Shown: positions 1 through 64,000 of the stretch, in pieces
Layout of the letters: each line of letters begins with the position of its first letter
How positions within the stretch are numbered: the stretch's first letter is position 1
Source of the DNA: Halichondria panicea
Lineage: Eukaryota > Porifera > Demospongiae > Suberitida > Halichondriidae
Direction of reading: 5' to 3'
Length of the DNA stretch: 64,000 nt
NCBI RefSeq assembly: GCF_963675165.1
Contig: NC_087380.1
Coordinates: forward strand, 5,898,071 to 5,962,070
Notes under the pieces: generated by a model
What the model saw: only the letters and a program-made list of their open reading frames with translations
Database searches by the model: none
What the model was told of the DNA's origin: nothing
Position numbers and translations under genes: made by a program

Positions 1-469
1 CCAAAAACTGACAAACCCTATGAAGATGTCAAAATTATGAACGTGACTTTGAAATGACAGTATACAGTTATACATGTATAAGTATCATTTCTATAACAAG
101 CTCAGTATATACATGTACACAATGTCATTTTCTACGATGATACAATAATTATAATTACGTCTATTTAAGGCTCCACAGTTACGCTGGTAAGGTGGCTGTA
201 TTCAGAGATGGAAAATTAGTTGAAGCTGGATGGCGTGTCTTTAGAGGGCCGCCTAGTGCTATTAAATAGTAGGGTTGGGTCGAAAACAGCAAAAAGCCCC
301 CCTCTAGCTCTCAGTCTGGATCTCACCATAGATTATATACTCTGACTGAAGGTAACCAGTGCATGCTAGCCTCGATTCCAGGCCGCACTAGAAGATGGGC
401 TATAAAACCATAAAGTGCATGCCTGTGGGCTAAGTTGGGCAATTATAACTTTTCAGTATTTATAAATCA
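1..469. other. left-edge intergenic region
   Basis: No gene can be supported here. Positions 1-100 resemble 24548-24640 (shared blocks ACTGACAAACCCT and GAACGTGACTTTGAA), so this is part of a local duplication. A 33-codon plus-strand open stretch at about 168-269, ending in two consecutive TAG codons, could be the last exon of a gene lying off the left edge. Its product is not recognised. Confidence 0.4.
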
Positions 470-3400
470 ATGGCCACTTGGAGTGTCCTCTTGTTAGCGC
501 TTGTCTTGAGCACTGCTCTAAGGCTGGGTCAAAGTGAGTTCACAGATCCTGAGCAAATAGCCATTGCTGCAACTGGTAAGTGTCTTTTTAGCTAGATCTC
601 TATAGTCGCTGTTTATATATAGGGCTAGGGATAATGCAATGATGGTGTCATGAGAATGTAAGCAAGGCTTATAGGTAATTCTGTCCAGCTAGCATCTGTG
701 CATCTGTATGAGGTAGACTACGATGTATACCTCCATCGCTATAGAATGTAAATATGGAAATTGTACAGACTCCTACTCGGGAATCGTGGTTACATGGGTG
801 ACCTTTAACCGGACAGAGACCTCAGAAGTGCAGTATGGTATCCATAGCGACAAGACGGACCTGTCCAAGACTGCAAAGGGAGATACCACAAAGTTTGTAG
901 TGGGAGACGTGAATCGCTTCATTCACAGGACCACTCTCAGAAATCTGGTTCCACTAGCGAAGTACGGTGAGTGTTGCACTATTAATTGTTCATTTTGGTC
1001 CCCCCAAAGACACCACCTCTAGTGATGTACTATCATTATCGTGGTGTGTGTTCTATTATGACAGAGACCACTCAACAACGTTCCTACAGGAAATATTCCT
1101 TACACTCTGGTCATATGTAAAGTTATACCTTCCTCACAAGCCAACATTTACAATAGGGTTTCTTGCATGCAGGATTTTTAGCTGGGAGGGGGAAATGTTT
1201 AATTGAGGATTCGGAGGACCCCAGAATTTTTGTTGAGGAACGGTTATCTTTGGTGCAACTTGGGTTTTGTATAAACCATTACATTTATATAGTTCGAAAA
1301 AAAAATCATACATTTTGTCATGACATAATTTAATTTCTAGGGGAATCGAATCCCAGGGCACCCCCCCTCCTCCTGATAACTAAATTTGTAACTGTACATC
1401 CTACAATGCTCAGTAGATATGGACACATTCAATGACATTGTATACTACAGACTACAGATGTGGCTCCCCTGCCAACTGGAGTCAGGTGCTCACTCTGAGA
1501 ACCCTGGGAGACCATACCTCGTCCCCTACGCTGGCATTCTATGGTGACTTTGGACTGGAGAATGCTCGCTCCCTCCCCTGGCTCATTGACGATGTTAATA
1601 GAGAACGGTTTGATGCTGTACTGCATGCAGGGGACATGGCATACAACTTATTCAATGTGAGGATTGTTGAGTAACAAAAATTGATGGTTGAATGTTTGAT
1701 AGAACGACTGCCTACCTTGAAGTTACATACACTGTTGACTTACAGCAGACGTTCAGTTTCATGTACCTTGCAACACATACACGAACGTGAAACATGAAAC
1801 CACAATGTATAAGCTGTGGTTACTGAAATGTGGACCCTTGTATACTTTGCACTGTACACTGCAGTACCTTTATCAGTGGTATCCTAGCTGCATGTCCAGT
1901 GGTGTATATAGGAACCAGGGGCTGCAGCCCCCCTTCAGTTTTGGTGCATGCACTGCAACGCTACATGCCTGCTATTTTTAGTCAAGCTCAATGGAATCAA
2001 AGAATCAAGCTTTAGTTGTCCAGGAAACACGCAAATAACAATACCTGCCTAAGAATCAATCCCAGAGCATGCAAAATAGAACTTGTCTTGGGTCAGGGTA
2101 CTTCCATATGTGCCCACAGGCGTATCAGATCTCCCTCTAACCTCTTTCTATGCCACCATGCTGTCGACTTGTTCACATTCAAATTGCTAGCTATTAGCCT
2201 GTATTATAGACCAAGTGCACACCTCTGGTACACCATTCTCCATCGCATGTCTGTGGAGTAGGCCTTTCTGCAACCTTATAGCTGCTAGAGATCTATAGTA
2301 CACAACAACACTGGCCAATTTGATTTGCAAATTTGCCGATTCCAAGAAACTGTTTGAGTAGTCCTGCATGTTTACATTGTGGTTTACCTATGTGGTGCAA
2401 TATGCAATCTTCTGGGTAAATTGGCTGTAACCACAGTTGTAACGATTATGAATATCATTAATCAGTAGTCACATGCAGTAATGTTGCTTCTCTTCCCCTG
2501 GGATACCACACTGACACTGTTACTAAGCAATAGAGCATCTAATTATAATAATTTATATAGCGAAACTCATAAAATTATGTACATAAACTGGGTCAAAGTC
2601 AACGAATAATACACACCATTCTCCATTGAATATATGGAGCTGTAGTTTGAGGGCTGTGCTAAAGTCATTACAGTGGTGTACAGTGTAACTTTCAAAACTG
2701 TAGTGAGCATGCTTAATGATATTTATAATCATATCGTTACCGTGGTTACAGCCAATTCAGAATATTGCAAGTTTTAAAGTTAAAATGTCTTGTAAAGCTG
2801 TAGCATGTACAACTGCCTCTCTTCTTGATTGACATAGTCTTAGCTATAAGTACTGGCGGATTACGTCAACCAATAATTATATTCTTCAATTGAGCAATTG
2901 TAAAAGAATTCACTTCATACATCTAGTATTTCTCTGGTATTTGTGCAGGATGAAGGTAGAGTGGGGGATGATTTCATGAACCAGATACAAGATGTGGCTT
3001 CACGGGTACCGTACATGGTTGCCCCTGGCAACCACGAGTGGCTCGAGTAAGTCGTTCCCTTGAGTGTGATAACTCGTTAACCCTGCCCCCTCACCTTGCA
3101 GTAACTTCACTCACTACATTCATCGGTTCAGTATGCCCGGGAACAAGGAGGGACTCATGTACAGGTGGGTGTGGCTATAATTGACATAATTATTGACGGC
3201 ATTCTTTTGTTAGTAAACTACAAACAGTATACGTTTTCTCCAGAATTAATGATTTGCAATGCTGTGTAGTGTACTCATAATTTATATAGAACTAAAGTGA
3301 TGCACGATCTACACTCTATGTAAAGTAGTCTCTCACAACCACACCCCTTGCCCCCCCCCTCTACTCAGTTGGACGGTAGGTCCAGTACGAGTTATCAGCT

Positions 3401-5843
3401 TCAACACGGAGTTTTACTTTTTCCTGTGGTATGGCGTAGACCTTATAAAGTGGCAGTACCAGTGGCTAGAGGAGCAGCTGGCAATGGCCAACACACCCGA
3501 GGAGAGGAACAAACATCCCTGGATAATTACTATCGCTCATCATCCCATGTACTGCACCACTATTGACGAAGATGATTGTGACCATTACAACAGTGTGGTA
3601 TGTGTGTGGTGTATCTATGGACAGTGGGAGTGTGATAATTAATTGTTATGATATGAAAGCGTACTTTCACATAACGCTGTGATAGTGCATGATTAAAGCG
3701 GTCACTCGATAAAGTATTAGGAATGTGCAACAGTTTGCAATAATTGGTGCTTATTTTATGCACGTTCTTTTATCACTCTGGAAATAAATAATTACGGCAG
3801 TCCAGAGAGTTCACAGGGTTTACATTCACTAAAGGACAGTACAAATGACCTTCGCTAATAGAGGGTTGACCTTCGCTAGTGGAGAGTTCTCCTTCGCTAG
3901 TGGGCGATTGAGCTTCGCTAGTAGAGAGTTCATGTACGCTAGATCTATTATATACTTTTAATACAATAATTCGTGCATGTTCTACTCTAGGGATGTTGGG
4001 TAGAATTCAATCAAACTGTACCCAGAATAAAAGTCCACCAACTGAACAGCCCTAGAGTTGGAACATGTGCAGTATCAACCTATAACTAGATCAACGTACA
4101 TACTTGTAGCTAGACACAATGAATATTGACAATGGAATTTTTGAAGCTCTTTTATCACTCTGGCCACAAAAAATAGCTGCATGCGCGTAATAAGTAGAAA
4201 CTTCCAAGTAAGCAAAACTAGAGAACAAGATTTAGTTTGCAAATCCACGAGTCAATATCCAAGAAAAAGTGGCTAGAAGCCGCTATATGACTTGCATTTG
4301 CATTGCAACGGTATATATAGAACAGTTACATCAGTATAACAAACACACACACACACACACACACACTACCGTATACCTCGCTGTGCAGATGCCCTCTGAG
4401 GCATAATGATACATGCAGTGTTCACATTCAGTGCCCATATTGATCAATAGTTGTATGCTTCCTTATTGTATTTGACTGCCTACATGCAGGTGAGAGTTGG
4501 CGAGCCAACAGTGCACAAGTTTGGACTGGAAAATCTATTCTACAAATATGGTGTGTTCCGAGCGTGTGTTTGTGCATATGCTGATCTACTTGTGAATCAT
4601 GATTCGGGAATGACTGTATTTATTCTTCCCTTTCTGCAGGAGTGGACATTGAGTTGTGGGGTCATGAGCACATCTACGAACGATTTTGGCCTCTCTACGA
4701 CTTCACAGTGAGCTCCCTCTTAACCTTAACCTGCCAGCTTCATTCATAATAATTATGTGCACAATTGAGACCAAAATATTTATCGCCCATTCACATACAC
4801 AATTAATTGTTGCGGAAGTCTCTGAACCCACTGTACCCACTGCGCTCTTTACCACAGGTGTACAATGGCTCCCTGGACGCTCCCTACACTGACCCAAAGG
4901 CACCCATTCACATTGTGTCAGGATCAGCCGTGAGTTGACCGTAGAGTCCAGCTCCTATGTAGTTGTCCAGCAAATAGTGGCGTATTTTATAGGCATTCAA
5001 TTACAAATCCATGTTTAAGTAAATAATCTCGACTGTTGTGACTAACTCAAGTTAATGTTTCACCACAAATAACTGTGTGCTAACTTTTCCCCCCGAATGT
5101 TATTCATCCACTCAGGGTTGCCGTGAAAAACACGCTGGGTTCCAAAAGGAGCAACCTGATTGGATGGCATTCAGAAGCGAAGACTATGGCTATAGTAGGA
5201 TTAAAGTATATAACCACACTCATGTCACAGTGGAACAGATCAGTGCCGATCAGGTAGGTGGGTGGGTGGAGCTAACATGTACTGAGGGCACTGGGTGGAA
5301 AGTTCGATCCACCTAAGTATTAACTTTCAGCCAGAAACTGAGTTAGTTGAGTTATACATGTAGTACCGTGTGGCGTTGTAGAATCTATCAATGTCCTTCT
5401 CCACATGCATGCGCTCTATCTATAAAAAATCAGCAATGTGCTGTAGTCCAGTGTTTCCCATAAAGCAGGAAAGCAGGGCAATGCGCCCCCCCTTTACCAC
5501 AAAATAGGTGTGTATGTGGCTTTTAGAACTGATGCCGTACCAACCCCTGAGCCGCTCTATACCGCTTAGGCCCTCATCTTTTTCCCAGTCCCTCTACTTA
5601 TATACTTTTCTTTGGGGGAACACTGGCAGCATGTTTACTTCTAATAATTTTTATGTGTATCATAAATTCATAATTATGTTACTAAACACACGTTATAATT
5701 ATATTAATTAAGCTAAGCAATGTAAACCAATTAATAGTAGTACGACTATTTTTACCTACACACTAACTTTCTCGTTTCTACAGGATGGCACTGTTATTGA
5801 CAAGTTCACCATCATCAAACACTACCATGGACCCTACAATTGA
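470..5843 (+). CDS. ACP7: purple acid phosphatase, ACP7 (iron/zinc) type
   Basis: Secreted metallophosphoesterase that hydrolyses phosphate monoesters with a dinuclear metal centre. Eleven exons: 470-575, 745-966, 1451-1656, 2949-3046, 3102-3164, 3369-3597, 4490-4550, 4640-4707, 4858-4929, 5116-5253, 5784-5843. They total 1323 nt (440 aa) and keep frame throughout. The start gives a hydrophobic signal peptide (MATWSVLLLALVLSTALRLG). The five metal-ligand blocks are visible in order: GDFG, GDMAY, GNHEW, AHHPMYC and GHEHIYER. The FYKYGVDIELWGHEHIYER and SAGCREKH segments follow vertebrate ACP7 closely. An AATAAA lies at 5871. The start of exon 2 is the least certain junction: a nearby block reading ASVHLYE (about 690-713) resembles the usual PEQVHL strand but could not be joined in frame. 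Family assignment is firm. Confidence 0.93.
3840..3950. repeat. minisatellite, about 26 bp unit
   Basis: Four to five imperfect copies of a unit built around CCTTCGCTAGTGGAGAGTT, inside the intron between phosphatase exons 6 and 7. Confidence 0.75.
4285..4411. repeat. dispersed repeat carrying a CA microsatellite, copy 1
   Basis: A segment with TTGCATTGCAACGG, a (CA)n run and then ACCGTATACCTCGC...GAGGCATAATGA. The same order recurs at 8190-8403 and 13655-13783. It appears to be a mobile element whose internal CA tract varies in length. Confidence 0.55.
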
Positions 5844-6530
5844 TTAAGTTGTTCGAAGAAATGAACGGCAAATAAATTATTCATTAATAATTATTATTAT
5901 TGAAGTTGTCTACTCATCAAACTTGTTTTCAATATCTTGCAATAATTAAGTCGAATTAATGGAGCTATATAGAAGTTCGTTCACTACTACTAAACAATTA
6001 TACGTAATTATAACTAGTTCACCAAGTGTTCATAATATTGTTTGCTAGGGCCCCTCCCTCCACCCCTGGCCAGCTCGGAGATCCCTGGCCTTCTTGAGCC
6101 ACGCCTCCAGCATTGCAACAAAAACTCTTCTCGGTATTACAGTGATTCGTCTCTCTGATCGATACTCTGCATAAAAAACAAATTAAGTGCAGAAAGATTA
6201 GAATGTAAATTAACCAATTATGATCCCCTCAATCAATTCACCTGACGCAGTTAATACCACATGCACTTACGTCACCACTAATTGATCTCATTGGTCAACA
6301 GCTGTAGGATATATCACAATTTTATCCCAATACCATTTTAATATGTGCATCTGCAGCCATGCATGACATGAATATTTATCTACCTGATTGAGCTCGTCTA
6401 TAATATCAACTTGACATCTTGGAACAAAATACCTAATGATGCATAACCATGTCCAAAAATAAAAATAATTATAGAGGCCGGGGCTAATGAATGAATTGTC
6501 AAAGGTTGACTAAAAAAGTTTTAAACGTGT
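5844..6530. other. gap between convergent genes
   Basis: Holds the phosphatase 3' UTR with AATAAA at 5871 and a broken death-domain exon (listed separately). The ROCO gene on the other strand ends at 6531, so the two genes converge. Positions 5826-6170 are similar to 23060-23395. Confidence 0.6.
6043..6166 (-). pseudogene. relic of a death-domain exon
   Basis: A TGCAG acceptor is followed by a death-domain C-terminal exon with the recognisable piece FVAMLEAWLKK. It has an early TAA after SIDQRDESL, loss of the segment between KK and RAGQGW, and a final TAG. It matches the intact terminal exon at 6531-6701 and a second relic at 23240-23392. Because it lies downstream of that intact exon, it is probably a leftover of a local duplication. 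Confidence 0.7.
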
Positions 6531-8275
6531 TCAAGCTAAAAATTCTTTCTCGATATCGTCAGCTAGGTCCCCCCTCTCCACCCCGGGACCTCTCAAAGCC
6601 TCCACCATGTCCAACCAGCTCGGAGATCCCTTCCTGAACCAGGCATTCAGCATTGCAACAAAGCACTCATCCACACGACCATTGTGGGACCTTTGTACAC
6701 TCTGCACATAAAAAAAAACTATAATAATAGACAGAAAAAGAATGCATATTATTATAGAATTGTGTAGTGGAGACTGACACTTTACAAAGCTAGTTAAGCT
6801 TGCACCAATGCAGGCTAATGCAGGCTATAACCTATTGATTTACAAATACCAAGAGTTCATTAGGAAGAGTACGCAACTCCAATTAAAACCGTAGTAGGCA
6901 TCCAACCTACGTCATAACCACATGCTGTTGTATAACCGGCTGTGAAATCAAATTTGCAATGATTAGTTATTCATTTAGGCAATGAACCGATTAAACGCCC
7001 TCCTTTATTAAACACCCATCTCGTTTAAACGCCCATGGTAAAAGCTGTCTTTGTCAATAAATTCCCATCTTAAATAATCGCCCATGTATGGGGCGTGGCA
7101 CTGTGGGTGGAGCTGAAGTAGTACGTGGAACCAGTTGCAAGCGTGGCAACATAGAATAATAGGTTATGATGGCCAATTAAAAAGAGAGATTTAAAAAGAG
7201 AGATGACACAGAGGGAGAATTAAACACCACTCCTACGACTTAAGATATAAGCTGAGAGCTGTGGCAGCAGCCAAGAATAGTATAATAACTGCTGCTGTGC
7301 AAGAGTTTGAAGTAGACATAACAATAAACATCCGTTTCGAATAAGCGCCCATCTCGTTTAAACAGGAGATAAATGCCGGGCGTTTATACGGTAGTTACTA
7401 ATTTTATTCATTACCTTTCCTACTAGTTGCAGTTACAATAGTGAGTATCAGTGACATAGGTCAGACAGAATGTCGTTTATGTACAGTCTAATGGAGTTGG
7501 GTACTCTTCCTCTTGCATATACAGTGGCGGATCCAGGGGGAGATCCCAGGGTGCCACAGATCCCCCCTTTCAGTCTAGCTATTATGGCTTTACTACAGCT
7601 ACCAGCTATAGCTATTTATCAGTTTTTGTAGCTATTGTACTTTGATTCAATGATTGTACCTGTTGTTTTGATGTATCACAACTGCCAAAGAAGTGTTCAA
7701 AATCAATGGTTAGCCTATATATAGGCTAGCTAGTTGACTGTTCGTGGCAGCTAGCTAGCTCTACGCAAGCCTATCATAGGACTTCCCCTGGCTGAGAATG
7801 GGACTTTCCCTAGTCTTACTGCACAATGTGTGACCGAAAGTGGGCGTAATCCCCCCAAAAATAGGTGCTGCGCGCTCGTTAGTTTGAATCTCCCTTTCAT
7901 TTTTCCTGGATCCACCACTGATATACGTATATGTAACACAGTTAGTTCAATACTCACTTCAATAGTTCCGTCGTCCACATCCAAGTTAATGGCCAGGTGG
8001 TCCCACTTTGCACGAACAGTCCAAGTAGCATCTTTGACAGTCTTGAGAGTTATTTCACCACCTGTAGCTGTGGCCTTACCTGAATTAAAATGCATGGTTT
8101 GCTTTAAATCAAGGATACAAACCAATTGCAAATAGTTATTGTAAAAAAACATGTCGAGAACAAAATAAGAGGTACACTGATGCATAATAATTATACAATT
8201 AACTGTTGATTTTCGTCGCATTGCAACCGTTGAGCAGTTACAGCTGGAACAGACACGCATGCACGCAAGCACACA

Positions 8276-8308
<33 letters not shown>

Positions 8309-11300
8309 CACACACACGCACGCACGCACGCGTGCACACACACACACACACACACACAGTCAGCTTTACCGTATCCCTCGTGCGGCTATGCCTCGATGCA
8401 TATAATTAAGCAATGGACATTAAAAAACATGCATGCTTCACACAGAATTGTCAATACTTACTGATACTTCTCAAGCAGTGGTGTACTTTGAAGCAGAGCT
8501 GCTTGTTCTTGGATACTTCACATGTGTAGAACCCATCGCAATGATCCCTCGTCACTTTGTCCATAGTGAGTTCGCTATCCAATGATCCACACGCCACTTT
8601 TTTACCTTTCCAGGTCCACCTAAAGGAGAGGTTTGAATCAGGGTCAGCAAATGGCAGGGCATAAAGAACAGCTTCCTCATCCAGCTCAACTTCCTAGAAA
8701 AAGAACACACATATTTTAATAACATGTACATACATGTACACATGTAAAACACAGTACATGCATGCATGGGGCATGACAAACAATTAAATGCTCCTAACAC
8801 ATGCCTTTGCTGGACTATAGCGTTAAATTAGCATACAGTATAATATGCACATGTACATACACTGATCAGAAGCTATAATTATTCATACCATTGCAAACCA
8901 GCACTCCTGATGGGGTGGTAGACTGTCAACACGGCCGTGCTCACATCGAAACAAGGGGTTGCGTCCTTCCAGCTTGCACAGACACACGTCCTCAGCTTTT
9001 TGATGCTTTGGGCACTGACAATCGAATGCAGTAATCGGCTCGATCTTCTTGCTAATTCCGCTCATCACATACAGAACAGTAGTCAGCACATAGGAGCAGA
9101 GATCATGCATGTCACAATCTTCATGTCTTTTGATTCGAATCTCGTAACAGTTGGCGTGAGCTACCAGCGTGATGTGGTGTTTGGCACTATCGACTTCAAA
9201 AGAGACCAGATTTCTCATCACTCGAGATTCTCGCAGATCCCATTTCAGCCCCAAAATTCCTTTTTGTCCTTCGGAAACCAACTTGCTGATCATGGCACAG
9301 AAGACACCAATGGGCACATAGCCAGACTTGAAGGTGATCTTGATTGGAGAAGGTGTGTTGGAGTCGATGGTTGGACTATTTGAGAGCTCTTCCTTTGAGG
9401 CACACTCGAGGATAGCTGGCATGAAGTAGAGTGGCCGGGGACCTTTACCAAATATAGGTGCAAGGAGACTGACATGCTCAAGCAACTTCACAAGCTTGTC
9501 GACCGGGATCAAATCACCTTCCTTCACTTTTGCCTTGTTTGACTTGGAACAGCAGCGTTTAATCGTAGCACTAGAAAATTGCCCAAATTCTTGCCATTTC
9601 TTGATCTCGGCGGTGGTGAAGCGAGACTTCCTATCGGATGAGTGTAGAGATAGAAGAGATTCGACAATCAAGAGACTGATGCTGTTGAAGACAACGTTGG
9701 GGCAGCAGATGACACAGTTTTTGAAGTAAGCGTCGATGTCAGGGTAGTAGAGAAGAGCCCCCACACAATGGTGCAAATACCAAATGGTGAATTTCACTTC
9801 AGCTTCATCCATATTCAATGCTTTGCCAATCTGAATACACTCTTCCATCGTCGCAATTTCAAACTCTTTTCTCAGAATTACCCCAAAAAGGAGCTGTACA
9901 GGGCGAATCGGGAGTTCGGCATCTTCGAAAAATGAGTCAAACACTGTTTGAAGGTGCTCACGAATTGGACCAATGTCAGCATCTGTGCCATTGAAGTTGT
10001 CCACAGAGAAAAAGTGCTTGTTATCTGGGTGGTTGATGACGTCACCAAAATTTGAGGTGATGATGGACAAGGCTTCGTGCTTATCTTGGAGTTTTTCCTG
10101 CAAACGCTTCTCAGTATCGGCTTGAATGGTAGAATCTGTGCTCAATTGATGAACAACTGCACTTGCTAGCTTGGAGAGGGTTTCGTTACATTGCTTCATC
10201 TGAAGGGAAAGTTGAATAGCTTTGGGTGTGCTCTGTTTCAATCTGTTTTCAATTTCAGGGGGTAGAGTTTTTTCGAGAAATTCAACTATGTTTTGCTCTT
10301 TGGTATTGTCTTGTGTTTTCTGCTGTGGTTTAGTAGCAGCCTTCACTTTTGCTTTTTGCTCCATATGCTTCTCCATGTCTTTTAAAAAGGAATCCAATTC
10401 AAGCTGCTTGCCAATCTCTGCCTCTAATACAGAAAATACATCCTCCACCTTCTTCTGCTCAGATTCAACTTCTTGTTGCACCTTCAGAATCAGCTGTATC
10501 GCAGCTCCCAAGGTGATTGCGTCAAGACCGGGGTAATCCCCCTTGAGCTTTGCCTGAACGACTTCTGCATTGGCTTGAACTTCCAACTTGTCTTGGTAAG
10601 TGCCCACTAGACTCACGACAGCCTGAAGATCTCGGAATTGTTTAACTTTATCGGTAACCACGGAATCAAGATCCGAATCAACTGTGACGTGATGGCTGAT
10701 GGCTGAAAGAATTTGGGAGAGCGTCTCTCGAATTGTGTACTTTGCTTCGTAGGGAGTGATTTTGTCTTGGTCACGTTCGTAGGAAACTTCATAGAGTTCG
10801 TCAAGGTCTTTATCGAGCGGAAAAAAGGCGAGAAACATCCCTGGGCCTTTGCTCAAAAATGGAAGCATCTCCATGAAGCCGGGCTGTCCACCTATGTCAA
10901 TGATGTTGAGCAAAACGTTGCCTACCAACTGTTCAATGTAATTGCCTCGCTTGACAATATCTCGAAGGTTTTCAACGATCTTGTCGACCTTGGTTTCTGG
11001 AGCCTTTGGTTTGGCTGGCTTGCTTGTTCCTTCCTGGGAAACTTGTTTTGTTTCAGAATCTTCTTTTGGCTTTGAATCATCAATGGGATCATTCGTTGGA
11101 TCAGCAGATTCAACTACAGTTTTGGAAACAGCAGTATTTAGAACTTGCTGAAAGCCAATCAAGTAAGCAAAAATCAGTTGTGCTTCCTTGTCAATATCTG
11201 TGGAGGCTTTGAGAATCAATTTGGAGTCACTTGACACAGCCAGGACTTGATTACACTCGGCAAGAAGAGTGCTGCAGCGTTTTCTGTCTTGTGGTGGGAT

Positions 11301-14300
11301 TGATGCCAGGTTGGGTAGGAGACCCAGCAGACGTTTTCGGAAGGTGGTTTTACCGAGTCCTGAAAGGCCGATTAGGTACAGTTTGAGGTAGCGAAGGTTG
11401 ATGGTGTTCTTTTTATCTCTCAGCAACTCGTTCAGCTTGTGTAGGTATTTCAACTGCTCCTGAACAGAGGCTGAAAGTAAAAAGAGTTGAACAACTTTTT
11501 TTGACAACAATATACGTACATACATTTAAAAAACTGCAGAGATAATTATAGCTATATATGAGGTATAATTAAACTTCTGAATGAACTTCGTTGATGACAT
11601 ATGTAAAGTGCATACAACATTTAAAGTTATATGCCATCATAAATTATTTACATCTTAAAGACAGCCAAACTCAATACTGTAGAAACTGGATTATTAGCGC
11701 ATGCGCTTTTAGGGTCAATAGCAGAGCTCTATACGCTTATATTCGAGAATGCGCCTATAATGCAGTCATTTTGAGCCCCACCCAGCAACCGGATGTCTTT
11801 GCGATGAGAGCTGACTCGCAAGCTGGCTAGAAAGCGAGCAAGCAAGGCAAGCAGGCAACCCTAACTGGATCTATAATGTTACAATTCATTTTACAGTTCA
11901 TTTACATCATTTAATTCATATTGACCAGGAACTTGGAATAAAAGGACCTCATCCATGTCTCACATTCTCTCAGCATGATCAGACAAGGTAACAGTCCTTA
12001 CAGATGGATATCACCAGCTATATAGCTATTATGCACTGTACAAGCTAACTATATAGCTCATAGATAAACAAAATTAGCTGAATCAATTCACTAATAACCT
12101 TCGCATAATTGGAAAGCGCTTCAATTCGAGTATAAAAAGCTTGCAGTTGAGCATGCGCTTAAAATAAAGATAAGCTTATAATCGAATAAGCGCTAATAAT
12201 CCGGTAAGTCATGAATGTAACAGTTGTTTTATTGCCGTATTAAACATTGTGTGCAATACTATAGCTTCTCACCTGCTGTGTCCTTGCTTTCATGCACTGA
12301 GGAGTCTTCACTCTTGATGTACTTGTCCTTAATCTCAGCAGCAATGTCATGGCGCTCAATGCCGGGTGACTCCAGGGCTTCAACCAGATCAGACCAGGTG
12401 GGATTGGGTGAGGACGTGCGCCATTTTCCAAGCATTGCAGTGAAGCGATCTGCTACGGTACGATGGTCCTTCTTAATAGCCTGCATGTTTATATAGAGTG
12501 AAAAATAGATGTGCAACTATTATAATATCACTGATGCAGATGATGAAATGTCTGGTAATACAAAAACAACTTGACAATAATCATTCACAATTTGTAGGAT
12601 CTTTGTGCTATATACATCACATAACACAATTTATTACACAACCAATAGGATTGACAAGAGCGTTTGTAACTTTAGCTTTTACACAACTAGTACAGTACCC
12701 TCGCGAAAATACGCCCACCCTTTTCTGCAAGAAATCTAGACTTATTAGGGGACTGGGCGTTTAATCGCGAACGGCGAGTTTTCATTCGAACATATGCCCA
12801 CCTGCGGCCTCAAATCGAGGTTTACACTTTGCTCTATGACAATTCTTTATTAGTATTTTCATTTTAATACATAGTATGAATATTTTATTGACAACAACAA
12901 TGTTATAAACTAATGCATGAGTATGCATGATTAAAGCATGACAAGAGAATAAACATGAAGAAGTGGACTCTGACTCTATTTGTTGATGTTAGATGTATAT
13001 GTAGCAGAAACTTCTCAAAGGATGGTAGGTCATACTCTTACAGAGCAGAGCTATCAGGTACTTTGTTTCAGAAAACCAAGGCAAGGTAACCTGCAAAATT
13101 AGCCTGTGTGATAACTTTCTTGGACTTGTGTTTTCCTTTCTCAGCATATAGGACTACTTGTTCCCTGCATATACATCTTCAGGGGGCAAACAGATCCATA
13201 CAGGAAAAGTTATAATGTCTGATCTTGGTCCAGCAAGAAGTATAGTCTTACTAGCTACTACCTAAAACTTCCTTTCTTCACTAAACCCTTGTGCAAGAAC
13301 TTCGAAGCAAAAGAGGGGATGGGCGTTTATTCAAGATGGGCTTATTTTCGCGAGGGTGGGTATATTGGTTTTGTAATTAGGATTGTTTGTAGCTTTTTTT
13401 AGCAATGTTTCACCATAGATAAAAGAGGAAGAGGGATTGGAAATGGAAGTGATTCACGTGATGTTTTACATTGAAGTCTATACGTATCCGACTAGAAAAA
13501 CATTTGCAATGTGAAAAATTGCTATAGGATTGGCCAGGGAAACCTCCAAAAAGCGTGGAAACAAGAAATGAGACGAGAGCATAACTCCAATCCGTTACAA
13601 CGTCAATCAACTCGAGAACAAAGCATTATTTTGAATTAAAATCCAAGTAAACATGACTAGAAGCCTATAGAAACTCTTACTTGCATTTTATTGATCCTTG
13701 AGCAGCTGTAGCAGTCTACACAGATACAGACACACACACACTACCGTATACCTCGCTTGCGCATGCGCACCGAGGCATAATGACCCTCTTTTTTGTTTAC
13801 ACATTTTTTGGCCCAGCCATTTCTAAAAATTGTTTACATTGCATATTGTGGTAGGAAAATAAATATAATTATACATTGCGCATAATTATAACTAGAACAC
13901 TAAAGTGCTAACCCTCAATGCAGTTAAAAGCATGGAAGCTGTACGTAGCAAGTAACATGAGCAGTGAAATTCTACAAACCCTTTTCCATTGTTCCTGGTA
14001 CAGGATCACTTCAGGTGTAAAATACGTGCCCCGAATAAAGGACGCCTTTAGCTAGAGGCCATGTAGCCAGCGTGGAATTTCAAGCTTCTTAGCTTTTATT
14101 CGACAACGCGTTAACGAAGCTGCAACTTTTAAAACTAATAACTTGTTGTGTGAAGGCTATCCATGTTGTAAACGCAGCGCCATGGCACCCAGGTGAGTAG
14201 ATTCACATGTCACAAACAAACAAACCAACGGACTACTATACCTGCTGGCCGCAGCACGGCCTCGGGTAATTACACATGCAAGTATATAGTACGTATCCAT

Positions 14301-17300
14301 ATAGATAGTGCTGGGAAACTGTATGCCCTTCAATCACCTGTAGTGTTCTGTATGGTAAGTCCAACTCAAGCCCTACGTCAAACCATTTAGAACGAGAATC
14401 CCACAAGGCAGTTCTCATCATTACTAGCGTGAGGGACCCTGGAAACACACGCAAATAAAGGATAAAGTAGAAGGAGAGATACTCGATTACAATTGTCAGA
14501 TTGCTATCACTCACTTATTGGATCCTTGTTTTCTTGCAATGACGAATCATAACTTTTGATGTATTTGTCTTCAATTTCATAAGCAATGCCAGAACAGCCA
14601 ACAAGCGATGACCTCAGGGCGTCAACTAGAACAGACCAGGTAGGGTTGGGTGATGACTTGAACCATTCTTCAAGCATTGCAGTAAAGTAATCTGCCAGGA
14701 CAGTGTGGTTCTTACGAATAGCCTGCAAGGTAAACACATTATTAATAACTGAATGTATAGGTTTGTGGTCTGGTTCTGATGGTAATAGAGCATAATTATT
14801 ACTATACATATAGGTAACTGTACGTAGCTCTATGCAAGCATGCATTGATCAATCACCTCTAGTGTTTTCTCAGATAGATTCAAAGCAAGCCCCAGCTCAA
14901 ACCACTTAGCACGAGCATCCCACAAGGCAGCTTCCATGCGTGCCCCTTGAAGTGTAGAAAACCCTGGAGGTGCAGTAAAGTCGTGATATTGCAGTGCATC
15001 GACAGTATTAATAAGGCAGGTTTCAGGACTTTCAGAATATTCATGCATGCATGTGTTATCATACTCACTAGAGCTTTCTGTGTCCTTGCTTTCTTGCACT
15101 GAGGAGTCATCACTCTTGATGTAGTTGTCCTCGATCTCAGCAGCAATATCAGAATGGTTTAGGGACGGTAACCTCAGGGCTTGAACCAGCTGAGACCAGG
15201 TGGGGTTGGATGAACTCATCAGCCATTCTCTAAGCATTGCAGTGAAGCGGTCTGCTACAGTGCGGTGGTCCTTCTTAATAACCTGCATATAGAAGGAAAT
15301 ACGTTAAAATAATACTATTATGTGTATATGTGGTTGGCGTTTTATTAGTGGCCAAGTATATACTATAGACATGCACAGAGAATTGTAAGTCTTGCAACAT
15401 TCATTAGCTGGCATAATTATAAGCAACTGCATGCATGGTATATTCAGTGAATTGAGCACGTACATATACATAATTATAGTGAAAAAACAGGCAGCTTTAC
15501 AAGATACAAGTAAAATAAAACTGCGCAGTTATATTCACAGCGTATACGGATTAAACCGAAAGAGCATGGGAGAGAAAAGAATACTGCATGAGAGAAGGCA
15601 AAAAAAACTTAAAGAAGCTCAGAGGGTACCAATAGAATATAAATGGCAGTGTATAATAAATGATAATGGAAAGACCTGCATGAGAAAATGTGTGCTTTAG
15701 AAAGTCTTCCCTTTTTCAGCATAATTATACTCATACTAAAGGTTACAATGGTGAAATTAAGTCATACAGTCCCTTCCGTGTTACACACGGTCGCGTAGCT
15801 TCGAGGCATGATTATGGTAAAGGACCGTCGTGATATAAAACACATATAGCATTTTTTTGATTGTGTTTTATGCTATACTGTATTTACTTGATTAAACGCC
15901 CGGGCGTGTATCTCCTAGCAAGATCTGTAGAGGGGGCGTTTAAACGAGATGGGTGCTTATTCGAAACAGGCGTTTATTGTTATGTCTACTTCAAACTCTT
16001 GCACAGCAGCAGTTATTATGCTATTCTTGGCTGCTGCCACAGCTCTTAGCTTAAATCTTAAGTAGTGTTTCTCCCTCTGTGCTCTTGGCCATCATAAATA
16101 GTATCTATATTCTATGTTGCCATGCATGCTTGCAACTGCATGGTTCCACGTGCTACTTCAACTCTAACCACCCACATAGGTGCCAACCTCCATGCAAAGA
16201 AAAATTTCCGGGACAAAAAAATGGAGGGGGTTTAGCCCCATTTTGTAAAAACACTTGTGGAGATTTATTATTTCTGCCATGCATGCTCAGTTAATCATGC
16301 TGGAGAGCCCCACCCACAAAACTGCAAAACATTGTTTGATCGTAGTGGTAGACAGACAGCCATAGTGCAGAAACTGAATTCTGTTCATGATTTAAGCTTT
16401 CAAGCCATAGCTTCAGTGTTTTTGAGCTTCTTTGGACTGTATTATCCCAGCTCAGGAGCAGCAATCTTGAAAATCCGGGACATTTCAGGTAAATATATAG
16501 CAATTTCCGGACGGAACACAGGACAGACCCTCTAAATCTGGGACTGTCTCAGGAGTTCCGGGACAGTTTTTTTTTTCTTTTTTTTTTTAACAATTCGGCA
16601 AAGCCAGGATACAATAAAATAGCAGAAGCTAATAAGTTAGTACCCTAAAAAGTTAGCAGTTGGCATCTATGCACCCCATATTTATTATTTAAGATGGGCA
16701 TTTATTGACAAAGACATGCAGCTTTTACCATGGGCGTTTAATCCAAGGAGAGCGTTTAATCAAGTAAATACGGTATAATACAGGTAACTTGCCCTCGGAG
16801 CTTTGCCCGTATGCTTGTGCCTGTATATTTTCGGTATCATGCTAACTCGATCTTTATCACTATCAAGAGTGCATAAAGTGGAATAAGCAGCAGCCCATTT
16901 AAACCCATTGATTGCCGTCCATATAATTACACTATAATTTTATGTGTAAAACTCCCACATCTCAAGTGGCTCAAAACAGTGCGGTTCATTACATATAGAT
17001 TGCGCAAGCACATGAGGTCTCATTGTAGCCTGCCTGTCTAGCCATACATATTATGGTCATGTCAACCCACACAGTTAATTACATTACTACACAAATGTTG
17101 TGATTGCATGATCAGACAACAATGTATAATGGTGTATATAGTATTGAAGTTGTTACTCCCCTTCATGCATGCACTCCTGCTTATTATGTAGCGGGTAATT
17201 TTCGTGGAGTAAATTCGTTATTTTCGTTGGCAAGCTAACCTCCACGAAATTTTCCCCTACGAAAATGTAGGCGTGGCTTACCGGAAAGCATGTAATGCAA

Positions 17301-20300
17301 TGCAGCAGGCAATGAATTTTACTCATAAAAATCACTGTTTTTGAGTTGAACGAATTTTTTACCCCACGAAAATTACCCGCTCTACGGTATATATACTTAC
17401 AGAGTACATGTATGCAGCCATAATTATAGAGAGTGCTGATGGGAGTCTGCATGCATGCCCTTCAATCACCTGTAGTGTTTCGATTGGTAAACTCAACACA
17501 TTCCCCAGACTCATCCATTTAGCACGAGCATCCCACAAGGCAGTTTTCATCTCTCTTAGTGTGAGGGACCCTATAAATGCATGGCGGACAATGCAAAGTG
17601 TTATAAAAAGTAAATTTATGTACCCTATAGCAGGTAATTTTGTGGGGAAAAATATTGTTCTCCCCACAAAAATGTAGGCGTGGCTTACCGGAACACATGC
17701 AATGCAGTGCAAGCAGTGAAATCAAACACAATTCTTACTCATGAAAATCACCGGTTTCGAGTTGAACGAAATTTTTACCCCACGAAAATTACCCGCTTAT
17801 AAGTACGGTATATGTGCACATGCACATACCGTATAGTGTGACATTTTTGAGGGGCTTAATTTTCGCTAATTTCGTGAGTTAGCAATCCTATACACGAAAA
17901 TAAAGTCCACGAAAAATAAATTAGCTATAACGTGCAAAGATTAAAGGCGTGGCTTCCGGTAAGCAGTCATTCCGCGAACATTGTGCAACAAAATGTTTTT
18001 AGAGGCCATGCATTCCACGAAATATAAGTGCCTCGAAAATTTTGCGCTATACGGTAGTGCATGTATCTACAAATTGTATACAACCTTGTTATACTCCAGG
18101 GTAAAGTTCAAAGTAAATAATAATTATTGCAGGACTCTTTGTGTAAATGCATAATTATACTGTATACCATCATATATCTCCTTGGCAACACTGGGAGGGG
18201 GATCGTACTCTACTGTTACGCTGGCTGAAGACTGCATGGGGTAGGAGGGGGTATGAAATGCATGAGTGAGTGTTGAGAACATGTGACTAAAATACAGATT
18301 GTCCGAAGTAAATTATTATTTTTATCAGCAAATTTTTTTAATGTGTTATAATTATGATGATCAGCTAGGGAACACTTTATACTCACTTAGCTGCATGAGC
18401 ATTAGCTCCAATAATTATAGTACCAACACCCTATATAAGCATGCACTGTGAGACAATTGTATACCTTCAGTGACCTTCCCTTCTTGTTCTTTAAGCGCAT
18501 ATATGGTGGGGATCGGTACCTGCCATTTCTGAGACGACCAAGAGATACATCCAATGTGCCTAAAAACCTGTAGAAATTGTAGTCAAAAATAATACTTACA
18601 AATTAATCTCATTAATTGGTGTCAAGAGCTGTAGAATATACATGCATAGAGCATTAAGATACAGGTTTCAAGGTGTTTTTCATTTGTCCAAGAAAGTCAG
18701 CAAACAGAAAGAAGCCATAAGACCCCAAAGCGATGGCCAAATCACAGAAGCTGCTCTGCTCTCCAACAAAATGGCTAAGCCTCAATAGGTCAATGGCATA
18801 GTCTCGCTTTTTTTTGCAGTATATGCATCTTCTTGCATTATGGGGGAGGTCCTCTAGTGCTGCTGTCACATGATATATACACTGTAAAAAATAAAGTGTA
18901 CTCAGCCAGCACACTTCATTTTTACAGTGTATCCGGATATACTACACTCCGTATATCCTCCTCGAAAGTGTGGTATGTCCTATACGTGGATACCCATTAC
19001 ACATAAATTGTATACTATATACATGCACGTATATACACAATGTACTGAGCAATACCAAACATTCTTAATCACAACACTCACGGACTCTTCTTTGCTCCCA
19101 CACTAAATTGACGATACAAGTCAAGCTTGAGTGATTGGGCACCGCTGGTCTGCAAGGGTTCCTTCAGTGGAAATACTAATTCCTGCATTACAAAAGGAAG
19201 TCAAACTGTATTGTAGCAAAAAATGGACACTCCCTCATAGTCTCATGAAAAAATAAATGTGTATAATTATTGCAGGTATATATAATGCATATACATTGCA
19301 TTTGTTAAACGTTCTATTAGTTTATGTTATAGATAGTACATGGGCATGAGGTATCTATGTGTTATATGTGCTTATAATTCCCTGGGAAACTATGAGATTA
19401 TGGCTCATAAATTCCCTGCTAAACACACACAAGTGGGATCTAAGCAATCTTATAGAAACAGTTTCAGTTTCGAGGTTATCAAATCTATCTTATCTAGTTA
19501 AAGTTCGAATTCCTAAGATTATACTGATAATTCATACATAACCGCTCACCTCATTCCACTTACATGTAGGTAGGGTAGACGATATTACGGCCGTCTGTCT
19601 CTCTTCCCCTGTGTATAATTATGCGGTTTACACTACTACAACTGGTACATTTGGATACTCCTCTTAATGTATACTCCAGGTATAGCTAATACAAAAATTT
19701 AACCCACATAATATTATATAGGAAACGGGTTATTCTCGTACAGTGAAAATTTTCGTATTTTTCGTATTGTAGAGCATCATGAAAATTAAAACTGCTATTC
19801 TACCGCAATAGATTGATGAGTTGTACGAATATGAATACGAAATATTTAATTGGCAGTTTGTACAAAAATTACCCGCTATATTATGCGGTATAAGTAAACA
19901 AATTTTCTACACGGCCAAAGAGAAGCTAGACACTTGTTGGCAACGGCAGGACAGATGGGTGGGGCTCGCTAACCTCGTTAATAGTGAGTTGTATGTCTTC
20001 TTCTCTTTTATACGCCATTGCATGGTGCCACTTGAACATTTAAATGATTTTGTTGATTAAATAGACTACCGTAATTAATGTAATTACAGCGCCACTATGA
20101 TTTAAGTGCCACGTCAGCATCAGTATAATTTTTGAGGCCCTAAAAGAAGTGCCTATGCTGTTGCTGTAATTATTTTTTCTGGCACTTCTGTTTGAGTCAT
20201 CAAGACAATCATCCTGCATCTCTACCACACTTCTGTATACATGCGATATGCATGCATGCAGTTAATGAATGTTGTTCACAAGTCAGCTAGCTAGCAAGTG

Positions 20301-20755
20301 AAACGAAGCTAGACCGCGCCCATTTTCTCTAAGATGTCCATACTGTATTAGCTGCAAAACATAAGCGCCACCATAATTTAGACGCCAGCTGGACTGAACG
20401 CAAATTTTTAATGTTCTAAAAGATGCGCTACTCAAAAGTAGAATAAATTTTTCTGGCCCTGTAAATTACGGCATTTCTTCATAGTCTCGCAACATTACTG
20501 CAATAAACAATAAGCAAGCTTTACCTGATTGATTCCATCATTAGCGCAGCAAACAATTTATACATAGTACATACATACACATACATGCACATGCAAATAC
20601 GTAGATTATAATTATATTTAGCTAGGCCTACCTTCAAAGGAAACTTTCACAAAGAAACAATTCTCAGAGAGGGCCTCTCGATCTCCTTGGTCGTAGACAT
20701 CGCGAATATTTGCACTAATTTCCTTCACTCTCAACGCCATCTCCAACGCATACAT
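6531..20755 (-). CDS. C2 / triple death domain / Roc-COR GTPase / Ig / death domain protein
   Basis: Fifteen exons, 5' to 3': 20755-20632, 19608-19550, 19182-19082, 18567-18465, 18231-18168, 17570-17470, 15282-15069, 14945-14857, 14722-14515, 14438-14338, 12480-12273, 11470-8889, 8693-8462, 8079-7958, 6701-6531. They total 4479 nt (1492 aa), all phases agreeing. Residues 6-145 form a C2 domain (LRVKEISANI, FFVKVSFEG, TCKWNE, FLGTLDV). Death domains follow at about 151-235, 256-340 and 355-440. Roc starts near 458 with P-loop GLSGLGKT (492-499), an acidic insert at about 578-620, switch II DIGGQ (649-653) and a GTYQDK block. COR-like winged-helix and LYFMPAIL segments run to 1318. An Ig-like domain (1319-1395; W...C...DGFYTC) precedes death domain four (1396-1492). 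ROCO plus death domain is known from DAPK1, but this one has no kinase or ankyrin repeats. A role in death or immune signalling is inferred. An upstream ATG at 20755 was preferred; ATG at 20740 is possible. Confidence 0.85.
6980..7395. mobile_element. relic of a TTTAAACG-type inverted-repeat element
   Basis: Contains GATTAAACGCCC, CATCTCGTTTAAACGCCC and CTTTGTCAATAAATTCCCAT, and ends GGGCGTTTATACGGTA. The same pieces occur in opposite order in the fuller copy at 15876-16775. It lies in the last intron of the ROCO gene. Confidence 0.6.
7522..7920. mobile_element. hAT-like non-autonomous element (MITE)
   Basis: Begins CAGTGGCGGATCCAGG and ends CCTGGATCCACCACTG, imperfect inverted ends about 399 bp apart. 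The CAGTGGCGGATC end is typical of hAT-type MITEs. There is no transposase ORF inside, and I did not find a clear 8-bp target duplication. Confidence 0.7.
8190..8403. repeat. dispersed repeat carrying ACGC/CA microsatellite, copy 2
   Basis: ATTGCAACCGTTGAGCAGTTACAGC, then long (ACGC)n and (CA)n tracts, then TACCGTATCCCTCG...GCCTCGATGCATA. Same order as 4285-4411 and 13655-13783. It lies in the intron between the Ig exon and the first exon of death domain four. Confidence 0.55.
11675..12205. mobile_element. TIR element, GTAGAAACTGGATTATTAGC family, short copy
   Basis: Starts CTGTAGAAACTGGATTATTAGCGC and ends GCGCTAATAATCCGG, about 530 bp. It shares internal segments with the larger copy at 52629-53957 (CTCTATACGCTTATATTCGA, AACCGGATGTC, GGAAAGCGCTTCAATT). 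No coding capacity. It lies just upstream of the Roc exon. Confidence 0.75.
12696..13362. mobile_element. TIR element, TACCCTCGCGAAAATA family
   Basis: Starts TACCCTCGCGAAAATACGCCCACCC and ends TTATTTTCGCGAGGGTGGGTA, about 667 bp. Subterminal blocks GGGCGTTTAATCGCGA and GGGCGTTTATTCAAG are also related in inverse. There is no transposase ORF. It sits in the intron that splits death domain three. Confidence 0.7.
13655..13783. repeat. dispersed repeat carrying a CA microsatellite, copy 3
   Basis: TTGATCCTTGAGCAGCTGTAGC, a short (CA)n run, then ACCGTATACCTCGCTTGCGC and GAGGCATAATGA. Same layout as copies at 4285 and 8190. Confidence 0.5.
14132..14246 (+). repeat. 115-bp dispersed repeat, inverted partner of 22935-23057
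   Basis: Its reverse complement matches 22935-23057 nearly base for base, including GTTTGTTTGTTTGTGACA, CTACTCACCTGGGTGCCA, GCGCTGCGTTTA and AACAAGTTA.TAGTTTTAA. It may be the end of an uncharacterised mobile element. Confidence 0.7.
15876..16775. mobile_element. TIR element, TACTGTATTTACTTGATTAA family
   Basis: Left end TACTGTATTTACTTGATTAAACGCC and right end GCGTTTAATCAAGTAAATACGGTA form imperfect inverted repeats of about 24 bp, 900 bp apart. A segment around 16180-16640 (TCCGGGACA...TTCCGGGACAG) looks like a second element nested inside. It lies in the intron inside death domain one. Confidence 0.75.
17188..17389. mobile_element. TIR MITE, GCGGGTAATTTTCGTGG family
   Basis: Left end GCGGGTAATTTTCGTGGAG and right end CCCCACGAAAATTACCCGC, with the shared core AGGCGTGGCTTACCGGAA. 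Close relative of the full copies at 38315-38523 and 59184-59393. Confidence 0.75.
17621..17810. mobile_element. TIR MITE, GCGGGTAATTTTCGTGG family, degraded
   Basis: Left end TACCCTATAGCAGGTAATTTT and right end CCCCACGAAAATTACCCGC, with the same AGGCGTGGCTTACCGGAA core. It immediately follows the first-half exon of death domain one on the upstream side. Confidence 0.7.
17827..18056. mobile_element. TIR MITE, TACCGTATAG...CTATACGGTA variant
   Basis: Left end TACCGTATAGTG and right end TTTTGCGCTATACGGTA. The interior (GGGGCTTAATTTTCGCTAA, AAAGGCGTGGCTTCCGG) is related to, but distinct from, its neighbours at 17188 and 17621. Confidence 0.65.
19722..19890. mobile_element. relic of GCGGGTAATTTTCGTGG-type MITE
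   Basis: Degenerate left end AAACGGGTTATTCTCG and right end AAAAATTACCCGCTATA, followed by TGCGGTA, in the first intron of the ROCO gene. Confidence 0.4.
20067..20473. mobile_element. possible TIR element with TACCGTAATT ends
   Basis: Starts TACCGTAATTAATGTAATTACAGCGCCA and ends GGCCCTGTAAATTACGGCA. Internal blocks TAATTTTTGAGGCCCTAAAAGA and AATTTTTAATGTTCTAAAAGA are related. The inverted ends are imperfect, so the element call is moderate. Confidence 0.45.
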
Positions 20756-22469
20756 GTAAAATAGCCTCGTTCCCAGGCCTTACTTTTTCTTACTGTTGTC
20801 ACTGTTCATCCAAGAAAGACATAGTGAGGCAGCAAAGAAAGAAATGGGCGTACAGTTAAGAAAAGTAAGGCCTGGTTTGGGAAATCGCGTGATCCACAAG
20901 GATTTTTATGAACGTGGGCGATATGTAGCCCACAATGGTGACGTAAGGTATTCTCCCACGCATTCAGAGTAAGACTGTACTGTACTGTACTGCACTGAGA
21001 CAACCACCAAGCTGTGCTGCAAGTCAGATCAGAGAACCAGCGTGGCCAGCTCTGGTGGCAGTAGCTACCTGCTATATGATAATGATGACTAAGCTATTCT
21101 ACTATAGCATGTAGAAAGACACAAGAAAAGGTAATAGTGATAGAATCTAAACACACAATCTAGACTAGTAGATCATCTAGCTAAGCCTAAGGTATAGCTA
21201 GCTCTATAGTGCTTGCAAACTTCCAGTTCCAAGTCCATGTCCAGCTTGCTGCAGGCAAAGTTTTATTCGTAGACCTCTGTGTGGGCAGTCCAACATCTCT
21301 AGCTCAGTATGCCCACGCTCATTTTCACCCTTCTACCGCCCTTCTAACTCTACGTCTATTTCTTTCTTTATTCCTCCAATTAATACCGTATTTTATCTCA
21401 TTGAACGAATAATACAGTATTTTATCTTATTGAACGACTGTGATAAAGAACAGAAAAGGAGAGCCTATAGTACATGTAATTAGTAGTGCCATGTGTCTGG
21501 ACACTTCCTGTGGGCTAGGTTGGCTAGGTGGGCGTCAATTAGTCTCAAACATCAGCCGCCCCCTAACTCAACACTTGTGAACTTTCTGTCAGTCTGCGGT
21601 ATTTTTAGTACTGCTCTGAAAGACAAATGAAAAGACTATTGGCTGACTCTGAGTTGCTGCAACTGCACTGGTAAGTGCCTTACCTTAGCCTTATAGGGAG
21701 TCTAGCTAGCTGACTGACTGAGTCAACATGAATCTCACAGCTATGGGCTAGCCCAGCGGCGCGGGTAGTCTCTAGTTGGGCGTGGCCCGACCGTCCCGTT
21801 GCAAGCCTATCCGGGATTTGTCCTGCTGCATTATATAACACTGCTATGAATTATTGTTATTCTCAAGTGGGTGTTAACCGACTTGATGACGTGTAGACCA
21901 CAGCATACACTGCATGCGGTTTCACAACTAGATGCAAACAGAAGTGTAACCAAGCACGTGAAAAATGCTTTAATCTGATAGCGCTAGAACAAATCGACAA
22001 CGTAATAGAGAGCATAAGCCACAGCTTCACAGGAGACAAATATTTGAAAATTAATACGGAAAGAAACCAGTAAACAAACTAGTTTACGGTATAATTTTAC
22101 AAAGGTTTACTAAAGTATAACGAGTTACCCAGATTCTGGGTAACTCAGTTCGCGCATGTGCACTATCAACCCATGTAATAGAGACCAGGCCGTATTTTAA
22201 TCGGCCTGGTCTCGAGGCTAAGGAGGGGGCTGATCCATGAGACTACCCATGCAGCGGGTAATTTTCCTTGGACGTGAGTAAACATTTCGTCTGTTTCTTG
22301 ATGCATGTGCCGATCAATACTGTCATGCACAAAAATTACATTAATTTTCTTCTTTTGCCCCAATATAGTGCTGACTCACTGTCAGCCAGTGACTGTGGCT
22401 ATATCATGCAACACTTGAACAAATTCATCAGATGGGATTTCAAAGGCTACATAATTATTGTCAATGTAT
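20756..22469. other. intergenic region upstream of the ROCO gene
   Basis: No gene supported. Right at the ROCO start is a 15-bp inverted repeat, CCAGGCCTTACTTTT (20773-20787) and its complement (20861-20875). Two perfect short hairpins lie at 22122-22146 (GAGTTACCCAG arms, ATT loop) and 22181-22213 (GAGACCAGGCCG arms, 9-nt loop). Position 22255 begins a single GCGGGTAATTTTC end of a MITE. The stretch 21500-21680 faintly resembles the 5' end of the phosphatase gene (CCTGTGGGCTA, ACTGCTCT, TTGCTGCAACTG), too weakly to call. Confidence 0.5.
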
Positions 22470-22856
22470 TACCGTATATCTTCTAATTTATCGGACACTT
22501 CTAATTACCCCGGACACTCTTTTGGGCAATTTTCGTTGTTCTAATACAACGGACACTCCAGTACTTTAATATTACATTTGTTCTAAATATCCGGACAATA
22601 ATATCTTGAAAAGTTGAGTTACCAGACGGCAAGTAAGACTTGGAGTGCTGCAGTTAGATAGCTTTGAGTAGCTAGTTTTAGATAGTTAGTGCAACTATTC
22701 AGTCGTACCTTGTTCTATTAAACTTAGCTAGCTCGCATGCAGCTGCTTGCTTGTTCTAATTATTCCGGACACTTCGCATGCTCTGTTCCAATTATACCCG
22801 GACAATTTCCAAAATAATTATTTTTTGCTGTCCGATAAATTAGAAGATATACGGTA
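22470..22856. mobile_element. TIR MITE, TACCGTATATCTTCTAATTT family
   Basis: The first 28 bp, TACCGTATATCTTCTAATTT plus ATCGGACA, are repeated exactly in inverse at the end (TGTCCGAT...ATACGGTA), giving a 387-bp element. Internal CCGGACACT motifs repeat several times. There is no ORF. The intact ends suggest relatively recent mobility. Confidence 0.85.
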
Positions 22857-22934
22857 TATATATTATTGTCAATCCAAGAGAGGGACATTTGAGGCCTGAA
22901 ACATTGTGTTTGCTACCCAAGGCGCGCGTGGGCG

Positions 22935-23057
22935 GTCACGGGTATAGTAGCCCATTGGTTTGTTTGTTTGTTTGTTTGTGACACTTGAGTCTACTCACCT
23001 GGGTGCCACAGCGCTGCGTTTATATAGCCTTCACACATGCAACAAGTTAGTAGTTTT
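22935..23057 (-). repeat. 115-bp dispersed repeat, inverted partner of 14132-14246
   Basis: See 14132-14246. This copy has a slightly longer GTTT run. It abuts the duplicated phosphatase 3' end that begins near 23060. Confidence 0.7.
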
Positions 23058-23120
23058 AATGGCATGGACCCTACAATTAACTTGTTTCAAGAAATGAACG
23101 ACAAATAAATTACTCATTAC
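23058..23120 (+). pseudogene. duplicated 3' end of the purple acid phosphatase gene
   Basis: CATGGACCCTACAATTAA repeats the last codons of the phosphatase (HGPYN and stop), followed by the same 3' UTR with ATGAACG.CAAATAAATTA. No upstream exon is attached, so this is a truncated duplicate of 5826-5900. Confidence 0.75.
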
Positions 23121-23239
23121 TTGAAGTTATCAACACATCAAACTTATTCGATATCTTGCAACAATTAAGTAAAAAAAAAGGTTCACTACAGTGACAATTA
23201 TATAAGTAGTAAGTGTTCATAAATTTCCTCTCAATAAAT

Positions 23240-23392
23240 TGTTGGCTAGGGCCCCTCTCTCCACCAGCCCCACGGTCTCTTAAAACCTCTACCATGTCTG
23301 GTCAGCTCGGATACCCCTTCCTGAACCAGGCCTCCATTGAGCATTACAACAAAACACTTTTCGGTGTTATAGTAATGCGTCTCTCTGATACA
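23240..23392 (-). pseudogene. relic of a death-domain exon, second copy
   Basis: Reverse strand shows broken pieces of the death-domain terminal exon (EAWFRKG, MVEVLRDRG, ERGP) in shifting frames, with several small indels relative to 6531-6701. It lies downstream of the duplicated phosphatase tail in the same order as at 5826-6166, so both were copied together. Confidence 0.7.
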
Positions 23393-24679
23393 AATTAATT
23401 TAAGGACAGACAAATTAGAACGTAAATTAGCTACAGTGCAACCTCTGAATAATGGACAAGTTAGTGCAGGAGGTTTTGTCTATTATTTGGAAGTGTCCTT
23501 TATTTGGGGATTATACTATTATGAGGTTATGTTACTACAAATTATAGACTGGAAACTACTCCCCTTCATTGCACTCTAGCCAAATGTGTTTAATAAGGTA
23601 TGTAAAGACAATTCATAATGAATTCAAATACACAAATAATAATTATGGATCAGTATAATTATGGTCCGGTCCGTTTGGGAACAGATTAACAACCATGCAC
23701 AAATCGACATTATATTTTTATAGTTAGCAAGTACCACTGCCAAGTGAACTGTCGTCACATAATGGTGAACTGCAGCAGACTGAATCTGTTAACTAATAAT
23801 TATACTTAGGTCAATATCTAATAGTCACAGCAGTCCTCTTGCTAAGAAATGACAATGGGATAATCTACAGGAGCATGATCAACAATGTTTAAAGTCCACA
23901 CTACTGCAACTGCAGACCTGTCTACTGCATCATGAGCTTTTAAGTAGCAACACATTCATTCCCCATGCAGCAACAAGTTGCACAACTGGGCTCAAATTAC
24001 TTGGTAGATCTATATATCCAAATTCCTTAATCAAAAAAGGGGATAGCTTAATTGTTAATTCATTCACCATAACACTTTGGTGATTTATGTGTGTTTTCCG
24101 GATAATATCTAACACTAATAAATTATACTAGTGAAACTGCTAAAACTAATTTGAAAAATTGAACAGACAGTACGAAACTGACATTGAAACACTGGATACA
24201 TGAATCGGGCTCTTCATGAGTCAAGTCCATTTTGAGCCAAAAAGTGACCACGTTTTGCAAAAATGGGGGTAGCTTCCTTAGCGTTACATTCTTATTTTTG
24301 GGAACATGTTACAGGGATTCAATACAAATCCATCTGTATGTAAAATAGACTATTCACTGACTCTGGTTAGGCATGCCACTCGAAATCTTTCACTTGAATG
24401 CATGCATGGTCAATAGGATTAGCGAGTTGCAGACTTGCACATGCACACACACCCACCCACAACACACACACACAGCCATAGACAACAAACACCGATTTTT
24501 CGGCTGGGTTATCAGGGGATGAACGTGTGTCAAGAAATCAGTGAGGTACACCCAAAACTGACAAACCCTGAACGTGACTTTGAATGACTGTTATAGTTAC
24601 GTGTACGTATGTCAAAATTATTCCTTTAATAATTATCTGTCTTCTCTATAGGATTCATATAATTATAATATACTAATAG
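23393..24679. other. intergenic region, no gene
   Basis: No credible exon. Position 23428 begins GTGCAACCTCTGAATAATGGACA, with related blocks TCTATTATTTGGAAGTGTCC and TTTATTTGGGG, probably one end of a decayed DNA transposon. A CA-rich tract lies at 24438-24475. Positions 24548-24640 repeat the left edge of the window. Confidence 0.5.
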
Positions 24680-25910
24680 CTAAGTAACTATTTTGCCAAG
24701 CCAAAATAAAGGTTTGTACAGTTGCAGTTTTTCTCGTCTACTACGGTAACCACCTTGGCCGCATTCTGGAGCAGTCCGATTTTCTCGTAAAGGAGATTCA
24801 TCAACCCATTTCTCGAGGTAAGCAGCAGTAAAGACGATTGAAGCGATGGATAAGGCTGTAAAGTTGAGAAAAGTAACTACAAATCTAACTATGCTCTTAG
24901 TCAATTGGTCACAGCAAGGCATGTTAATATTGACTGTGGTCGCATTGCAATTTGGTGTACTAACTCGCATGTTTTCCACAACCTCAGAGCAACCAAAACC
25001 ACAATCGATAGGGAGGCTGTTGTTCATGATGATATGGATGGGATAGCACATGCAAACTACACAGAAGAAAAACACTTCGGTCAACCTTTTGTATTTAATT
25101 GCTGGGTTCTTGTCTTTGTATGATACACCAATTCTAATGAACATGTACAACCAGCCTAGTAAAATACACAGAAGTAAGAACGAGATACTCAGTCCAAAAC
25201 TAGTATCGCTGCACTTGTCAGATGTATTGCTCAAAGCCAATATTGATGAGTAGAGTACATCAACTTTCAATATCACCGTAATCATGTCAATAGCTGTAAA
25301 CCAAAACTTTTTGTCACGCTCATTGTCATTCTTGTCGATTTCCTCATTTAAACATGGCTTATCTGAGGCGCCAAAAGAAAAATAACACAAGCTAACCTAG
25401 TGCACACTGTGCTGGCAATATTTGTTGCAACAAGCTCACTTGAGACATCATTCTCATATCGATTCACCAAAAGACTCAAGTTATCACCAATGAAATAAAG
25501 TATTGCCCCTAAGGATTCAGCTGGCAGCGAAAATAGTGTGTAGCAATGCCAATCGCCAATCTTGACAGTGTTAAAAGTTACTCCTATCAAGCCAAAGACC
25601 AATACACCACCAAGTATCCCGAACAGCACAAATGCGCAAACTGTCGATCCATTAGCGATGACAATGAGCTCCTGTATGATAGTGTGGAACATACCAACCA
25701 ACAGAAGGCACACTAGTGCACCACGGGATTCTGGTAGGTCCTGTAAACAAGCATGGGTACACAATATCATGCAGCAGACCTAACTAGACTTTAATATGTT
25801 CAAAGTATATCTAAAAAACTGTTTTTACATATCTATAATATAAACACCATCAGCATTCACTATGCTTGAGTGGTAAAAATTATGAGAAAAATAATGTTAC
25901 TTACACTCAT
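24680..25910 (-). CDS. orphan membrane protein with about seven transmembrane segments
   Basis: Proposed start ATG at 25910-25908 in a very short exon (codes MS, donor at 25904). The second exon begins after an acceptor at about 25742 (DLPESRG). The last exon ends at a stop at 24680. The middle junction, in 25370-25415, needs a small intron of roughly 50-60 nt; its exact borders are unresolved. Three hydrophobic segments lie in the first large exon (for example ALVCLLLVGMFHTIIQELIV and CAFVLFGILGGVLVFGLIGV). Four more lie in the last exon (for example FGLSISFLLLCILLGWLYMF and RFVVTFLNFTALSIASIVF). A Cys-rich loop with NCNATT and CCDQ, an N-glycosylation site included, precedes the final segment. 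I do not recognise the family. A lineage-specific receptor-like protein is one possibility. Confidence 0.6.
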
Positions 25911-26395
25911 TCCAAATTTGTTTTCACTCTCTAGCTCTTGAACAATATAATTATAGTTTGTTTATTTGTGTGTGATAATTATTGCACAAGCGACTAAATA
26001 ATTAATTATAGCCCATGCCTTCTTCTCAGAAATTATTCCCTGCTTTCGTGAATACTATTAACTGTCCATATTCATTAGCAAATTACATTTAAAACCATGC
26101 AGAATTATTGACAAGGGGTTGACCGAATTTAACTTCAAACACACAAGATTATTCCATAAACATGTCTCACCATTACCACACAAAAAAGAGGTATACAGCT
26201 ATACATAATTATGTATTAGTAAGACTTGACAAATAATTGTAGGAAACATCTTTCAGCTCAGAAAATAGTGTGACATATATGCTTACTGAAAATGCACTAA
26301 CAAAATTTATATAAATTTATTTTTCATAGCTTCACACGTACGCTTTTAGTGATCTGAAAGGGGAGAACAGTGAGCAGTGATTATACAAAGCAGGC
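25911..26395. other. intergenic gap, no gene seen
   Basis: AT-rich sequence between two minus-strand genes. It should contain the 5' end of the orphan membrane gene and the 3' UTR of the first lysyl-oxidase-like gene. No repeat structure stands out. Confidence 0.4.
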
Positions 26396-29300
26396 TCACT
26401 GGAAATTAATGAACGTAGAAAGGGCAGAGGAATCCCAGACAGGTTGATAAACAACCGTAACTGTAAGGGTCTGCACAAAGTTATTATACCGATAACACTA
26501 TCATGAAGTAACTACATGCATGACTGCATGTACTTAATGAGTTACCTGATAATCGACAGCTGTCCTTGACCACTTGAATGAGTGTGCTGGAATACCAAGG
26601 TACCATATCCACTGTGCACTCTGCAATGTTATTTTCGTAATCCGATTCTAGTGCTAGCCGGTCCGGATTCACTGTCTGTCGAAGGATGTACCTGCCCGAA
26701 GGCACACCTGTCACATCAATCCACTGACAGTCAAGATGGCTGCCATATCGGTCACCACAGTTCATGGATATGCCCTGAGTACCAGTACCACAGCGATAGC
26801 TACAGAATAGAAAATCATAAAGAATGGTAGTTGCAAAAGGTAAAAAGCAACAATCATGCACACATAATTTATTAGATCATAATCATGGGCTGTGGTTAAT
26901 TTTACTTCTGACACATCGAACAGACCGCAATACAGAAGTATAGCAGTCTCAAATAGATATAGAATTGTAAATGTACGGGTACTGCATGTACTGTTTTGCA
27001 TATTGATGTTTGTATTAACAGTGGAATAGAGCGGAAGAAGAATGGCAACGTGTTTCCACTAGTTATGCACATGCAAGCCAATTATTATCTTTATCACAAT
27101 AATGGATCAGTGTACCTATTCTTTCTCTATATGCTGGTACCCGTTTCACAAAACAGACGACACTATCTATCCTTAGACCAGCTTACCGAGGATAGCTTCC
27201 TCCCTCACAAGTACTGTCCTCCAGACAAAAGCTAGCTTTATGGCCTTCGGCGACTTTATCACCCGTATTTGGGTCAATGAGGTCGTAATGGATGAATGCC
27301 TCAAACGAGTGAAAGTGGTTGTGACAGGAATGCCAAAGCCACTCCCCTCGATTTAGGATGGGCTCAAACGAGGCTGTACCATAGTTCATAGTCTGACTGG
27401 AGAAGCGTAGTAGCATCCTACGTACGTATGTGTGTGTGTGTGAGGGGGAGATTGGGAGTATAACTAAAAATTACATTTGGCAAATGAGCCATTTGAACCG
27501 AGTTGGTATTTTTTTTATATGGCGTCTCAAGCATGGATACTACAGCAATGACGTAGTGTCCACTGGAAAACTTTAATTTGACGAGGTAATTCAAATCGCC
27601 AAATAAAAAATACGCACCAAATTTTCCAGTTATTCGGTATGTATTGTCCTTTATTTGTCAATGAGCAAGGGTGACAACTTACATTGCGTATATCAAAAAA
27701 CAGATGAGCAGGCTCTCTATGCCTGTCAATCAACACCTAATCAAACCAATACACATGCTCCCTCTAGCTCCATTGCACCTTCAAACGAGCGTACCTAGTA
27801 TGATGATTGGGTTTCCCCCTTGCTGAGCTAGACAGACAGTTCTCCTCCCTAGCACAGGTGAGGTAGTAGATAGGTATCTCATGGAGGTAGTAGTTCAGAG
27901 AGTGGCGGAACACCTCCATGTGGGGTACAAGGTCAGGTACACCTGCAGGGAAACATCGAAACAGTTCAGTACATTGACTATAGAATATTGTATTGCATGT
28001 AGCGTACTATACCGAGATTACACCCACCCTAATTGCGTGCTACAAAGCTACAGGTGGGATGGGCTTAATTTCGAAAACGGTAGTTTTGTCTCCTATCCAG
28101 GTGTTTGCCTCGAAATTACGCCACTCATGTATGCCAGCATGGATGAGGTGACCTCTATATGTAACGTGCTCCAGGTAAAAATGTGTTGCTTCACCTTGAT
28201 TAGATAGAAATTGTGGACAAGCTATGAGATTGAAATTCTATGAATGTTCTGCACACACTAAACTTCTTGGGACCAATTTCCCCGCGGACGAGCAAGATGT
28301 GGTTCTACATCATTCACTGTATAAGCACACTCACCTGGCGAACAGTCCAACACAGCCTCCTGATTGATGCATTCCTTAACAGGCAGGCAGAGTCCCAAAC
28401 ACTCATTAAAACTGTCTTCATTACCACTACAGTTCAGCGCACACCAGTACTTGGTTTTGCTTCGATCGCTATGGCTGGCTTTTCGCATACGGAGGACAAA
28501 CATCTCTGAACTCTCTCGACAAATAACAGAGGCTACCTTGGGTTTGATAGAATCGAAGCACATTAAACCCCATCCTTTACTTCCATGCACCTCTACAAAG
28601 TTTGTGGCAATGTAGCCAATGGTGTCCCTTGCAGGTGCAATCTTAGATCCCTGCATGCATATGCAATGAGATGTGTAGTTTAGTTGAACTGTCAGTAACA
28701 AGTACGTACATGTACGTAGAATTGAGGTAGAGTTAAAGTGTAAAATATTAAAAGTGATATTACAGAATTACTAACAAGTACACTGTATAGCTTTGTTAGT
28801 TTAATCTTAATAGCTACAACTTATTCCCTCACTTGTGTCTTTCCACACATTTCTCCTATCTGTGGTGCCCTACACACCACCCCAGCGTCTGCCCCATGAT
28901 TCTGATTATACACTTGTCCCCCAGGGCAGTCTGAGAGGAGCTTCTCTGACCCAATACAGCTGAAATTGAGGAGGGAAGGATTGCTTACAATATAATTATA
29001 TCAATACGTATATTTGGGGTCCCCAGAAAAAGCTAACTAATCTCGCTATTCATAAATAATTGTGAAAGTATACATGAATGCATCGTTATAAAGTACAACA
29101 TCCCATACGCTCATGCAGGATAACTATTAAATGAAGAAATAATAGAACCCAGTATAGAAACTTACTTCAAATGGGAGAAGTGGACCTTCCCCACTCCTCT
29201 GCCGAACGAGCTCCTGTGAGTAGGTTTAACAGCAGAGCCATAACCCAGAGCCCTACAAGCAACACTAGCATCAGCTATGTCCCAGCGAGTGTCAGTGATC

Positions 29301-30442
29301 GTCCCCCACTCCCCTCCGATACGAACCTCCAACCTCCCCTGCGTGGAAATAGCACTCCCTCGAGTCCGGTACATCTGTGGTGTGTGTGATTGTGATTGGT
29401 GATACTGTGAAAAGTGTCTTTGATGTCATTTAAAAGGTGATTGTGATAACGAGAAATACATGATGTGATAACCACTGACAGAAGATGTTGCCATGGAATT
29501 GATTATCAATCTGCCCACAGGAAATACACTACTCACCTCAGCATCTTTGTTGCATTCAGGATGAGGATTGTAGCCACATCTTACAGTAGCCACTTCCATG
29601 GAATAGCTGGTAGTTGGACCGAACTCTTTAAAATAGCAATCCAATAACCGATTCTCCATTCCAGTGCATTCCAGTTCTTTGATGAAAGCTGTCTTCATTC
29701 TGGTGCGAAAATCCACATTGACCGTGCTGCAATCATCTGCGTTTAGGTTCATTCCAGATCCAATGCTGCAATCTACTCCGTTCCAATTGCACCATAGATC
29801 GTCCATAGTCGGAATACTCATAGCCAGAGGATAACCAAGCTCCCCACACACGACATTAGCACTGTTCATGTCCCAGCCATCATTGGAGACGGGATGCCAT
29901 TCCTTGTTATAATACACTTCAACGATACCCTCAACTGCACTTTTAACCATGCAATCCTCTCGATCAGGAAATTTTTTAGCTGGACAAACATGGCAGCTAC
30001 CACAAGTACTTAACTCTGGGCAGGAGAGTCTCAAAGGCAGCTCTCTCGGCTTTATTGGAACTTTCCTTTTGCAGTCAAGAGCAGCATCTTCTCCATGATG
30101 GCAATCGGTAATGTTCCAACCATTGTGCCTACACTCCAAGATAGATTGTGCACCTACATCGCACCCTATCTGATCCACCCAAATAGGCCCAGACCCCTGG
30201 CCATAATAGGCACGATAATACAGTCTCTCGGCATACTCATAACCAAGCTGTTTGCAAATGACGTCTCCATCTTGATTATTCCAGCTATCGTCACAAACTG
30301 TTCCCCATTCTCCATTATAGTACACCTCCACACGGCCTTTATTTTTCGCAGGACCGTTGATTAATCGGACATCTCCATTCTGAAGTGCACCTGACAGAGA
30401 AATAAAGGCGAGCAGACCAAGAGACGTTGCATATCCAGCCAT
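26396..30442 (-). CDS. LOXL: lysyl oxidase-like protein, four SRCR domains plus LOX domain (copy 1)
   Basis: Secreted copper amine oxidase that oxidises lysines in extracellular matrix proteins. Exons: 30442-29537, 29374-29166, 28959-28833, 28650-28335, 27942-27795, 27417-27187, 26799-26546 and a short last exon. Its acceptor is either near 26449 with stop at 26396, or slightly upstream in another frame. The start gives a signal peptide ([20 protein letters not shown]). Four SRCR domains follow: [17 protein letters not shown], then [17 protein letters not shown], then [16 protein letters not shown], then a degenerate fourth. In the LOX domain the copper-binding histidines are in [13 protein letters not shown], the quinone-forming lysine in AEGHKASFC, and its partner tyrosine in [12 protein letters not shown]. 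Same architecture as vertebrate LOXL2/3/4; orthology to one of them cannot be decided. Confidence 0.92.
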
Positions 30443-31271
30443 TATAAGATCAGTGACAGATCTGCCATAGGGTATAGAGTCTATATAATTATGATTAAAT
30501 ATGTGAAACTTGATACACTAAGTCTAGACTAGTTAAGTCTACCTCAGCTCATTAAGTGATCTAGCATGCTATTAATTATGAACGTGTGTCTATGCCAACT
30601 TGTATAGTAATCTCGTACACCAAAAATCACCTGTTGCCAGCCCTCGAGCTGGACTAACAAATCTAAGACTCGAAAACTTTAGATCTAGATCTATGTAACA
30701 GGTTGTAGTTACAGTGGGTGTTTTAAATAGTATATAACAATCTCTACATACTAGCAGAACCTGATGTTAGTTGTTTCCTGATACTCTGCTCTGCTCTGTC
30801 TAGACTCTATACACTCGTCTGCTTTTTCGAGCTAATATTGTAATAAATTTGCATGGCTTCATTATTGTGACAATACCCTTTGTTTGGTCTGCCATGTGCA
30901 TGCATGCATGGCTGCTGATAATGATGAAAGTCATAAAAATTAGGTCAAAGAAAAGTGCATTGGTAAAAGCTATTTTTATATAAGCTACAATATACATGCA
31001 GTGACAATACAGCTAAACTGTTACTTGATGCATGAGCATGTATATAATATACGCAAGTCTTTATAGTCCATGTCTTTGGGTTTTGTTCTTGTTTCTGTTC
31101 AATGGTCTGCAGTACAACAAATAAATAAACAATTACATCATTCTTTACACAAGTGTGCCCCCATTTTATGGCTGGGGACAGGTACGCCCATCTATAGTAA
31201 ATGTATAGCAAGACTATGTGCAACAAATGGTTTATGGGCCATATACTGTATATACACACCTGATAAATGAC
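30443..31271. other. gap between the tandem LOXL genes
   Basis: Should hold the promoter of copy 1 and the final exon and 3' UTR of copy 2. I could not locate copy 2's last exon with confidence. Sequence is AT-rich without clear repeats. Confidence 0.4.
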
Positions 31272-34230
31272 AGGAGCCTGGATTAAGGTAAAGATATCCT
31301 CCTGGGAAGTATGTGACTGTGCACTCTTCAACATTGTTGCGATAATCACTCTCCAATGCTAGTCCATCCGGATTAACTGTTTGACGTAGTATGTACGTTC
31401 CCGTAGGTACATCTGTGATATCAATCCACTGACAGTCGAGGTGACGGGAGTACAAGTCTCCACAGTTGACGGAAATGCCCTGGATACCACTACTGCAACG
31501 GAATCTGCAAAGACAAATACTTTCTTTTACTGATCCAGTATATATACTATTTATATATAGAACCAAACTTCGTTCTTTTAGAGTGCAGCTAGCTATATAA
31601 TGAATATATAGTGCAATTGCTGAATAATTTCCAGCAATCAATCATGCAGACAGGGTAGTAAGTTTGGATGGCAGCTGTTTCCTTACCTCGGTGCTCCACC
31701 AGTTGTACAGAAGCTGTCCTCCAGACAGAAGCTAGCTTTATGGCCTTCAGCGACTTTTTTCCCCGTATTTGGGTTGATGAGATCATAATGGATGAATGCC
31801 TCGAACGAGTGAAAGTGGTTGTGACAAGAATGCCAAATCCATTTACTTCTGTCCAGTACTGGTATAAAGTCTGCCGTGCCAAAATTCATCGTTTGACTGG
31901 AGAATCGTAGTAAGGTCCTGTGCAGAGTAAAATTAAAAAGCCTCGTAAAAAATATGCAGTAGATATATAATTATATAGTATGCTATAATTATAGCTATAT
32001 GTACCTTCTACTGTCCAATGGTTTACCGTCAGCAGAGCTTGAGAGGCAGTTCTCCTCATGTGCACACCTCAAATAGTACAGTGGTAATGGGTCCACATAG
32101 GGATAGTACTGTAGCGAAGACTCAAATGGTCCAAGATCAGGTACTAGGTCTGGCAAATCTAATGCGCATTGGAAGAATATAGTTGAGATTTATGCACATA
32201 TATATATATCATCCTATATATGTCATTTTTAGGGCATGAAAAATTGATATTACCTGGTCGACATTCAAGAATTGTTTCCTCGTCTTTACATTTTCTTGTT
32301 GCAACTAAGTTTCTCTTGCATTCTCGAAGGCTTGATTCTTCTCCAGTGCAATTCAAAGATGACGTGTATCTTATGTGAGTGAAGTCAGGATGGCTAGCCT
32401 TTCTCATACGAAACGCAAATGTCTGTGTTGTTTCACGGCAAATTACACTAGCCATGTTTATGTCAATGGATTCAAAACAGAGGTAGCCCCATCCGTTTGT
32501 GTCGTCATGAATTTGAACAAAGGTACTCATGTAACCATTTGTCTCTGGTTGTTTGACAATTCTTGAACTCTGAGAAGGCATGTAATAATAGCTGTTGTAT
32601 AAGGAGTGCATGACTCAATTCCATAAACGTGTGCATGTACGTTTAATAATACAAATTGTACATGCATACTTACAGGTATATCACAATTATCTCTCTGTGG
32701 TACATTGCAAACGACACCAGCATCTCTTTCATGTCCGTATATTGCAGTAGCTGTCCCTGTGAATTTGCTGCACTGACTCAGTAATCTCTCGGTCCCAGCA
32801 CACCTACAGAATCACACTTCGATAATTACACCAACTTGTTACTTGTTACGTTCAATTTTCAACTCAACTAAATTATTCTAAAACACATTCATTATCTGCA
32901 TGGACTTACTTCAGATCAGAGAAGTGAATTTTTCCAACTCCTCTCCCAAAACTACTGAAATAGGTGGCAGTTTTAGCCGATCCAAAGCCGAGACTTCTAC
33001 ATACAACACTAGCATCAGTCACGTCCCAGCGAAGGTCGCTAATCGTCCCCCACTCTCCTCTGACACGGGCCTCCACCCTTCCCTGCCAGGGAACAGCGCT
33101 CCCCCGTGTGCGGTAAATCTGTATGTGTATCCATGGATCGAGGAATAGTGTGGTAAGGTGTCACGTTCTATTTCTGTAATCCAAGCAAGATTTGTACAAG
33201 ACAAAACGCATGAAAATATTGACAAGAAGTACAGCAACATGTTTAAGTACGAGAAGTGCACCAATCGAATACTAAGACTCAACATTGAAATATTATTATT
33301 TTGGGCACTTACCTCATATCTAAGAACACTATTGCTGCAATCTGGATGAGGTACGTAACCACACCTTACTGTAGCCACGTTAGCAATGGAGGTGGTACTT
33401 AACGGTCCAAAACTCTCAAAGAAACAACTCAGCAATTTATTCTCAGTTCCTACACACTCCAATCCTTTGAGCCACGACAGCTTCAATCTATTTCGAAACT
33501 CTTCATTTGCAGTGCACTCTCTATTACTTAACGACCCACTCCCTTGCCCAGATCCAAAACAATCGTCGTTCCAATTGCACCACAGTTGATCCATTGTTGG
33601 AATACTCATAGCCAGTGGAAAACCAAGTTCTCCACACACGACATTAGCACTGCTCATGTCCCAGCCATCATTGGAGACAGGACGCCACTCACCATTGTAA
33701 AAAGCCTCGACAATACCCTCAACTGAGCGCTGAGGTAGACAGTCTTTCGGATCTGGAAATTTCTTATCAGCACAAACCTTGCAACTACCACAGCTACTGG
33801 AATCCGGACAAGACAATCTTATCGGAAGCTCTTTCGGTTTCTGAGGGACCTTTCTTTTGCATTCCACACCAGCATCCTCACGATGTGCGCAATCATGCAC
33901 ACCCCAGCCATTGTGGCTGCAATCAAGTATCGACTGGTGAGTCTTCTCACAATGAGTTTGATCAATCCATATCGGTCCTGTTCCCTCACCAAAAGTGGCT
34001 CGATATCGCACTGTTTCAGCACCTTCATAACCCAGTTGCCTGCAAATAGTATCCCCGTCCTGCAAATTCCAGCTATCATCACAAATTGTTCCCCACACAC
34101 CGTCATAGTACACCTCCACACGACCTATATTTGCCGAGTGACCGTTGACCAGTCGGACGTCTCCATTCTGCATTGCTTGCGATAGAGAGACCAGCAATAG
34201 CGGAAAGAGTGCAGTGAAACAACTAGCCAT
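31272..34230 (-). CDS. LOXL: lysyl oxidase-like protein, four SRCR domains plus LOX domain (copy 2)
   Basis: Tandem paralogue of the gene at 26396-30442, with the same exon layout: 34230-33313, 33118-32910, 32803-32674, about 32569-32254, about 32159-32007, about 31919-31687, about 31504-31272. The last exon is not found; reading through the donor gives an alternative short tail. The Met at 34230 gives the signal peptide [20 protein letters not shown]; an upstream in-frame Met exists but would bury it. Four SRCR domains, then the LOX domain with [22 protein letters not shown] and [12 protein letters not shown], so copper ligands and both cofactor residues are present. The two copies match closely over SRCR1-2 and the LOX core and differ most in the second SRCR insert and the fourth SRCR, pointing to an older duplication with both copies kept functional. 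Confidence 0.9.
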
Positions 34231-34701
34231 GCTGAGCTCCTCTTGTCTAAGTTGCTCTACACTGGCTAATCTGCAGAAAAAGTTGAGGTTTAATTTGCGT
34301 AAAACTCTATTGTCTACTGCAAACGACAATCTATACATGCATTAGCTTTTTAGTAGTACAGCTTGCCACTCACCTTCAACTGCAGTATAAAGAATAAAGT
34401 GAGCAATTTGATGTGCATGAGCACTTTTGTTGACATGCCGTGAAGCCACATAAAACACAAACATAAAACCACAGCACAATGCCTATTGTAACCCAAATAT
34501 GACCTTTGCACCTAACGTAATACTAGCGGGAAAATGGCTGCCTTTGACCAAGCTCGAAGTTGAAGAGACCGTGAGAACAAGAGTGTGTGTCTATGAATGT
34601 CTACTGAGTCAGGTGTGCTGTACTAATTCATTGGAAAGAGAAAAACTAATAGGGCCAAGCCTCTCAGAGCAATAACACTGGTGCCTACATGCTTTGGAAG
34701 A
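34231..34701. promoter_or_regulatory. shared intergenic region between LOXL copy 2 and SASS6
   Basis: The two genes are transcribed away from each other across 471 bp, so both promoters must lie here. No TATA box or other motif could be assigned reliably. Confidence 0.4.
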
Positions 34702-37127
34702 ATGGAGCAGCTCTTTGATAAAACTGTCAGTGTTGGAATACAGTCGTCTGACAGAGATGATCGGTGCGTCACAAATTCTTATCTCCTGGTAGCATATAGA
34801 GTTTAATTGAGTGATTTTACCACGTTTATAGGATATGAGTTTATTATTGTATCTACTTTAGCTGTTGCATTAATTTAGTCCCTGTTTCATTAGGAGCTTT
34901 TACTGTATGTAAACGTATACCCATGGACAAAATTAATTGTTCTGGTATTGTATCTGGTGTGTAATACATTTGATAGTTCATTCCACACCCACACAGGCAG
35001 ACGACGATTGGCATCACTGTCTTACTGAACACCGTGACAACACCCATTCACAAGAAGGTCAGCTTAATGATTTGTTTTCCACTTGTGTAATGCTCATTCA
35101 TTTTATGCCCTAGGTATTAGTTTAATATAATGTCGAGTACTGATATAAGATTTTGACAACTTTTATCTCTTCAAATAACAGAAGCCTACAGAGTGGGGGT
35201 AGTGCTTGATTTCCTGGAAGTGTGTAGGAGCAAGTGTCATGTGTTTTGTCCCCTCCCTCCCGTGCAGGAGTTGTTGATTCGTCTGACTGATGACAGTGAT
35301 CCTTTCTTCCTCTTCACTCTGGCTCTGGGGGAGGGAGACTTTCAGGGGTAAGTTACTATTGGTAGCAGTAGGAGAACTCCTGGTAGCAGGGTAGAAGTTT
35401 TACATGCATTGTCGACTATTTAAGAATATAGCACAGTGTTTTTAGATAATGACATGTATGGTTGCTAGGTGCTTATTGGCAGTAAGATCTTTGTTATGTT
35501 TTACATAAGGTACTGTACACTCCCCTTTTTGTTATTATTTAACAAACAAATGCCTCGTGAATCACCAATAACATGTACGATACACACTATATAATTATTA
35601 CATATAGCTACTTGTACGTTTGTGTCTGTCCACCTGACTGCAGGCTGAAGAGCCAGCAAGGTCTGCTGGTGGACTTCAGTGCCTTCCCTCAGAAGTTTAT
35701 TGACCTGTTGGAGCTGTGCATAGCAGAAACTGGAAAACTGAGTCCAAAGTGAGTCAAGTACACCTGCACTGTATGGGAGGGGCACTCATGTCAGTACTGG
35801 ACAATGCTCACAGCTCTTACCCTTTGTACCCAGTGCATGTTCTAGTGCAAAATAAATTCAGCCTTGAATCTGCCGTTTCACATGTATACAGTTATGGAAC
35901 TCGTTCGATTTATTGGCGCAGTAGTGTATCACTATGTGGTATGCACAGTTAAATCAATGTACATACCGGTACATGCACGTACATACACATGTATGGCTGT
36001 ATTAATAATGCTTTTGTAATGATTTGTGTGTGTGTGTGTGTAGGTTCCTGCTGCAGTTGTCTCTTGGTGCCACTGAGGGTGGAATGGCCGTCCTGAATGT
36101 TGTGGAGACCAACCCGTTCAGACATCTCAACCACCTCTCTCTCAAGTTTGTGCCTGCTAGCGACACCTACCTCAAGAAATACCTCGCCGAGTGCCTACTA
36201 GGACTCAAGGTGTGTGGTTGGTTGGAGTGGAGTATGAGTTAGCATACATATATACGTGTAGAGGCCAGGCTTTTGTTTGAGACAGTTTTGCTTGCACGTG
36301 CATATACTATTATGTAGCTAAGCTTGATAAATACATGACTTACATGTTGTATATTAGTTGTGTCCTAGGAGGGTGTGTGTATGGGGGTGGGGGGGGGTTC
36401 TGTTTTGAAGTGTTAGTGGCTCTTTTGCCCTTAAATCCCGTAATTTAGTGTGTGTATCCCGAGTAATGACAAGCTATTACTTGCAGTTACATAAGTACTA
36501 CAGACAGGTGTTGCATTCAACGACATGTGACTGTCTCTATTGGATTAGACGTACTGCCACTAAGAGTATCCCTCTAGCCACAACTAGCCTGTCCAACAAT
36601 GAGACACTTCTCGCCAGTGTACACTCAACGCTTTATTGGCCCCTCTTTCGTACACCCACTGCAATTAGGCAATAGGTAGCCACATTGTATGCTGTAATGA
36701 GTTCTATAGGTGCAAACGTGTCATGGGAAGTGTTGTCTAGCTCCAGTAAATATCACTCAGAGCCTAAAATGTCATGACAACAGAGAGGTTTTGTTTGCTT
36801 TGTCAATGATTTGCTTGCTTTGGGCGGTTGTGTGAAGTTTAAGTGTTTGCACACAGCGTGCATGTGTGTGGGCGGGGCTCCTTTGTCCTCAATGAACTCT
36901 GTTGTTCAAGTACATGTAGGAAAGCGCTTGAAGTCTCACCTCTTCATGATTGTTTTGTGAGGCAGCTATTGAGGCTGAAATGTATCAAGTCACTAACTGT
37001 ATTATGTGCAGTACATGTACATGTACACAATGTAGGTTGTACATGTAATTGTTCGTTTGTACTGTGTATGCCCCCATTCAACATCTCAATGTAACCCCTC
37101 CCACACACACACACACACACACACGCG

Positions 37128-37168
<41 letters not shown>

Positions 37169-40100
37169 GCACACTTGGTCAGGAAGAGAACTGTTATTTG
37201 AGTGAGAGCCTCACTACGACACGGACCGACCTCTCTGCCCAGCTGGCTCAGTGTGAAGAGGTGAGTCAAACACACATGTCTTAGAATGACAAACATACGC
37301 TGCAGTACGTATGACTTTGTGCAGACGATTTTTCACTTTTATGTGACGCTGGGTTCTCCTTTCTTATGTTTAATACATAAAACTTAAGTGTCTGAAATAT
37401 CCTACCTTTAGGCTAGGCGTACAGTATGAGAGTCTAATATGTTCTGTACACCACCCCTAGGCCCTGTACATGTACACTAACTATGTGTACATGAATTGTA
37501 TCTCCCATTGCAGACTCTTTCAAGACGCAGCAGTGAGCTTGAATCATTGAAGGCTCAGTGGAATGCCCATGCCACCACTCTGAGCAGTGAACACTCAGTG
37601 AGCCTGTCATCTGAGAGAGAGAAAGCCCTACAAACTCAGTCTGAGATGGCTGACAGGTTTGCGAGGGAGAAGAGAGAGATGGAGGAACTGCACACTTCCA
37701 GGGTGAGGAGGAGCTCTATACATGTATTTATAGCTAATGCTGCATACACTTATACATATACACACATTCTAAAGTCTCAAGCATGTTCTAATATTCCTCA
37801 ACATCTACACACAACAAAAAGTATACAGTGTGCTGTTAAGTGTAACTAAGTTACAGTGCATGCTTTAGTCTGTTCAGTTTCAGCCTGTTGTTGTTAACAA
37901 TCTTTCTGCAATACTCCTTGCCCATACATGTACAGTGTATAATGTATATGTACACGTAGCCTTCAGGCTTCTAACTTAAGATTGTACATTTCGTGTTAGC
38001 TCTGTGTGCCTTCTTCCCCCTCCCACAACACACAACAGCTGCGTGGCAGTGAGGAGAGGGTGGCTGAACTGGACAAGGCTAACAAGGAGCTCACTGACCA
38101 CAAGTACCGTTCAGAGGCAGCCATCAGAGAACTCAAGACCAAACTCAGAGCATCAGAGGAGGTACAGTGGGTCTATCATGGCTACACACTTTAAGGAGGG
38201 TTATTTCCAGAGTTGCCGTAACCATAATATTGTGGTTCCATTTTTAGGGCCACACTATACATTGTAGGTTTGTGTTGACTACAATAGGAATTTTTGTGAT
38301 GCCATAAGTTATAGTACCGTATAGCGGGTAATTTTCGTGGGGTAAAATATTCGTTATTTTCGTGGGCAAGCTGACCTCTACGAAATTGTAACGTAGGCGT
38401 GGCTTACCAGAACGTATGAATGCAGTGCAGGCAACGAGACTAAACAAAATTTTTACTCACGAAAACCACCGTTTTCGAGTTGAACGAATTTTTTACCCTA
38501 CGAAAATTACCCGCTATACGGTATCCCATTTTGCACAGAGCTTTATACGTATACTTACTATGACTGTCAAAAAAGACCAAGGCTCAACACTCCTCAAAAC
38601 TAGGCTTTCACTACCGACAGGCGAGGGTATTTGTATGACTGCTCTTGTATTTCTCTGCCGGATGTGTTCTCTCTTTACATAAACCTCACTTCTGTCCACT
38701 TGATATCCCCAATAATTAGTAAACCACGTGTTCTTGTCGTAGGAGTGCTCTGGTGCTCGTGAGGAGCTGGCTAGGTTGAGGAGAGACAACTCCTCTCTGG
38801 ACAGCACCAATCACGAGCTGGAGAAGACTGTCTCTCAACTCAGGATGAGGGTGGCTGTTCTCGAGCAGGAGCTGCAAGATAAAGAACAGGTACAGTATGT
38901 GTGGGTGTGGGTGTGGGTGTGGGTGTGGTACTATGTACAGTACTGCCCTCGTCTCCAGGCTAATTCTTCTCTATTGTACATGTAGCACTAGGCCCATTGA
39001 AAATTTCAGGTGACAAGGCTAGTGCTACACTTACTGCGCTTACTTACATGTACATGCACTTATGGTTTTTTAACTAGACTAGTGTAGTCAACTAGTAGGT
39101 GTAGTAAAGAGTTGTTTGTTGTAGTCGTGTAATAATGATTTGGCAACAGCGTAGTCAACACTTGAACTGTAGTCCTACACTATACATGTACATGTGCAAT
39201 ACAGCTACAATAGCAGTATATATTTGTATGTGTGTATCACATGTGATTGCTGATGCTACTGTAGTCAATACAGTACACACTGTATGTGCGTGTGTATAGA
39301 ACCAGGGCGCTCCTGATATAACCCACACACAATCACTGAGCACACTCATCTCCCTCTACAACCAGGTGATCAGTAGGAGCTCTGAATTGCTGGATGCCTC
39401 GTCTGAGCAGAAGAGAAGCCATGAGGTCACACTGGAGCAGAAACAAAGGCAAATCACCAAACTAGAAACTGCTTTCAAGTCAGCATCACAGGAAGTGATT
39501 AAGGTGCGTTTACGTGTTCACACTTGTCACTTGTCTGCTAAAAAGTATTTTTGTAATCTACTGGAATAGAACCAGGTGCTCCTGATATAACCCACACACA
39601 ATCACTGACCACACCCATCTCCCTCTACAACCTACTGGAATAGATTACCACTCTTTTCATTCACTATTTTGCTCTTCAGGGGAATGAGATCATTCAGAAG
39701 CTTCAAATAGACCTACGGAACATTAAATCAAAGGTACAGTGTGCGTCGTGTACAGTACTACATGTACAATGTACATGTGTGCTGCACGTGATTATACGTG
39801 TGGCTTGCATTTGTACTCGGTTGTTGTGGGTTACTTTTTACCTTGCTACATCCCCTTCAGCTGAAGTTACGCAACATGGTGACAACTCAGCAGGAGAGGG
39901 TGATTGGTGAGAGGGAGGGTGCTCTGGACAAACTGAGACTGGAGTCGGAGGCTGTCAAAGTCACTATGGCCAGGAAAGATGAGGAGGTGTGCGGTGTTAT
40001 CTTAGACTATCTAGATGTACATGTATTGTTAGGGCTAGTGTTGTCTGTTAATGGGGAATTAATGGTACATGTACGTGATTCCTCAGTTGGCCAAAGTAGG

Positions 40101-41835
40101 GACATCCCTTAAAGAAGCACTTGAGAAACTGGAGGAAAGTAAAAACGAGTTGAAGACCAACGAAAATGGTTAGTTCAATTAACCTCAACATTGTAGACAT
40201 ACCAGGTAGCCATGAGTAAGTGATCTGTATGCATGCACTCTTAAATATTATGTCTGCCACAATTTAGTACTGTCTGTTCCCTACAGTGATCAGTTGGCTC
40301 AACAAGCAAATGAATGATCAGATGATGGGAAGTGGGCGTGGCATTCCCCGCCCACCTCTCCCCTCGCTCTCCACAATCCGCTCCTCCCCACCCTCACAAC
40401 CTTACACCGTGGGCGGGCAGCTCAGCGACATCGGTGCCCTCTACACTCACCAGATGCAACAGAGAGTGAGTCCTCCTAACAAGTACATGTTAGACACCAA
40501 ATCCTTTTTCCCCTGTTCTTTCCCTTTATCCCCCACTCTTTCCTTTCTTCCCACACTATCCCCACTTTTTCCATATCTTTATGTTCCTTATTCTTGCATG
40601 GATTGTACAGATGGGTTTGTAACACTGACTGTGTTGGACATTATTTCATGCTTACAGTAAGATTAAAGCTCGTACCGGAATTGACTATTATTATGTAACG
40701 GGATAATTATGTTGTGAAGAACACATTCTGTAAACATGAGTACAGTAAGTTTTGGTTTACTTACATTAATACCGAATAGCAGGTATATTTCGAGAATATA
40801 AATGTTCGTAGTTTTCGCGGATTAAGCATGTACCGCAAAAATTTATAACCGTGACTTTAATATCACATGTATGCATGCTGCAAAAAGGCTGCTATCCGCG
40901 AAAACCTTTCTAAAGGCATTTCCGTGAAAATTTATTCTCCCACTATACAGTACCTACGTCTTTCTCTCCCCTGTAGCCGCAGTTTAGTAGCACTCCCTCT
41001 GGCCCCACCTCCTCCCACGCTACCACTGGTCCCCCTCGACAAGCACTGGGCTCTATCGCTAGCCAAGAGAACGTACGACAACAAGTCTTGTTTAAAGGCC
41101 CGGGGGCTTCTAAAGGAGGTCTTGCACCCTCTCCTCTGTCGGCTCATTCACTAAGTGCACACTCAGCAATCAGAGGTCAATTGACTCCACCCACTGCTGG
41201 TCTGAGGTCAAAAGGTGTGTACATACACATGTATTTATTGTACTGTACATGTACGTATTGTACGTGCCGAAGTTTTTGATGTGTGCATAATGCCTGGTGG
41301 GAAAACTAGAGTCTTTAATTTTTGGAACGGCTATACACTGCATCATTTTTTCTCTGCATTCATTCAATTGTAACATGCAGCACACACACACCCAGGGTTT
41401 TATCTAGTGGGGGGGGGCTGGGGTGAACCTTCCCCCCCAAATGCTCATCTTCCCCCCAAAAATGTTTGTATGATAATGACGTCATCACATTAGTACTATC
41501 TATGATGTGCAATATGTAACTAGATCTACTGTGATGCACTAGCATGTAATAGGTGGTGTGGTCAACAAATGTGGGAGTGGCCAAACATTTTGCGGCCTGC
41601 GTAAACCCTCCCCCCCCCAAACTTTTAATCCTAGATGAAACCCTGACACCCCGCCCACACATGCACACGCACAGATGCCTTGTCCAAGTCTTCCCCTGGT
41701 CGACCCTCTGGGCCGTGGTTGGATCCTAAATATTTGGCACAAGACCTCCCTCCTAGTGAGCTAAGGACAAACGTCACACCTAGAGTACTCCCCAAACAAG
41801 TGCCCCCAGCTTCATCATACTTTCCTAAGAACTAG
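34702..41835 (+). CDS. SASS6: SAS-6, centriole cartwheel protein
   Basis: Forms the nine-fold cartwheel that templates centrioles. Sixteen exons: 34702-34763, 34997-35057, 35268-35347, 35644-35748, 36044-36209, 37183-37260, 37514-37702, 38039-38161, 38743-38889, 39366-39503, 39680-39733, 39861-39986, 40087-40168, 40287-40465, 40977-41214, 41675-41835. They total 1989 nt (662 aa, close to human 657) in frame. The N-terminal head domain shows [40 protein letters not shown] and [18 protein letters not shown], nearly identical to vertebrate SAS-6. A long coiled coil follows ([34 protein letters not shown]), then ISWLNKQMN and a Pro/Ser-rich tail. Introns carry a MITE (38315-38523) and CA tracts. 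Assignment is firm. Confidence 0.95.
37100..37174. repeat. CA/CG microsatellite
   Basis: Alternating (CA)n, (CG)n, (CA)n run ending eight bases before the acceptor of SASS6 exon 6 (37183), so length changes could affect splicing of that exon. Confidence 0.9.
38315..38523. mobile_element. TIR MITE, TACCGTATAGCGGGTAATTT family, full copy
   Basis: 209-bp element with near-perfect inverted ends: TACCGTATAGCGGGTAATTT at the left and the complement AAATTACCCGCTATACGGTA at the right. Core AGGCGTGGCTTACCAGAA. Inserted in a SASS6 intron. Confidence 0.85.
39298..39364 (+). repeat. intronic direct repeat, copy 1 (provides exon 10 acceptor)
   Basis: About 67 bp from AGAACCAGGGCGCTCCTGAT to CCCTCTACAACCAG, repeated at 39567-39634 on the other side of SASS6 exon 10. 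This copy supplies the AG acceptor of exon 10. Confidence 0.8.
39567..39634 (+). repeat. intronic direct repeat, copy 2
   Basis: Second copy of the 39298-39364 segment, over 90% alike by eye, starting AGAACCAGGTGCTCCTGAT. Here the terminal ACCAG has become ACCTA, so the copied acceptor is lost. Confidence 0.8.
40770..40952. mobile_element. diverged TIR MITE, TACCGAATAGCAGGTA type
   Basis: Starts TACCGAATAGCAGGTATATTT and ends GAAAATTTATTCTCCCACTATACAGTA, a decayed relative of the GCGGGTAATTTTCG family, just upstream of SASS6 exon 15. Confidence 0.45.
41393..41645. mobile_element. TIR MITE, CAGGGTTTCATCTAG family, copy 1
   Basis: Left end CAGGGTTTTATCTAGTGGGG and right end CCTAGATGAAACCCTG, 253 bp, with an internal G-run and C-run facing each other. 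An inverted copy lies at 50580-50801. It is in the last SASS6 intron. Confidence 0.8.
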
Positions 41836-42129
41836 ACTGTATTGTAGACAATGTCTCTGATTATGGGTAATTTTAACACATTGTTGATGTAACGCATGTT
41901 ACTTGTGTATTTGACTTCTTTCAAATTGATGTATGCAATATTGACATTTGTCTGTTGCTTGAATGGCCTAGCTCTGAGTATGACGTATAGCTTACTGCAT
42001 GTTCATATAGTTATATACAGCACAGCCTCCCCCCCCCCTTTTGCTAATCATGAGCTTCAGGTATTCCTGCATGCATGGTAATTAAGAACAAATGACGGTT
42101 AAAACATGAAAAAAATTACATGAACATGT
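41836..42129. other. gap between convergent SASS6 and FRA10AC1
   Basis: Under 300 bp of 3' flanking sequence of both genes. Nothing else seen. Confidence 0.5.
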
Positions 42130-43122
42130 CTACATTAACATGTCTTTGAAATAATCATCAAACTCGTCCTCTTGAGATTTCTCGAGGAAAGCTTCAGCAG
42201 TCTTCTTCCAGATGCTCTCACCCCCACCACCAGATGAGGTTCCTTGGTCACCAGCACCCTCTAAACTCCTGTCTTTATCTCCTTCAACTTCTGAGCTCTC
42301 CTCACTACTCGAGTTTGATTCTCCATGATGCTTTGAGGCTTTATGCTTGTGCGAATGTTTCTTGGTCTTGTGCTTTGAGGAGTGTGTTCTTTTAGATTTG
42401 TCGGATTTCTTATCTTTGCTCTTCCATTTTCTTCGTTTGTGGTGATAGTTTAATTTTCTTGAGCAATTTGGGCACAGTCGTAACTTAACTAGAGCATTTT
42501 TCTTTTCACCCTGCTCCATGTAACGGAAATTCACCTCCCAACTTTCAAGATCTTCTCTTTGAAGGCATGTTTTGTTTCCACAGGAAAACTGTCCTTTGCC
42601 TTCGACTACTTCTTTTTCAATCCTCCATCTCAGTGCAACCTCGTTCTCCTTGTATCGACTCAGATCAACAATAGCATACTCTTTGAAAAGTTTATCGTAA
42701 TAAGCTTTGGCCATTTTTTTCTCCCATGTGTCAGGTTTATCACTCGTATCCCATAGAAACTTGTGCTCCTCTTGCAGTACAGAATAATCGTTTCGATCAC
42801 CTGCTGTGGACCGTTTGAAAGACTCAATCCCCCTACCGCTAGTGAGTAAGTACTGGTTCACAAGAGTTTTGTGTCGAGAGTAGGCATCCATAGCTAGAAA
42901 GTGGAATCTTCTGGCTTTCCATTCTTCTTTGTCTCTTTCTTGAGACAGAAACTGCTTGGAGGGGACAGCCACGGAATGAGTGGGGACACGGGAGATTCCG
43001 GGAGCCTTTTGTGTAGCTATAGGATCATCTCTCCAAGTCTTTTGTTTCTTTTCGGCGGAGTACTCGAAGTCTGAGTCGAGATCAAAGTCTCTGTGTTTTC
43101 CAGCCATCTTTTTTTGCTCCAC
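42130..43122 (-). CDS. FRA10AC1: FRA10AC1 homologue
   Basis: Intronless gene of 330 aa. The core from HFLAMDAYSRHKTLVNQYLL through WEKKMAKAYYDKLFKEYAI, DLSRYKENEVALRWRIEKEV and GKGQFSCGNK to EKKNALVKLRLCPNCSRKLN follows vertebrate FRA10AC1 along its length. This includes two Cys pairs (CGNKTC and CPNC) that look zinc-binding. After the core come a Lys/His/Ser-rich basic stretch and an acidic C-terminal tail (SQEDEFDDYFKDML), also as in the family. FRA10AC1 is a nuclear protein linked to the spliceosome; that role is family knowledge. Start may be the first Met (43122) or MAGKHRDFD five codons later. Lack of introns among intron-rich neighbours is unusual but the ORF is intact. Confidence 0.95.
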   Translation of the reverse strand: MEQKKMAGKHRDFDLDSDFEYSAEKKQKTWRDDPIATQKAPGISRVPTHSVAVPSKQFLSQERDKEEWKARRFHFLAMDAYSRHKTLVNQYLLTSGRGIESFKRSTAGDRNDYSVLQEEHKFLWDTSDKPDTWEKKMAKAYYDKLFKEYAIVDLSRYKENEVALRWRIEKEVVEGKGQFSCGNKTCLQREDLESWEVNFRYMEQGEKKNALVKLRLCPNCSRKLNYHHKRRKWKSKDKKSDKSKRTHSSKHKTKKHSHKHKASKHHGESNSSSEESSEVEGDKDRSLEGAGDQGTSSGGGGESIWKKTAEAFLEKSQEDEFDDYFKDMLM

Positions 43123-43515
43123 TTTGACCTTTATGGTTAAAAATGGGAGGGGCTCGCGATCGGTTGTTTATCGATCCCAATGCGCATGCGTGGATGATTT
43201 GTCCCCTAACCTAACCTGTACACTTTCACATTAAGTTCCAATGAAATATTATTATTGAAAAACATCTTCACATGATATAAAGATAAAGTATCAGTCTAAA
43301 GTTATTTAAAACATGAAAACATTGACGAAATAATATTATATTAATAGCTTGATCCGGTCAAGAAATCAAAGATTCCATGAAATATGATTTAAAAATATTA
43401 AGATGGTACCGTGCAGGTTTACGATACCACTATACATGTATACATAATGAAAATAAATAATAATAAATAATGTTCTACATCTCACAGTTATGTAATAAAG
43501 CTTGGAGGGCAGTTT
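43123..43515. other. intergenic gap, AT-rich
   Basis: 5' flank of FRA10AC1 and 3' UTR of the secreted protein gene. AATAAATAATAATAAATAA-like AT tract at about 43450-43470. No gene seen. Confidence 0.4.
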
Positions 43516-44727
43516 TTATTCTGTTAGGGCTGTGTTCAGGGCGAGTAGAGTGTCACTAGAGAGGTTGATGAGGTCCTGAGCCACGATTGCCGCAAATACA
43601 GCTGCACTATGGTTTTGCTGCGAAGAGAGAGGAGTAGACGCATTTTACATGGGTCCTTGTATGTTTAAACTTATTATTGCAACTTACAGCTGAAAGTGGC
43701 CGGCACGCTGGCTCTGGTACGTGGCAGCTGTTAAATTGAGCACCTATTACCTGTAAAATAAAAATAATGAGCAACTATAAACATGCTACAAAATCTGTAC
43801 TACCTTGGTAGCTATATTTGCATCATTTTCTACGGTTGAAAGAGGCTTTTTGAGTAATAAATTTTCGGTTTTTATAGGGTAAAATGTTATAGAATTTTGT
43901 TGAGGGCATTAAATTTTGGGTCTGATAGTCAAAATATCAAGCAATACACCACTAAATAATCTCGTGCTCTCGCATGACACTACATGTATAGATAATTAAG
44001 CATCATGCAGTTGTGAATTGTATGTTATAAGCCACACTTTATTGTATATAGTTAAAGAAACACATGAAAAGAGAGGTTGCTTACAATTTTTTCTAGAGTC
44101 TTTGACAGGTTGGAATCACTTCCGGGGTCCAGTATATCATAGACGGCATGAAAGTAGGAAGACACACCTAATATTTCATTGACTGCCTCTTGCTTCATAA
44201 CATCTAATACGTAAGGTACAGAGCAGCATAGATAGCCGACTGCAGATGCAATTTGTCCCTGATAATCATTGTCTACTTCTTCTCCAAGATAAAAGCCATT
44301 CTGTAGGAAAATATTGAGCGTATAATTATATACATTTGGGACTCAGTGTATAATGCTAACGCAATTATATCTCGCATATTATATATTTAATGTCCTTTCA
44401 GTTAAATGCATAGAAGACCCGTTTCATACTTACTGGTAGGCTGACGTTGCTCATAGACAGTCTCATATGAATGGCAGTTTTAGCTTCTCTCATTCTGTCT
44501 GAGAGGGTTGTTAAGTACTTCTGTGCCATTGTGGTCAGAGCAGTCAGTTCAGTCTCACTGAGTGAGCTAGATGGGCTGCATTGTGCAGAGCCAGATGACC
44601 TGCTTCTAGATTTCTCTTGCATATTTTCTTCTTCAGGAAGTCTTGCAGGGACACATGCAGCTTGCATTGCTGCAAACATGCACTGCATGATGCACACAAG
44701 GCTGAGGAGAGTTGATAGGTACTTCAT
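43516..44727 (-). CDS. secreted helical protein of unknown family
   Basis: Four exons, 44727-44434, 44300-44085, 43750-43688 and 43617-43516, total 675 nt (224 aa) in frame with phase-0 junctions. The start gives a clear signal peptide (KYLSTLLSLVCIMQCMFAAM); an upstream in-frame Met (44760) would add 11 residues before it. A Ser-rich low-complexity linker (SRSRSSGSAQCSPSSSLSE) is followed by sequence that looks mainly alpha-helical (ELTALTTMAQKYLTTLSDRM, YQGQIASAVGYLCCSVPYVL, SAAVFAAIVAQDLINLSSDT). About eight cysteines and two N-glycosylation sites (NVS, NLS) are present in the mature part. I do not recognise it. A small helical secreted factor is possible, but function is unknown. Confidence 0.75.
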
Positions 44728-45102
44728 GGCTAAATCTTGAATGATAAGTAGAGAGTTCACTTTGACAGTAGATTGAAGACTTTATTTTTGTTATTGTAAA
44801 CAGAGGCATCTTGTTTATATAGGCTAGACATGTACACTGACTCTAAGCACATATAGATCCAATTGCATATTATGCAGCAAATATCGTTGAGCTCCTCCCC
44901 AGCAGCTAAGGGTTCCCCCTTTTAAAAGTACATCCATTAATTAGATTCATGAATCATTAATTTTACTCTTTTGTTATATATAATTATGACAGTAGAATGA
45001 TAAATATTCAATCATAATTATATAATAAAACTAGAGATTTTGTAATGCTATATTGGTGAATGGAAAGATAAAAACAAAAAAAAAACTGACGAGTCTGTGG
45101 AT
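44728..45102. other. intergenic gap
   Basis: 5' flank of the secreted protein gene and 3' UTR of MIER. AT-rich, no feature recognised. Confidence 0.4.
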
Positions 45103-48100
45103 TCATGTGTTGTCCCGTTTTGACTCGGCACTTATAGTGGTAGCAGCATAATGCACGTCTGGAGAATCGGAGTTGTACACATCCAGACACTTGTTCATAA
45201 AGTCAGAGCTGTAGCATGCAAGAATAGAATAATAGAATAATAAAGATCGTTTCCTACAAAGTATGCATGCAGAAATTGATCAAAAAATCGAATATATCAA
45301 GCAGTTAAAATGTTGCTATAATAATAACATTCCTACCAACAGCCCTATATAACCAGCTATAAAGCAAAACTAAATTATGTTACATGCACTGACGTAATAA
45401 TTATGTACATTGGTGGGTTATATCTTTTCAGAAATTAGAAATAATTAATGGGCTAACTTCAAAAATGGACAATGCTAGCTTACATGTGTCCTGCTGGCAC
45501 ATTGACTTTTTTCTTTCCGATCTTTCCGTACTGCTGTACAAATAGATCGTTTCTTTCACTCTTTTTCCAAATGTAGTAAAACTCAATTAGCTCTTTCACC
45601 GGTCGAGTGGGAACCTGCATAGCAACACAACACACAGGTATAGGTAAACTTATAACTGCATGATTAATTTTGCAGCACTGAGACAACGGATTTGACCTAC
45701 CAACTTTTTGATCAGTTTAGCACTACAACTATTACATACACTACAGGAAATCCAGGGACTACCCCCTGCACACTTTCAAAATTCCCTGATATGTATAAAA
45801 TCTGTACTTCAGTACAGCAAAGGGAATCAACCAGGGTTGCGGTAGCACCATCCATACACAGATTCACAGCCTTATTTTGCACAGCTTAGTGCACTTGAAC
45901 AAAAGGAGTTGTTTTTTTGCACTAGAAGGGAAGGGATTACATTGTGCCCCCAAGTGCCCCCCAGGGCAGGGGAATTCCCCCCTCAAAATCGGTGTGAACA
46001 ATGACTATACTTACCTGCTTTTGTATTCGATAAAAGTTCTTGCCGTATGTCCGTAGGCCTGTAAATTAATGCATACGTATCGTCAAGAGTTTATTATATA
46101 CTCTTAGTATCGTACGAAGTATAAAATAATAATGAATATCATTACACCCAAAGCTGTAAGAAATACGAATTATACGTGTGTAGAAATAGAACGAGTCGTA
46201 CATGACTATAACAGATTTCAACGATGTCATAATTTTTCAAATCCCACAATCGTACTGTAACTAACGCCCACATATTTCAAGGAACTCGCCCACTCACAAT
46301 GACTAGGAACTACTCCACTATGAACAAGCTTCCTGTGTCCCAATAAAACAATGGGATGTAAATCTTGTTTACATGTTGATGAGAAAAAGCCCACAATACT
46401 GTATATACAGGTAAAATGATTCTTCATTTCCTGTGTTTATCCTCATTAAGGCCATGAATATAATTAGTTCAAAGGCTTCCAAACTCCCTGGGCCTACTCG
46501 ACACTGTAACCTAATAGTGAGACTTGGAATGACTAGAGAAAAAATCAATAATTGGACCTACATGCATATGCTAACTGTGGGCAGTAGAGGTTCAACTCTA
46601 CCAACTTTTGGGATAACAGGTACGTCTTGTACTGCTTCCACCAATGTATCTTAGTTCTAGAGACTGCATATAGACTCGAAAACGTCGTCATGCTACTGGA
46701 TAGTCTACTCAGCAAAGAAAGTTAACAGTCGATCAACAAAAGTTCAATTTTCTACACGTACACAAAACACCTATATTGTAAACTGGAGCTGTTGGTTGGT
46801 AGATGGAATGTTAAATGTTGTTTCTGACTTACAGAATGCCCTGAGGTGCATGATGACCGAAAGGGGGAAGGATCCTATACGCATTGCTAACTGAAAAACT
46901 GTTGCTTGTTACCAATGGAATTTAGTTCGCACTTTCAGCATTTTCAGTATTACGACAGGAAGAGCTAGGGGACAGGCAAGCCCACGAAATCAATTTTTAG
47001 CTGGATCAATAATTACTGTATCAGTAGATGTACATGTAAACATCAAGACATGCATGTGTACATTTCCCTAGTTATTACCGTTACTGAAATGTGAAACGTA
47101 ATTCGAAAGTTTTTACCGTGGAATGCAAAACACATTAACCTTATCTAGTGTCAATCAAAAACGAGGGCATTTAAAATGGAGCTTTCATGCAATGACACAT
47201 TACTCAGAAAAATTGGATGTGTAAACACGTATAAAACACGTATAAAATTATTGAATGAAAATGACAAACAATAAAGCGAAACAGTGGCATAGAACTACAA
47301 TAACGTCACCATTAGAGACATACATGTAGGCTAATTATAAGGAAAGTCGGTAATATATAATAAATAGCCTGACACTAAGTCAGTGTGGGAAGGTCAGAGG
47401 TCAGATATCAAAAGAACACAATGATTGTGTAATTGACTCAACGTACCTTCTTCAAAACTCTGACATTCGGTTTCAGACCATGGCTCCATTACTCCTACAG
47501 GGAAGGGAACGTTGTCTCTGGTAAGCCAGCATCAAGATTCATTCATACTGCACGAACACACAATACTACACAAAGTGGCACCTCTATAGTACAAGGTAAG
47601 GCAAGAGATGTGCGAATCAATACAAATACACCCACACACCTATGCAAAACAACAACTAAGGTCTATTTGTGTTGAGTTTGACCTTCATAAAGTTGTCATA
47701 CTTCACTAAAATTCAAGTTTCATATACCATTGGATTCCTCGTTAAAAAGCGCTTCTATCTATATGCTGTAGAGCTAGTAAGCTCCAACCAGCTAAAAGTT
47801 AGCATTTTCCATGTAAAAGTCCCAGGCATACTTGTCCCCACCACATAAAGCATAAATGAAGCCATAATTAACAACAGAACTTCCGGAGTTGAACTCAACG
47901 CAAATAGACTTTAGTTTTTGTTTTTTACTGCACTACAGAGAGCAATGTTGCAGCTCTGTCCTGCATGACTTTGCAATAGTTGAGTGCCGCAGACTAGGCG
48001 TTACATAATTCAAGGTGATACAGTAGAGTCCATTTGATAGCGATCACACTCTTTGAACCTTCTCTCTCCGTGGTCTATCGGCTAAGTCAACAGAAAGGGC

Positions 48101-51100
48101 AGACAAACTAAAATCACTGTGGTCCCACTAGCTGCTACCTCATTGTAATTGTAAACAAGCTATACAGAGGATTTCAGGTTGGTTGGCAGAAGTTAAAAGT
48201 TAAAGTGCAGTCAACCATGATCACTAATTGCATTAGTATGAAGAAACATACGTGTGTGGTCATGGTTGAGTGCACTTCAACTTTTAACTTCTGCCAACCA
48301 ACCTGAAATCCTCTGTTACATGCAGCACAGCGAAACTCACTTTTGGGCAACCCTTGACTGAAGACCTTCTCCATTGCAGTGGGCACGTCATGGTTGCACT
48401 TCTCAAGCACCTCCAGAGCCTGTGTCATGCAGGAATATAACACACTAGGTTATAACCACGATCGATACACAAACACTACAACTACAGTACTGACAGTAGA
48501 ACACGGCTGCACTTATGGAGATCTCATAGTCATCACGATGATTGTATTGTGCAGTTTCATTTCTCTAACTGGACTGCATAGCACTAGATATTCTGAATCA
48601 CCTACTTCTATAACGTGAGAGCTTCTCATTGCAATCTACCTATATACAGTGTAACTAAATTCTGAGCCCCGAATGGATGCTTTTGTGTGTATGTAGAGCG
48701 AGATCATTTCACCATAGAATGACACAGTGACACAGACACACAGCAGGAAGAAACCAGCATGAATGACAATGCTCTCTTTACCTATAGATCCAAGCAAACC
48801 CATTGTACAAGTATAATAAGCAAAAACCACCGGTCAAGCAATACAGTGCAAAGTGATATACACGCGCACACACACACACATCATTGTTTTACAGCTAGTT
48901 ATGCATTTCCTTTAGTGTACACTTTGGTACAGTTAATCGCATGAATAAACTTCAATGTGGTACCCTAAAACCCCCAGGGGGTCATGAACTGTCCAGGAGA
49001 GCAAATTAGGGACAAAGGGATTTTACGAAGGGGATTTCAAACACATTCCAATCTCTAAGAATGGGGAAATCCTAGGGAATTCCCCCAGTCATACAGGTCA
49101 CCTTACAAAAACAATGATGTCATCATGTAACACTCAAATAACAAAGGAGTGGGAACTAAGCTATCCATTCAGATACAGCCTGTCTAATAGTGCAGACCTA
49201 GTTTTAGCCAATTACAATCCATTAAAATATGCCAGTACCAGCATGACACAAAACTGGTACTGGTACACACACTACATGCAATTTAATTCATTGAGAGCTG
49301 TGAATATTACGACCAATGAAATGACTGAGCCACTACCATGTAGAACTATGATACTATATTGCATAATTGTCATGACCGTTAACATTTGAATGGTTATTGC
49401 GAAACAGCGATCGACCAATAGCATTAAAGCTGATGTGATACACATATTGATGTACTGCAACAACACGTATAGGACATGTACTGAAATGGTGACATAATTA
49501 TTGCAAAAAGGATAGGTTAGGAGTCGCACACCACCTCATACAGGTACACACATCATACAGGTACACACACACCCACACGCTCACACTAATACATGTACGT
49601 ATACACACACACACACACATCACACACACACCTCTTTCACAGGCAAACGTAGGCATACACCTCACACTCTAACACGTCTCTCACACAAACACACCCACAC
49701 ACAGCAGGCACACACAAGAACACCCACACACATCTCTCACACAAACACACCCACACACAGCAGGCACACACAAGAACACCCACACACATCTCTCACACAA
49801 ACACACCCACACACAGCAGGCACACACAAGAACACCCACACACATCTCTCACACAGACACACCCACACACAGCAAGCACACACCTCTTCGTTGTCCCTCT
49901 CTGAGTCATAGTGAGCAGTGGACTCAATCTGGGATAAGCCAGTCAGAAACTTGGTCACTGCGAGGATTGCAGACATACAAATGACAATAACAGTGATGAC
50001 CATCTAACAGATATGAAGCCGTACGTTACAGCAACAATGACTTAGATATTGATCCACTCTAGGGGGAAGCCAGCTAGGACATAGCGATTACATGACATTT
50101 CACGCATGTAAATACAAAAGTGGTCAGGCAAAATAGTCCATGGATACTTTCTTATAGCAGATCTTACGTCAAATGAAATGGGTCACTAATAAAAGACCGC
50201 GAGCAATTAGCTGTAGGTTTCCACCATGTAGCCATCTCCACACAAGAGATAATAATTATGGGTACTTAAAACTATCATATTCATCAATGTTTCTAGTGCA
50301 TGACCACTTTACATTAGAGCAACCTGCAATAATTATATGTATGTCGTACGTAGATGTGCAGATAAGGATTTAGTCATAATTGTACTGTGTAATACACACA
50401 CTGTCTGCTTTCAAGCACAGTGAAAGTTTCGATTTGATCTTCCCAGCATTTGAACATAATTATTATTTCCCAAAATTGTGCTATACACAAGAAATCTGAT
50501 GAGAAATAACGGCTACATGGAGGTATAGTCTAATCAGTATTACACGCAGCACCAGCACCATTACGTACCAGCTTGATATCAGGTAGGATTAAAAGTTTGG
50601 GGGGGAAGGTTTACGCACGCCGCGAAATGTTTGGCCACTCCCACATTTGTTGACCACACCCCCTATTACATGCTGGTGCATCACAGTAGATCTAGTTACA
50701 TATTTATTGCACATCATAGACAGTACTCATGTGATGTCATTATTATACACACATTTTGGGGGGGAAGGTTCACCCCAGCCTCCCCACTAGATGAAACCCT
50801 GGATATAGTATTACTGTGTTCATTGCTCTAACCTGTCTGATCACTTGATTCCCTGGGTCGCCATTTGAGTACTCCAGTGGGTGTGGCCTTATAGGGAGTA
50901 GGCGGGGCTACACTTTGACGACATTCGGGCACATTGGCTTGATACTGAGCTCCCACCTTGATGTCCTAATAAAATGCGAAGTTTTTAGAACACACATTTT
51001 AGACCAAACATAAATGGATGGATGAATACATCGGCCTCTGACATCTGACACGAGCAGAAAAGAGAGGTAGGGACGAAGCTAACTGCTCATGTGTACATAC

Positions 51101-52977
51101 CGATAGGAAACTGCAGCCACATGCACTGCACCGTGCACACATACATAAGATTACAATTAAACTTGTCTATAATTATAATTACGGTCAATCAAATCTCCTA
51201 ATTTGTACTAGATCATGCAACGGTTACTAATCACATAAGCACGCCTTAGCCTTCACCTGTTTCCAATCTTCCCTGAGCAGAGGCCTAAATTCATCGTCAC
51301 TCCCGCCAGAGTCCTCCATGAGAGTGGAGAAGTACGCTTCCACCATGCTGCCCTCGGTCACATGACGGGCTGCTCGTCGCTCAGGGAGGTCCCTCCGCAG
51401 GCGACCACTGCGTATCCAGTGGGAGGAGCTTGTTGCTATGGCAATTATAAAGGTAAAAGGTGCAACAGGGTTTTAAATACACAACATGAAAGTATAAAAT
51501 AGGTAAAGATCATCTATTTAAAATGTAACTACAGGCCAAAGTTTACATTGCCATTACTACACAAGGTTTGTGTGAGAAAGGTTTTGTAATAAGCTGACAC
51601 ATAAACGTATGTGAGCTAGCATTCATTGCACACACAATCCATAGCTACATGTATTATATTATATGCAACAAAACAGCAAGTTATTCACATTAAGCAGAAT
51701 TAGAGTACAGTTAGGGATACTGCACAACATACATGTATGCACACATTCATTGCATGCATACACTGTACACTGTACACTGTTCCTAGCTACCTTCGTTAGT
51801 GTCTGTCAATAGAGCACGGCGTTTACTGGTGAGCATCACGTCTTTAATTACAGGGTCCCCTCGTCTCTTCCCCAGCGACGACCTTTCAACCTTTCCTGCC
51901 TTCAGCTCAGGGTCAGAATTCACTGGTAGTGGGTGCGATTCCACGGAATTAGTTTTGTTTTCCTGAGTTTTGTCTTTCTGGTGCAACGAATGATTGTTTG
52001 AAATTTCATCTTTCTTGGGTGATGAGTTAGCGTTCGCTTGAGGGGTATCGTTATCTACATGTACATCTTGACCTGAGGCCGTTTCCAATTTAACATCCGG
52101 TAAGTCATTGGTCTTATCAGACACACGGCTAGTACTGGGTCCTGCACCATCACTAGCTCCACCCACCACAGCCTTGCGAGGACCACCCCCCACTTCATCA
52201 CCAGAGTCACTAGAGTCACTAAGTACACTTTTTACACCAGACGGACCACCCCCGTATCCGTAACGAGCCAGCAACATCTCCAACGGCAGCTCCCCTTCCT
52301 GCACGCAATATTACTATGATTACATACTGATTATGTGGTGGGAGCAAGGAGTAACACACTATAATGTATGCAATAATAAAATGCGATAGAAATAATAGAC
52401 CACTGATTATCGAATTGAAACACTTTGGATTATTCATGATGATAGGGCCCCACAAGCAATTATGGATCCAATCACATCATCTAGCTGATACTTATCTTTA
52501 AGAACATGTACATCAGATAGACCTCGCTAATTATCGAAATTGAACATTCAAAACAACGGGCTACATGACTAGACTGTACATTAATTGTAGGACCCACAAG
52601 CAATTAAGGATCTGATCGAGCTATAGGTTACACTGTAGAAACTGAATTATTAGCACTTAGTCGATTATAAGCGTATCTTTATTTTAAGTGCATGCTCAAC
52701 TGCGGGGTGTTTTTCAAATTGAAGCACTTTTCCAATTATGCGAAGGATATTAGCTGCTAAATCGTTTATCTAAGAGCTAGCTAGCTTGTACTGTGCATGG
52801 TAGCTATATAGCTGGGTGATATTCATCTGAAAGGACTCTCTGGGCATGCTTGTTACTCTGTCTGATCACACTGAGAGAATGTGAGACATGGATGAGGGGG
52901 CCTTTTTATTCAGTTCCTGGTCAATATGATGTTTTTGGGGGCGAGCGAAGCAAGTCCCTACCTATAGTGCTCAATAT

Positions 52978-53017
<40 letters not shown>

Positions 53018-54568
53018 TGTCTGTCTGTCATAGACCGGCACAATATTTGTTTTTTGTACTCATGACCCTTTACCCACTTGTAAGTGAATCGCTGCGTATG
53101 GGCACAATAGCTAGCTACACTCAGCAACAAGGCTCACAGACAAGACACAGACACTCTTGAGGCCACAGACACACCTGCAGCAGGTCAGAGCAGCTTGCTA
53201 GGCCACAGTAAATCACTAAAATAATGCTTGTCTACTTGAGTTCCGCATGGTCTTGATACAAACCTGCTAGTTCAACAGGACAACACAGAGACCAGACACT
53301 TCGGCAGGTCAAAGCAGCTCAGATGGAGACTTCTGAGGTCACACAGGCACGCTTACAACAGCTTACTTGCCAAGGATTGTTTACAGCATAATTGCTCGTT
53401 AGCCTTGTAACTTAATTGGGTCCAGCAAGAAACATAAGCTATCTCATCGTTGGATGCAACTTCGGGGTTAGAGCAGTTCAAGAAAGGCTGCCTTGTTAGA
53501 CTCAATCACCCCATGACACATTGCGTCACCCTAGTGTTTGTATGATGTAGTATGATAAACCGTTGCTTGATCAGAGGCCGCAGCACCTTGTAGCTAGCTG
53601 CTATTAATTACTATGTCTGCCAAATGCAGAAATGCTAGAGTTAAATTAAGTTCACTGAGGCTACTATTTGAGAGCGCCTACTAAATGTTTCATTTTGCTA
53701 CCAAAGGAGGCTACTATTTGAGAGCGGCCTTCATACAAGAGTGGCCTCTGAACAAGCATATACGGTAGATGCAGTTAGAGTTGCTGCTTGCTCACTTTCT
53801 AGCTCGCTATCGAGTCGTGCCTCGTCACAGAGACATCCGGTTATTGGGTGGGGCTAGAAAATGACTGCATTATAGGCGCACCCTCGAATATCAGCGTATA
53901 GAGCTCTCTGCTATTGATCCCATTAGCGCATACGCTAATAATCCAGTTTCTACGATATTCTGGCTAGACACACCATATATAGTAATGGCGTACTATTTTA
54001 GATGACATCTCAAGCTATACATGTGTATGCAGGGATCTGCCCATACTGGGGCTGCTTGTGGTCAGTACAAACCACCTCTAAAGGCACTTCTATTTCTGGC
54101 ATAGTTTGCCACATGTTATAGAAATCAAGCTATTTTGTGTTTCAGGATTAAAGACACTATAGCCACCCACCACTTTCACAGAAATTAAAATTCTGGGCAG
54201 ATCTCGCGTACATGGGGTTACACTAATAATTGCCTAGTCTAATGGGGGAACAGCATCATACACTGAGCAGGCACACAAGGCACACCAGGTATACTCACAT
54301 TCTGCAGCTCATCCAGCTCGTCACTCTCTCCCTCGTCAACGTCCTCCTCGTCAGAGAGGGTGCTCTCATCGTCAAGATCACCATGGATCAGCATCTCAGC
54401 CGTCACTTCAAAATCACCATCACCTAATAATTATGATGGCGGCACGTGTGTCAATATTGAAGTCTTGGGGGTCTATGTTTGAACTTCAGTTTTTTGTGGT
54501 TGGATCAGCCCCTCCCACTCACAACAGAACACACAAAATTAATGATTTTTGTCACCTTGATTTTCCAT
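45103..54568 (-). CDS. MIER1: MIER-family ELM2-SANT transcriptional corepressor
   Basis: Nuclear protein that recruits histone deacetylases through ELM2 and SANT domains. Eleven exons: 54568-54556, 54423-54299, 52298-51791, 51435-51257, 50965-50833, 49957-49884, 48419-48341, 47494-47447, 46058-46015, 45614-45484, 45208-45103. They total 1440 nt (479 aa), phases consistent. The first exon has only MENQ plus one base. The N-terminus has an acidic segment with AEMLIHGDLDDESTLSDEED and EGELPLEMLLARYGYGG, a hallmark of MIER proteins. A Ser/Asp-rich linker follows. ELM2 begins at DIKVGAQYQANVPE and runs to ALEVLEKCNHDVPTAMEKV. SANT shows PWSETECQSFEEGLRTYGKN and ELIEFYYIWKKSERNDLF. The protein stops soon after DFMNKCLD, so the long vertebrate C-terminal tail is absent. 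Vertebrates have MIER1-3; the paralogue cannot be assigned, so the symbol is approximate. Confidence 0.92.
48164..48317. repeat. 57-bp near-perfect foldback in a MIER intron
   Basis: Arm 48164-48220 (ACAGAGGATTTCAGGTTGGT...) and arm 48261-48317 are reverse complements with only two mismatches in 57 positions. They enclose a 40-nt loop and lie 24 bp past the donor of the 48419-48341 exon. Transcripts of MIER would fold into a long hairpin here. Confidence 0.95.
49690..49880. repeat. 56-bp tandem repeat, CA-rich
   Basis: About three and a half copies of a 56-bp unit containing CACACACAGCAGGCACACAC, AAGAACACCC and CATCTCTCACACA, ending beside the MIER exon at 49884-49957. Confidence 0.9.
50580..50801. 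mobile_element. TIR MITE, CAGGGTTTCATCTAG family, copy 2
   Basis: Inverted copy of 41393-41645: GGATTAAAAGTTTGGGGGGG through TTTGGCCACTCCCACATTTG to CTAGATGAAACCCTG. Its left end is truncated or mutated. In a MIER intron, close to the exon at 50833. Confidence 0.8.
52629..53957. mobile_element. TIR element, GTAGAAACTG.ATTATTAGC family, long copy
   Basis: Left end CTGTAGAAACTGAATTATTAGC and right end GCTAATAATCCAGTTTCTAC, 1.3 kb apart. It shares blocks with the 530-bp copy at 11675-12205, here in inverse order, and carries extra internal sequence including a (GT)n tract at 52979-53016 and a 53690-53770 block with TACTATTTGAGAGCGGCC. No transposase ORF. It fills much of the MIER second intron. 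Confidence 0.75.
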
Positions 54569-54942
54569 ATCCACCTTTGAACCAGAGATATAGATCTACA
54601 TGTACATGAAAAAAACTAAGTGTACATCTACAATCAAGGAGCTCACACGTATTTATAATTAATTATAGGCGCTATTATCTAGAGTACAGCTTATCTCACC
54701 TACAGTACTTTCAGCTTCAGTTCAGGCCAAAAGCTAGAGCAGAGCCTCACGTGTAGTATAGAAAGTTAACCTTCTGACAACTCTATTACGGCAATGATTT
54801 CAAAGGAGCCCCACCCCCTTGCCTAGTAAGCAAAGATGGCTGCTAACAGTATCTAGCTTATAGTAGCGCTATGGCTTTGTGACTGGGTTATGATACCTGT
54901 GTAGCTAAGAGAGCAGAATATTTCACAGCGAGAGAGGATACA
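54569..54942. promoter_or_regulatory. shared region between MIER and the PP2C-like gene
   Basis: The start codons lie 374 bp apart on opposite strands, so the interval must contain both transcription starts. No core promoter motif is evident. Confidence 0.5.
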
Positions 54943-55517
54943 ATGGCCACTGCCCGGACACCAGACAAACCAAACGACGGGTTCTTATCTAGGCTCGTTC
55001 AGTAAGCACATGTAGAGCTAGAGGCACATGTTGCTAGCTGGTACTACTAGCGGCAGCGCTAATTATAGAACTAGAAACGTGTGTCTATGTAGCTGTGTGT
55101 ACTATGTAGCTAGGATGGAAATGCATGTTCACTGTACAATAATTTCATCAATATAAATTATTATTCACAAGCCTGCACATGCACAGGAGTGTCACAGAGT
55201 ATCTTAGCATCCATTCACCCCCCCCCCCCCCCTCCCCATCCACACACACAGCGGAGTGAAGAAGCTTGTCAATGGTTCATTCGAGAGCCAGGTGCGTACA
55301 GGTCGCACTGCACTGGAGATGCCGTCTCATTCTTTGGCACCTCTACAGGCGCCAGTGATAGCGTCTACCACTGGGCCGTGTGCTGGACTCTGTCAGTTGC
55401 AGGCGGAACTGGACACACCCACACACGAGTCAGGTTCGTTCGTGCAGCCAAGATTAATGGCAGGGGATGTAAAAAAATCCAAACATAAGCATAAGCTAGG
55501 TGTTTTAATTTAATACG

Positions 55518-55550
<33 letters not shown>

Positions 55551-57064
55551 CAAATTCCCTACAAGTTATGTGTCAGTGTTCAGAACCCCTGTAGTACATA
55601 ATCACCTGAGCTGATACAAGTGTAGTTATTTTACAGTGTAAAGTTTTTTTACCCATTCATGTAACACACAATGCCAAAACACACACTGTAGGTACAGAAG
55701 TTGCTGGAATAACACACTGGTTCAGACCTCAACCCCATGTTGACGGTGAATCCATTTCCCTCTACGAGCACAAAGCCGGGAGCACCCAACACCATGGCGA
55801 CCCGATAGCTGACGTGTTTGCAATCGTTGCCCGTCCTAACAACTGTATAATGGCCGTAGCTGATGGAGTAAACTGGGGTATAAAACCGCGACTTGCCGCT
55901 AGATGTGCAGTGCACGGATGTGTGGACTATCTAAACTCAAAGCTCTTTGAATGCCCCAAATCGCCCTGCACCACTCAAGACGTTTTCCATGACATCCTCC
56001 GTTCGTTTCACTCTGCTCAGAAGCTGATCATTCAAAAAGGTGGTACTACTACCACTCTGTGTGTTGCTGTTATTGTTGAGCTCCAGCAGGGTAAGGCTGG
56101 GGGGAGCTCCAAGTGGGGTCTTTGTGTGGTGTGTGTGGGGGACACTCTCTGTTACGTTTGGCGGAAGGAGACACAGCAGGTGCACGAGGTGACGTCAGCG
56201 ACTCACTTGGGGAAGGAGCGGAACCCACGAGATTCTGGAGGGTGTCTTGGATGCGATTTAGGTGACCAACCAGATCTCAGCAATCTCCTCTGTTGCTATG
56301 TGCCAATTGCGGATGGTGATATTGTTTTTGCTGTTTCTGATGGAATTTCCGATAACATGGATCCGGTTCTCCTCAAAGAAGCTGCGAGTGATGCCACGCC
56401 CACCCCAACTTCCACCCCCTCGTTCGAAACGATCCCCCCTTTTCCACTCCCTGCCGACCCAACTCCCAACGCAGGACTCCAAGATAGTACACAACTGTCG
56501 CAGCTACCTATTTTAACACCGGAGCAAAGACAAGCACATGTGCTCAGTAAACTGTCAAACATGCTCAGAGATAGAAATGTAGCCTGTAATTTCAACTTGA
56601 CGGCTACGGGTGTTAAAGACGCTGTAATCACATCGGCTATTGAAAGTACGGAAGAGAAGAGAAAATATTTGGAGCAGTGCTGGCAAGAGCAAGAAAACTG
56701 CGAGATGACTCTTTCTGAAAAGAGGGCAAATGATCGAAAAATTGGTCGAGTTGTGAGAACCCTCCCTGGGAAATTGGACCACGCGACGATCGCTGCGTAT
56801 AGGGCCGGAAAATGTATAGTTTCAAGCGAGGAGAATGTGAAAAGAGGTCATTCGGCAACCCACTCTCATGTAATGAACACTGCGGTCGCTCAATCTGAAC
56901 AGACTAGACGTCACAACAAAACCTTTGCAGCCACTGGTGGGTCTATATTTTATTTCAATCCTAAAGTGAACAATTCTACTGAGTTACAAATCCCAGGAAC
57001 AGAAGAGTTATTGCCAAAATACTCTTTTCCTGAGCATTCGCATTCAATAGACAGCATTACTTGA
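54943..57064 (+). CDS. PP2C-like domain protein
   Basis: Three exons, 54943-55001, 55252-55499 and 55692-57064, total 1680 nt (559 aa) in frame. The large last exon holds a PP2C-type fold: DVFAIVARPNNCIMAVADGV, then RLAARCAVHGCVDYLN, GGTTTTLCVAVIVEL, CVVCVGDTLCYVW and DGDIVFAVSDGISDNMD. The order and spacing match the PP2C-like proteins typified by Drosophila CG9801. Metal-binding aspartates appear in ADGV and SDGISDN, but the usual DGHGG motif is replaced by DGVNWG and GDS by GDT. The C-terminal part after about residue 390 (KYLEQCWQEQENCEMTLSEK) is charged and helical. The first two exons are a low-complexity N-terminal extension ending in a basic KKSKHKHK. Whether it is an active phosphatase cannot be told from sequence alone. 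Confidence 0.87.
55519..55551. repeat. GT microsatellite
   Basis: Perfect (GT)n run in the second intron of the PP2C-like gene. Confidence 0.9.
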
Positions 57065-57628
57065 TTTGACTGTAGAGTGGTGTGCTTAATCTGAGAGTGT
57101 TTAGTGTGCCCTTTTATGTACCACGGTGTGCTAATAATAGTAACGTACGTGTACGTGTGCTAGGGTGTGCCTCTATTTCATAAAAACTTATCTCACTTCC
57201 ATTAGGCATTAAGCGTGTATTGTTACCTGTTTATCTTGAAAGCATACTAATGAATGTACATTGTTGTTACATTGTTGATTTAAGTTCAGTTCTTGTTATC
57301 ACCATGAATTTTTCTACACAGAGAAAGCTAGTGTGATATAAGTTCCAGCTATCAAGCAATCCTGGGCACTCAGATCACAATTGCAAGTCTATGAGCACTG
57401 ATTTTTCAAATATTCCGTGTGTGTTATGTTTAATACTGTACTGTAATTATTATTGTCTGTTATCTGATTGCAAAATAATTAATTATAAGCAACAATGTGC
57501 TATTGTATTATTATTCTTGCGGTATTCATCATGTGATGTGATTGTTATAGTATGGAGTAATCATGAGTAGTCAATGCATAAAGTGACTATACTTGATACA
57601 ACACAAGTATAGCAGCCTGTATTGAATT
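57065..57628. other. gap between convergent PP2C-like and SPATA1 genes
   Basis: 3' UTRs of both genes. AT-rich, no further feature seen. Confidence 0.4.
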
Positions 57629-60600
57629 TTAGCTAGCTACAGCAATTTGATGCTTGGTTTTTTTACGTGAGTGAGTTATCTTCTCCTTCATTAGTTCACT
57701 TCGGAGTGTCTTGCACTCATCGACAGTTGACTCACGAATCTAGGTAGAACAAAAAGCTAGTGAATTGATTGCATGCGTTCAATTGTAACAATAACCAGGA
57801 GAGTACATGTACATAATTATGTCACAGTAAGTGTTACACAACAAAAGGAATGGTGTGGAGAAAAAAATTATAGTGCCCAAGTGAGGCTTATAAAGTTATT
57901 GTTGGAGCGATTGAGTGCTTTTATTTTTTTACCTTTCTCTCTGCTGACAATTGAAGCTTCACACTCTCCAGTTTTGACCTCAAACGCTCAATATCACGCT
58001 TGCGTCTTTTACACCGAATCTTTACATTGGACTGCATGCATGTGACAATAATAAAGCTGTACTGTTGTCACATGAATAATGAACTGTAGGAATTACTCAA
58101 GTTTTGATTATAGTGAAAACACATGCACATAGTTACCGGCCGTACAATGGGTTATTTTTTCGGCACTAAATTTTCACGGATTGCTTATTATAATAAACTA
58201 AACATTTCGAGGGTATAGAGGCTCAAATGACCACACCCTTATGGAGGAGCAGCTTCAAGGCTTCAATACCGTCAATTTTCAAGGCACTTCATTTTTTAGG
58301 GTTTGAGGTCCTTCCGAAAACCGCGGGAATGTAGGGCCTCTAAAATATTAACCAGCTATACAGTAGTAACAATTAATAGCTAGTTTACTCGTACTGCTAT
58401 GAAACTTACCAATTCAGATGGTGGTTCTACTTTAGGGTTGTGGGTTAATTTCTGCATAGCCCCTAGTAAAATTAACAATAATTATATAATAATTATTATT
58501 ATAAGGTTATACATTATTTTGTTTAGTACGTACTTGTGTACTTCTTGGCTTTTATCTTGTCCAACCCATTCTTGATTTTCTCGTTGCCATTTCTTGTCCT
58601 GTGTATCTTCTCTTCCAGGATAGTGGACATCTTCTTTTCTTGAAAATATTTGATTTTCCATTCATTGCCATCTATGTGCAGGTAAATTGTATACACGAGC
58701 TATACACAAGCAGCAACTCACGTTTTTCTCTATGCGTTCTTACGACAATCTGTATACTTCTCAGAGCAGAACTTAGTTTTGCCTTCAATGAAAGCAATTC
58801 TTCACTGCATTAACATTAATATAACAGGTAACAAGCAACGGCAAGTTTGTTTTCTTACCTTTCTTCTTTCATTCTTCTAATCTCACCCAAGATATCATTG
58901 GCTGTCATACAGGTAAAGCAGATTAACCACAAACACATGCTCTAACCATAGATACTCAATCTATGCTCTAACCGTATGGAGATGGTATGAACAGTTAATA
59001 TTTTGGCATACGAAATTGTCAATCCACAATCACATAACTTTATGGGACTGAGAGTGGTGGCATTATAAATGCACATGCACAGTATTGTAAATTGCTACTC
59101 ATGCAGATCGATTCGACAATTAAACTAGCTCCAACTGTATATGCGAATGTGTATATATAATTATAGCTAAATGCAGATGTGTATACCGTATAGCGGGTAA
59201 TTTTCGGGGGACAAAATATTCGTGGTTCAGCAATATTGAGACATTTCGTGGGTAATATTTTCGTGGTTGCTGCTTGGATTGTAGGTAAAGGTAGGCAAGG
59301 TCGCTTCATTCGTGGGTAAAATATTCGTGATCAGACCTCCAACCACGAAAACCACGAATATTTTGCCCCACGAAAATTACACGCTATACGGTATATACCC
59401 TTGAAAGAAGGAGCACTATAAAATTATGAAAGACTTATAATAATTATGTATGTATAATTATAGCGACTCATTGTAAAACCCGTTGTCAGAATTATTATTA
59501 TACTCACTTTCAGCAGTTGAAGGTCTAGGCTTGTTCACAATTGATTCAGAGGCAGCAGTAGCAGAGCCAGCCTCAGTCGAACCTTTGTACTTCGTCAAGA
59601 ACAACAGATCTATATTATTCCCAATTTTCTTATGCTCTGTTACTGTGATTGCCGGTAGAGGAGGTGGAACACTGGCGAGTTTGAGATCTGCAGTATCAAA
59701 TTTTGGTTTGATTGTAGTATTTTCTGACTTTTTCTCTCGTGAGAATATTCTTCTGGAATTCTTAGTCGAATTAGATTCATCAATGGTTTGATGAGTTGCT
59801 ACTTTTGGCTCTTTGTTTTTTGGCTGCTCAGTCACTCCAGTGGGTGATTTGTGCTTAGTCAGGGACAACAGATCCTTCTTTCCAATTTTGTTACTCTCTG
59901 TTACTGTAATCGCTGGTGGTAGGGGTGGAACATTGGCGAGTTTGAAATCAAACTTCGGTTTGAAATTAGTGTTTTTCTCCTGTGAGAGTATTTGTCTGGA
60001 ATTATTAGTCTTATTAGGCTCGTTGATGGTTTGTTGAGTTGCTACTTCTGGCTGCTTGTGTTCTAAAGCAATAGTTGGATACGTGTCCTTGCTTTGCTCA
60101 GCCATTCTTTTTTCAGTGGAGACAGCCGGGTCACTCGGTGAGTTGATTTGACCATGCTTGATTCCTTTTTTCCCGCCCTGCTCCTCAGCTTTCTGATTTA
60201 AAGTAATAGTTGGATACGTATTCTTGCGTTCCCTTTGCTCAGCCATTTTTCTTTCAGTGGTGATAGCCGGATCACTCGGTGAGTTAAATTGACCATGCTT
60301 GATTCCTTGTTTCCCGACCTGCTCCCCAGCTTTCTGATTTAAAGTAATAGTTGGATACGTGTTCTTGCGTTCCCTTTGCTCAGCCATTTTTCTTTCAGTG
60401 GAGATAGCCGGATCACTCGGTGAGTTGATTTGACCATTGATTCCTTGTTTCCCGACCTGCTCCCCAGCTTTCTGATTTAAAGTTATAGTTGGATACGTGT
60501 TCTTGCGTTCCCTTTGCTCAGCCATTTTTCTTTCAGTGGAGATAGCCGGATCACTCGGTGAGTTGATTTGACCTTGCTTGATTCCTTGTTTCCCAACCGG

Positions 60601-62985
60601 CTCTCCAGCTTCAGTCTGGTTTAAAGTAATAGTTGGATACGTGTTCTTGCGTTCCCTTTGCTCAGCCATTCTTTTTTCAGTGGAGAAAGCTGGATCACTC
60701 GGTGAGTTGATTTGACCATGCTTGATTCCTTGTTTCCCAACCTGCTCCCCAGCTTTCTGATTTAAAGTAATAGTTGGATACGTGTTCTTGCGTTCCCTTT
60801 GCTCAGCCATTTTTCTTTCAGTGGAGATAGCCGGATCACTCGGTGAGTTGATTTGACCTTGCTTGATTCCTTGTTTCCCAACCGGCTCTCCAGCTTCAGT
60901 CTGGTTTAAAGTAATAGTTGGATACGTGTTCTTGCGTTCCCTTTGCTCAGCCATTTTTCTTTCAGTGGAGATAGCCGGATCACTCGGTGAGTTGATTTGA
61001 CCTTGCTTGATTCCTTGTTTCCCAACCGGCTCTCCAGCTTCAGTCTGGTTTAAAGTAATAGTTGGATACGTGTTCTTGCGTTCCCTTTGCTCAGCCATTC
61101 TTTTTTCAGTGGAGAAAGCCGGATCACTCAGTGAGTTGATTTGACCATGCTTGATTCCTTGTTTCCCGCCCTGCTCCTCAGCTTTCTGATTTAAAGTAAT
61201 AGTTGGATACGTATTCTTGTGTTCCCTTTGCTCAGCCATTTTTCTTTCAGTGGAGACAGCCGGGTCACTCGGTGAGTTAACTTGACCATGCTTGATTCCT
61301 TGTTTCCCAACCGGCTCTTCAGCTTTCTGATTTAAAGTAATAATTGGATACGTGTTCTTGCGTTCCCTTTGCTCAGCCATTTTTCTTTCAATGGAGATAC
61401 CAGGGTCGCTCTGTGAGTTGACTTGACAATGCTCACTTTGTTTCCCACCCTGATTGTTTTCAGACTCATGTGAGTTGCCAGATTGAGAGTGGTTGTGTGT
61501 TGTAGACAGTTCAGCTTCTGTGGTATTCGTTTTGGTAGTATTGCTAGAACCAACTTTGCTGTTCTGCTTGCTCACTGTTGGTCCAGCATTCTTGCTGTCT
61601 GAGCATCGTTCCTCTTGGTTTGTAAGTGTAGGTGCTGATTGGTGAAAGTTCTGAATTGCCATTCCTTGACTCAAAACTGTGGATGTAAAATCATTCTGCT
61701 CCAAATTTCCACTATTGTCTGTTTTTGACCTCTGAGTGGCAGAGCCTGTTACATGCATCTTCAAACCTAAATTCGACAAGCCATTAGTGTCAGATGAAGA
61801 TCTGGAGTTGCTACTGGTGTGTGTTCCATTGGGGTGATCAATCACTTGTTGTGATGAGCCATTACCCTGAGGGTAGGTTTTTGAAGTACCTCTGAACTTA
61901 GCGAATGCACCTTCTTTTAACGGCTTAGAGTGGTCGTGACTCGATGAAGCAGGAGTACATGTATCGCTGTGAAAACGTTTGTTAGTACTCTTTCCAGGTT
62001 GTGAGAACTCCGATGTAGCGATGTAATCGGTGGGATTATGGCAGCAGCTGTGAGCGTCATTGTGCACGGGAAAGCTGCAGCCGGTGCCACGGTAACGTTC
62101 TTCCCACCAGAGATTGGGTGTCGTGCGAGAGCAGAGATGGTGGTCATGGTGGTAGGGTGGATTAGAACAGTGGCCTACAGAAATGTAAATAACACTAATT
62201 TCTTTAGCTATCTGCACTCTCACCTGCACAATAGTTGTTTTTATTGCAGTTGCAATTCTCGATTGAACTTTTTTTTCCGTTCACATTTTTGACTGGTGGC
62301 AGCAGCTCCTGGTTGCTATGTAGATAGCTTGAATTCAGAATGTAAATCTCCGGGCATGGAGCCTATATATAAGATGTTGATTGTAGAGTGCATGATAATA
62401 ATGGCTATTATAACATGAAACACTCCACTGACAGATGCCATTTCATGAAGCTAAAAAGCATTGACAAACATAATAAAAACTCACAATTGGAGGAAGAAAG
62501 AGCCTCACTTTTAGCACTGACTCTTGTTTTGGACCAACCTATATATAATTGTGCAGAGAAATACAAATGCATACTGTGACTATATACATGCACTTACTAA
62601 TGTAAGACGATGGCCAACATTACGCAAGAAGATGTAACTTTCTGGCAGAAAATTGCTGTCGAGTTGCTGGGATACTTCGTCCTTTAAGTCAACAAGTGTG
62701 ACATCAGGGCATACCCTGAGGAAATTGAAGTTAGTGCTACCAATCCAGCAGCTGTGTAACTGCATGGATACTGTTGTTATGTGAACATTACCTCACAAAC
62801 CCCGCTGATATTGACGTTGTGCACGTACTCAAATTAGCGTGCCTGAGGTCAGTCTTCCACTGTGACTGAGGAACTACAAGGATGTTCACATCGATCTTCT
62901 GCAAGGAGTACATAATCATTGCATATGAAGTACTTATAGTCATATTTGCACCCTCACGCAAACCAAAGAACAAACCAAAGATCAT
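57629..62985 (-). CDS. SPATA1: SPATA1-like protein with an expanded internal repeat
   Basis: Exons: 62985-62792, 62715-62598, 62538-62485, 62362-62224, 62174-59508, 58901-58859, 58804-58722, 58638-58534, 58462-58410, 58031-57933, 57739-57629. They total 3666 nt (1221 aa) in frame. The N-terminal part (VNILVVPQSQWKTDLR, ISAGFVRVCPDVTLVDLKDE, LPESYIFLRNVGHRLTLVGP, KQESVL, APCPEIYIL) lines up with human SPATA1. So does the C-terminal coiled coil (ILGEIRRMKEER, then RDIERLRSKLESVKLQLSAE and ECKTLRSELMKEK). Between them the 2.7-kb exon encodes a Cys/His-rich start (NCNCNKNNYCAGHC, PYHHDHHLC), a Ser/Asn-rich stretch, nine to ten tandem 46-48 aa repeats and two 75-aa repeats. Human SPATA1 is far shorter and lacks these. 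The first exon may be spliced from farther upstream (acceptor at about 62909). SPATA1 is a testis protein of unclear mechanism. Confidence 0.88.
59184..59393. mobile_element. TIR MITE, TACCGTATAGCGGGTAATTT family, full copy
   Basis: 210 bp with left end TACCGTATAGCGGGTAATTT and right end AAATTACACGCTATACGGTA, in the SPATA1 intron following the repeat exon. Its interior differs from 38315-38523, so the family has at least two subtypes sharing ends. Confidence 0.85.
60100..61440 (-). repeat. coding minisatellite of 138-144 bp units
   Basis: About nine full copies plus one partial of a unit encoding KMAEQRERKNTYPTITLNQ, a short variable link (KAGEQVGKQGIKHG or TEAGEPVGKQGIKQG), and INSPSDPAISTER. 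Two unit types alternate, and copies are almost identical at DNA level, a sign of recent expansion or gene conversion. Confidence 0.95.
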
Positions 62986-63728
62986 TGTTTATTTTGGCTT
63001 GTAGATAGCTGGTAGTTTAGAGCGCTTGTAGTTAGTTTGTAGTTAGCTAGCTACCTTGTACATACTATAGACTTGCAAGCCATCACTGTTGCACGGCAAA
63101 CAGTAGACTGCATGGTCAAACTCCGTGTAGAGACTCGTGTTGCTCAGTCAGCATATCACATAAAGATTGTAAATGGCTGCGGTTTTTGTGACGTCAGTCT
63201 ACTGCACGTGATACTTAGAGTTTTCAATATATACGTCACTATATCAATGCAGATCTTGTGGTACTGCATGCGATGCGGTCTAGCCACTGAGTTGCCACAT
63301 ATATCGTGGCAAACGTTGCACGAGTTTTTACACGGGATTTGACCAATCTACTGTTCCCCGTGCAACAGTGACGGCTTGCGAGTTTATGTACATACCTTGT
63401 CTGCATGATCATGATTGCCTGGGTCTTCTTTACAGGAATACATTATGATCCCTCAAATTATCATGAACATGTTTACAGCCACTCTACAGATCACACTTCT
63501 CTAATAATTATGCTTTTGGAGAGCTGTCCCACAGTACTCAGTACATCACTTAGCAACAATTGCCACTGTCAGACTGCAGTCGATCCACGTACTTGATCTT
63601 CTGCAACACTGAAAATGAACAAATTGGGGCGGGGCTCGAACGCTTCACTTCAGTAGTTTTAACCACGTGGTCACAAAAACAAAGTCACCTGTACGTACGT
63701 ACCTAGCACCTTATCTCAAACAATAATT
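62986..63728. promoter_or_regulatory. shared region between SPATA1 and DIMT1
   Basis: The two genes diverge across about 740 bp. An open plus-strand stretch at 63073-63342 (89 codons) has no recognisable similarity and is not called. CACGTG-like and CACGTGA words occur at about 63206 and 63664 without proof of use. Confidence 0.35.
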
Positions 63729-64000
63729 ATGCCTAAAGTAAGAGCAGCCAGACAGACAAGACAGCATACCCAAAGATGTCAGCAAGGTAGAGGAAGCTAG
63801 CTTACAGTAATACGTTGACTTAATTATATTGTCTCCAAATCAGGTATCATGTTTGAGAAAGATAAAGGCCAACACATACTGAAGAATCCTCTCATCATAA
63901 ACAGCATGATTGAAAAGGCGAGACGTTATTTCGTATTCAATTCTCCAACTTTCTAATAGTTTGTTCAATGCTAGAATAATTGATATATCCTACGTTCAGC
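63729..64000 (+). CDS. DIMT1: DIMT1, 18S rRNA dimethyladenosine transferase (5' part only)
   Basis: Nucleolar enzyme that dimethylates two adjacent adenosines near the 3' end of 18S rRNA. Exon 1 is 63729-63786 (MPKVRAARQTRQHTQRCQQ) and exon 2 starts at 63844 with GIMFEKDKGQHILKNPLIIN, followed by SMIEKA. This matches the start of DIMT1, including the invariant GQHILKNP that binds S-adenosylmethionine. The expected next residues of the family (ALRPTDVVLEVGPGTG) do not follow. The likely donor after GAAAAG reads GCGAGA, a possible GC-AG intron. The rest of the gene lies beyond the window. Confidence 0.85.

Follow-up and report, generated by a model that had tools for sequence, protein, structure and literature searches.

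The window analysed here is a 64,000-nucleotide stretch of contig NC_087380.1 of the sponge Halichondria panicea, and it contains a predicted gene on the minus strand that extends from position 20755 to position 6531. Fifteen exons, separated by introns that all have GT-AG borders, join in phase to encode a product of 1498 amino acids, or 1493 if counted from the second Met. The fifteen in-frame exons of the original prediction are thereby retained, but its product length of 1492 amino acids is not. From the N to the C terminus, the predicted domains are a C2 domain, three death domains (DD1-DD2-DD3), a divergent Roc-COR GTPase, an Ig-like module and a fourth death domain (DD4). This is the order originally proposed, and it is borne out by the gene model, Pfam matches, sequence motifs and paralogues. 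The exons are as follows.

20632..20755, minus strand: exon 1, start Met and C2 part 1 (gene model)
19550..19608, minus strand: exon 2, C2 part 2, GEERQTAVISSTLPTCKWNE (phase 1 to 0)
19082..19182, minus strand: exon 3, C2 part 3 (gene model and paralogue comparison)
18465..18567, minus strand: exon 4, C2 part 4 (gene model and paralogue comparison)
18168..18231, minus strand: exon 5, end of C2, exit phase 1 (gene model and paralogues)
17470..17570, minus strand: exon 6, DD1 first half, phase 1 to 0 (gene model and Pfam)
15069..15282, minus strand: exon 7, DD1 second half, phase 0 to 1 (Pfam)
14857..14963, minus strand: exon 8, DD2 first half (gene model and Pfam)
14515..14722, minus strand: exon 9, DD2 second half (Pfam)
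14338..14438, minus strand: exon 10, DD3 first half (gene model and Pfam)
12273..12480, minus strand: exon 11, DD3 second half (Pfam)
8889..11470, minus strand: exon 12, divergent Roc-COR GTPase in a single 2582-base exon (motifs and homology)
8462..8693, minus strand: exon 13, Ig-like module (weak Ig_3 match and pairing with Roc-COR)
7958..8079, minus strand: exon 14, DD4 first half (gene model, Pfam and paralogues)
6531..6701, minus strand: exon 15, DD4 second half and stop (gene model, Pfam and paralogues)

The first fourteen exons exit in phases 1, 0, 2, 0, 1, 0, 1, 0, 1, 0, 1, 0, 1 and 0, and the fifteenth ends with the stop codon. These exons and phases recur in three paralogues (A, B and C), which upholds the earlier reading of the chain as one gene. 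Every one of the 61 internal boundaries in these paralogues has an in-phase AG or GT no more than 6 bases from the aligned place, and at 49 of the 61 the splice dinucleotide sits exactly there. Exon 1 is 57% identical to its counterpart in paralogue B and 43% identical to that in paralogue A, and exon 2, which the paralogue exon search missed, was located by comparison with the same two genes. The Roc-COR exon has dN/dS values of 0.31-0.37 in paralogue comparisons (0.31-0.35 for the window gene against A, B and C), as expected of a sequence under purifying selection. Because exons and phases are repeated in A, B and C and the Roc-COR exon yields these ratios, a gene model arising by chance is very unlikely. 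Values for the last of the front death domains are 0.87-1.23, which could reflect either relaxed constraint or diversification. That the window copy belongs to a decaying tandem array, as in-frame stops within Roc-COR in at least two contig C4 copies (C4:6982918 and C4:6968333) might imply, deserves hardly any credence, given that no exon of the window gene breaks its reading frame and its Roc-COR exon is constrained relative to A, B and C.

A profile check proposed earlier gave a divided outcome. The C2 domain (exons 1-5 alone) reaches 31.2 bits against a cut-off of 22 over residues 32-111, and DD1, DD2 and DD3 pass the death domain cut-off of 22.6 bits with 35.0, 26.4 and 34.4 bits, respectively. 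However, DD4 alone scores 22.2 bits, slightly under that cut-off, and a Pfam scan of the full protein recovers four death domain stretches with DD4 among them. The Ig-like module matches Ig_3 at 18.4 of the 30 bits that the curated cut-off demands, and a relative on contig C15 matches only Ig_5, at 14.2 of 27.3 bits. Since Roc and COR likewise fall under their curated cut-offs, these three assignments depend on other evidence, namely GTPase motifs, homology within the same genome and the pairing of Ig with Roc-COR.

Calcium-binding C2 domains usually carry a pattern of Asp ligands. The C2 loops of the window gene read QGDREALSENCFF and LYRQFSVGAKKSPFLG, where this pattern was not seen by eye, and the domain probably acts without calcium. 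A hydropathy scan of the predicted product found no clear membrane span (the best 19-residue mean, 1.8, lies inside COR), and a signal peptide was not seen by eye. Pfam matches to a kinase domain or to ankyrin repeats were not found in the 1498-amino-acid product, nor was a NACHT or NB-ARC match, the NTPase of this protein being Roc-like. NLR receptors are further marked by LRRs or another repeat sensor together with a death-fold output domain in an expanded family; the window gene has death domains and an expanded family but no LRR, and ankyrin was seen only upstream of some paralogues.

The central exon has the following GTPase features, with coordinates for the P-loop derived from the exon translation and those for COR as cut for the profile test.

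11346..11369, minus strand: P-loop (G1), GLSGLGKT
10884..10898, minus strand: switch II (G3) motif DIGGQ, identical across all 11 aligned copies
10590..10604, minus strand: G4-like motif GTYQD, whose G, T and D do not vary among the 11 aligned copies
8994..9986, minus strand: COR region, COR-A followed by COR-B

The patterns GxSGxGKTT, DIGGQ and GTxxD are unchanged throughout alignment A1, whose 11 copies were chosen among 51 loci in the genome (L007, which has a late-starting open frame, was omitted). In the window protein, Pfam scores Roc at 11 of 27 bits and COR-A at 16 of 35.3 bits; across the 11 copies, Roc is matched at E ≤1 in nine (best 0.0029) and COR-A in two (best 0.011). These weak scores are what might be expected if the exon encoded some other P-loop GTPase. 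Genome-wide, none of 60 Pfam COR-A matches falls on the 51 loci, and neither does any of the 141 Roc matches listed (150 of 354 candidates scored). A PDB search with the exon found no match, and one with the family profile found a single septin P-loop at E 0.8. Most single COR sequences also fail to match the window COR region. However, the same genome encodes a Roc-COR protein that itself passes both Pfam cut-offs (Roc 39.2 and COR-A 61.5 bits), and exon 12 matches it with E values of 7e-6 by BLASTP and 4.7e-6 by profile. The COR region likewise matches a set of four COR regions from this genome at E 3.3e-6, against 0.18-0.67 for the reversed control, and its COR-B part matches L025 at 8e-5. 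A different GTPase is accordingly very improbable, and the evidence supports the assignment of exon 12 as a putative divergent Roc-COR GTPase whose COR portion is linked to known examples only through this profile bridge.

The G1-to-G3 stretch spans about 157 residues, and a long spacer separates G4 from COR. This length, together with GTYQD in place of NKxD at G4, means that the protein could have lost its GTPase activity or have it in altered form. Matches to NCBIfam MSCRAMM adhesins in 3-4 of the 11 copies were dismissed because they arise from the Ser-Asp-Thr-rich spacer. Structure prediction, which had been suggested as a check, gave a mean pLDDT of 36.5 for the Roc-COR exon alone and was discarded.

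Rather than encoding the single unusual adaptor first envisaged, the window gene belongs to a predicted family whose paralogous loci number at least 51. This figure is a lower bound, since 52 of 372 candidates were scored in the Roc-COR search; 96 match rows were merged to 51 loci, to which the 45 dropped rows also belong as additional fragments. Loci that score equally may in some cases be recent duplicates or haplotypes that were not collapsed. When each Roc-COR locus was paired with the nearest downstream Ig match on the same strand within 3 kb, a partner was present at 51 of 51 loci, at a distance of 49-1362 bp; 12 of the 63 Ig matches have no Roc-COR partner among the loci listed. At C1:205417, a run of N creates an artefactual open frame of 2394 amino acids. 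The family alignment was also used for pattern-based scans of bacterial and viral contigs, which recovered no relatives, leaving transfer from bacteria or viruses unsupported.

Across the family, the predicted Roc-COR-Ig core is constant and the front is variable. The C2 domain and front death domains, which the original prediction saw, along with the Ig-like module, as replacing the kinase and ankyrin repeats of DAPK1, are indeed present but belong to this variable part. Of the 15 loci on contig C4, fronts were mapped at the 14 that form a subfamily of 81-87% identity (C4:7753598, at 55% identity, was omitted); C2-domain exons were detected upstream of 12 of the 14, and between zero and six second halves of death domains precede Roc. 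A C2-domain exon was not detected at the C14 locus (82% identity), which is part of the close subfamily. Elsewhere, sampled loci have ankyrin exons (contigs C3, C2 and C8) or SH3 exons (contig C1) upstream of the core, and the C3 locus shares 89% identity with the C1 locus over the core although the upstream modules found there differ. The frame scan at L031 covered two distinct reading frames. Upstream of the contig C6 locus, a kinase-like open frame (by eye) and a death-like one, the latter with no Pfam match at E 0.1, were left unassigned because what looks by eye like a LINE-type reverse transcriptase separates them from Roc-COR.

All 11 copies examined have the Roc exon acceptor in phase 1, so front modules of matching phase could be exchanged at this junction. 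The nearest upstream exon found ends in phase 1 at the contig C1 locus (SH3) and the contig C3 locus (death-like); with the junction judged by nearest-exon phase at these two loci, the ankyrin and SH3 exons are putative parts of Roc-COR genes. The same junction bears on whether two adjacent genes, one for C2 and the death domains (exons 1-11) and one for Roc-COR-Ig-DD (exons 12-15), have been fused in our model. The join between exons 11 and 12 is predicted from sequence, and the different upstream exons of other subfamilies would fit such a division. But the phase-1 acceptor requires an upstream coding exon, and exon 11 ends in phase 1. Furthermore, C2-domain exons precede Roc at most of the close contig C4 loci, and in paralogue C, C2 exon 5, which also exits in phase 1, is followed by Roc-COR with no death domain exon detected in between. 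A pair of genes is thus highly unlikely, and a single predicted gene for the whole C2-DD-Roc-COR-Ig-DD chain is supported.

With moderate confidence, we propose that this gene belongs to an expanded family of ROCO-type GTPases, cytosolic proteins that act as GTP-controlled death-domain scaffolds with an NLR-like organisation. The constant core would consist of Roc-COR, the Ig-like module and one or more death domains, preceded by a variable front: C2 and three tandem death domains here, C2 with 0-6 death domains in paralogues, or upstream ankyrin or SH3 exons. The front module would bind a membrane, partner or microbial cue, and binding would alter the nucleotide and dimer state of Roc-COR. 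Dimerisation or higher assembly would then bring death domains together, so that the cluster could recruit death-domain partners and trigger cell-death or inflammatory-type signalling. Roc-COR is reported to cycle between dimer states linked to nucleotide (PMC6337361). The links to membranes, GTP state and death-domain assembly first suggested for this gene may therefore apply to it, although we infer them, together with GTP binding, GTP hydrolysis, dimerisation and membrane contact, from the predicted domains. It is the expansion and modularity of the family, and these features alone, that suggest an immune role.

ROCO proteins have been studied mainly through LRRK2 and DAPK1. The DAPK family has an N-terminal CaM-regulated kinase, and DAPK1 has ankyrin repeats. 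The present family might instead be a DAPK-like set of cell-death or cytoskeleton regulators that expanded without an immune role and whose front modules serve localisation only. DAPK1 joins Roc-COR to a kinase and to a C-terminal death domain (PMC6337361), the pairing of Roc-COR with a death domain being shared by the window gene, and ankyrin exons lie upstream of Roc-COR-Ig in the relatives on contigs C3, C2 and C8. Unlike DAPK1, however, the window gene has neither kinase nor ankyrin, begins with a C2 domain followed by three death domains, inserts an Ig-like module between COR and the death domain, and has a highly divergent Roc with a long G1-G3 stretch. At least 51 copies with differing fronts would also be unusual for a housekeeping regulator. 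We regard the DAPK-like account as unlikely, though deserving of serious weight, and retain the GTP-controlled scaffold as the preferred reading.

More tentatively, and short of what we would call probable, early animals may have evolved, alongside NLRs, another class of intracellular receptors for immunity or self/non-self recognition, this one based on a GTPase. In such receptors a constant Roc-COR-Ig-DD engine would have ANK, SH3, C2 or death domain arrays swapped at one phase-1 junction, with death domain copy number (0-6) tuning assembly. The family resembles NLRs in its variable front and constant core, but its members are not NLRs. On this tentative view they would have been invented in parallel with the brown algal LRR-ROCO proteins, candidate immune receptors of which four species have 9 to 47 genes each (PMC11378527). 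Both families are expanded and shuffle front exons beside a constant Roc, and both have insertions inside Roc and a COR that Pfam often does not detect (it does so in 18 of 111 algal proteins). As that account presents them, the algal proteins differ in having an LRR front in all cases and no death domain, and also in gene number, the one family here having at least 51 loci.

DAPK1, named earlier as the case of a ROCO protein with a death domain, is one of several, and the union of Roc-COR with death domains is already known in other systems. Placozoans have at least 17 ROCO genes, and ROCO adjoins CARD or death domains there, a similar arrangement in an early animal; the passage describing them names LRR, TPR, CARD and death domains and does not name C2 or Ig (PMC11378527). 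The actiniarian NG3 protein, described from three sea anemone species, likewise combines Roc-COR with a death domain in an animal, but includes kinase, SH3 and TIR domains, with C2, Ig and tandem death domains not named in the relevant passage (PMC5094078). The same source describes an oyster TIR_2/GTPase/C2 protein, which shares the fusion of C2 to a Roc/Ras-type GTPase and differs in its TIR_2 domain, with death domain and Ig not named there. By comparison, the C2-DDs-Roc-COR-Ig-DD order, the Ig-linked core and the family expansion look new, although this order could be among the approximately forty domain combinations reported for animal ROCO proteins (PMC11378527).

With its 51 or more loci, variable fronts and tandem death domains, this family joins a GTPase and death-domain assembly in one polypeptide, which suggests that in an animal ROCO GTPases served as modular receptors within the cell and makes testable whether death-domain clustering is under the control of nucleotide state. 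A comparable sponge lineage-specific expansion is described in Amphimedon, where 1-3 death-like domains stand in front and partners vary (PMC8195603). There, as far as that description extends, the core is TRADD-N and the C terminus varies, whereas in the Halichondria family the core is Roc-COR and the front varies.

The gene under study has 15 exons, and all of its introns are bounded by GT-AG. The features discussed here are as follows.

Window 20755 to 6531, minus strand: the 15-exon ROCO gene.
Window 11470 to 8889, minus strand: exon 12, the 2582-base central exon assigned to Roc-COR.
Window 8901-9020: a conserved Cys/His cluster at the end of exon 12.
Window 776-5250, plus strand: purple acid phosphatase exons next to the ROCO gene at its 3′ end.

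The joined exons keep a single frame to a stop at the end, as the original prediction held, but the product is 1498 residues long rather than 1492. Exon 2 is only 59 bases long, and its position was set by eye from two paralogs that carry a similar small exon, in the same phases, between equivalent neighbours. Pfam recognizes the C2 domain (31.2 bits for exons 1-5 alone and 27.5 for the whole protein; cut-off 22) and four death-domain stretches along the full-length product, which when scored singly give 35.0 (DD1), 26.4 (DD2), 34.4 (DD3) and 22.2 bits (DD4) against a cut-off of 22.6. Exon 13 gives a weak Ig match (18.4 of 30 bits), and the central exon scores 16 bits with COR-A (cut-off 35.3) and 11 with Roc (cut-off 27). 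The gene model confirms the proposed chain of C2, three death domains, Roc-COR, Ig and death domain; in Pfam its Roc, COR, Ig and last death domain score below their cut-offs. The first three death domains share 56-66% identity mutually and 32-35% with DD4, so they appear to be tandem copies of a single type, distinct from that of DD4.

We take the central exon to be a divergent Roc-COR on the basis of sequence comparisons. Eleven copies were aligned, the window exon plus 10 paralogs chosen from 51 loci that share 47-87% identity with it. Their P-loop (GxSGxGKTT), switch II motif (DIGGQ) and G4-like GTxxD are invariant. Pfam points the other way: Roc reaches an E value of 1 or below in nine of these copies (best 0.0029) and COR-A in two (best 0.011); none of the 51 loci is covered by the genome-wide Pfam matches among those listed (141 Roc, 60 COR-A). 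A protein of the same genome that does exceed the cut-offs (C10:4289013; Roc 39.2 bits, COR-A 61.5 bits) matches the window exon by BLASTP over G3-G4 (E 7e-6) and at the P-loop (E 6e-4), and a profile comparison over G3-G4 gives E 4.7e-6. Comparison of COR regions links the family to a set of four from the same genome (E 3.3e-6, probability 88%), and the family's COR-B part to the C10 protein (E 8e-5, probability 61%); a reversed-profile control gave E 0.18-0.67 against three targets, and single COR sequences besides the C10 one did not match the family COR region (E 0.17-0.55). The distance from G1 to G3 is about 157 residues in the family versus about 69 in the C10 protein, and a long spacer precedes COR. 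AlphaFold on the single Roc-COR exon sequence returned a mean pLDDT of 36.5, too low to support the assignment. The spacer between G4 and COR is a Ser-Asp-Thr-Lys repeat of varying length (L019:6478-9762 and L021:6622-9390, two family loci), longest in the copy on contig C3. The Cys/His cluster that follows COR (DCQCPKH...CLC...C) is possibly metal-binding and by eye partly resembles ACPCSK...CTEH of the C10 protein.

A genome search with the Roc-COR exon gave 96 matches, corresponding to at least 51 loci on contigs C1, C2, C3, C4, C6, C8, C14 and C15, a lower bound given that 52 of 372 candidates were scored. Searching with the Ig exon by itself returned 63 matches, and all 51 Roc-COR loci have one downstream on the same strand, 49-1362 bp away; 12 Ig matches have no partner among the listed Roc-COR loci. 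The strongest argument that the low-scoring Ig match is a genuine part of the protein is this constant pairing.

Contig C4 holds 15 of the 51 loci, 14 of them in the close subfamily (81-87% identity). C2-domain exons were detected on this contig only (22 matches, 30 candidates) by a search that is limited by short exons and missed those of paralog B; a close relative on contig C14 (82%) yielded none. Counted by match position rather than from full gene models, and with one paralog B C2 exon added from a separate search, 12 of the 14 close-subfamily loci have C2 exons upstream of Roc-COR, and the loci carry 0 to 6 death-domain second halves upstream of Roc. Three of these 14, paralogs A, B and C, were modelled exon by exon; their boundaries repeat those of the window gene, and the number of death domains in front is three in A, two in B and zero in C. 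An in-phase AG or GT lies within six bases of the aligned place at all 61 internal boundaries, exactly so at 49; the exon-by-exon search did not find exon 1 of C or exon 2 of any of the three. The neighbouring phosphatase exons match Pur_ac_phosph_N, Metallophos and Metallophos_C, and the duplicated unit may include this gene, since short stretches resembling its region recur beside paralogs at about C4:6993.6 kb and C4:7005.6 kb.

The front of the protein is modular. Each death domain occupies two exons that enter and leave as a pair in phase 1 (DD4 forms the protein end), and the C2 domain exits in the same phase. All 11 copies of the Roc exon that were inspected are entered in phase 1 as well; where several AG were available, the pyrimidine-rich one aligning between copies was chosen. 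Outside the close subfamily, upstream regions of five loci (on C1, C2, C3, C6 and C8) were surveyed by domain search or by eye. Ankyrin exons, likely in the same transcript, lie upstream of Roc-COR at the sampled loci on contigs C3, C2 and C8. SH3 exons do so at the C1 locus, with one weak ankyrin-like match (15.2 of 27.3 bits) further upstream. The nearest upstream exons found, SH3 at C1 and death-like at C3 (18.4 of 22.6 bits), both end in phase 1 by eye. The loci on C1 and C3 share 89% identity in their cores, yet the upstream modules found differ. At the C15 locus the Ig exon is followed by two death domains, and frames resembling these occur at C1. Upstream of the C6 locus (L015:5993-6913) lie a kinase-like open frame, read by eye, and a death-like one, separated from Roc-COR by a LINE-type reverse transcriptase frame. 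The second half of paralog A's C-terminal death domain (G000:C4:7023911-7024108) is 73% identical to that of DD1 and 40% to exon 15; this resemblance to a front-type domain suggests exchange among death-domain exons.

Across all pairs of the window gene and paralogs A-C, dN/dS is 0.31-0.37 for Roc-COR, 0.37-0.77 for C2 exons 3-5 and 0.21-0.68 for Ig, with 0.40-0.56 for the second half of DD4 (A left out). The last front death domain gives 0.87-1.23 (C left out). From this contrast, the core is conserved and the front death domains, whose pairing across paralogs is uncertain, are fast-changing, through either diversification or relaxed constraint. In the first half of DD4, non-synonymous exceeds synonymous change, over a stretch of only 39-40 codons.

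Hydropathy revealed no clear membrane span and no signal peptide is evident by eye, so the protein, Ig module included, is probably cytosolic. C2 loops usually carry Asp residues; by eye these are absent here, and the domain therefore probably works without calcium. Roc-COR proteins are described as cycling between monomer and dimer in a nucleotide-linked manner (PMC6337361). We infer a sequence in which the front module would sense or anchor, Roc-COR would switch, and the death domains would then assemble and signal.

The original reading, a possible sponge-type adaptor linking membranes, GTP state and death-domain assembly, was right in outline but too narrow: the gene belongs to a family of at least 51 loci, and death domains are known alongside Roc-COR elsewhere, in DAPK1 (PMC6337361), placozoan ROCOs (PMC11378527) and an actiniarian kinase/SH3/Roc-COR/death/TIR protein (PMC5094078). 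An oyster protein named in the last of these papers combines C2 with TIR_2 and a GTPase domain. In the sponge Amphimedon a death-domain/TRADD-N group has expanded (PMC8195603), and the family most similar in organization is that of the brown algal LRR-ROCO genes, with 9-47 per species (PMC11378527). Among the papers listed from an open-access collection, which leaves out most subscription papers and all bioRxiv-held preprints, none described a C2-death-Roc-COR-Ig protein or this family in its title or opening lines.

Genome-wide, 150 of 354 Roc candidates were scored with Pfam and 141 of these matched; many short frames among them are probably Ras/Rab-type GTPases. COR-A gave 60 matches, 25 of them above cut-off. 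Several matches are long frames that also contain ankyrin, LRR or kinase parts, so ROCO-type genes are plentiful here outside the family. The C10 protein, a 1269-residue open frame (L025:117-3200) that matches Roc and, at two places (C10:4289778 and C10:4291821), COR-A, is a second unusual ROCO type in Halichondria panicea; Roc scores are equal at three C10 loci.
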